Origin: Desulfocapsa sulfexigens | GTDB taxonomy: Bacteria > Desulfobacterota > Desulfobulbia > Desulfobulbales > Desulfocapsaceae | Length of the DNA stretch: 36,318 nt | Assembly (NCBI GenBank): GCA_015662865.1 | Contig: DQTH01000304.1 | Location: forward strand, 1-36,318 | Direction: 5' to 3' | In this document: one piece after another, positions 1 through 36,318 of the stretch | How the letters are laid out: each line of letters begins with the position of its first letter | How positions within the stretch are numbered: the stretch's first letter is position 1 | The notes under the pieces: model-generated | What the model saw: only the letters and a program-made list of their open reading frames with translations | Told to the model about the DNA's origin: nothing | Database searches by the model: none | Program-made: the position numbers and the translations under genes

Positions 1-71
1 AAAGTGAAAGGCTTTTCACGTTAATATGTCATTATTTTAATTGGTTGGCTATGTTTTCTATTGTGTTTTGG

Positions 72-368
72 TCAACCCCGAAACTTGAGTTTTGTCTTTA
101 ACGATTCAAGCCATTTTAGGTAATGATTAAGGGATTCTTTAGCACGCCTGGCCCTGGTTTCTCCGATTCTGTTTTCTCCGAAAAAGAGGTAAATAAGGGC
201 ACCTACAAATGGAACAAGCAGGATGACAACCAGCCAGGCAAGTGTAACGCCATATTGGCGTTTACGCATAATGACGCGTATTGAGAGGCTCAGTCGAATA
301 AAGAAATCAGCGAGAGGAATGATGACTGCAGGAAGTTGAACGCTCCAGTGTATAGCTTCAGTTTCCAT
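72..368 (-). CDS. Truncated cardiolipin-synthase-like N-terminal (PLDc_N) membrane protein
   Basis: 98 aa. Two hydrophobic segments (about residues 10-30 and 42-63) separated by a basic loop (RVIMRKRQYG) and followed by FFGENRIGE and a basic stretch. This is the usual N-terminal membrane region of phospholipase-D type cardiolipin synthases. A full enzyme is about 480 aa with two HKD motifs; none is present here because the frame stops at a TGA. Past the stop, another frame reads GVDQNTIENIANQL before its own stop, which resembles the linker that precedes the first catalytic domain in Cls, so a frameshifted, decaying cls is possible. A genuine stand-alone PLDc_N protein is the alternative. No Shine-Dalgarno sequence is visible before the ATG. 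The window edge limits what can be seen. Confidence 0.55.
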   Translation of the reverse strand: METEAIHWSVQLPAVIIPLADFFIRLSLSIRVIMRKRQYGVTLAWLVVILLVPFVGALIYLFFGENRIGETRARRAKESLNHYLKWLESLKTKLKFRG

Positions 369-481
369 AAATATTTATCTGTTAAAATGATTGGCTTAGG
401 TGTCGCTTAACACCTTACTCTTTAGAGTGAAAATATAAAAGATCTTAAACTGGTAAGTGCTAAACATGGTGATATGAGAAC

Positions 482-503
482 TACAGAGAATATTTTCTCT
501 GTA
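482..503. repeat. Perfect 9-bp-arm hairpin in the intergenic gap before argJ
   Basis: Arms TACAGAGAA and TTCTCTGTA with a 4-nt loop. On the plus strand it is followed by A residues and on the minus strand there is no T-run after it, so it does not look like an intrinsic terminator. It lies between the divergent cls fragment and argJ and could be an operator; nothing in the sequence identifies a binding protein. Confidence 0.35.
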
Positions 504-615
504 AAAAAAACAGGATAATATCCTGTAAAGTCCTAATTTTTCTCTGGCATTATTAATCACCGAAATGGTAAAGTACAAATTTTTATAGTTTCATTTTAAT
601 TGAGGTTACCAGCGC

Positions 616-1800
616 ATGAAGATTGAAGGTTTCTCCACCTCTGCAGTGGCAGCAGGAATCCGGTACAGTGACAGGCTGGATCTTGGGCTTATATACAGCA
701 ATGTCCCGGCAGTTACCGCCGGGGTTTTCACTCAAAATCAGGTGAAGGCAGCACCTGTTACCATTGACCAGAAACGTCTGAAGCTCGGACGTGCCCAGGC
801 AATACTTGTTAATAGCGGGAGTGCAAATGCCTGCACCGGCCTGAAAGGAATGGAGGACGCTCTTGTTACCAGTTCTCTTCTTTCTTCACGATTGAAAATT
901 GATGATGAGATGGTACTCCTTTCCTCCACAGGAGTGATAGGAGAACAACTGAATGTTCCTGCTTTTCGAGGAGCCATGGACGAGCTGGTTAAGGGCCTGA
1001 GTGAAGATAATTTTGAAAAGGTGGCCAATGCCATCATGACCACAGACACTGTGCCAAAGGTTGTCAGTCGAACTGTGAGAATGGGCGACCAAGAAGTCAA
1101 ATTCATGGGAATGGCCAAGGGGGCAGGGATGATCATGCCCAACATGGCAACCATGCTTTCATTTGTGATCACCGATGCACAGATAAGTTTTCCTGAATTG
1201 CACGATTCACTGACCCATGCAGTGAGCAGAACCTTTAACCGGATCACTGTGGATGGCGACACCAGTACAAATGATATGGTTCTGGTAATGGCAAACGGTA
1301 CTGCCTCCAATGAGTGGATTGATGAGGAAAACTCGCTTGACAGGCAACTCTTCAAAGATACTCTTGAGGATATATTGAAAGATTTGGCCTTGCAGATTGT
1401 CAGCGACGGTGAAGGTGCAAGTAAATGTATTACAATCCGTGTTTGCGGAGCCAAGGAAGAGGCAGAAGCAGAACAGATAGCAAGAACTGTCGCCAATTCT
1501 AATCTTGTCAAGACTGCCTTTTTTGGTGAAGATGCGAACTGGGGACGTATTTTTGCGGCCATGGGAAGATCCGGTGTTCGTATTTATCCGGAACGTGTTG
1601 ATATCGCCATTGGTGATGTTGTGCTTGTCCGAAATGGTCTGGCTGTCGGTAAAGAGGCTGAAAAAGCTGCCACCGAACTATTGAAAGAGAAAAAAATCGT
1701 GGTCTGTATTGATCTGAAAGACGGTATTGGCTGTGAAGAGGTTTATACCTGTGATTTTTCCCTCGATTACGTAAGGATCAATGCTGATTACAGGTCTTAA
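616..1800 (+). CDS. argJ: Bifunctional glutamate N-acetyltransferase / amino-acid N-acetyltransferase ArgJ
   Basis: 394 aa, normal family length. ArgJ recycles the acetyl group from N-acetylornithine to glutamate and, in bifunctional forms, also acetylates glutamate from acetyl-CoA in arginine synthesis. The self-cleavage motif KGAGMIMPNMATML is present, with Thr179 as the expected nucleophile splitting the alpha and beta chains. The oxyanion-hole STGVIG motif is at about 104-109, DGDTSTND follows in the beta chain, and the protein ends in the typical INADYRS. A GAGG sequence lies about 10 nt before the ATG. Mono- versus bifunctional activity cannot be told from the sequence. The parA-like gene starts 20 nt downstream, so the two are probably cotranscribed. 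Confidence 0.95.
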   Translation: MKIEGFSTSAVAAGIRYSDRLDLGLIYSNVPAVTAGVFTQNQVKAAPVTIDQKRLKLGRAQAILVNSGSANACTGLKGMEDALVTSSLLSSRLKIDDEMVLLSSTGVIGEQLNVPAFRGAMDELVKGLSEDNFEKVANAIMTTDTVPKVVSRTVRMGDQEVKFMGMAKGAGMIMPNMATMLSFVITDAQISFPELHDSLTHAVSRTFNRITVDGDTSTNDMVLVMANGTASNEWIDEENSLDRQLFKDTLEDILKDLALQIVSDGEGASKCITIRVCGAKEEAEAEQIARTVANSNLVKTAFFGEDANWGRIFAAMGRSGVRIYPERVDIAIGDVVLVRNGLAVGKEAEKAATELLKEKKIVVCIDLKDGIGCEEVYTCDFSLDYVRINADYRS

Positions 1801-1820
1801 TATAGGGTGAGGTCCTGGCA

Positions 1821-2555
1821 ATGAATGTAATAGCAGTCTATTCAAGCAAAGGCGGAGTAGGTAAAACTGCCGCTGCAGTAAACCTTTCCTATGCAGCTTC
1901 CATGAGAGGCAAAAACACCCTGCTCTGTGATATGGATCCGCAGGGTGCTGCAGGATACTATTATCGGGTACGACCAAAGAAAAAATTCAATAAAAAGCAA
2001 TTTTTAAAAGGAAACCTTGAAAATAATATCCGCCAGTCGGATTATCCTCATCTCGACTTGCTGCCGGCTCATTTTTCTTTCAGGAACCTGGACCTTGCAC
2101 TTGAGAAGGGAAAAAGTGAGGAGTTAAAAGGGATTTTTTCAAACCTTGCAGATGAATATGATGTCCTGATCATTGACTGTCCACCTAATATTAGTCTGTT
2201 GTCACAAAATATCATAATTGCAGCAGATCAGGTGGTTACTCCGGTTATTCCAACAACCTTATCCATCAGAGCTTTGGCCCAATTGATTAAATTTTTCGAA
2301 AAAATAGGGGTAAAACGTAAAAAACTGCGCGCATTTTTTTCAATGGTGGAGCGAAGGAAAAACATGCATGCAGATACTGTGAGGAACTACAGAAAGAAAA
2401 AGGTTTTTCTCCGAACTCTGGTTCCCTACCTGTCTGATGTGGAAAAAATGGGGATAACTCGTGAACCGGTGGCTGTTACATGCCCCGGATCTCCTGCCGC
2501 AATTGCGTATGACAGGCTATGGATGGAAATTTGGAAACGCAGGATTCGTGATTAA
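1821..2555 (+). CDS. Orphan ParA/MinD-family ATPase
   Basis: 244 aa. Deviant Walker A KGGVGKT at residues 10-16 with the signature lysine Lys10, MDPQG at about 38-42, and a Walker B region VLIIDCPPN near 114-122 give the classical ParA fold of cargo- or chromosome-partitioning ATPases. There is a basic insertion (RPKKKFNKKQF) after the switch I region. No parB or centromere-like repeat is visible nearby, so this is unlikely to be the chromosomal ParABS pair. It follows argJ by 20 nt and has a GAGGT ribosome site. Cargo is unknown; protein or organelle positioning is the general role of such orphans. The ParA assignment is firm, the function is not. Confidence 0.85.
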   Translation: MNVIAVYSSKGGVGKTAAAVNLSYAASMRGKNTLLCDMDPQGAAGYYYRVRPKKKFNKKQFLKGNLENNIRQSDYPHLDLLPAHFSFRNLDLALEKGKSEELKGIFSNLADEYDVLIIDCPPNISLLSQNIIIAADQVVTPVIPTTLSIRALAQLIKFFEKIGVKRKKLRAFFSMVERRKNMHADTVRNYRKKKVFLRTLVPYLSDVEKMGITREPVAVTCPGSPAAIAYDRLWMEIWKRRIRD

Positions 2556-2876
2556 CCAGTTGGCTGTTCCGGTAATTTGCTACATACTTTTTACTTCGTA
2601 ATGGTTTGAATTTTATCTGTTATTCTTAAGATACAGTGTAAATGTTTTCGCGAAATGAAATACCGGTGTCTGTCCGGGAATGAGATTTTTTTCTAAATCG
2701 AGGCGCAGGATTAATTCTGCCGCTGACATAGGTTTGATATCCCGAGGATGAAATTTCTCATACAACAAAGAGTTAGGAGAAAAAGTCCATTTATGAACAG
2801 GCACTTGCCAAGCATATACCTCCTTCAGAGCTTTTAGATGTATTCCTTTCCCGGAACTGTTACAAAGTAAAACTAT
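2556..2876. other. Gap between parA-like gene and MFS transporter, with a doubtful minus-strand ORF
   Basis: The stretch holds one open frame on the minus strand (2613-2903, up to 96 aa). Its C-terminal half (PMSAAELILRLDLEKNLI) has a protein-like composition, but it overlaps the start of the MFS gene and has no good ribosome site at its first ATG. An AAGGAGG occurs inside it near 2817-2825, followed out of frame by an ATG. It may be a small gene, a gene remnant or chance. No terminator or promoter was recognised. Confidence 0.2.
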
Positions 2877-4058
2877 ATGAATGTAACTGTTCCACAGCAG
2901 CATCTTTCCAGAGTTATCAGCGGATTATTTTTTCTGGCAGGATTGTTCTTTCTTAATTTTACCTCAAGGGTTATCTTCTCACCGCTTCTCCCTGTAATCG
3001 AACAGGAAATGGGAATTGCCCATGCCCAATCCGGCTCGCTTTTTCTGTTTATTTCTGTTGGCTATTTTTTCTCAGTGTTTTCATCAGGCTTTGTTTCTGC
3101 AAAAATCAACCATAAACGAACCATTGTTCTTTCGAGCCTTACCCTTGGCCTTGCTCTATTTATTCTTAGTGGATGTAAAACCCTGTTCACTTTGCAGCTT
3201 GGACTTCTGGGCCTGGGGCTTGGTGCAGGGATCTATTTTCCTTCAGGTCTTGCAACTATTGCAAATCTGGTTGCTCCAGCTTACCTTTCAAGGGGGATGG
3301 CCATCCATGAGCTTGCTCCTAATCTCGGTTTTGTGGCAGCCCCGCTTCTCTGTGAACTATTTCTTTCTTTCCTGCCATGGCGGCAGGGGCTTACCCTGTT
3401 GAGTATATTTATAATTGGTGGTGGAATAAGTTATGCGATCAGCTCCCATGGCTCCAAAGAAAAGGGCCGGGCACCTGATTTGTCTGCCTCATCAACATTA
3501 TTTCGCATGCCCATATTCTGGGCAATGGTAGTCCTTTTTTCCCTGGCAATCTGTTCTACACTCGGTATCTATTCCATGGCACCTCTGTTTCTGGTGCATG
3601 ATCATGGGATGGATTCCAGCAAGGCAAACCGCCTGCTTGCATTATCAAGGGTTGCCGCAATTCTGATGCCACTTGCCGGTGGCTGGTTTGGCGATAAATT
3701 TGGTAAACAACAGGTTATGGCAATTTTGCTTCTGCTGACAGGTCTTCTCACTGCATCAATGGCAATGGTCGGTGATAACATGTGGCTGATCGTACTTGTT
3801 GTGGCACAGCCTCTATTTGCAGTCTGTTTTTTTCCTCCGGGATTTGCAGTGCTTTCAAAGCTTGGCTCTGCTCAGTATGGAAACCTTGCAGTTTCTCTCT
3901 GCCTGCCTATTTCTTTTCTCATTGGTGGTGGTTTGATGCCCACTTTAATAGGCTGGATTGGCGACGTGTATTCCATCAGCGCCGGATTTATTCTCGTCGG
4001 TTCCATGATGGCAGTTGCAGGAGGCATCTCTTTATTTGTTACTTTGATGGATTTGTAA
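2877..4058 (+). CDS. Major facilitator superfamily transporter
   Basis: 393 aa, strongly hydrophobic throughout with about 12 predicted membrane segments, the normal size and layout of MFS permeases. After helix 1 the segment ISVGYFFSVFSSGFVSAKINHKRTI corresponds to the helix 2-3 region where the MFS A-motif lies, and a second A-like motif, GGWFGDKFGKQ, follows helix 8. Substrate is not predictable from sequence; the nearest impression is of general nitrate/sugar-phosphate/drug-type permeases. The ribosome site before the ATG is weak. The stop codon lies inside the left arm of a long inverted repeat (4046-4172). Confidence 0.85.
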   Translation: MNVTVPQQHLSRVISGLFFLAGLFFLNFTSRVIFSPLLPVIEQEMGIAHAQSGSLFLFISVGYFFSVFSSGFVSAKINHKRTIVLSSLTLGLALFILSGCKTLFTLQLGLLGLGLGAGIYFPSGLATIANLVAPAYLSRGMAIHELAPNLGFVAAPLLCELFLSFLPWRQGLTLLSIFIIGGGISYAISSHGSKEKGRAPDLSASSTLFRMPIFWAMVVLFSLAICSTLGIYSMAPLFLVHDHGMDSSKANRLLALSRVAAILMPLAGGWFGDKFGKQQVMAILLLLTGLLTASMAMVGDNMWLIVLVVAQPLFAVCFFPPGFAVLSKLGSAQYGNLAVSLCLPISFLIGGGLMPTLIGWIGDVYSISAGFILVGSMMAVAGGISLFVTLMDL

Positions 4059-4172
4059 AAACTCTTCATCTTCTTCGTTGCTGCAAAAGATTTATTATTA
4101 CAACGCACGTTAGTACACTGAAATGATAAATCTTTTACGCGCCTCGAATATGAAGTTTTTTACAAATCTATC
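4046..4172. repeat. MITE-like imperfect palindrome overlapping the MFS gene's 3' end
   Basis: Outer arms at 4046-4069 and 4150-4172 pair with few mismatches (core ATTTGTAAAAA / TTTTTTACAAAT). An inner pair at 4083-4098 (GCAAAAGATTTATTAT) and 4123-4140 (ATGATAAATCTTTTACGC) also matches. The whole stretch can fold into a long hairpin. The left arm supplies the last codons and stop of the MFS gene. Its left half (4068-4093) resembles 29061-29085 in the second element at 29013-29177, suggesting a dispersed family of mobile or folded repeats. No transposase is present. It may also act as a transcript end. Confidence 0.6.
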
Positions 4173-4189
4173 GTAGATTTTATCTTTTT
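4164..4189 (+). terminator. Possible terminator after the MFS gene
   Basis: AAATCTA-TCG-TAGATTT stem followed by TATCTTTTT. It is AT-rich and competes with the larger palindrome at 4046-4172, so efficiency is doubtful. Confidence 0.4.
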
Positions 4190-4309
4190 GCGAGTTCATC
4201 ACTTTTATGAAAAAGCAAAGAATGATATCTTAGTGTAAGGAAGGCGATGAAATGGCGCTGATTTTATTAAGATTTTACAAAAATTGTATCAAGAAGAGAA
4301 ACATAAGAG

Positions 4310-4537
4310 ATGGCCAATCGACCAAACTGCATGAAATGTGTCTATTACTATGTGACCCATGACCCTGCTCAACCTCAAGGTTGCAGGGGGCTCGGGTTTA
4401 AATCTGTGCAGAATCCGGCTGCAATGGTTTTTGCTTCATCCGGAATGGAATGCCATCTTTTTACAGAAAAAAAGATAAAAAACCAGAATAGTGGTAACAA
4501 CAGCTCCGGCGGATCCCGTGGCGGGTTAGTAGCTTAA
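4310..4537 (+). CDS. Small conserved cysteine protein of unknown function
   Basis: 75 aa. Four cysteines (Cys7, Cys10, Cys25, Cys48) in a CxxC...GC...C pattern with the sequence CVYYYVTHDPAQPQGC and a later SSGMECHLF, followed by a polar Gly/Ser tail. Similar short proteins occur in deltaproteobacteria and are sometimes given the misleading label uracil-DNA glycosylase; I see no glycosylase motif. The cysteines could bind zinc or an iron-sulfur cluster (inference). It ends 18 nt before the aminotransferase gene and is probably in its operon. The ribosome site (AAGAG just before the ATG) is poor. Confidence 0.7.
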   Translation: MANRPNCMKCVYYYVTHDPAQPQGCRGLGFKSVQNPAAMVFASSGMECHLFTEKKIKNQNSGNNSSGGSRGGLVA

Positions 4538-4555
4538 GAGCAGGGAGTATTGAAT

Positions 4556-5809
4556 ATGAAGTTGTCTCAATTTGGTGAACAGTTTACCAGCGGTGCAGGG
4601 ATCCTCAGTCTGATGGATGATCTTGGAAATGCTCTGGCCACTGGCGGTGATGATATGATCATGATGGGAGGGGGCAATCCCGGTCATGTGCCTGGTTTTC
4701 AGGAAGTTATTCAGAAACGTTTGCAGTTTCTTGCTGCTGACAAAAGTTCTTTTCAGAAACTGATAGGTGTCTATGATCCGCCTCAGGGAGAAAAAGATTT
4801 TGTTGATGTTCTGGCAGGACTGCTCAGTCGTGAATATGGCTGGGATGTGGGGCCTGAAAATATCTGTCTGACAAACGGAAGTCAGGCAGGATTTTTTCTT
4901 CTTTTCAACATGTTTGCAGGCAAGTATCCCGGAGGTGCCTCCAGGAAGATTCGTCTTCCGCTGGCACCCGAATATATCGGTTATGCAGACCTTGGAACCT
5001 GTGACTCTTTCTTTATTTCAAGCAGACCCCGAATTGAGCTTCTTGAGGATAATCAGTTTAAATATCATGTTGATTTTGAAAACCTCAATATAGGGTCTGA
5101 AACCGGTGCCATCTGTGTCTCTCGCCCGACAAACCCAACTGGGAATGTGCTCACCGATGATGAGATAGCACATCTTGATGAGCTGGCCAGAGAACACGAT
5201 GTGCCCCTGATCCTTGACAACGCATACGGAGTTCCCTTTCCAGGCATTATCTACACAGAAGCAAAGCCTGTATGGAATGAGAATATAATCGTTTGTCTGT
5301 CACTCTCCAAGCTGGGGCTTCCGGCTGCCAGGACCGGAATTATCGTTGCCCGCAGTGAAGTAGTCAAGGCAGTGTCCGGTATGAATGCCATAATGAACCT
5401 TTCAACCGGAAGCTTTGGTGCCATGCTTGCCCATGAGATGGTTGAAAGTGGAGAAGTTCTGGAACTGAGCAGAAATGTTATCAAACCTTTCTATCAGCAG
5501 AAAATGGAAAAGGCTTTTGCCCGGTTCCATGAGGAGCTGAAAGGAACCCCATATAAAATACATAAACCTGAAGGCGCTATGTTTTTATGGCTCTGGTTTG
5601 AAGATCTGCCCATATCCAGCCATGAGCTGTATCAACGACTCAAGGCAAGAGATGTGCTGGTTGTTTCCGGGCATTTTTTCTTTCCAGGCCTTGAACGGGC
5701 GTGGCAGCATCAGAATGAGTGTATCAGAGTGACCTATTCACAGGATGAGGAACTGGTTGCAAAGGGCATTAAGATAATTGCTGAAGAAGTGAAAAAGGCA
5801 TATTCCTGA
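4556..5809 (+). CDS. avtA: AvtA-like valine-pyruvate aminotransferase (class I/II PLP enzyme)
   Basis: 417 aa from the ATG at 4556; a TTG six nt upstream is also open, but AGGGAG at 4542-4547 is spaced correctly only for the ATG. Fold type I aminotransferase: N-terminal GGGNPGHVPGF, SRPTNPTGNV in the middle, DNAYGVPFPG, and the PLP-lysine motif SLSKLGLPAARTG, with the terminal-domain arginine region ECIRVTYSQ. The long-loop pattern around IGVYDPPQGEKDF and LTNGSQAGFFLLFN is typical of AvtA, which interconverts valine/alanine with 2-ketoisovalerate/pyruvate. Other class I substrates cannot be excluded. The stop overlaps the next gene's ATG by one base (TGATG), implying translational coupling. 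Confidence 0.85.
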   Translation: MKLSQFGEQFTSGAGILSLMDDLGNALATGGDDMIMMGGGNPGHVPGFQEVIQKRLQFLAADKSSFQKLIGVYDPPQGEKDFVDVLAGLLSREYGWDVGPENICLTNGSQAGFFLLFNMFAGKYPGGASRKIRLPLAPEYIGYADLGTCDSFFISSRPRIELLEDNQFKYHVDFENLNIGSETGAICVSRPTNPTGNVLTDDEIAHLDELAREHDVPLILDNAYGVPFPGIIYTEAKPVWNENIIVCLSLSKLGLPAARTGIIVARSEVVKAVSGMNAIMNLSTGSFGAMLAHEMVESGEVLELSRNVIKPFYQQKMEKAFARFHEELKGTPYKIHKPEGAMFLWLWFEDLPISSHELYQRLKARDVLVVSGHFFFPGLERAWQHQNECIRVTYSQDEELVAKGIKIIAEEVKKAYS

Positions 5810-7554
5810 TGGAGAAGAGAAGCGTGGGGGACAAGACAAAATACATATTTGCAGGAATTGTGCTTACTGCAGTTTTCCTGTGCAGCGGCGCTGCTTTTGG
5901 CCAATGCCTGCAGGGAGACTGCAAAAATGGTTACGGTATACTTGTTCATGAAGATGGCAGACGCTACAGTGGCGATTTTAGAGCTGGTGCCATCCACGGG
6001 AAAGGGATACTTACCTATGCCAATGGGATGAAATATGATGGGGAATTTGAAAAAGGCCGGTTTCATGGCAAAGGAGTTCTCACAAGCCCGGATGGCAGAA
6101 GATATGAGGGCCAGTTTCAGGATAATGTTATCGATGGTCAGGGAGTCTTGAACAATAAAGATGGTAGTATCTACAAAGGTGAATTTCATCTCGGACATTA
6201 CCATGGCACCGGAGTTCTCGATTATCCTGATGGCCGTCACTACGAGGGCGAGTTCAGGATTGATTTACTGGAAGGACAGGGGAAACTGACCTATCCGGAC
6301 AACACCTGGTTTGAAGGTGAATTTCATAATGGCAAGCCAGCCGGAATCGGCACCAGAATGTATGGTGACGGCTCTAAATACACCGGCGGTTATTATGGCG
6401 GGGAACGTCGGGGGCACGGTGTTTGGGAAGGCAGCGATCAGAATCATTACGAGGGCGATTTCGCAAGGGATGCCTACAATGGCCATGGTATTTTAAGATA
6501 TGGTGATGGAAGGGTTTACACCGGTGAGTTTTTAGACAATTACCGGCACGGAGAAGGTGAGCTGGTCTATACCGACAAAACACGGTATGTGGGCCAGTTT
6601 GACCACGGAAAAATGCAGGGAAAAGGAATTCTTTATTACCCTGATTCGAGCCGTTATGAAGGAGAATTTCATAATGGCCTGCGTCATGGCAATGGAAAAC
6701 ATTTTTATGCAGATGGTTCGGTTTATGAAGGAGAATTTCGCAATGGCAAGGCCAATGGGTTAGGAAAACTCAAATCTGCTGACGGCAAACGATTCACCGG
6801 TACCTTCATAGATGGAAAACCGGTTCAAAAAGTTGTGGATGAACCACCAATTGAAGTTGTTGAGACAAATGCTCCCACAATTGTTGCAAAGGACATTGAT
6901 AAAGTGGAAGCATCGGTGGCTAAGCCAAAAGCAACCGGTTACATCCTGCATAAGGGCAGGGTCTGCCGTGCCTCAGATAAACAACCTGTGGATGGCAGGG
7001 TGGAATACCTTTATGCAAACGGAATGTTCTATCATGGACAGATGAAGCATGGCCTTATGGATGGAAACGGCATTGTGGAATACCCAAGTGGTGATATCTA
7101 TGAAGGCGCTCTCAGCAAAGGAAAACTCTATGGCAGCGGCATTTATAAGTATTCTAATGGTCGCCGCTACCAGGGTGATTTTGTTCAAGGTGTAAAAGAA
7201 GGAACCGGGGTCTTCAGTTATCCGGATGGCTCCAGGTACGCAGGGCAGTTTGAAAAGGATCATTTTTCAGGAAAGGGCAGCTACTATTTCAGCGATGGCA
7301 GCAACTATGAAGGGGACTTTCATCTTGGTCGTTTTCAGGGAAAAGGAAAACTGACCTACGCTGATGGCAGCGTTATCACCGGAGAATTTAAGGATGATAT
7401 GCCACATGGAAAAGGAGTGCTAATTTCCGCTGACGGCAGTCGTTATGATGGCGAATTTGAAATGGGGCGCAGAAATGGATTTGGTAAATTAGTCCTGAAG
7501 AACGGCAAGATATATGAAGGGCAATTCAAAGATGATGCATATCTTTATCCCTGA
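5809..7554 (+). CDS. Exported protein with about 21 MORN repeats
   Basis: 581 aa. N-terminal signal peptide (hydrophobic run at about residues 13-30, likely cleavage near AAFG-Q), followed by an array of MORN repeats of about 23 aa, each with the pattern G-x-G-x-L-x-Y-x-D-G-x-x-Y-x-G-x-F. I count about 13 in a first block (to about residue 335), a roughly 60-residue linker without repeats (PIEVVETNAPTIVAKD region) and about 8 in a second block to the C-terminus. MORN arrays form elongated beta-sheet scaffolds that bind membranes or proteins; no catalytic domain is present, so a periplasmic or surface scaffold is likely. The start overlaps the avtA stop. Specific partner unknown. Confidence 0.88.
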   Translation: MEKRSVGDKTKYIFAGIVLTAVFLCSGAAFGQCLQGDCKNGYGILVHEDGRRYSGDFRAGAIHGKGILTYANGMKYDGEFEKGRFHGKGVLTSPDGRRYEGQFQDNVIDGQGVLNNKDGSIYKGEFHLGHYHGTGVLDYPDGRHYEGEFRIDLLEGQGKLTYPDNTWFEGEFHNGKPAGIGTRMYGDGSKYTGGYYGGERRGHGVWEGSDQNHYEGDFARDAYNGHGILRYGDGRVYTGEFLDNYRHGEGELVYTDKTRYVGQFDHGKMQGKGILYYPDSSRYEGEFHNGLRHGNGKHFYADGSVYEGEFRNGKANGLGKLKSADGKRFTGTFIDGKPVQKVVDEPPIEVVETNAPTIVAKDIDKVEASVAKPKATGYILHKGRVCRASDKQPVDGRVEYLYANGMFYHGQMKHGLMDGNGIVEYPSGDIYEGALSKGKLYGSGIYKYSNGRRYQGDFVQGVKEGTGVFSYPDGSRYAGQFEKDHFSGKGSYYFSDGSNYEGDFHLGRFQGKGKLTYADGSVITGEFKDDMPHGKGVLISADGSRYDGEFEMGRRNGFGKLVLKNGKIYEGQFKDDAYLYP

Positions 7555-7588
7555 TTACTTGAACCTGATTGGGTCAACTTTTATTCTG

Positions 7589-7605
7589 TTAACTTAATAA
7601 GTTAA
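7589..7605. repeat. Small hairpin after the MORN gene
   Basis: TTAACTT-AAT-AAGTTAA, 35 nt beyond the MORN protein stop. AT-rich and without a T-run, so only a weak candidate for a transcript end. Confidence 0.3.
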
Positions 7606-7690
7606 ATTGAAAAAATCACACAGCCGTAACGTATTCAGGTTGAAATTATAAAAAAATCGACAGATAGTTTAATATATTGTGAGGTAAACA

Positions 7691-8074
7691 ATGCGCTGGA
7701 GCTACAAAACAGTACATTTCAGTATGAAAAAAGATGGCCTTCTTGGCGGTGCCTTTCTGGATGAATCAGAGATAGAGAGTACCTTGAATGATTACGGCAA
7801 AGCCGGCTGGGAGCTTATCTCGTTTACAGAAGTGAGTGACGGATTGATAGCGGTATTTAAACAGCCCTTTTCAAGGGGGATACCAAATCTTGAAGAGTAT
7901 GACGAGCAGGAAGAAGAATCTGAAGTTGAAACCGAAGCTGTCGAAACTGTTACCCCTGTGGTGAAATCCGCTTTTTCCGGTACTTTAGAGAATGAGGAAG
8001 AAAGTGAACCCGAAAATGTGGAAGAGGAAAGCGCGACCGATGATTCTGATGTCGGGTCCATTCGCATAAACTGA
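7691..8074 (+). CDS. DUF4177 domain protein with acidic tail
   Basis: 127 aa. Residues 1-60 (RWSYKTVHF ... STLNDYGKAGWELISF ... GLIAVFKQP) match the DUF4177 pattern: a short beta-alpha-beta fold with the invariant 'LN..G..GWELI' core, found as small stand-alone proteins of unknown role. Residues from about 68 onward are very rich in Glu/Asp/Ser, a probably disordered acidic tail that is not part of the usual family. GTGAGG precedes the ATG at proper spacing. The amidohydrolase starts 6 nt downstream, so they are likely cotranscribed. Confidence 0.75.
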   Translation: MRWSYKTVHFSMKKDGLLGGAFLDESEIESTLNDYGKAGWELISFTEVSDGLIAVFKQPFSRGIPNLEEYDEQEEESEVETEAVETVTPVVKSAFSGTLENEEESEPENVEEESATDDSDVGSIRIN

Positions 8075-8080
8075 GTTATT

Positions 8081-9253
8081 ATGGAAAAGCAGAACGAACA
8101 GCAGATAACAGTTTCAGCCAAGCTTTTTACCTGGATGCAGGAAATCCGGCAGACGATCCATCAAAACCCTGAATTGGCTCTGCAGGAAGCCGCTACGGCT
8201 GCTTATATTTGCGCAAAGCTGGATGAAATTGGTGTTACTGCATACAAGAAAGTCACTGAAACCGGGATAGTGGCGGATATTGGAAATTCGAAAAGGGGCC
8301 TGACTGTCGGGCTCCGGGCAGACATGGATGCGTTACCAATACAGGAGGCAACCGGGCTGTCATTTGCTTCAACAAATCCTGGCGTTATGCATGCCTGCGG
8401 CCATGATGGCCATGTTGCCATGCTTCTTGGAGCAGCAGCCCTTTTACAGCAGATGGATTTGTCCGGCAGGGTGCGTCTTATTTTTCAGCCTGCTGAAGAA
8501 AAAGGAAACGGCGCGGATATGATGGTGCAAGCCGGTGCCATTGATGATCTTTCAGCAATTTTTGCTGGACACATAGATACACATTTTGACACTGGAGTTG
8601 TAACCGTTGATGAAGGGATTATCTGTGCCTACGCAGATCCTTTTATCATTACGCTGACCGGCAAGAGTGGTCATGCCGCAAGACCTCACGAGTGTAAAGA
8701 TACCATTGTTGCAGCGGCCGGACTGATCACTTCCATGCAGTCAATTGTTGCAAGGGAGGTTGACCCAAATCACGCTGCAGTTATAACTGTGGGAAAATTA
8801 AGAGCTGGGACAATACTTAATGTGGTTGCCGGTGAGGCAGTTATTGAAGGCACTATTCGAAGTACCACTCCTGAGGCCAGAAATAATGTCATTTCTGCAC
8901 TGAAAAGAAAGGTAGCAGGTAATGCGGACGGTTATGGAGTAAAGGCTAATCTTCAATTCCCACCGGGTTTGCCGGCAGTTATCAACAGCGATACTGCTGC
9001 AAAGTTTGCCGGAATGGCAGCCTGTGCAATTGTCCAGGAAAAAAATGTGGTCTCTCAGGGACCGTCAAGCCTTGGCGGCGAGGATTTTGCTTTTTACCAG
9101 CAGAAAACTCAAGGATGCCTTGTTCGTTTTGGCGCAAAGCTTTCTGATGAAACCGGGCATGCACATAGCCCGTTTTTCGATTTTGATGAGAAGGTTTTTC
9201 CAATTGGCGCGAGCTGGTACGCAGAGGTGGCGCAAAGATTTTTACTGGGATAG
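8081..9253 (+). CDS. M20-family metal-dependent amidohydrolase (N-acyl amino acid / hippurate hydrolase type)
   Basis: 390 aa, usual length for the M20D (AmhX/IAA-amino-acid hydrolase) group. Metal-site features are visible: HACGHDGH (Cys106 and His108), PAEEKGNGA with the catalytic/metal Glu139-Glu140, GHID at about 168 and the C-terminal LGGEDFAFY with HSPFFDFDE. Such cytosolic enzymes remove acyl groups from N-acyl amino acids or related amides. Exact substrate is unknown. Its position before a GCS2 ligase and a gamma-glutamyltransferase hints at amide or gamma-glutamyl metabolism, but 245 bp separate it from the ligase gene. Confidence 0.88.
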   Translation: MEKQNEQQITVSAKLFTWMQEIRQTIHQNPELALQEAATAAYICAKLDEIGVTAYKKVTETGIVADIGNSKRGLTVGLRADMDALPIQEATGLSFASTNPGVMHACGHDGHVAMLLGAAALLQQMDLSGRVRLIFQPAEEKGNGADMMVQAGAIDDLSAIFAGHIDTHFDTGVVTVDEGIICAYADPFIITLTGKSGHAARPHECKDTIVAAAGLITSMQSIVAREVDPNHAAVITVGKLRAGTILNVVAGEAVIEGTIRSTTPEARNNVISALKRKVAGNADGYGVKANLQFPPGLPAVINSDTAAKFAGMAACAIVQEKNVVSQGPSSLGGEDFAFYQQKTQGCLVRFGAKLSDETGHAHSPFFDFDEKVFPIGASWYAEVAQRFLLG

Positions 9254-9382
9254 CCTGAGAATGGCCCGTATTTTTCGCGAGTTGAGACGGCTGCATATGC
9301 GAGGAACGATCCAATGGGCAGTAGTTGCTTATGGCTGTTGGATCAGAGACGCGGCAGATGAAGCTGTATCGACTCGCTTTCG

Positions 9383-9472
9383 ATGAACATTTTGTGGAAA
9401 GTAACCAATTGTCTTGCTCAGTAATTACATAGTAATATAACGTTGTTATCTGCTTTCGAACAAAATGTTCAT
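9383..9472. repeat. Paired inverted repeat upstream of the GCS2 gene
   Basis: ATGAACATTTTGT (9383-9395) and its exact complement ACAAAATGTTCAT (9460-9472) are separated by 64 nt. Both are preceded by the same octamer GCTTTCGA (9376-9383 and 9452-9459). A smaller hairpin, ATTAC-ATA-GTAAT (9424-9436), sits in the middle. A 41-aa open frame (9261-9386) runs into the left arm but lacks support as a gene. The structure could be a transcript leader, a paired operator or a remnant of a small element. Confidence 0.5.
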
Positions 9473-9498
9473 GAGAAATGCGGGCTAGAGGAACTCCA

Positions 9499-10632
9499 AT
9501 GACAAAAGAAACAGAGCAGAATTCGCTCACATTTGTTTCCAGTCCCTCCTATACGCTTGGTGTGGAGCTTGAGTTTCAGACACTTGATGAAGAGAGTCTG
9601 AACCTTGCCCCCCTTGCACCGATTCTCCTTGAGTCTGCACCTGAAATTCTACGTCCTCGAATAACCCACGAATGGATACGCTCCATTCTTGAAATTCGTA
9701 CCGGTATCTGCAAATCTGTGCGCGATGTTGAAAATGATCTGTTGCAGATCTGTTCCATGGCAGAGGAACTGGCAGCAGATAACCACTGCCTTCTCTTTGC
9801 TGCATCTCTTCATCCCTTTGCCAGATCCGAAGATCAGGTACTCACCTCTGATCATCGTTACGAACGGATAATGGAGGAACTGCAGATTGTAGGCCGACGC
9901 TTTATTTCCCAGGGGTTTCATGTGCATGTCGGCATGATTGATGGAGATACTGCAATCAAGGTATGTGACAGGATTCAACCCTATCTACCACTGTTTCTTG
10001 CACTTTCCGCTTCATCCCCTTTTTTTCATGGAGAAGATACAGGGCTCATGTCCTATCGGACAAAGCTTTTTGAAGCATTGCCACTGGCCGGTATTTATCA
10101 GGAAATCGGTACCTGGGAGAATTTTCTTGCTGAGATCAGCCTGTTAAAAGATGCAGGAGTGATTGAATCGATCAAAGATCTCTGGTGGGACTCCAGGCCC
10201 CACCCGGGTTTTGGGACCCTTGAAATTCGCGCCTGTGATTTACCCACACAGTTTGGTGATATTCTGGCTCTCACTGCTCTGATCCAGAGTTTTGTGGCAA
10301 CTCTTGCCGAATCAGATAAGGTTGAGACCGAATGTAATCATCAGTTTTTGAGATGCAACAAGTGGCAGGCTGTCCGGTACGGACTTGCTGGAAAATTTTT
10401 CGACCCTCTTGGTATCCTTGGAGGCGGGAAAATGAGCATACGAGAGGCAGTTGAACGCCTCATACAAAAGGTACAGCCTGCAGTAAAGCGCTTTGGATCT
10501 GAACGATATATGAAGATGCTGGACAGGATTCTTGAAGAAGGTCCGGGCGCGGATTGCCAAAGGCGTGTCTATGCAAAAGGTAGTGATTTTAAAAAGGTAA
10601 TAAAACAACTACATGAGAACTTCTGGTCATGA
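9499..10632 (+). CDS. Glutamate-cysteine ligase family 2 (GCS2/YbdK-like) carboxylate-amine ligase
   Basis: 377 aa from the ATG at 9499, chosen because AGAGGA ends 7 nt before it; the in-frame ATG at 9478 has no such site. The GCS2 signature is clear: YTLGVELEFQTLD at the N-terminus, ILEIRTGICKSV, GFHVHVGM with paired histidines, and the C-terminal FGTLEIRACDLPT. The family makes gamma-glutamyl amides in an ATP-dependent reaction (GshA-like activity is known for some members) but the amine partner varies. Its stop overlaps the start of the gamma-glutamyltransferase gene (ATGA), so the two are translationally coupled and probably act on the same metabolite. Confidence 0.85.
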   Translation: MTKETEQNSLTFVSSPSYTLGVELEFQTLDEESLNLAPLAPILLESAPEILRPRITHEWIRSILEIRTGICKSVRDVENDLLQICSMAEELAADNHCLLFAASLHPFARSEDQVLTSDHRYERIMEELQIVGRRFISQGFHVHVGMIDGDTAIKVCDRIQPYLPLFLALSASSPFFHGEDTGLMSYRTKLFEALPLAGIYQEIGTWENFLAEISLLKDAGVIESIKDLWWDSRPHPGFGTLEIRACDLPTQFGDILALTALIQSFVATLAESDKVETECNHQFLRCNKWQAVRYGLAGKFFDPLGILGGGKMSIREAVERLIQKVQPAVKRFGSERYMKMLDRILEEGPGADCQRRVYAKGSDFKKVIKQLHENFWS

Positions 10633-12155
10633 ATAAATATAGTAAAGCAATTGTTGCCTCAGGACATCCCCTGGTCAGTGAGGCTGCAGCACAAGTTTTA
10701 AAAAGTGGAGGTAATGCTTTTGATGCGGTAGTTGCCGCAGGTTTTGCTTCAAGCGCTGTTGAGCCTGCACTGAACAGTCTTGGTGGTGGCGGATTGTTGC
10801 TTGGTCATTCGGCAGATAAAGGGCAGAATCTGTTTTTTGACTTTTTTGTTGATACTCCAGGGATTGAAATAAAAAACAAGGTGGACGAGCCTCATTTTTT
10901 CCCTGTAACGGTACAGTTTTCCGGCAGTAAGCAGGATTTTAATGTGGGACTTGGGTCGGTTGCTGTTCCCGGCACCCTTAAAGGCTTACTCCATATTCAC
11001 AAAAGGCTGGGATTTATGGATCTGGCTGATGTTCTTGCTCCTTCCATTGAGCTTGCCAGGGCACATACATTAAACAAAAATCAGGCTTATTTCCTGCAGC
11101 TTCTTTATCCGATCATGACCCTGTTCCCTGGCGGAAGAACAATTTACGAACCGGGTGGTAACTATCTCCAGGAAGGAGATCAACTCGTGAATACTGATCT
11201 TGCCTCTTTCCTTGAGGAAATTGTTATCGATGGGGGGGATAATTTTTATTTCGGTGAGCTGGCTGCGAAAATAGGTCGGGAAATGGAAGAAAATGAGGGA
11301 TTGTTAACCCGGGCAGATCTGGCTGCATACAAAGTGAAGGAACAAACACCCATGTCTGTTCCTTTCAGGGAATATGAGTTTTACACGGCTCCGGCACCAT
11401 CCATGGGCGGACCTCTCATCGGCCTTTCTCTTTCCCTGCAGTCGCTCTCTGGCATGCCCGATTATGGGTTTGGCTCAGGAGAGTACCTCGTTCATACCAC
11501 AGGTCTCATGCAGGAGGTTGAAAAAGTAAGAGCCAGCGGGCTCAGCACTGCACAAGATCTGCAGGAATTTCTTGGCAGCATGGAATGTACACAGTGTGTA
11601 AAAAATATACGCCTTTTTTCAAGGGGCACAACCCATATATCCATAGCTGATAAGAAAGGGAATTGTGCTGCCATGACATGTTCAAATGGTGAAGGGGCCG
11701 GATATTTTGCCCCTGGCACCGGTGTTATGCTAAACAATATGATGGGAGAAGATGACTTACATCCAGAAGGATTTCACTCAAGTCCTCCGGGCCAGCGCGT
11801 TGCTTCTATGATGTCGCCATCTCTGCTCGTTAAAGATGGTGAAGTAAAGCTTGTCATTGGTAGCGGAGGCTCAAAGAGGATCAGGACTGCTGTCAGTCAG
11901 GTTCTCACCCAGGTGATCGACTTTAAGCGTCACATTCAGGAAGCTGTTGATGCACCACGTTTACACTGGGACGGAGACGTTGTTCAGCTGGAACCCGGAT
12001 TTCCTGAATCAGATGTTGAACTATTAAAGAGACAGGTGGCTGTGAATGAATGGCAATCAAAAGGTGTCTATTTTGGTGGTGTTCACGCTGTGATTCCTGG
12101 TATTGAGGGTGCTGCCGACCAACGACGTGGTGGAAAGGTTGCGGAGGTCATATAA
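10629..12155 (+). CDS. Gamma-glutamyltransferase family protein without signal peptide
   Basis: 508 aa, Ntn-hydrolase fold. The N-terminus runs directly into the core (KAIVASGHPLVSEAA ... GGNAFDAVVAAGFASSAVEPALNSLGGGG) with no export signal, unlike classical periplasmic Ggt. The autoprocessing/catalytic motif is GTTHISIADKKGNCAAMT, with Thr334 the expected nucleophile, and GSGGSKRIRTAVSQV near 417-431 is the conserved glycine-rich region. The enzyme should cleave or transfer gamma-glutamyl groups in the cytosol. It overlaps the GCS2 ligase gene by 4 nt. A cephalosporin-acylase-like relative with another amide substrate is the alternative. Confidence 0.85.
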   Translation: MNKYSKAIVASGHPLVSEAAAQVLKSGGNAFDAVVAAGFASSAVEPALNSLGGGGLLLGHSADKGQNLFFDFFVDTPGIEIKNKVDEPHFFPVTVQFSGSKQDFNVGLGSVAVPGTLKGLLHIHKRLGFMDLADVLAPSIELARAHTLNKNQAYFLQLLYPIMTLFPGGRTIYEPGGNYLQEGDQLVNTDLASFLEEIVIDGGDNFYFGELAAKIGREMEENEGLLTRADLAAYKVKEQTPMSVPFREYEFYTAPAPSMGGPLIGLSLSLQSLSGMPDYGFGSGEYLVHTTGLMQEVEKVRASGLSTAQDLQEFLGSMECTQCVKNIRLFSRGTTHISIADKKGNCAAMTCSNGEGAGYFAPGTGVMLNNMMGEDDLHPEGFHSSPPGQRVASMMSPSLLVKDGEVKLVIGSGGSKRIRTAVSQVLTQVIDFKRHIQEAVDAPRLHWDGDVVQLEPGFPESDVELLKRQVAVNEWQSKGVYFGGVHAVIPGIEGAADQRRGGKVAEVI

Positions 12156-12168
12156 TTTAAGAGATTTG

Positions 12169-12187
12169 TTGAGTAGAAATTACTCAA
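12169..12187. promoter_or_regulatory. Palindromic site 1, candidate enhancer-binding-protein site
   Basis: TTGAGTAGAAATTACTCAA, with core GAGTA-N5-TACTC. It shares the pattern GRGTA-N5-TACYC with the site at 12490-12504 and lies 120 bp upstream of a sigma-54-like promoter, the usual place for an activator of sigma-54. From memory it resembles the E. coli ZraR box. The alternative is a weak terminator of the GGT gene, since TTTC follows the stem. Confidence 0.45.
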
Positions 12188-12304
12188 TTTCTGGGTAGGG
12201 TGGGTAAAAAGGATACACTTTTTTGAATATCTTTTTTTGTTAGTAAGACTCGTTCCTTGCGAATTATTCGTTAAAACAATGCCTTGTATGTTCAATCTAC
12301 TGTA

Positions 12305-12320
12305 TGGCACGCTTGTTGTA
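12305..12320 (+). promoter_or_regulatory. Sigma-54-like promoter 1 (-24/-12)
   Basis: TGGCACG-CTTG-TTGTA. The -24 element is perfect and the spacing from GG is right, but the -12 element reads GT instead of GC. Transcription would start near 12331, about 30 nt before an intrinsic terminator. Confidence 0.45.
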
Positions 12321-12330
12321 ATAAGATAAG

Positions 12331-12399
12331 GAAAATGTATTTCATTTTTCTTCCCTCCCCAAAGCCTCTCTGGTCTGTTCCAGAGGGGCTTTGTTTTTT
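12331..12399 (+). ncRNA. Candidate small RNA between a sigma-54-like promoter and a terminator
   Basis: If promoter 1 is used, a transcript of about 68 nt would run from near 12331 to the terminator T-run at 12394-12398. It would carry an unpaired pyrimidine segment CTTCCCTCCCC (12350-12360) just before the terminator stem. That segment is complementary to purine-rich ribosome binding sites, which is a common design in trans-acting sRNAs. There is no conserved-family match that I recognise. The terminator may instead simply end the GGT operon. Confidence 0.3.
12360..12399 (+). terminator. Strong intrinsic terminator
   Basis: CAAAGCCTCTCTGG-TCTGTT-CCAGAGGGGCTTTG, a 14-bp stem with one G-T pair, followed by a T-run. 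It lies about 200 nt after the GGT gene stop and about 30 nt after the predicted start from the first sigma-54-like promoter. Confidence 0.88.
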
Positions 12400-12489
12400 C
12401 CTTTCTCAAAACTTCTGTTATTTTCTTAAACCAAAACACATGAGCGATTAATCTTGTTATTATAATTTTGTCATTTGTGCCTTTTGACA

Positions 12490-12504
12490 GGGTAATTATT
12501 ACCC
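12490..12504. promoter_or_regulatory. Palindromic site 2, candidate enhancer-binding-protein site
   Basis: GGGTAATTATTACCC, a perfect 7+1+7 palindrome sharing the GRGTA-N5-TACYC pattern with site 1. It lies 121 bp upstream of the sigma-54-like promoter at 12625. A TTGACA immediately precedes it, but no matching -10 box follows at 17 bp. Confidence 0.5.
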
Positions 12505-12624
12505 GAAGTGAAAAACAATCCGGGAAAAAGATACCCTGTTTCATTTTAGAATCAAGTTGGTAACAATTCTTCGATCCATAGTATCCCCTTATTATTCAAT
12601 TGCTTAAGAGTTTGTTGTCTATTC

Positions 12625-12640
12625 TGGCATGTTCGTTGCT
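12625..12640 (+). promoter_or_regulatory. Sigma-54-like promoter 2 upstream of the ZraP-like gene
   Basis: TGGCATG-TTCG-TTGCT: GG and GC separated by exactly 10 nt, only one mismatch to the TGGCACG-N4-TTGCW consensus. The predicted start near 12651 gives a 5' leader of about 50 nt to the ATG at 12703. E. coli zraP is a known sigma-54 target activated by ZraR, which fits the gene downstream. Confidence 0.6.
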
Positions 12641-12660
12641 TAGTTTAACGCAAACAAGTG

Positions 12661-12674
12661 GCAACATATGTTGC
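12661..12674. promoter_or_regulatory. 14-bp perfect palindrome in the leader of the ZraP-like gene
   Basis: GCAACATATGTTGC, located just after the predicted transcription start and 14 nt before the AAAGGAG ribosome site. It could be an operator or an RNA hairpin; no regulator can be named. Confidence 0.4.
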
Positions 12675-12702
12675 AACCTATCCAATTAAAGGAGACATAG
12701 AC

Positions 12703-13245
12703 ATGAAAAAAGCAATCGCAATAACAGCAATGGCAGCAATTATAGGATTAACCGGAATGTATCAGGCCTCGGCTAACAGAGGGCAGGGTATGATGGGTGG
12801 TATGATGGGCGGCGGTGGCGAAGGATGCCCGGGCGCTGGTATGTATGCAGCAACAGCCCAGATGGATGAAGCCACAAAGGCAAAATTTGAAACCTTTTTC
12901 AATGATACACAAGCATTAAGAAAAAAAATGGTTGTAAAACGTGCTGAAAAAAGAGCATACATGCGCTCAACTAATCCTGATCCAGCAGCAATTGGTAAAC
13001 TTGCCGGTGAACTGTTTGATCTTCGCGCATCCATGCGTGCAAAAGCAAAGGCAGCTGGACTTGGCGATTTTATTGGAAGAGGTCATGGTATGCAAAACTG
13101 TGATGGCCACGGAGCACACCATGGCGGTAGAGGAATGATGAAAGGTCATGGTATGATGATGAAAGGAAAGGGAATGATGGGTGGCCCCGGAATGATGGGC
13201 GGACAGGGAATGATGGAAGGCAATCAGGCTCCTGTAAAAAAATAA
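12703..13245 (+). CDS. ZraP/CpxP/Spy-like periplasmic metal-binding protein
   Basis: 180 aa from the ATG at 12703, which has AAAGGAG 8 nt upstream; an upstream in-frame ATG (adding MATYVATYPIKGDID) lies inside the leader and is rejected. Signal peptide with a likely cleavage after ASA (residue 24). The mature protein has a Gly/Met-rich N-terminus with one Cys, a helical middle (about 45-110, TKAKFETFFNDTQALRKKM ... LFDLRASMRAKAKAAG) resembling the zinc-resistance/CpxP helical hairpin, and a Met/His/Gly-rich C-terminus (GHGAHHGG, repeated GMMGG). It should bind metal ions and protect envelope proteins. The sigma-54-like promoter matches the control of E. coli zraP. It ends at a strong terminator. 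Confidence 0.8.
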   Translation: MKKAIAITAMAAIIGLTGMYQASANRGQGMMGGMMGGGGEGCPGAGMYAATAQMDEATKAKFETFFNDTQALRKKMVVKRAEKRAYMRSTNPDPAAIGKLAGELFDLRASMRAKAKAAGLGDFIGRGHGMQNCDGHGAHHGGRGMMKGHGMMMKGKGMMGGPGMMGGQGMMEGNQAPVKK

Positions 13246-13271
13246 GAATTCTTTTTTCTCTCTCTTATCTC

Positions 13272-13305
13272 ACCCCATCAGGAAATGATCCTGATGGGGT
13301 TTTTT
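13272..13305 (+). terminator. Intrinsic terminator of the ZraP-like gene
   Basis: ACCCCATCAGGA-AATGA-TCCTGATGGGGT, a perfect 12-bp stem, followed by TTTTT. Confidence 0.92.
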
Positions 13306-13390
13306 GTTTCCTGCTTTATGGTTGTGCGCGCTGTGTTGTGGTGCTTGTCGTAGTCTGCCGCAATATATTGTATGTCTGGCTCATGTTTGC

Positions 13391-13419
13391 TTGACAACTC
13401 CATTGCTCCAGGATATTAT
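13391..13419 (+). promoter_or_regulatory. Sigma-70 promoter driving the cobalamin riboswitch
   Basis: TTGACA (13391-13396), exactly 17 nt spacer, TATTAT (13414-13419). The predicted start near 13426 coincides with the 5' edge of the riboswitch aptamer, which supports both calls. Confidence 0.8.
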
Positions 13420-13425
13420 ATTTGA

Positions 13426-13586
13426 AATTCAGGTGTCTGTGAGAGGACTGAAAAGGGAACTTCGTGTGAATCGAAGACGGGCCCGCCGCTGTAACCGGGG
13501 ACAAAACCTGCATGTTGCCACTGACGTATAATTATTGTCGGGAAGGCGCAGGAAAAGAATAATCCGGAAGTCAGAAAACCTGCCTG
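13426..13586 (+). ncRNA. Cobalamin (B12) riboswitch aptamer
   Basis: Conserved elements appear in the canonical order: GGTG (13432), AAAAGGGAA (13451), TGTGAATC, the GCCCGCCGCTGTAACCGG segment (13490-13499), the B12-box piece GCCACTG (13517-13523), GGGAAGGCGC (13540-13549) and CCGGAAGTCAG then ACCTGCC (13564-13584). This is the class I adenosylcobalamin-type architecture. It is followed by a hairpin at 13615-13630 and a terminator at 13648-13689, so control by premature termination is likely. No B12 synthesis or transport gene follows on this strand; the next gene is feoB on the opposite strand. Confidence 0.93.
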
Positions 13587-13647
13587 AAAATGAGGTGACC
13601 GCTGTCGAGGAATATCAGTGATTAACTGATCTTGTGGATATAAAGGG

Positions 13648-13689
13648 AAATCCCCAGGTCTGAACATTATCGGCCTGGGGATTTTTTTT
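13648..13689 (+). terminator. Terminator (expression platform) of the cobalamin riboswitch
   Basis: AAATCCCCAGG and CCTGGGGATTT form an 11-bp stem with a 15-nt loop and are followed by eight T residues. Upstream, ATCAGT-GATTA-ACTGAT (13615-13630) may take part in the switching fold. Whether ligand controls the terminator cannot be shown from sequence. Confidence 0.88.
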
Positions 13690-13734
13690 GTTTCTCAGGC
13701 CATCATACAGGTAATACCTGAGGAGACATGTAAG

Positions 13735-13827
13735 ATGGTTTTACGCGAAAAGAGTTTAACAAAAATGTATTTATGGCAGATTACTGACTGGGATTGCTTT
13801 CAGAAAGTTATGCGCAGACTGCTGTAG
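13735..13827 (+). CDS. Doubtful 30-aa ORF downstream of the riboswitch
   Basis: ATG at 13735 preceded by GAGGAG (13720-13725) at good spacing; encodes 30 aa beginning MVLREKSLTKMYLW and ending VMRRLL. It is the only plus-strand open frame with a good ribosome site between the riboswitch terminator and the feoB 3' end. It resembles no B12-regulated family that I know. It could be a microprotein, the stump of a deleted riboswitch target, or chance. Confidence 0.2.
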   Translation: MVLREKSLTKMYLWQITDWDCFQKVMRRLL

Positions 13828-13833
13828 GCATCG

Positions 13834-13866
13834 GCATGATGTCTGGAGTTGTTCCAGGCATCATGC
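13834..13866. repeat. 14-bp hairpin at the feoB stop codon
   Basis: GCATGATGTCTGGA-GTTGT-TCCAGGCATCATGC with one G-T position. It abuts the feoB TAG and is probably the transcript end or a 3'-stabilising hairpin for the convergent feoB and riboswitch transcripts; there is no T-run on either side. Confidence 0.55.
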
Positions 13867-16085
13867 TATCCCAGTAAATTGCCGATCTGAAACACGAGCA
13901 CGGATGCAAAAAAAGCAAATGTCGTGTTAAAGGCCATTGAAAAAAATGCCCATTTCCAGGACGCCTCTTTTGCGATGCAGACAACTGTGACAAAACAGGG
14001 CGCATAAAACATAATAAATATTAACGCTGAAACAGCTACAACACTGTTCCAGCTCGGATCTTTAACAAGCCTCTTTCCCAGGGAGTCTGCGTCATCCACA
14101 TCAATATCTCCCATGGAATAAACTGTGCCCAAGGTGGAAATGATAACTTCCTTGGCAGCAAAGCCTCCAAGCATTGCAATGTTTGTCTTCCAGTCAAAAC
14201 CTGCATAAACTGAAACAGGCTCAAAAAAACTGCCAATCCTGCCTGCCACTGAATTACGCAGAGTTAATCCTGACTCTTCCTGCTCGATTTCTTTGAGCCT
14301 GTTTTTAAGTTCCAACGCCTTTTCTGAGAGTACATCTGTATTATCATTGAAATCCATTACTTCGCGTTGCACTGCTTCTGAGTAGCTGTTTGTTATAGTG
14401 TTGCGTGCAGCGTTGAATGTGTCTTGCTCAGATTGTGGGAGGCCTGGAAAGGTCATCAGTGCCCAGAGAAGAATGGAAATACCGAGAATTACTGTTCCCG
14501 CTTTTTTGATATACTGCCATGTTCGTTCCCAGGTATGAATAATAAGGCCGCGAAGTGTTGGAAAACGATAAGGGGGAAGTTCCATGACAAATGGTGTCGC
14601 CTCACCCTTTAATACTGTCATGCGGAGAAATTTTGCTGCAAACAGGGCAACAAGCCAGGCCAGCATGGTAAAGAGAAACATGTAGAGAGCTTTGTGATCG
14701 GCAAAAAAAGCACCAATCAGTAAAACAAGGACCGGCACTTTTGCACCACAGTTCATGAAAGGAACCGTGAGCAGGGTTGCCATTCTTTCTTTGGGTGAGC
14801 GCAGGGTTCTGGTTGCCATGACGCCAGGCACTGCACAGCCGCCTGCAATACCGCCAGACACGATAAATGGCATAACACTTGAACCGTGAAGCCCAAACAT
14901 ACGAAATACCCGATCCATCATGAATGCAACTCGTGCCAGATAGCCGGAATCTTCAAGAATTGCGATTCCAAAAAACATGAACATGATAAGAGGCACGAAA
15001 CCAAGTACACCACCAACACCGTCAATAACTCCTGAGATTACCATTGATTTCAGCATACCGTCGGGCAGGGTGGTCTCGACAATGGCACCAAGCCAGCTAA
15101 AAAGACCTTCCATCCAGGCAACAGGCAGTTCGCTCCAGGAAAAAGTGAACTGGTAAAGCCCGAAAAGAATACCGAGCATAACAAGTGGCCCGAGTAAACG
15201 GTTGGTGAGAACCTTGTCTATCTTATCTGACGTGTACAGGCGGTCCGTATCAAATTTGTGCGTCATCACGCCCTGTCTGATAATAGACTTGATAAATCCA
15301 TATCGATGATCTGCTATGATGGCTTCCGGGTACACATCCATGGTTTTCAGGAGGTGATCAGAGATGGTTCCAACGGTTTGTTCCAGCTGTCTGGCAAGTT
15401 CCTGATCAGCTTCCTGCCCTTTGGTGAGCATCTGGTCGTCATGTTCCAGGTATTTTATTGCTGTGAAGCGCGCATGATATCTTTCTGTAAGAAAAGAAGC
15501 TTTCTCGATTGCAGCAATGATTTCCATGAGAACTTCGTCAAGGTCTTCGCCATACGAAATATCCCTGGGGATCCATTTTTTATCAGAATCAGCAATCCTA
15601 ATAGCCTGCCTGATGAGCTCGTCAGTACCTTTTCCTGACCTGGCAATGATCGGCACGACAGGAATTCCAAGGAGTTCAGCAAGCTTTGCAAATTTAATCT
15701 CAATGCCGCGATCTTTGGCAACATCCATCATGTTCAGGGCTATAACCAGGGGAACGCCCATTTCAAGAAACTGTGTGGTGAGGTAGAGATTTCGTTCAAG
15801 ATTGGACGCGTCTACAATATTAATGACCACGTCAGGTCTTTGCGTTGTCAGAAAATCACGGCTGACGATTTCCTCAACTGAGTAGGCAGTGAGGGAGTAG
15901 GTGCCTGGAAGATCTGTAATGACGATCTCCCGGCCATCATGATTAAAATAACCTTCCTTGTGGTCGACAGTAATTCCGGGATAATTCCCAACGTGCTGTC
16001 TTGCGCCTGTAAGTTTATTGAAAAGGGTTGTTTTGCCGGCATTCGGGTTGCCGGCAAGGGCAACTGTGATAGATTTGTCACTCAT
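13866..16085 (-). CDS. feoB: Ferrous iron transporter FeoB
   Basis: 739 aa from the ATG at 16085. The open frame continues upstream to a GTG at 16172, but that extension overlaps the small Cys-rich gene and reads non-homologous residues. N-terminal G-protein domain: G1 GNPNAGKTT at 12-20, G3 DLPG at 58-61, G4 NMMD at 118-121. A helical GDI-type segment follows, then two Gate-motif membrane halves (SGGIAGGCAVPGVMATRTL and GGFAAKEVIISTLGT) with about 8-10 membrane segments. It imports Fe(II) across the inner membrane. It sits last in a minus-strand group behind feoA2 and the Cys-rich protein. No ribosome site is visible 5' of this ATG, so translation may be coupled to the gene before it. Confidence 0.95.
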   Translation of the reverse strand: MSDKSITVALAGNPNAGKTTLFNKLTGARQHVGNYPGITVDHKEGYFNHDGREIVITDLPGTYSLTAYSVEEIVSRDFLTTQRPDVVINIVDASNLERNLYLTTQFLEMGVPLVIALNMMDVAKDRGIEIKFAKLAELLGIPVVPIIARSGKGTDELIRQAIRIADSDKKWIPRDISYGEDLDEVLMEIIAAIEKASFLTERYHARFTAIKYLEHDDQMLTKGQEADQELARQLEQTVGTISDHLLKTMDVYPEAIIADHRYGFIKSIIRQGVMTHKFDTDRLYTSDKIDKVLTNRLLGPLVMLGILFGLYQFTFSWSELPVAWMEGLFSWLGAIVETTLPDGMLKSMVISGVIDGVGGVLGFVPLIMFMFFGIAILEDSGYLARVAFMMDRVFRMFGLHGSSVMPFIVSGGIAGGCAVPGVMATRTLRSPKERMATLLTVPFMNCGAKVPVLVLLIGAFFADHKALYMFLFTMLAWLVALFAAKFLRMTVLKGEATPFVMELPPYRFPTLRGLIIHTWERTWQYIKKAGTVILGISILLWALMTFPGLPQSEQDTFNAARNTITNSYSEAVQREVMDFNDNTDVLSEKALELKNRLKEIEQEESGLTLRNSVAGRIGSFFEPVSVYAGFDWKTNIAMLGGFAAKEVIISTLGTVYSMGDIDVDDADSLGKRLVKDPSWNSVVAVSALIFIMFYAPCFVTVVCIAKEASWKWAFFSMAFNTTFAFFASVLVFQIGNLLG

Positions 16086-16116
16086 TTGTTTGGAAATTAC
16101 AGAAGTAGTTATGTTA

Positions 16117-16290
16117 TTATTTGTTTGTTTCTCTGCTGTTACAATTTGATACAGAACAGCCACTACAGCCACAACTGCAGGAGATATCCTGCTTGGGATC
16201 TACTGCCTGCTTAACTATATAATACAGTTTTTTCCCTATGAAAAATAGAGCAAGGGCGACAATGAGAACAGTGATGATTGTTTGCCACAT
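16117..16290 (-). CDS. FeoB-associated Cys-rich membrane protein
   Basis: 57 aa. ATG at 16290 with GAGG five nt upstream. One N-terminal membrane helix (about residues 4-20, TIITVLIVALALFFIG), a basic-aromatic juncture KKLYYIVKQ, then a cysteine cluster CSCGCSGC and one further Cys. This is the pattern of the FeoB-associated Cys-rich family (PF12669-like), a small partner often encoded next to feoB and thought to assist or regulate the pore. It ends 31 nt before the feoB start. Confidence 0.85.
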   Translation of the reverse strand: MWQTIITVLIVALALFFIGKKLYYIVKQAVDPKQDISCSCGCSGCSVSNCNSRETNK

Positions 16291-16382
16291 GGGAACCTCA
16301 TAGTTAGGGGCGACTAAACTGCTGGCCGCAAAAAAAAGCAGTGCTTTTCAAGCTACTGCCTGCAAAATTTACTTTTTATTTT

Positions 16383-16694
16383 TTATACTGATTGAACAAT
16401 AATATTATTACTTGTTGTCTGATCCAGGCTGAGCGTTCCGCCGTGAATTTTTAAAAGGCATTGAGAACCTTTTTGAGGACAGATAAGTTCTGCCTCTTCC
16501 CCGGGAAGAACACCAAGTGATGCCATTCTGGCACAGAGTTTTCTGTCTCCGGTAACCTTGCAGATTTTTATTTTACCAGCCTGACAGCTTTCAGAAAGAG
16601 GGCCATGGTGAATTCTGCACTTTTCACTGATGCTGCCTTTTTGTAACTTTCTGGCAAAGCAACTGCATTTTTTATTAAGTTCTTTTAACGTCAT
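16383..16694 (-). CDS. feoA: FeoA-domain protein with Cys-rich N-terminus
   Basis: 103 aa. The SH3-like FeoA domain occupies about residues 38-103 (KICKVTGDRKLCARMASLGVLPGEEAELICP ... GGTLSLDQTTSNNIIV). A 36-residue N-terminal extension carries several cysteines (NKKCSCFARK, EKCRIH, ESC) and could bind a metal. GGAGG lies 7 nt before the ATG. FeoA proteins act in the cytosol on FeoB. It is the first gene after a divergent promoter region shared with the CDF transporter and is probably cotranscribed with the Cys-rich protein and feoB. Confidence 0.85.
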   Translation of the reverse strand: MTLKELNKKCSCFARKLQKGSISEKCRIHHGPLSESCQAGKIKICKVTGDRKLCARMASLGVLPGEEAELICPQKGSQCLLKIHGGTLSLDQTTSNNIIVQSV

Positions 16695-16719
16695 CTATTC
16701 CTCCATGAAAGACAATGTT

Positions 16720-16748
16720 TAGGTACACCAAACTTTATGTCATGTCAA
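16720..16748 (-). promoter_or_regulatory. Possible promoter of feoA2-feoB
   Basis: On the minus strand TTGACA is followed after 17 nt by TACCTA. The -10 box is poor and an overlapping TTGATA/TAAAGT pair is also possible. No clear Fur box was found in the 191-bp gap to the CDF gene. Confidence 0.35.
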
Positions 16749-16885
16749 TAAATTTATCAAGGCAGTGAAGGGCGTTTAAGGTATTAAAAAGGTCTTTTTG
16801 AGAAAATAGTGGATTCTTGAATATATCATGTATATCTGTAACTATAATTTCAACTTCATAGAAGATTACAGCAGGTAAAAGGACC

Positions 16886-18061
16886 ATGTCTAAGGATCAA
16901 TCCAGACAAAAATTAGGAGAGGCCAAAAAAAGGGCTATTGTTTCTATTTGTCTGAATTTTTTTCTGGCAATCGGAAAAGGAACAGCAGGTATACTGTCCG
17001 GTTCGACAGCGCTTCTTGGTGATGCAATTAATTCAACAACAGATGTTTTTGCATCAACGGCTGTATTTGTTGGTATTCTCGTTGCGGGTCGGGAACATCC
17101 GTCTTTTCCCTATGGACTGTATAAAGCTGAAACAGTAGCAGCTCTTGCAACTTCTGTTATTGTTATTCTTGCCGGATATGAAATTGCAAGACAGGCATTA
17201 TTTGGGGTAGCCTCTAATCCTGATGTTTTCATTGCACTGCCTGTGGCCGCAGTTTCTCTGTTACTTTCATTGAGTTTTGGCCTTATTCAACTTCGGGCCG
17301 GCAAAAGGTTGAATTCACCGGCATTAAATGCTGATGCAAAAGATTATCTTGCAGATTCTCTTTCTACAGGCGTTGTTTTGATAAGCCTGATTGCAGTACC
17401 TTTTGGATATAATATTGATCGCTTTGCCGCAGGCATCGTCTCTCTGTTTATCTTTTATGCGGGCGGTCAACTTCTTATCGGAGCGTTGAAAGAGTTACTG
17501 GATGCCTCCATTGACAGGGAAACAGAGCGGAAAATTGTTCGTTTTGTGGAAGAGTATCCACGTATCAGTCGTGTTAAAAAATGTTTCAGTAGAAATGCGG
17601 GCGGAAGATATCTTGTGGATATGGATGTGGAGCTGCATACTCCCTCACACAAAATTGCTGACCTTGTAGCCGATCGTCTTGAGGAAGAGCTGCTTGTTGA
17701 GTTTCCGGGTCTTGTCCTGGCACGTATCAGACCTCATTTTGCTCCTAGCGAATTCACACGCAGAGTGATTCCTGTGAAAAGCCCCGATGGCGAATTCAGT
17801 ATCCAGCACCTTGCTTCAGCGCCATGGTTTCTTGTGGAAACCCATAACCGCGAATCAAAGGAAGTTAAAAAACGACAATTTATTGAAAATCGCTACAGGG
17901 ATGCAAAAAAGAAGAAAGGATTGCTGGTAGGGCGCTGGTTGTTGAGACTGAAACCGGATGAAATAGTATCTGAAGATAGTGAGAGTGTGGCGCTGGCCTT
18001 ACTGAAAGAAGCAGGTGTGGAGGTTGTTCAGCCTTCTTCTGTTACTTCAACCATGATGTGA
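16886..18061 (+). CDS. CDF-family metal efflux transporter with a C-terminal NifX/NifB-like domain
   Basis: 391 aa. Residues 15-210 form the six-helix cation diffusion facilitator core; the metal site reads D46, N49, D53 in helix 2 (GDAINSTTD) and D153, D157 in helix 5 (DAKDYLADS). The usual zinc-type histidines are replaced by Asn/Asp, more like Fe(II)- or Mn(II)-exporting members (inference). Residues 213-290 are the cytoplasmic dimerisation domain (VDMDVELH, RIRPH). Residues about 293-385 (RVIPVKSPDGEFSIQHLASAPWFLVETHN ... GVEVVQ) resemble the dinitrogenase iron-molybdenum cofactor domain. AAAGGA precedes the ATG. It lies antiparallel between two feoA genes and its end overlaps one of them by 34 bp. 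Confidence 0.88.
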   Translation: MSKDQSRQKLGEAKKRAIVSICLNFFLAIGKGTAGILSGSTALLGDAINSTTDVFASTAVFVGILVAGREHPSFPYGLYKAETVAALATSVIVILAGYEIARQALFGVASNPDVFIALPVAAVSLLLSLSFGLIQLRAGKRLNSPALNADAKDYLADSLSTGVVLISLIAVPFGYNIDRFAAGIVSLFIFYAGGQLLIGALKELLDASIDRETERKIVRFVEEYPRISRVKKCFSRNAGGRYLVDMDVELHTPSHKIADLVADRLEEELLVEFPGLVLARIRPHFAPSEFTRRVIPVKSPDGEFSIQHLASAPWFLVETHNRESKEVKKRQFIENRYRDAKKKKGLLVGRWLLRLKPDEIVSEDSESVALALLKEAGVEVVQPSSVTSTMM

Positions 18062-18270
18062 TCGGCTTCATGGTTGCGCAGAGTAAGCGTTCCACCCATT
18101 ACCCGTAAAGCAACGGGATCATATAAAGGAGCGCGACCCTGGATGGTGATTTCAGTGCCGGGAACCAGGCCCATTTCCCTGATTCTTCTACCCAGCTCTC
18201 CACCAACCTTTACGGCTTTTATTGTTCCTGTCTGGTTCTTTGCCATATCTCTGAGATTGATTTCTGCCAT
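18028..18270 (-). CDS. feoA: FeoA protein
   Basis: 80 aa, full-length single FeoA domain: GTIKAVKVGGELGRRIREMGLVPGTEITIQG ... PVALRVMGGTLTLRNHEADHIMV. This is the standard small cytosolic partner of FeoB. AGGAG lies 8 nt before the ATG. Its 3' end overlaps the 3' end of the CDF gene by 34 bp, tail to tail. Upstream on the same strand are a terminator and tRNA-Glu; a separate promoter in the 20-30 bp between them is not obvious, so expression may depend on terminator read-through. Separated from feoA2-feoB by the antiparallel CDF gene. Confidence 0.92.
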   Translation of the reverse strand: MAEINLRDMAKNQTGTIKAVKVGGELGRRIREMGLVPGTEITIQGRAPLYDPVALRVMGGTLTLRNHEADHIMVEVTEEG

Positions 18271-18292
18271 GGTTGTACTCCTGTATTTCTCT

Positions 18293-18336
18293 GCAAAAAA
18301 ACAAAGAAGGCACTTAGAAAAATATTCTAAGTGCCT
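18293..18336 (-). terminator. Terminator downstream of tRNA-Glu
   Basis: On the minus strand AGGCACTTAGAA and TTCTAAGTGCCT form a perfect 12-bp stem with a 5-nt loop, followed by a T-rich run. Confidence 0.88.
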
Positions 18337-18345
18337 GGAAATTCA

Positions 18346-18420
18346 TGGTGACCCCAAGGGGAATCGAACCCCTGTTTACGGCGTGAGAGGCCGTCGTCCT
18401 AACCGCTAGACGATGGGGCC
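18346..18420 (-). tRNA. tRNA-Glu (anticodon CUC)
   Basis: 75 nt including an encoded CCA. Acceptor stem GGCCCCA with TGGGGTC (one G-T pair), T-arm GGGGTTCGATTCCCC, anticodon stem ACGGC/GCCGT around the loop CTCTCAC, which places CUC at positions 34-36. The D-arm TCTAGCGGTTAGGA fits bacterial tRNA-Glu. Confidence 0.95.
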
Positions 18421-18498
18421 ATGATTGCGAGTCTTTTTTACTTGAATGTATGTTCCTTGTCAAGGTTTTGTTCCCGCCAGTCATTTTTTTAAAGAAAT

Positions 18499-19083
18499 TC
18501 ATGAAAGGCGGTGGCTCGTGGCAATTTCAACTCCATATTGTTTGCATTTTGCCATCTCTTCAGGAAGGTTCTGAAGATCCTTGCGTGATTCAAGGTTTCT
18601 GAGCAGCAGTGGTTTTCCATACTCAAGATCGAGTGTGTCGCAGAGACATTTAATGACAAGAATAGGACCATCGAATAATTTTTTTCCATTAGTACTGGCA
18701 CAGGACAGGAGATAACCTCCACGTTTTTCATCTGCTCTGAATCTTTCACCAAGGAGATATTTGCGTGCCCACCTGGCCTGACAGCGATCAATATAAGATT
18801 TTAGCTGTGCGCTGAGCCCATAAAAATAGATAGGACTGACAAAAAACAGGCGATCAGCTTCGTCTGTTTTCAGGTACAGTTCCTCCATGTCATCCAGGAT
18901 TACACAATTACCGCTTGGAGTGCAGCCTCCACATGCCTGACATGGTCTCAGTTGAAGGTCGTTTAAGTGGATAAATTCCACACTGTTCCCGGCTGTCTGT
19001 AACAATCCTTCGGCCACTGCTTTTGCCATGGTTTCAGAATTACCGTTTTTATGCGGACTGCCAAGTAGAAAGAGATTACGCAT
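18499..19083 (-). CDS. NADPH-dependent FMN reductase / iron-sulfur flavoprotein family
   Basis: 194 aa from the ATG at 19083, preceded by AAGGAG; a longer reading back to 19182 lies inside malQ. Flavodoxin-like fold: the phosphate-binding loop GSPHKNGNSETMAKA (residues 6-20), the cysteine motif CQACGGCTPSGNC at about 50-62, and SPIYFYGLSAQLKSYIDR near 86-103. The cysteine motif matches the iron-sulfur flavoprotein type of anaerobes, which would carry FMN and an Fe-S cluster, but some members use it otherwise. Probably an electron-transfer or oxidant-reducing enzyme in the cytosol. Starts within the malQ stop region (8-nt overlap), so translationally coupled. Confidence 0.82.
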   Translation of the reverse strand: MRNLFLLGSPHKNGNSETMAKAVAEGLLQTAGNSVEFIHLNDLQLRPCQACGGCTPSGNCVILDDMEELYLKTDEADRLFFVSPIYFYGLSAQLKSYIDRCQARWARKYLLGERFRADEKRGGYLLSCASTNGKKLFDGPILVIKCLCDTLDLEYGKPLLLRNLESRKDLQNLPEEMAKCKQYGVEIATSHRLS

Positions 19084-20647
19084 CGGTTTTCTCCTTTTCG
19101 TTATTTTTATTGTCTGGTTGTGTTTGTTGCGGCAGGCGTCCAAACAGTTCGCACTGATTATAAAGCCAGCCTGATATGTCATCTGTTAGAAAGCGGGGCG
19201 CACAGCGCCATGCCCAGTTGCCTTTTTTGCTGCCCGGACTGTTCATCTTGCAGTCGTTTCCAAAGCCGAGGATATCCTGGAGTGGGAATATTGCATAACG
19301 GCTGATTGAAGAGAGTGCGAGATGAATGAGATCTTTGTGGATTTCAGAGTCTTCATTGAGCCTGTGGTTGCAGTATTGTAAGAGTGTCTTTCTTGTCTCA
19401 TCTGTTAGTTGGTTACTTAAATACCAGCCAACAGTTGTGTCATTATCATGTGTGCCTGTGTATATAACGCTATTGGGGCTGGTAAAGTTAAACGGGAGAA
19501 AGCTGTTTTTCACATTGCCATCAAAGGCAAATTGTAAAACTTTCATACCGGGAAAATTCAAAGCATCACGAAGAGCAGTTACTTCAGGTGTTATCTCTCC
19601 AAGATCTTCTGCAATTATCTGAAGTGGACCAAGTTGCCTGTAGATCTCCTGGAAAAAGTGAATGCCAGGTCCTTTGACCCATTTTCCATTTATTGCGGTT
19701 TTATGTGTTGATGGAATGGACCAGTAAGCCTCAAAACCTCTGAAATGATCAATCCTTGCTATATCAACAAGGGTGAAGATTGTCCGGAATCGTTCAGTCC
19801 ACCAGGAATAAAGTTTCGTAACAATACGCTGGTCAGAGCTGCCCCATTGGTAGAGGGGGTTGCCCCATCGCTGACCTGTTTTGGAAAAGTAGTCTGGTGG
19901 GACTCCGGCGACATTAACGGGCGCATGGGTTTTTTTGTCGAGTGCAAAAATAGATTGATTTGCCCATACATCAACACTGTCCCATCCAACATAGATGGGG
20001 ATATCGCCAATGAGCCTAATGTGTTTTTCCTTGGCTTTCTTTCGAAGTTCCTGCCATTGACTGAAAAAGATGAACTGTTCAAAGGCAAAATACTCCATTT
20101 GGGAAGAGTGTGTTTTTTCTTTATGCTCAAGAGCTGCATGATTACGGCAGGCCAGCTCTTTGGGCCAGTCAAACCATCCTTTCTGGTTGTACTCCTCTTT
20201 CAAAACCTTAAAAAGACAATAATCTCGTAGCCAGACAGTCCGTTTTTTGAACTGAAGGAATGAATCTTTTGTCGTGTCAAAGCGTTTGAATGCAAGCCTG
20301 AGGTGTTGAGTTTTGAAGCTGATAACTTCTTTAAATCTGGTCTGGTACTCAGAAAATTGAGGTACGTTGAGATCCTGTTCTTTGAGAAGTCCGTTTTTCA
20401 CAAGCAGATCTAGGGAGATAAGAAGGGGGGAGCCGGCAAAGGCTGATGTGCTCATATACGGTGAGTTGTCAAAAATAGGATTTGTCGGCCCTGTGGGCAG
20501 AAATTGCCAGAGCGATTGACCTGAGCCTTCAAGGAAATCAAGAAAACCATATGCAGAGTAGCCTATGTCCCCAATTCCATGGGGAGAGGGGAGTGAGGAG
20601 ATATGAGCAAGAATGCCACTTGCCCGTTTGCATGTCGGTGTTGTCAT
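19076..20647 (-). CDS. malQ: 4-alpha-glucanotransferase MalQ
   Basis: 523 aa, normal for bacterial GH77 enzymes. Start MTTPTCKRASGILAHISSLPSPHGIGDIG is typical. Catalytic motifs: ARIDHFRGFEAYW carrying the nucleophile Asp, IIAEDLGEITPEV with the acid/base Glu, and TGTHDNDTTVGW with the third carboxylate. DVWANQSIFALDKK and PVNVAGVPPDYFSKTGQRWGNPLY are further family blocks. It rearranges alpha-1,4-glucans, probably in glycogen use. A short Lys/Glu-rich tail ends the protein. No other glycogen gene is in the window. The downstream flavoprotein gene overlaps its stop. Confidence 0.93.
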   Translation of the reverse strand: MTTPTCKRASGILAHISSLPSPHGIGDIGYSAYGFLDFLEGSGQSLWQFLPTGPTNPIFDNSPYMSTSAFAGSPLLISLDLLVKNGLLKEQDLNVPQFSEYQTRFKEVISFKTQHLRLAFKRFDTTKDSFLQFKKRTVWLRDYCLFKVLKEEYNQKGWFDWPKELACRNHAALEHKEKTHSSQMEYFAFEQFIFFSQWQELRKKAKEKHIRLIGDIPIYVGWDSVDVWANQSIFALDKKTHAPVNVAGVPPDYFSKTGQRWGNPLYQWGSSDQRIVTKLYSWWTERFRTIFTLVDIARIDHFRGFEAYWSIPSTHKTAINGKWVKGPGIHFFQEIYRQLGPLQIIAEDLGEITPEVTALRDALNFPGMKVLQFAFDGNVKNSFLPFNFTSPNSVIYTGTHDNDTTVGWYLSNQLTDETRKTLLQYCNHRLNEDSEIHKDLIHLALSSISRYAIFPLQDILGFGNDCKMNSPGSKKGNWAWRCAPRFLTDDISGWLYNQCELFGRLPQQTQPDNKNNEKEKTDA

Positions 20648-21001
20648 GATGTTTTCAATATGTTGATATTCATTAACAATATTATTGATAAAGTATTATC
20701 TTCAGGCGCACCTGGCGATTTCGGCAGGCAGACACAATTAGGAATGCCTAATAAAAATGGGTACATGAACATTTGTCGCGATTTGGAGACGATATTTATT
20801 TGCCTTTTGTTGTTTTGTGTATTACTTTTTAAAATTCGAGAACTTTGCATCCGGGCAGCATTTTGGCTGCCATTTTTTATTTGTGGCACTGTAATCTTCT
20901 CGTTTCAACATTGACGACAATTTACTGTATTAAAGAAGAAAAAACTCTTTTTTTAATATTTATATTGGCATTTTCAAGTTAAGTAAAGGAGCGTTCTCCC
21001 T
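20648..21001. other. 354-bp gap between divergent malQ and the sigma-factor gene
   Basis: Short open frames on both strands here have low-complexity, non-protein-like translations and no ribosome sites, so none is called. A small hairpin TTAGG-AATG-CCTAA lies near 20740 and a terminator at 20854-20878. The terminator on the plus strand has no known gene before it, which leaves room for a short untranslated RNA, but no promoter is clear. AAGGAG near 20985 belongs to the sigma gene. Confidence 0.5.
20854..20878 (+). terminator. Intrinsic terminator with no identified gene upstream
   Basis: GGCAGC-ATTTTG-GCTGCC followed by ATTTTTTAT on the plus strand. It lies about 125 nt before the sigma gene; what it terminates is unknown. 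Confidence 0.65.
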
Positions 21002-22336
21002 GTGCAGGCCGAACTCAAAGATAATCTCCTCAAGGCAGGAAAGAATGAAGGATGTATCAGCTTTACAGAGCTTAACAAAATTCTTCCTGACGAAATCAAA
21101 GACCCCGCCGCAATTGAGAAAGTGTTTAACTTTCTTGGTGACAACAATATTGAAATCGTTACCCAAGAGGGTAAGACCGGCGAGAAACGGACTCTGTCCG
21201 GTGAAGTATGGGAACAACATTCAGATTCTGCTGAAGGCGTAGCCCTTGACGAATCTGGAGTAACCACCCCGGAAGATGAAGCCCATGACGGTGAAGAAAC
21301 CACTACTACCTACCTGAGAGAAATGGGTCGTTTTGATCTTCTGACTCCTGAAGAAGAGGCAAAATATTCCAAGACCATCAGGCAGGGTTTCGAATCCATC
21401 ATTGAAGCCATCAGGATTGACCAGTCCGGAGTTAAAGATCTCGATCTTTTGCGGTCCCGCATTGCACTCTGGGAAAAAAGAGATCCCACTTTAAAGCCTA
21501 AAAAGCAGCAGCTTAATTTTATGCGTTACAGTGTGACAAGCGCTGCAAAAAAATATGATAAGTGCCGGGATCTCATTGAACTTCAGACCATGCTCGAGGC
21601 ATATTCCCGTTCCATTGAGATCGCCAAAGACTGTATGATTCGTGCGAATCTGCGTCTGGTCGTCTCCATTGCCAAAAGATATATGCATCAGGGACTGACC
21701 CTTGCAGATCTGATTCAGGAAGGAAATCTTGGGCTCATGCGTGCCGTCTTCCGTTTTGATTATACAAAGGGCAATAAGTTTTCCACTTATGCCTCATGGT
21801 GGATCCGACAGGCCATAACCCGTGCTATCCTTGATAAGACAAGGACCATCAGGTTACCTGTTCATTTTCTGGAACTGAGAAGCCAGTTTTTCAAAGCTTT
21901 TTATGCTCTCTATAAAGAACTTGGCAGAGAACCGACACCACTTGAGATTTCCAAGAATACTGATCTTCCAATGGATAAGATTCTGGCTATTCTTGAGGCA
22001 TCAAGAGAGCCGATTTCTCTGGAGACTCCGGTTGGTGATGATGATTCCACCCTGGGTGATTTCCTTGAAAATCAGGAATCCCAGTCGCCATATGAAGCGG
22101 TGCAGAATCGTGAGCTTTCCGGTAGGGTGGAGGAAATTCTTTCCACCTTAAGTGAAAGGGAAGAAAAAATTATCCGTCTTCGTTTCGGGATTGGTGAAAA
22201 AGCCGAATATACTCTTGAGGAAATCGGAAAACGCTTCAATGTTTCCCGTGAGCGTATTCGACAGATTGAAAAGAAGGCCCTGAATCGCCTTCGTCACTCA
22301 AGCCGCCGTGATAAACTGAAATTCTTCTTAGATTAA
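21002..22336 (+). CDS. rpoD: RpoD-type RNA polymerase sigma factor (short form)
   Basis: 444 aa, starting at a GTG with AAGGAG about 11 nt upstream. Region 1.1 (1-55, [22 protein letters not shown]), an acidic spacer (about 70-100), region 1.2 (102-133, [20 protein letters not shown]), region 2 (about 213-283, including [23 protein letters not shown] and [15 protein letters not shown]), region 3 and region 4 (380-436, [16 protein letters not shown] ... [28 protein letters not shown]). Having region 1.1 makes it a group 1-like factor, but at 444 aa it lacks most of the non-conserved insert of the usual 580-600 aa deltaproteobacterial RpoD, and it is not next to dnaG. It could be the main factor or a second paralogue. 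It ends in a strong terminator. Confidence 0.85.
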
Positions 22337-22344
22337 ATTAAATT

Positions 22345-22350
22345 TATAAT
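22345..22350 (+). promoter_or_regulatory. Possible -10 box for the menaquinone operon
   Basis: TATAAT directly after the sigma-factor gene stop; the -35 position at 17 bp (22322-22327) reads TTCTTC, which is poor. If used, transcription would begin near 22357, just before the hairpin at 22359. Confidence 0.3.
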
Positions 22351-22358
22351 AGGAACCG

Positions 22359-22386
22359 GCCGGGAGACTCTCCCGGCTTTTTTTTT
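22359..22386 (+). terminator. Strong terminator of the sigma-factor gene, abutting the mqnE start
   Basis: GCCGGGAG-ACT-CTCCCGGC, a perfect 8-bp GC-rich stem, followed by nine T residues. The last T is immediately followed by the ATG of mqnE. Confidence 0.93.
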
Positions 22387-23490
22387 ATGACCATGAAAAC
22401 TTTTATTGAAAATAGTGGTTTTGGTGACATTCTTGAAAAAGTTGAGGCTGGTGAAAGGCTTTCCTGTGATGACGGGTTAAGGCTTTATAATTCCAACGAT
22501 ATCCTTGCACTCGGTTACATGGCTAATCTGGTGCGAAATCGGATTAACGGGGATAAGACCTATTACATTTACAATCAGCACATCAATTATTCCAACATCT
22601 GTACAAATCTCTGTAAGTTTTGCGCTTTTGGCAAAGATAAAGAGCATGAGCAGGCATATGAGATGGATCTTGAGACTGTTAAACAAAAAGTCCGGGATCG
22701 CCTTGATGAACCCATAACAGAGATTCATATGGTTGGGGGGATTCACCCTGATCTTCCTTTCTCTTATTATACCGACCTGTTGCAGGGAATTAAGGAAGTT
22801 CGCCCTGATGTGCATATTCAGGCCTTTACCTGTGTTGAGATTGCCCATCTGGCAGGGCTTGCCGGAAAACCGGTTGGTGAAACACTTGAGTTATTGAAAC
22901 AGGCAGGGCTTGGTTCAATTCCTGGTGGCGGTGCTGAAGTTTTTGCTCCAAGAATCCGTGAGATTACCTGTGAGAAAAAACTTCCTGGCAAGGAATGGCT
23001 TGAAGTTGCCAAAACTGCTCATAAACATGACCTGCATACCAACGCCACCATGCTCTATGGTCATATTGAGACTATGGAAGAGAGGATTGAACACCTTGAT
23101 GCACTCCGTCTGGCCCAGGATGAAACCAAAGGCTTCCTTGCATTTATTCCCCTTGCTTTTCACCCGAAAAATACTGAAATGTCCAGTCTTTCCAGGACAA
23201 CAGGTATGGACGATCTGAAAATGATCGCTGTTGCCAGACTCATGCTTGATAATTTTCCTCACATCAAAGCATATTGGGTAATGATTGGTCCAAAAGTCGC
23301 ACAGATCGCTCTATCATTTGGCGCTGACGACATGGATGGAACAGTGAAGGAAGAGGTTATCACCCATATGGCCGGTGCGGAAACAGAGCAGGCGATTGGC
23401 TCCACCACTCTTGTGAAATTAATAAAAGAGGCTGGACGAGTGGCCATCGAAAGGGATACGCTGTACAACGCCATACAGACTCACGAGTAA
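22387..23490 (+). CDS. mqnE: Aminodeoxyfutalosine synthase MqnE
   Basis: 367 aa radical-SAM enzyme. The cluster-binding CxxxCxxC is at Cys72-Cys76-Cys79 (CTNLCKFCAFG). Further blocks are HMVGGIHPDLPFSYY, QAFTCVEIAHLA, GSIPGGGAEVFAPRIRE, TNATMLYGHIETMEERI, FIPLAFHPKNTEM and the C-terminal AGRVAIERDTLYN, which is characteristic of MqnE. It joins the enolpyruvyl benzoate made by MqnA to SAM-derived adenosine to give aminofutalosine. The ATG at 22387 (or 22393) follows the terminator T-run directly, so no Shine-Dalgarno is present, yet conserved N-terminal residues require a start here. First gene of the menaquinone operon. Confidence 0.93.
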   Translation: MTMKTFIENSGFGDILEKVEAGERLSCDDGLRLYNSNDILALGYMANLVRNRINGDKTYYIYNQHINYSNICTNLCKFCAFGKDKEHEQAYEMDLETVKQKVRDRLDEPITEIHMVGGIHPDLPFSYYTDLLQGIKEVRPDVHIQAFTCVEIAHLAGLAGKPVGETLELLKQAGLGSIPGGGAEVFAPRIREITCEKKLPGKEWLEVAKTAHKHDLHTNATMLYGHIETMEERIEHLDALRLAQDETKGFLAFIPLAFHPKNTEMSSLSRTTGMDDLKMIAVARLMLDNFPHIKAYWVMIGPKVAQIALSFGADDMDGTVKEEVITHMAGAETEQAIGSTTLVKLIKEAGRVAIERDTLYNAIQTHE

Positions 23491-23502
23491 AGAAACAGGT
23501 TG

Positions 23503-24585
23503 ATGTCCATGCAGGAAAAGGTATTCAAAGATATAAGTGATAAGGTTTTGTCCGGTGGTAGAATCGGTGATGAAGAGTTTCTTGATCTCCATGAAAATGG
23601 CGATTTGTATCAACTCGGTTTTCTTGCCAATGCAGTGAGAGAAAAGCTGCATCCGGAAAAGCTTGTCACATATGTAATAGACCGAAATATCAACTATACT
23701 GATATTTGCACGTCAGCCTGTAAGTTTTGTGCTTTTTTTAAAGCACCTGAAGACAAAGACGGGTATCTGCTGACCAAAGATGAGCTGGCCCAAAAGATTC
23801 GGGAAACCCAGGATCTTGGCGGAACACAGATTCTTTTACAGGGAGGCCTGCATCCAGATTTGTCTCTTGAATACTATGAGGATATGCTCCGTTTCATGAA
23901 GGAGACCGGTATTCATATTCACGGTTTTTCCCCTCCCGAAGTATGTCACTTTGCTGAACTCTCTAAACTTTCAATTGCTGAAGTTATTAAACGATTGATT
24001 GCGGCAGGGCTTGATTCCATACCCGGTGGAGGTGCCGAAATCCTCTCTGATCGTGTGCGTCAATCAACCGCTCCCAGAAAATGCAATGCAGACCAGTGGA
24101 TTGAAGTGATGGAAGTGGCACACAACCAGGGGCTCCGTACAACTGCAACCATGATGTTTGGCCACATTGAAACCGTTGAGGAACGACTGGAACATTTACA
24201 CCGTTTACGTGAACTTCAGGATCGTTCAAAAGGGTTTACCGCTTTTATTCCCTGGCCTTTTCAACCTGACAACACAGCTCTTGTGGAACAGAGTGAAATT
24301 GAGAAAACCACCGGATACGGTTATTTGCGAATGCTTTCCCTATCTCGTATTTATCTTGATAATTTTGATAATGTCCAGGCATCCTGGGTAACTCAAGGAC
24401 CTAAAATTGCCCAGCTATCCCTCTATTTTGGCGCCAATGATTTTGGATCCACCATGATAGAGGAAAATGTGGTGGCAGCAGCCGGAGTTAGTTTCAGGCT
24501 CACTGAGCAGGAGATCAAAAGACTGGTCACTGATGCAGGATTTGAACCCAGGCAGCGTCTGATGGACTATACCTTAGTTGGCTGA
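23503..24585 (+). CDS. mqnC: Cyclic dehypoxanthinyl futalosine synthase MqnC
   Basis: 360 aa from the ATG at 23503 (a TTG at 23500 and an ATG at 23509 are alternatives). Radical-SAM CxxxCxxC at Cys69-Cys73-Cys76 (CTSACKFCAFF), then GGTQILLQGGLHPDLS, IHGFSPPEVCHFA, GLDSIPGGGAEILSDRVRQ, GLRTTATMMFGHIETVEERL, FIPWPFQPDNTAL and FGANDFGSTMIEENVVAAAGV, all typical of MqnC. The enzyme cyclises dehypoxanthinyl futalosine in menaquinone synthesis. It is paralogous to mqnE just upstream, from which it is separated by 12 nt; the two differ clearly in their C-terminal motifs. Confidence 0.94.
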   Translation: MSMQEKVFKDISDKVLSGGRIGDEEFLDLHENGDLYQLGFLANAVREKLHPEKLVTYVIDRNINYTDICTSACKFCAFFKAPEDKDGYLLTKDELAQKIRETQDLGGTQILLQGGLHPDLSLEYYEDMLRFMKETGIHIHGFSPPEVCHFAELSKLSIAEVIKRLIAAGLDSIPGGGAEILSDRVRQSTAPRKCNADQWIEVMEVAHNQGLRTTATMMFGHIETVEERLEHLHRLRELQDRSKGFTAFIPWPFQPDNTALVEQSEIEKTTGYGYLRMLSLSRIYLDNFDNVQASWVTQGPKIAQLSLYFGANDFGSTMIEENVVAAAGVSFRLTEQEIKRLVTDAGFEPRQRLMDYTLVG

Positions 24586-24593
24586 CTGATCTT

Positions 24594-25832
24594 GTGGCTC
24601 TTGATTCCAATTTTTCCCGTAAAATTTTCAGGGCTCCCTGGGTAGTTCCTGTTTCAAAACCGGTCATTGGTGATGGTGCAGTCGTTGTTGACCAAAATTC
24701 CATTGTTGCCGTTGGAAGTTTCTCCGATATCTCCCGTGAATTTCCCGACCTGCCGTTGAGCAATTGCTCCGGCGTTCTTTTGCCTGCCCTTGTTAATGCT
24801 CATATTCATTTGGATCTTTCTGCCTATGGGACTGTCTGCCAGGATTCAGAAGACAGCACCATGTGCGACTGGATAGCCAGTCTTTTACACAGACGCCAGC
24901 ATTCACATTTTTCTGAACAGGATCTAAAAGCTGCTGCAGAAAAGATTGTGCAGGATCAGTATAATTCAGGTGTTGGACTGCTGCTGGATATCAATAACAG
25001 TAGCTTAGGAGTATTTGATTCTCTTCCTGTTGAAATACTCTCACTTTTTGAAATGCTAGGGCCTTCAAGATCTGCAGCGCAGGCTGCCATTTCAGCCATC
25101 CAGAATCTCCCCCATGATCAACCGGTCACTGGACATGCTCCATATTCCACTTCACCTGAATTATTGCAGTATATAAAAAAACGTTGTCAAAAACAGGGTC
25201 AGCTTTTTTCCCTGCATCTTGCGGAAAATTCTGACGAAGCCTTGCTTCTCATAAAAGGACAGGGTTGTTTTTCTCAGTTTTTAAAGGAACGTGGCGGTTG
25301 GGATGATACTTTTCCTATCCATGGAATTGACAGCAGAGGTGTGGTGGGGTACTTACATGAACTGGGTATTATGGATGATAGAACTCTCTGTGTTCACTGT
25401 GTCCAGCTGTCAGAGGAGGAAATCAGTATTGTAGCTGATTCTCGGGCCCATATCTGTCTCTGTCCGGAAAGTAACAGGTTTCTTTCAGTTGGTACCGCTC
25501 CAGTTGAACAATTCTTGAAATACAGGATATTGCCGGCTCTTGGGACTGATTCCATAGCTTCCAATCCAAAGCTTGACCTGTGGAGAGAAATGGTTCTTCT
25601 ACGAAAGCTGCATCCTGATGTTTCTCCGGAAGTGATTTTCAGTATGGCAACCCTTGGAGGAGCACAGGCAATGAATCGCGACACGGATTTCGGCAGTCTT
25701 GCTCCCGGGAGAAAACCCTGCATTCTTCAGGTGCAGGATTCCTGCTATGAAGAGCTAAGCAACCCGGAGCAGCTTTTTGATAAATTGACATCCTGTGGTC
25801 GGCCGGATTCGCTCACCTGGCTGTCTATCTAA
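24594..25832 (+). CDS. mqnX: Amidohydrolase-family deaminase, probable aminofutalosine deaminase (MqnX-like)
   Basis: 412 aa with a GTG start; no good ribosome site, only 8 nt after mqnC. Metal site of the amidohydrolase superfamily: His70-x-His72 (NAHIHLDLS), a later HLAE, VHCVQLSEEEI and LGTDSIASN with the metal Asp. CPESNRFL is typical of the cytosine/SAH/aminofutalosine deaminase branch. Between mqnC and mqnA, conversion of aminofutalosine to futalosine is the obvious role; that this step is done by deaminase plus nucleosidase rather than by a direct nucleosidase is inference. No mqnB is seen in the window. Other purine or SAH deaminase activity is the alternative. Confidence 0.8.
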   Translation: MALDSNFSRKIFRAPWVVPVSKPVIGDGAVVVDQNSIVAVGSFSDISREFPDLPLSNCSGVLLPALVNAHIHLDLSAYGTVCQDSEDSTMCDWIASLLHRRQHSHFSEQDLKAAAEKIVQDQYNSGVGLLLDINNSSLGVFDSLPVEILSLFEMLGPSRSAAQAAISAIQNLPHDQPVTGHAPYSTSPELLQYIKKRCQKQGQLFSLHLAENSDEALLLIKGQGCFSQFLKERGGWDDTFPIHGIDSRGVVGYLHELGIMDDRTLCVHCVQLSEEEISIVADSRAHICLCPESNRFLSVGTAPVEQFLKYRILPALGTDSIASNPKLDLWREMVLLRKLHPDVSPEVIFSMATLGGAQAMNRDTDFGSLAPGRKPCILQVQDSCYEELSNPEQLFDKLTSCGRPDSLTWLSI

Positions 25833-25862
25833 TAGAACCTGCTTATTTTACGGTGTAAGGTT

Positions 25863-26708
25863 TTGGGAACAAAAAAAAATAGAAATAGAACACGTATCGG
25901 AATGGTGAATTTTATAAACACTGCTCCGATTTATGAAACGTGGAAAACCCGGGAACATCCACAGGATTGGCATGTTTTTGAGGCTCCGCCGTCAACTCTG
26001 AATCAGATGCTGGCAAACGGTGAACTGGATCTGGGATTCGTATCTTCCTATGAATATTGTGTTCGCCCGGAAGAGTATAAGCTTCTTGCTGATCTTTCCA
26101 TCAGTGCTAATGGTTCAGTTGGTTCTGTTTTCCTGTTTTCCAGAGTAGAACCAAAGTTGCTCGGTGATCACACTGTGCTTTTAAGTGGGCAGTCCGAGAC
26201 TTCCATCAGCCTTGTGAAGATAATTCTTGAAGAGTTTTTTCATGTCCATCCACAATATGTTGTGGGTAACGTAAATGGACGAAAAGCTGAGGAAGCTCAA
26301 GGGATTCTTGCCATTGGTGACGAGGCTTTGCGTCTTTCTGCTGGTGATGAATTTCCGTATAAACTTGATCTGGCTGAGGTCTGGTGTCAATTTACAAATC
26401 TTCCCTTTGTCTTTGCGGTTTGTGCTGTACGTCAGGAATTCTGTAGGAAAAACCCTGAAACTGTTATTGCTATCCACAATGAGTTTCTGTACTGTCGTGG
26501 TGAGGGTAGGGCAAGACTGGAGTCCATTTGTGCAGATGTGGCTCCGCGTATCCCTATGCATCCGGATGAGTGTTATGTCTACCTGCGAGCCATTGAATAT
26601 GATCTTGGTGAGCGTAAACAAAAAGCATTGGAGACATTTTTCCAATATTTGATTGATCGGGGTGAAGCATCACCTCTGTCTGTCCCACTGAAAATATTCA
26701 ACCGCTGA
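25863..26708 (+). CDS. mqnA: Chorismate dehydratase MqnA
   Basis: 281 aa, start uncertain: the frame opens at a TTG (25863) and the next ATG (MVNFINT) would remove the beginning of the conserved RIGMVNFINTAPIY motif, so the TTG or a close non-ATG start is likely. The two-lobe periplasmic-binding-type fold that MqnA uses as a cytosolic enzyme is shown by FEAPPSTLNQMLANGELDLGFVSSYEYC, LLSGQSETSISLVKI, GILAIGDEALRL and LAEVWCQFTNLPFVFAVCAV. It removes water from chorismate in the first committed step of the futalosine route. The GDEAL and LPFVFA motifs favour MqnA over MqnD. Confidence 0.9.
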   Translation: MGTKKNRNRTRIGMVNFINTAPIYETWKTREHPQDWHVFEAPPSTLNQMLANGELDLGFVSSYEYCVRPEEYKLLADLSISANGSVGSVFLFSRVEPKLLGDHTVLLSGQSETSISLVKIILEEFFHVHPQYVVGNVNGRKAEEAQGILAIGDEALRLSAGDEFPYKLDLAEVWCQFTNLPFVFAVCAVRQEFCRKNPETVIAIHNEFLYCRGEGRARLESICADVAPRIPMHPDECYVYLRAIEYDLGERKQKALETFFQYLIDRGEASPLSVPLKIFNR

Positions 26709-26731
26709 AAATCAGCATCCGTGAAATCCAA

Positions 26732-27292
26732 ATGAAAAAAATTCTTGTGGCGATAACAGGCGCATCAGCCATGCTTTATCTGCAATCATTTTTGGAAATG
26801 CTTGCGGGTGCTGATATTATTGTCCATGGTATCTGTTCGGATGCCGGTGAAAAAGTACTTGAGATTGAGCACAGCTGCGGTTCCAGTGAGCTTCCAGCAG
26901 TGAGCCGATGGTTTGACTGCAGGGATTTTGCAGCTCCCCCGGCATCAGGGTCTGCTGGATATGATGCCATGATTGTGATTCCCTGTTCCATGGGAACCCT
27001 TGCTGCAGTGGCATCAGGAATTACTTCCAACCTTATTCACAGGTCAGCTGATGTCATGCTGAAAGAAGGGAAAAAACTAATCCTTGTCACCAGGGAAACC
27101 CCGTTAAACCGGACACATCTGAAAAATATGCTGGCAGCACATGATGCCGGAGCCACAATCTGCCCTCCGCATCCCGGATTTTATCTTCGACCTGAAACTT
27201 TAAAGGATGCTGCCATGACTTTTTCCTGGAGGCTTGGTGATCAGCTTGGTCTGGATACGAAAGATCGGAAACGGTGGGGAGAAGAGACGTAA
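26732..27292 (+). CDS. ubiX: UbiX-family flavin prenyltransferase (MqnM-like)
   Basis: 186 aa. Flavoprotein fold with the N-terminal ILVAITGASAMLYLQSFLEML, the central MIVIPCSMGTLAAVASGITSNLIHRSADVMLKEGKKLILVTRETPLN block and PPHPGFYLRPETLKD. UbiX makes prenylated FMN for a partner UbiD-type decarboxylase; in the futalosine pathway the pair MqnM/MqnL decarboxylates the prenylated naphthoate. The UbiD partner is not in this window. The stop overlaps the next gene's ATG by one base (TAATG). Confidence 0.9.
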   Translation: MKKILVAITGASAMLYLQSFLEMLAGADIIVHGICSDAGEKVLEIEHSCGSSELPAVSRWFDCRDFAAPPASGSAGYDAMIVIPCSMGTLAAVASGITSNLIHRSADVMLKEGKKLILVTRETPLNRTHLKNMLAAHDAGATICPPHPGFYLRPETLKDAAMTFSWRLGDQLGLDTKDRKRWGEET

Positions 27293-28152
27293 TGTTTCAA
27301 AAAATTGCTGTTCTTCTGGAGATGATCAAATTTAAACTGACCATCTTTGCCATGCCCTTTGCCTTTATGGGTGCATTCCTCGGAGCACGTGGATTGCCAG
27401 ATGGACTCACCATATTGCTGGTAATTCTCGCCATGGTTGGTGCAAGAACCTGTGCCATGGGTTTTAACCGCATCGTCGATGCTCGTTTTGATAAGGCTAA
27501 TCCACGCACTGCTGAACGTGCTATTCCAGCAGGAGCTGTCAGTATGATCGAAGCATGGAGTCTGGTGATCGGAGCTGGTGTTCTTTTTTTTCTTGCAGCC
27601 TGGTTGTTGAATCCGCTTACTTTTAAACTTGCCCCTTTTGCATTGAGCCTGACCCTGTTTTATTCACTCACCAAACGTTTTACCTCCTTTTGCCATTTGA
27701 TTCTAGGTGTTGCTCTTGCTTTTTCTCCCCTAGGTGGATGGGTGGCTGTGCAGGGAAGTCTTTCATCTTATCCGTGGGCCCTTTCTGTTGGTGTACTCTT
27801 CTGGGTGGCCGGGTTCGACACTGTGTATGCCTGCCTTGATGCGGATTTTGACAGAAAATCAGGTTTGCACTCACTTCCTTCATTGCTTGGCCAGCGCACA
27901 GCCTTCCGGCTTGCTGCAGGTTTTCATGTGATTGCTCTTTCTTTATTTGCTTTTACCGGAATTCAGGCAAATATGAATTTTGTCTATTTTATTGGAGTAG
28001 GCATGGCGGCCGCTGCACTTTTTTACCAGCACCGGCTTGTTAACCCTGACGACCTGTCAAAGATTCAAGGTTCTTTTTTTTCAATGAACGGTTTTATCAG
28101 CCTGGCTCTGTTTGGTGCAACCTGGCTGGCACTGGTCACTGAAAAACTATGA
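27292..28152 (+). CDS. mqnP: UbiA-family prenyltransferase, probable MqnP
   Basis: 286 aa from the ATG at 27292 with GGGGAG 11 nt upstream; an upstream GTG at 27274 lies inside ubiX. About eight to nine membrane helices. The two Asp-rich motifs are NRIVDARFDKANPRT (Asp63 and Asp67) and YACLDADFDRKSGLHSLP. This integral membrane enzyme attaches a polyprenyl chain to the aromatic ring; next to ubiX and the mqn genes it is best read as MqnP acting on 1,4-dihydroxy-6-naphthoate. MenA- or UbiA-type substrates are the alternatives. Confidence 0.88.
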   Translation: MFQKIAVLLEMIKFKLTIFAMPFAFMGAFLGARGLPDGLTILLVILAMVGARTCAMGFNRIVDARFDKANPRTAERAIPAGAVSMIEAWSLVIGAGVLFFLAAWLLNPLTFKLAPFALSLTLFYSLTKRFTSFCHLILGVALAFSPLGGWVAVQGSLSSYPWALSVGVLFWVAGFDTVYACLDADFDRKSGLHSLPSLLGQRTAFRLAAGFHVIALSLFAFTGIQANMNFVYFIGVGMAAAALFYQHRLVNPDDLSKIQGSFFSMNGFISLALFGATWLALVTEKL

Positions 28153-29015
28153 AGTTTTCCTCCCGCTTTTTTCTTCCCCTCTTATTAATGCTGACTGCGT
28201 CATCGCCATTACGTGGCGGAGCAATATATCCTCTGGGGATTGCTGATGATAAGATTATGGCAAAAGCATATCAGGGAGACGAAAAGCTCATTTTCAGGGT
28301 TTCATGGAGCGGAGGGATAAAGATTGGTGAACTCTTCATGGAAATTAACAGACTTGAAGATAAGACAGAACGTTTTGAAATCAAGGTAAGTGTGAAGGAT
28401 TCTGGGATGTTTCATTTTTTCTATCCTGTCTCTGATACATTTGTGACAATAGTGGAAGGCGCGCAACGTCTGCCTGTTTCCTATGAAGTTAACCAGAAAG
28501 AAGGAAGAAGTTATAGGGCCAGAAGATATAGCGAATATGATCAGGAGAAAGGAGAAGTAAGGTACCGAAAAAATGATCAGGAACCGGTTGTGTATCAAAC
28601 AGAAGGTGGCGTTCACAATGAATTTTCTTCTTTCTTCTTCACCCGTATTCTGAAGCTGGATAGTGGCGATTCTGTAATAGTGCCCACTTTTGCTGATGGT
28701 AAACGTCATCAGGTTGTTGTGAGAACAGGTGAACTCACTCGACTAAAAGGTACTGTTCGTGGAGACGTGAACGTTATTCCTGTAACTCCCATTATGAAGT
28801 TCAAAGGTCTTTACAATAAAGATGGAGATACAGTGATTTGGTTTACGGATGATGATTGTCGTGTTCCTGTGCGTATCAACTCCAAGATTCTTATTGGTTC
28901 ACTCACTGCTGAACTTGTTTCCTACGAAAATCCTCTCTGTCCGGATTTACCTGAATACCATTCAAAAAATCTTGAAAGTGTTTTGCAGCAGCCGGAGTTC
29001 GAACTCGGTGACTAA
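28149..29015 (+). CDS. Exported DUF3108 protein
   Basis: 288 aa. N-terminal signal sequence (hydrophobic about 8-24, FFLPLLLMLTASSPLRGGA). The body has DUF3108 features: GDEKLIFRVSWSGGIKIGELFMEI, FYPVSDTFVTIVEG, LPVSYEVNQKEG, and the C-terminal VIWFTDDDCRVPVRINSKILIGSLTAELVSY. DUF3108 proteins are predicted periplasmic beta-rich proteins of unknown function. It overlaps mqnP by 4 nt (ATGA), so it belongs to the operon; a role in quinone or envelope lipid handling is only a guess. The stop codon is also the left end of the inverted repeat at 29013-29177. Confidence 0.82.
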   Translation: MKFSSRFFLPLLLMLTASSPLRGGAIYPLGIADDKIMAKAYQGDEKLIFRVSWSGGIKIGELFMEINRLEDKTERFEIKVSVKDSGMFHFFYPVSDTFVTIVEGAQRLPVSYEVNQKEGRSYRARRYSEYDQEKGEVRYRKNDQEPVVYQTEGGVHNEFSSFFFTRILKLDSGDSVIVPTFADGKRHQVVVRTGELTRLKGTVRGDVNVIPVTPIMKFKGLYNKDGDTVIWFTDDDCRVPVRINSKILIGSLTAELVSYENPLCPDLPEYHSKNLESVLQQPEFELGD

Positions 29016-29177
29016 GGGGCTGTGCAAAAATATGTGTAACATCTCGCTTGCCATTCTGTCCATTTTCTGCGTTGCACCAAGAATCACATAACACTGCTAT
29101 GCTTCTCTTTGTACGCCTTTGTAAATGAACAAAATTTAGGCGCAATATTGCCGCACTTATTTCCTTACAGCCCCTAA
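29013..29177. repeat. MITE-like inverted-repeat element after the mqn operon
   Basis: Ends are an imperfect inverted pair beginning AGGGGCTGT (29015) and closing with ACAGCCCCT (29167-29175), with partial complementarity extending about 22 nt inward. A second stem lies in the centre (29070-29115). The first bases are the DUF3108 stop codon. 29061-29085 resembles 4068-4093 in the first element. No coding capacity. Could be a non-autonomous transposon remnant or a folded transcript end. Confidence 0.6.
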
Positions 29178-29293
29178 ATTTGAACTCCTCCCGTCTCTGG
29201 TGTTGATTATATGATAAAAGTGTTTATATTCAGCCACGCAAACTGTGTAGTTATAGAAAACCCCTAATTCAATACATTAATAAGGAGAAGTAC

Positions 29294-29941
29294 ATGAAAC
29301 TTATTCTTTTAGGTGCCCCCGGGGCCGGTAAAGGAACTGTCGCTAAATTACTCACCGCCATTGACGGCTCTGTCCAGATTTCAACTGGCGATATTCTTCG
29401 TGGTGCTGTGCAGGCTGGAACGGATCTCGGTAAAGAGGCAGACGCCTATATGAAACGTGGCGATCTTGTTCCTGATTCTCTTATCATGGGAATCATGGAG
29501 AAACGTCTTCAGGAACCTGATTGCGAGAAAGGTTTTCTCCTAGACGGTTTTCCCCGTACCATTCCTCAGGCTGAAGAACTCACTGCTCTCCTTGAAAAAC
29601 TTGGCATTAAGCTTGACATGGCGGTTGATATTGATGTTCCTAAAGATATTATTTTGGACAGACTCTGTACACGCCGTACCTGTGAGAATCCCGATTGCCA
29701 GGCGATTTACAATGTTAAATCCAATCCTCCCAAGGTTGAAGGGATTTGTGATAAATGCGGTTCCAAAGCCATTCAGCGTGAAGATGAGACTGAAGAGGCT
29801 ATCAGCCATCGACTTGAAACCTATAATGAGAAGACAGCTCCTCTTATTGGCTTTTATGATAAAGCCGGTCTTCTCATGAGTGTTCCTGCAACTTCCAGTG
29901 ATGCTGTAATAGACGCTGTGAAAGCAAAACTGAATCTGTAA
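29294..29941 (+). CDS. adk: Adenylate kinase
   Basis: 215 aa, long-form Adk. P-loop GAPGAGKGT at 7-15, the AMP-site STGDILR near 30-36, GFLLDGFPRTIPQA near 80-93 and a zinc-type LID with Cys130, Cys135, Cys152 and Cys155 (CENPDC ... CDKC). It interconverts AMP, ADP and ATP in the cytosol. AAGGAG lies 8 nt before the ATG. The Cys4 LID is typical of Gram-positive and some anaerobe Adks. A strong terminator follows the stop. Confidence 0.95.
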   Translation: MKLILLGAPGAGKGTVAKLLTAIDGSVQISTGDILRGAVQAGTDLGKEADAYMKRGDLVPDSLIMGIMEKRLQEPDCEKGFLLDGFPRTIPQAEELTALLEKLGIKLDMAVDIDVPKDIILDRLCTRRTCENPDCQAIYNVKSNPPKVEGICDKCGSKAIQREDETEEAISHRLETYNEKTAPLIGFYDKAGLLMSVPATSSDAVIDAVKAKLNL

Positions 29942-29959
29942 AAGATTTTGTGAAGTTCC

Positions 29960-30003
29960 GGGAGAAATGTGCCAAGCTGGTGTGTTTCTCCCTTTCTTTT
30001 TTT
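29960..30003 (+). terminator. Intrinsic terminator of adk
   Basis: GGGAGAAA and TTTCTCCC arms close a 17-nt region that has an inner GCCA-AGC-TGGT stem, followed by TTTC and a long T-run. The T-run leads directly into the purC ribosome site GAGGGGG (30004-30010). Confidence 0.85.
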
Positions 30004-30015
30004 GAGGGGGATAAA

Positions 30016-30912
30016 ATGAGTGAAGCCGTAAGAGAAACGGATTATGCAGGGCTGGACCTGATGCATCGAGGAAAAGTGCGTGATATGTACGCCATTCCCG
30101 GGCATGATGATAAGCTGTTGATGGTGGCGACTGACAGAATTTCCGCTTTTGATGTGGTGATTGATGCCATCCCGGGAAAGGGAAAAGTTTTAACTCAACT
30201 TTCTCTGTTCTGGTTTGACCTGCTTGGTGATGTGGTTGACAATCATCTTATTACCGCGGATGTGAGTGAATACCCGGAGGCGTGTAAACCATACGCTAAA
30301 GAGCTTGACGGGCGTTCAATGCTTGTTCATAAAACTGAACCTTTGAGTGTCGAGTGCATCGTAAGAGGCTATATTTCCGGTTCTTTCTGGAAGGCATATC
30401 TGGACAATCCGGTTGTCTGCGGGTTCGAGTTCCCTGATAATATGCAGGAATCGGATAAGCTTCCGGAAGCAATATTTACTCCTTCAACAAAGGCTGATCT
30501 TGGCGATCATGATGAAAATATTTCAGTGAGTGCCATGGAGAAACTGCTTGGAAAAGAGCAAACTCAAAAGATTGCTGATATCAGTCTTGAACTGTATACA
30601 AGGGCTGCTGACTATGCCCTTTCCAAAGGAATAATTATTGCGGATACCAAGTTTGAGCTTGGCCTGCTGGGTAAGGAAAAGAAACTGATTCTTATTGATG
30701 AAGTGCTGACACCGGATTCCTCACGCTTCTGGCCGCTTGATCAGTATGCACCGGGAAAAGGCCAACCAAGTTTTGATAAGCAGTTTTTGCGTGATTATCT
30801 TTTGACACTTGACTGGGATAAAAATCCACCGTCTCCAAAAGTTCCGCAGGATATTATCGATAAGACAAAAGCCCGCTACGAAGAAGCACTTGAGAAAATC
30901 ACCAAAGCCTGA
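30016..30912 (+). CDS. purC: Phosphoribosylaminoimidazole-succinocarboxamide synthase PurC
   Basis: 298 aa from the ATG at 30016, five nt after GAGGGGG; an upstream in-frame ATG at 29950 would translate the adk terminator and is rejected. Conserved blocks: HRGKVRDMYAIP, DRISAFDVVIDAIPGKGKVLTQLS, SMLVHKTEPLSVECIVRGYISGSFWKAY, FTPSTKADLGDHDENIS, DTKFELGL, LIDEVLTPDSSRFWP and GQPSFDKQFLRDYL. It catalyses an ATP-dependent ligation of aspartate to CAIR in purine synthesis. Its stop is immediately followed by the convergent kinase gene stop. Confidence 0.95.
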   Translation: MSEAVRETDYAGLDLMHRGKVRDMYAIPGHDDKLLMVATDRISAFDVVIDAIPGKGKVLTQLSLFWFDLLGDVVDNHLITADVSEYPEACKPYAKELDGRSMLVHKTEPLSVECIVRGYISGSFWKAYLDNPVVCGFEFPDNMQESDKLPEAIFTPSTKADLGDHDENISVSAMEKLLGKEQTQKIADISLELYTRAADYALSKGIIIADTKFELGLLGKEKKLILIDEVLTPDSSRFWPLDQYAPGKGQPSFDKQFLRDYLLTLDWDKNPPSPKVPQDIIDKTKARYEEALEKITKA

Positions 30913-33168
30913 TCATACTTTTCCAACCAGATTACAGACAATCTCAACAAGCCTGTCGAATGGGATGGGCTTGGTGAGATAATCATCCATTCCGGCATTT
31001 TTACATTTCTCTTCAAAATCGGTGGTGGCCTGTGCGGTCAGAGCAACAATGGGAATGGGAAGGTGGGCGGAATTCTTTTCCAGCTCTCGTATTATCTTGG
31101 TAGTTTTCAGCCCGTCAAGAACAGGCATCCTAATATCCATGAGAATGATGTCTGCAATTTCATCCTTCATGGTATCCAGAAGTTCCTGACCGTTTGAGCA
31201 AACCGTAACCAGCCCGCCCTGTTCTTCAAGGTAGGCTGAAATGATTCGCTGATTGATATATTCATCTTCTGCAAGGAAAATGCGAATACCGGAAAGTCTT
31301 TTTTCAGGTATTGCTTTTTTTATGAATTCCCTGTCCTGTTTGAACTCTTCAGTTGCCAAACCGCATTGGATGGTGAAGCAGAAAGTGGTCCCTTTTTCAT
31401 CAGTTTTTTCCAGCCATAATTTCCCCTTCATGGCCTGTACGAATTCAGCACTGATAGCAAGCCCAAGTCCCGTACCCTCAACAACTTTGTCAGTATCAAG
31501 GCTGCCACGCGCAAATGAATCAAAGATCGCATGTTGTGCCTCATCCGGAATGCCTGAACCACTGTCGGTTACGCTAAAGAGAAGTTCGACAGTTTCATCA
31601 TCGGGTTTTGATTTTAATTCAACAGTCAGATGAATAGATCCTTTTTCGCTGAATTTAATACTGTTGTTCAATAGGTTAATCAAAATCTGTCTTATGCGGC
31701 CGCTGTCTCCAACAAGGGAATCAGGGATGTCTGAAGTCTGTTCGGAGCTTATCGTTATATCTTTCTCCTGGTTTTTAACCTGCACCTGCATAAATTCAAC
31801 GACTTCAGTGAACAGTTCCGAGAGAGAGAAGGGTGATTGATGCAGTTGAAATTTCCCGGATTCAATCTGTGACAGGTCCAGAATGGAGTTGACCATTGTA
31901 TGAAGGCGTTGTGCCGAAACAGACATCATTGTGAGAAGTTGTTCCTGTTCTTCGTTTAGGGGGTTTTTCCCCAGCATTTCCAGCATACCGATTATGCCAT
32001 GGAGTGGGGTTCGGATTTCATGGCTCATATTGGCTAGGAAAATTGATTTTGCCTGGTTAGCTTTTTCCGCATCAATTTTAGCCATATTAGCTGTCTTTTC
32101 TTCACGGCGCCGACGCAGTATTTCTGTCTCCAGAGACAGGTTGGACTCTTTAAGTTGATGATTCAGGGTGTTCATGGCATTTGCCAGATCCTGAAACTCA
32201 GTATCAGAGGCCTCAGAAATATTCACATCCTTTCCCTGGACGATTATGGCTGTGTTATCGGCAAGGTGTCTCAGCGGTGCAATGATCTTTTTATTTATTG
32301 TCCACGCAACGAAAGCGGAAAGTAGAAGAAGGAGGATGATTATCAGAGTGAGCAGCATGAAAGATCTGGCGGTTGGAGCCCAGGATTTACTGGCATCTAT
32401 GCTTGCAATAATCATAAAATGCTGGCCATGGAATTCAAAGGGGGATGAAGAAGTTAAATATCTGATATGATTAATTACCAGTTCTCCGTTCCACTCCTGT
32501 TCTGGAGGGAAATCTGTGAATTTTTCACCATTTTGTGATTTTTGGGCAAGGACCTGTCCCTCAATGTCAAGAATCAGGAGATTCTGGTTCGGAGGAAGGA
32601 TGAACTTATCTACAATACTCTGAAGAGAATTATAGGGAACAATGGCAGCAATTACGCCTATAACATATGAGTTATCCAGAAAATTGACAGGTTGACTCAT
32701 CCCAATTGCCGGTTGGTCATTTTCAGAAGTTAATCTCGTAATGTACGGGCTGCCGGAGTTGAACGGGAAAGTAAACAGTGCATTATTTTCAGTAAAAAAT
32801 GTGGGAATTGCATCATCTTTCAAATTAGAAACGGAACTTCTGATAATTCCATTAATATCGTAAAAGGCAAGGGCTGAAAAGGCAGGGCTGTTTTTCTTTA
32901 ATGTTTTAAGGAGATTATACTGCTGGTAATCTTTTTGAGCCATCCGTTCAACCTGATGACTGGCCATCTCAAGTTCATGGAGAGCTGTATCTAAAAACAT
33001 GGATAATTGCGATTGAGCATTGCTGCTTGTAGTGCGGAGTTGCTCGGTCACTTGATTGCTTAGTGACTGGTTATGAAGGTGCAACAAGAAGGTACTCATC
33101 AGCAGTGCCTGAATGAAGAAGACACCAATGAAAATTAATAGTATGCGAATACGAATGGTGGTGCGCAT
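30913..33168 (-). CDS. Hybrid sensor histidine kinase with periplasmic Cache-type sensor
   Basis: 751 aa. Membrane helix at about 8-28; periplasmic dCache/PAS-like sensor about 30-265 (LAFYDINGIIRSSVSN, VIAAIVPYNSLQSIVD); second helix about 269-289; HAMP about 290-345; coiled linker; HisKA with phospho-acceptor His383 (SHEIRTPLHG); HATPase_c about 480-600 (NLLNNSIKFSEKG, DSGSGIP, GTGLGLAI); and a receiver domain about 628-750 with Asp678 (ILMDIRMPVLDG) and Lys733. No Hpt domain or separate regulator is adjacent, so output goes to a distant partner. The ligand is unknown. It is convergent with purC, ending at adjacent bases. Confidence 0.9.
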   Translation of the reverse strand: MRTTIRIRILLIFIGVFFIQALLMSTFLLHLHNQSLSNQVTEQLRTTSSNAQSQLSMFLDTALHELEMASHQVERMAQKDYQQYNLLKTLKKNSPAFSALAFYDINGIIRSSVSNLKDDAIPTFFTENNALFTFPFNSGSPYITRLTSENDQPAIGMSQPVNFLDNSYVIGVIAAIVPYNSLQSIVDKFILPPNQNLLILDIEGQVLAQKSQNGEKFTDFPPEQEWNGELVINHIRYLTSSSPFEFHGQHFMIIASIDASKSWAPTARSFMLLTLIIILLLLLSAFVAWTINKKIIAPLRHLADNTAIIVQGKDVNISEASDTEFQDLANAMNTLNHQLKESNLSLETEILRRRREEKTANMAKIDAEKANQAKSIFLANMSHEIRTPLHGIIGMLEMLGKNPLNEEQEQLLTMMSVSAQRLHTMVNSILDLSQIESGKFQLHQSPFSLSELFTEVVEFMQVQVKNQEKDITISSEQTSDIPDSLVGDSGRIRQILINLLNNSIKFSEKGSIHLTVELKSKPDDETVELLFSVTDSGSGIPDEAQHAIFDSFARGSLDTDKVVEGTGLGLAISAEFVQAMKGKLWLEKTDEKGTTFCFTIQCGLATEEFKQDREFIKKAIPEKRLSGIRIFLAEDEYINQRIISAYLEEQGGLVTVCSNGQELLDTMKDEIADIILMDIRMPVLDGLKTTKIIRELEKNSAHLPIPIVALTAQATTDFEEKCKNAGMDDYLTKPIPFDRLVEIVCNLVGKV

Positions 33169-33561
33169 GAATAGTATCAGAAAGTATGATGGTTGTGAGA
33201 TAGTAATGTCTTAAATTGAATATAATATCCATACATTATAACTAAACAAGAAGGAATGTCTAATGAAAACAACTTTCAGGAACAGTGGGTTCCAGCATCT
33301 GCTTGATTGAAAAAAAGGACTTTCGTATCTGAGAGTGTCGAATCAGTGAATAGTTATTTTTTTATGTTTTGCTGATTTTTGTACCTGTAATTAAAAGTAT
33401 TATCACATTTTCTGTTCTCCTAGATGTCTGTATTGGTTATTTCTGGTAATTTATAGTCTACATAAAACTATCTTATAGTGTTCGCCTGCCTTTTGAGGTA
33501 GTCATGAAGCTGCCTGGATAAATGATCTACAGGAGTGTGAGCAAGAGATGATATTTGAATC

Positions 33562-33750
33562 GTGAACCGCCCTTTGGGAACGGGAACGCGACTGTTGCTT
33601 GATTATGAAATTACTAAGTCAGAGGTTGCAGCCGGGAGTATCAACGGATACGATACTGAAGTCTCACGCCACCTGGATGCCGGGTTGGAAGTCCTTTCTG
33701 GACTTGTAGATGCAGCGCCTGCAATTCGGGCAGTTGCAGGCGCTGCCTAA
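33562..33750 (+). CDS. Doubtful 62-aa ORF
   Basis: Starts at GTG after a stop and ends before the TAA at 33748. Translation has protein-like composition (ITKSEVAAGSING, LDAGLEVLSGLVDA). It has no clear ribosome site and its 3' end is made by a 13-bp hairpin. It may be a fragment of a lost gene or a structured RNA read by chance. Confidence 0.2.
   Translation: MNRPLGTGTRLLLDYEITKSEVAAGSINGYDTEVSRHLDAGLEVLSGLVDAAPAIRAVAGAA
33712..33746. repeat. Perfect 13-bp-arm hairpin
   Basis: GCAGCGCCTGCAA and TTGCAGGCGCTGC with a 9-nt loop TTCGGGCAG. It is GC-rich in an AT-rich stretch. No T-run follows, so it is not a clear terminator. Confidence 0.7.
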
Positions 33751-33789
33751 ATATTGATTTCATCCCATTTCGCTTGGAGCGTTTTGATT

Positions 33790-33801
33790 TACTGATCAGT
33801 A
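33790..33801. promoter_or_regulatory. 12-bp perfect palindrome upstream of the tungstate transporter genes
   Basis: TACTGATCAGTA, about 150 bp before tupA. It may be an operator for the tungstate operon or belong to the hairpin-rich stretch before it; no regulator can be named from the sequence. Confidence 0.25.
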
Positions 33802-33952
33802 GGGAGCGTTTTTTTGAAAAAGGTGTTCAAAGTTTTATCAGCCTCCTACATGAAAAGGAATTCAGGCAACTTGCAGATTCTTTTCAGGGCTATGATATCT
33901 CTCTGTGTGGGAAAATGCTTTTTCCAAACAATTTTAAGGATGATTAACAAAA

Positions 33953-34846
33953 ATGATAACACGAATGACTGTTGCACTCGGGCTGTTTGTCTTTCTTGCA
34001 ACCGTAACGACAAAAGGATGGTGTGAAGAAAAAGTTTTACGAATGTCTACCACAACCAGCACCCAGTCTTCAGGTCTGCTTGATATCCTTTTGCCTGAAT
34101 TTGAACGTGACAGTGGTATCAGGATAAAAGTTATTGCAAAAGGCACTGGAGCTGCAATCAGGGACGGCCAGGATGGGAACGTTGATGTTATTTTTGTTCA
34201 TGCAAGAGATCGCGAGGAAGATTTTGTCAGGAATGGTTTTGGCACAGAACGTTTCCCGGTAATGCACAATGATTTTGTTTTGTTAGGGCCTGCTGAAGAT
34301 CATGCCGGTATAAAAGGGAAGAAAAATGCTGCCACTGCTCTTGGTTTCATTGCCAAAGAAAGAGCCATGTTTATTTCCCGGGGAGACGACAGCGGAACCC
34401 ATACAAAAGAACAGGCTCTGTGGGGGGCAAGTGGTGTTGAGCTGGTGGAGACAAGCCGGAAAATAGTAAAAAAAAGAACAGAAAAAATTATTACTTTAAA
34501 ACGCCCGGCAGCATCTGAAAGCTGGTATATTTCAATAGGGCAGGGAATGGGTAAGGTTATAACCTATGCCGATGAAAAACGTGCTTACACACTTGCTGAT
34601 CGTGGGACCTATATAAAATATAAGTTTGGCAAAAGTCCTGCTGTTGAACTCGACGTTCTTGTTGAAGGTGATGCCAGCATGGCAAATCCCTACGGTATTA
34701 TACCGGTTAATCCCAAGAAGCATCCCCATGTTCAGTATGAAATGGCCATGCAGTTTGTTCACTGGTTAACAGGTTCACGAGGTCAGAATCTGATTGCAGG
34801 TTACAGACTGGAGGGGAAACAGCTCTTCTATCCCGATGCGCAGTGA
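33953..34846 (+). CDS. tupA: Tungstate ABC transporter substrate-binding protein TupA
   Basis: 297 aa. Signal peptide (hydrophobic about 6-19, cleavage near KGWC-EE) and then the TupA signature MSTTTSTQSSGLLDILLPEF, GTGAAIRDGQDGNVDVIFVHAR and ISRGDDSGTHTKE, which form the oxyanion-binding site. The spacing of TTTST, VHA and SRGDDSGTH matches TupA rather than molybdate ModA. It captures tungstate in the periplasm for TupBC. AAGGA lies upstream of the ATG. First gene of the tup operon; tungstate would supply tungsten-dependent formate dehydrogenases or aldehyde oxidoreductases (inference). Confidence 0.92.
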   Translation: MITRMTVALGLFVFLATVTTKGWCEEKVLRMSTTTSTQSSGLLDILLPEFERDSGIRIKVIAKGTGAAIRDGQDGNVDVIFVHARDREEDFVRNGFGTERFPVMHNDFVLLGPAEDHAGIKGKKNAATALGFIAKERAMFISRGDDSGTHTKEQALWGASGVELVETSRKIVKKRTEKIITLKRPAASESWYISIGQGMGKVITYADEKRAYTLADRGTYIKYKFGKSPAVELDVLVEGDASMANPYGIIPVNPKKHPHVQYEMAMQFVHWLTGSRGQNLIAGYRLEGKQLFYPDAQ

Positions 34847-34888
34847 AACTGAAGATATAAAATTTCTTTAAATGTATATAGGTTAAGA

Positions 34889-35593
34889 ATGGATCTTCTT
34901 CTGGACAGTCTTAAATCCGCTTTTTTTCTGTTAATTTCCTGTGATCCGGAACTGCTGAATATTGTCGGTGTATCGCTTAAGGTGAGTGTTGTATCGACTT
35001 TGATCGCCTCTGTTGCCGGCATTCCATGCGGGTTCGTGATTGCCTACTCAAGTTTTTATGGCAAACGCCTGGTTCTCACATGTTTGAACACATTACTTGC
35101 TTTGCCTACTGTGGTTATTGGGCTTCTGGTGTACTCTTTTATATCCAGACGCGGACTGTTCGGGCCACTTGAACTCCTGTACACCCAGAAAGCTATCATT
35201 ATCGGACAGGTCATTCTGATCGTTCCTCTGGTCATTTCTTTAACTATTGCTGCGGTCAGTAAAATCGACTGCCGGTATCGTAAAACTGCATTGACCCTTG
35301 GTGCAACACAGCTGCAAATGGCCCAGGTGATAGTTAAAGAGGCACGTTACGGTATTGGTGCTGCAGTAATTGCGGCGTTTGGCAGAGTTATCGCCGAGGT
35401 GGGAATCAGCATGATGCTTGGCGGCAATGCCAGAGGATTTACACGTACCATGACCACAGCCATGGCACTTGAGTATGATAAGGGGGAGTTTGTGCTGGCT
35501 GTGGCTCTCGGCTTGACTTTGATGACAATCGCTTTTGGTGTGAATATGCTGTTTCATTTTTTTCAAGGTAGGACAGAAATTGATGCTGTATGA
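34889..35593 (+). CDS. tupB: Tungstate ABC transporter permease TupB
   Basis: 234 aa, about five or six membrane helices in the BPD/MetI-like permease fold. The cytoplasmic EAA-type loop reads KTALTLGATQLQMAQVIVKEARYGIGAAVIAAFGRVIAEVG, the contact site for the ATPase. GNARGFTRTMTTAMALE near the C-terminus is typical of tungstate permeases. It starts 42 nt after tupA and its stop overlaps tupC by 11 nt. Confidence 0.9.
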   Translation: MDLLLDSLKSAFFLLISCDPELLNIVGVSLKVSVVSTLIASVAGIPCGFVIAYSSFYGKRLVLTCLNTLLALPTVVIGLLVYSFISRRGLFGPLELLYTQKAIIIGQVILIVPLVISLTIAAVSKIDCRYRKTALTLGATQLQMAQVIVKEARYGIGAAVIAAFGRVIAEVGISMMLGGNARGFTRTMTTAMALEYDKGEFVLAVALGLTLMTIAFGVNMLFHFFQGRTEIDAV

Positions 35594-36239
35594 AGCAGAT
35601 TCCCTGACAAAAGTGTTCAAGGGACGTCAGGTGTTGAACCTTGAACACCTTGCACTAGAAAAGCATAAAATATATGCACTTGTCGGTCCAAATGGTGCCG
35701 GAAAGACAACACTTCTTAATATCCTCGCATTCCTTGATCAACCAACATTGGGCAAACTCAGTTTTTGCGACACTGAAGTTAAATATGAACTCCAACATCT
35801 TCTGGCTGTGCGACGCCGGGTTGTACTGGTTGATCAGTATCCTATTCTTTTCACCGGATCTGTCAGGAAAAATGTTGAGTTTGGACTCAAGGTTCGAGGT
35901 GTTTCCAGGAACCTCCGTGAAAGACGGGTGGATGAGGTCCTGGAACTGGTGCAGATGAGGGATTTTTTACTGGCTGATGCCCATAAACTATCTGGTGGTG
36001 AAAGTAAGCGGATCGCCATGGCAAGAGCCCTTGCCATAGAACCCGAAGTACTGCTATGCGATGAACCAACTGCAAATGTTGATGTGGAAAATCAAAAGAT
36101 TATCTTGAATATTCTCGCGCAAATCAATTCAGAACAAAAGACATCAATCATAATGTCCACACATTATCTTTCCCAGAGCAGGAATCTCGCACATCATACA
36201 CTCATGCTGGATCATGGAAAACTTGCCATGACTGAGTGA
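35583..36239 (+). CDS. tupC: Tungstate ABC transporter ATP-binding protein TupC
   Basis: 218 aa from the ATG at 35583; a TTG three nt upstream is also open, but AGGTAGGA fits the ATG. Walker A GPNGAGKTT at about 35-43, Q-loop VDQYPILFTGSVRKNVEFGL, signature LSGGESKRIAMARAL and Walker B VLLCDEPTANVD, ending with the H-loop MSTHYLSQ. Standard short importer ATPase. It overlaps tupB by 11 nt, so the three tup genes form one unit. No terminator is clear in the 79 nt after its stop. Confidence 0.92.
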   Translation: MLYEADSLTKVFKGRQVLNLEHLALEKHKIYALVGPNGAGKTTLLNILAFLDQPTLGKLSFCDTEVKYELQHLLAVRRRVVLVDQYPILFTGSVRKNVEFGLKVRGVSRNLRERRVDEVLELVQMRDFLLADAHKLSGGESKRIAMARALAIEPEVLLCDEPTANVDVENQKIILNILAQINSEQKTSIIMSTHYLSQSRNLAHHTLMLDHGKLAMTE

Positions 36240-36318
36240 GCTGATGCACGATAAATGATGGGTAGCTTTTCAGGCTATTTGATGTTTACACAGCATGAAA
36301 GCCCCAAACCCTTCGGCT

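Follow-up and report, generated by a model that had tools for sequence, protein, structure and literature searches.

A cobalamin riboswitch of Desulfocapsa sulfexigens, found in the analyzed window (the whole stretch of 36,318 nucleotides of contig DQTH01000304.1), very likely belongs to a self-contained, B12-repressed gene for a microprotein of 30 amino acids (MVLREKSLTKMYLWQITDWDCFQKVMRRLL), whose expression and action in trans during B12 shortage are predicted from sequence comparison. This gene, assigned by a profile, order-wide conservation, and pN/pS, occupies positions 13735..13827 of the plus strand. Its 30 codons, from the ATG at 13735-13737 to the stop codon at 13825-13827, follow the riboswitch terminator. 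The Shine-Dalgarno sequence GAGGAG was read in the sequence at 13720..13725 of the same strand and is kept in relatives, with GAGGAG or a close form upstream of the ORF in the genus and a GGAGG-type sequence in the family. The preliminary description of this DNA stated that the next gene on the sense strand is absent, which fails in view of this conserved ORF with its Shine-Dalgarno sequence. A tiny protein at 13735-13827, the last alternative offered there, proved to be right, the ORF being conserved as a protein across the order.

An AlphaFold2 model of modest confidence (pLDDT 74) shows one helix, spanning residues 3-29, and the microprotein is probably a single helix that does not span the membrane. 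Amphipathicity of this helix was not significant for the D. sulfexigens microprotein. An initial suspicion that a pseudogene C-terminus lies in a different frame (MMSGVVPGIMLSQ) was dropped; this stretch belongs to the hairpin and is absent in relatives. Directly upstream of the riboswitch-ORF unit, positions 12658-13245 encode a Met- and His-rich ZraP-like Metal_resist protein, homologues of which were found near the unit in many relatives.

The promoter, complete aptamer, and terminator described previously were all confirmed. The sigma-70-type promoter TTGACA-17-TATTAT (13391..13419, plus strand) matches the consensus at 11 of 12 positions and is kept in the genus: of the 14 genus loci scanned, 13 have TTGACA with a 17-nt spacer, and its distance from the aptamer hardly varies; in the 14th, L041, it was seen in a separate scan. 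The aptamer (13414..13601, plus strand) covers the full RF00174 model (1-189) with a score of 120.7 bits (E 5.5e-30), compared with a gathering score of 31.5, and by this match is an ordinary member of RF00174. The expression platform is an intrinsic terminator at about 13643..13690 of the plus strand (-27.5 kcal/mol, z -5.9), and a terminator-like hairpin was also found between the aptamer and the ORF in most related loci. A candidate antiterminator, with a conserved UCAG-AAACCUG core against CAGGUCUGA, is put forward as plausible only, since the duplex test did not discriminate. In one locus (L048, genome G018), the aptamer match to D. sulfexigens DNA is split in two with approximately 237 nt between the parts, which suggests a long insertion inside the riboswitch.

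The D. sulfexigens element shares with RF00174 riboswitches that act through a transcription terminator the full aptamer and the terminator platform, and is likewise expected to be repressed by B12. At other loci of the order, however, RF00174 drives btuB, tonB, and cbiK, whereas here and in related genera it precedes a single gene for 30 amino acids. Three further cobalamin riboswitches were found in the D. sulfexigens genome, located before cbiK, before a ThiC-family gene, and at a contig end; the B12 regulon is therefore otherwise ordinary. The cobalamin riboswitch at G000:C65:2554-2743 (L051) lies upstream of a ThiC-family gene, which possibly has a role in formation of the B12 lower ligand (BzaF-like).

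Close matches in the genus were found by a search with the riboswitch DNA, and 14 loci (L035-L048) were read. All of these loci have an ORF of 30-33 codons downstream of the terminator, and the promoter, aptamer, terminator, ribosome-binding site, and ORF are kept in the same arrangement in these 14 relatives. In total, 15 Desulfocapsa-group genomes of the genus carry the ORF behind this riboswitch; no ORF match was found in 4 of the 20 genus genomes, some of which are incomplete. Ten residues are invariant in the genus ORFs: M1, E5, S7, K10, D18, W19, D20, Q23, R27, and L30. The third codon position is the most variable one, and the pN/pS ratio is 0.28 at a pS of 0.73, with synonymous sites near saturation.

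The ORF profile, which matches its own genome with an E-value of 4e-20, has matches in 63 of the family's 93 genomes. A broader profile gave matches in 115 of 258 genomes and 39 of 69 genera of the order, with named records from Desulfocapsa, Desulfocapsaceae, and Desulfobulbaceae. Judged by these matches and by the four genus genomes that lack one, the microprotein is not universal in the order, and absences are weak evidence since many of the genomes are metagenome-assembled. When the phylum was sampled evenly (395 genomes), 7 genomes matched, all of them inside the order except for one marginal match. The core motif is M-x3-E-x4-K...DWD-x-[FY]-Q...R, and in nearly all loci a start codon with a Shine-Dalgarno sequence is located 16-17 codons upstream of [DN]WD. 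A same-strand cobalamin aptamer was found upstream in 80 of the 81 loci tested, the exception holding just 71 nt of upstream sequence, and was confirmed with Infernal in the 15 loci checked. These comparisons show the microprotein to be conserved as a coding sequence across the order and, within the order, constantly tied to the riboswitch. The scan of 44 members against Pfam and NCBIfam gave nothing significant, the PDB sequence search gave no more than DWDSFQ matches at the level of chance (E 0.075 at best), and no description of the family was found in the open-licence literature searched.

The microprotein gene occurs in several gene contexts. Standalone copies were found in the D. sulfexigens family and in loci of other families (such as L183, L184, and L199); the genes around them differ and lie on either strand. 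In several families, the microprotein gene opens a B12-uptake operon, btuB-exbBD-tonB-btuF, which encodes a TonB-dependent receptor, ExbB, ExbD, TonB, and a periplasmic binding protein (confirmed with Pfam on representatives); in these operon forms, the stop codon of the ORF and the start codon of btuB often share an ATGA (gap -1). In three loci (L188, L193, and L209), the gene lies upstream of genes for a Gate-domain permease and CbiK. Fusion of the microprotein to the N-terminus of CbiK was found in five genomes of family f6 (L177-L181), where it precedes a hydrophobic segment and a signal-peptidase-like site; a sixth case is genome G021 (L120), whose microprotein frame runs on into cbiK. 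CbiK as a dedicated general partner was rejected; the microprotein is also encoded in genomes that yielded no CbiK (families f4 and f8; G046 and G040). A gene for a ribonucleotide reductase of the class II type lies 0.5-1 kb downstream of the microprotein gene in three Desulfocapsaceae loci. Two arrangements of neighbouring riboswitches were also observed: a TPP riboswitch close to the cobalamin riboswitch on the opposite strand (L120:1099-1210) and two divergent cobalamin riboswitches about 230 nt apart (L217:1743-2389).

For the delta-proteobacterial B12 regulon, Rodionov et al. (2004; PMC545781) described B12 elements upstream of cbiK-cbiL and of transport genes. In the excerpts of that study considered here, such elements at these genes and a cbtX-like permease adjoining cbiK agree with our loci, the Gate-domain permease is probably the cbtX of that study, and a microprotein is not mentioned.

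Two copies without a riboswitch were found, each of them a single case. The first one (L108:2999-3082, contig MFAE01000008 of Candidatus Campbellbacteria) encodes 27 amino acids and shares 81% identity with a member found in the order. This CPR copy follows a HIT-family gene, is the last gene of a transcription unit, has its own terminator downstream, and was possibly acquired by lateral transfer. In the search of 240 genomes of the CPR phylum, this was the one clear copy, accompanied by one weak match. The second copy is located in a phage (L223:3001-3103, IMGVR_UViG_3300042535_000023), near genes for DNA polymerase and dUTPase. It lies directly upstream of, and overlaps the start of, a ribonucleotide reductase gene, whose assignment to class II was read from its sequence. 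NrdJ as a general partner was rejected: the ORF is missing from three other phages that carry a related nrdJ.

In the proposed mechanism, binding of cobalamin would stop the nascent leader at the terminator, and scarcity of cobalamin would let the polymerase pass it, as the anatomy of the leader suggests. The 30-aa protein would then be translated from its own ribosome-binding site on a message that would end at the hairpin before feoB, and would act in trans, with corrinoid uptake, the insertion of cobalt, or an enzyme that depends on B12 as its point of action. Three observations underlie the inferred action in trans: standalone copies are under selection, a copy exists in a CPR genome, and some copies are fused to CbiK. 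The absence of riboswitches from the CPR and phage copies is a further argument for it. The contexts agree on B12 supply and use and point to several candidate partners (BtuB/TonB, CbiK, and NrdJ). About even chances are given to the wider proposal that this is a new, order-wide family of microproteins serving as B12-starvation effectors in trans, on corrinoid uptake, on cobalt insertion by CbiK, or on B12-dependent ribonucleotide reductase, with one member acquired by a phage and placed immediately before the phage's own class II reductase gene.

Short ORFs under B12 riboswitches that act in cis, uPPE2 and the metE uORF, are known in Mycobacterium tuberculosis (PMC11260477). The D. sulfexigens ORF could likewise be a leader peptide setting expression of a downstream gene, with the standalone copies as relics. 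This explanation fits the many operon loci where the stop codon overlaps the btuB start by ATGA, like the AUGA overlap of uPPE2 with ppe2 (PMC11260477), and at such loci the ORF could be a cis leader. As a general account it is unlikely. The standalone copies have no same-strand gene downstream, are under purifying selection, and are closed by hairpins; the CPR copy ends its transcription unit and has no riboswitch; and different families have kept the peptide itself, which also occurs fused to CbiK. Unlike the uPPE2 type, which is a translational switch, the units described here have a transcription terminator, a conserved peptide, and standalone as well as fused copies. Coupling to a main gene was found only in the operon forms of other families; at the D. 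sulfexigens locus no same-strand gene follows the ORF before feoB.

The feoB gene (13866..16172, minus strand; FeoB_N 3e-68, TIGR00437 4e-175) is a convergent neighbour outside the unit. As described previously, it lies on the opposite strand, with its stop codon at 13866, 176 nt beyond the terminator end at 13690. Between the stop codons of the microprotein gene and feoB, a hairpin was found at 13834..13866 (arms GCATGATGTCTGGA/TCCAGGCATCATGC, z -3.5). Over the 14 genus loci the post-ORF hairpins have a mean z of -4.4 and differ in sequence; with 75 nt tested, they are weak in two of these loci (L040 and L043). The D. sulfexigens hairpin is probably the transcription boundary of the two convergent genes, termination there being a prediction since the hairpin has no T-run.

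The preliminary description had instead proposed that read-through in low B12 makes RNA antisense to feoB. On this reading, ferrous iron uptake would be lowered. An antisense-acting cobalamin riboswitch is known for pocR in Listeria (PMC9943018), which likewise is aimed at the 3' end of a convergent gene, and the convergent feoB at 176 nt is kept in most genus loci. Nevertheless, such regulation is very improbable for D. sulfexigens. Unlike the Listeria case, a coding target is present (the 30-codon gene at 13735-13827), a hairpin stands as a barrier ahead of feoB, and the pairing with feoB is not conserved: genome G003 keeps the riboswitch and the ORF but has lost feoAB at the locus, and in genus g5 and other genera the unit lies beside other, unrelated genes. 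Occasional read-through into feoB may occur in D. sulfexigens alone. A deleted target with the riboswitch as a relic, also suggested previously, would agree with the lack of a sense ORF of more than 100 codons before feoB but is hardly credible, as the locus comparison found the same arrangement, from the promoter to the ORF, in 14 relatives.

Riboswitches are usually read through the enzymes or transporters under their control. The riboswitch-ORF unit looks orphaned because its tiny gene is below the usual annotation limits, and the self-contained microprotein gene proposed here suggests that small proteins are hidden behind other orphan riboswitches. With the order-wide conservation, the fusion to CbiK, the first place in uptake operons, and the phage reductase neighbour, a layer of B12 economy becomes testable. 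In one whole order of sulfur-cycling bacteria, a microprotein is kept under a B12 switch, and its gene is often alone on the message.
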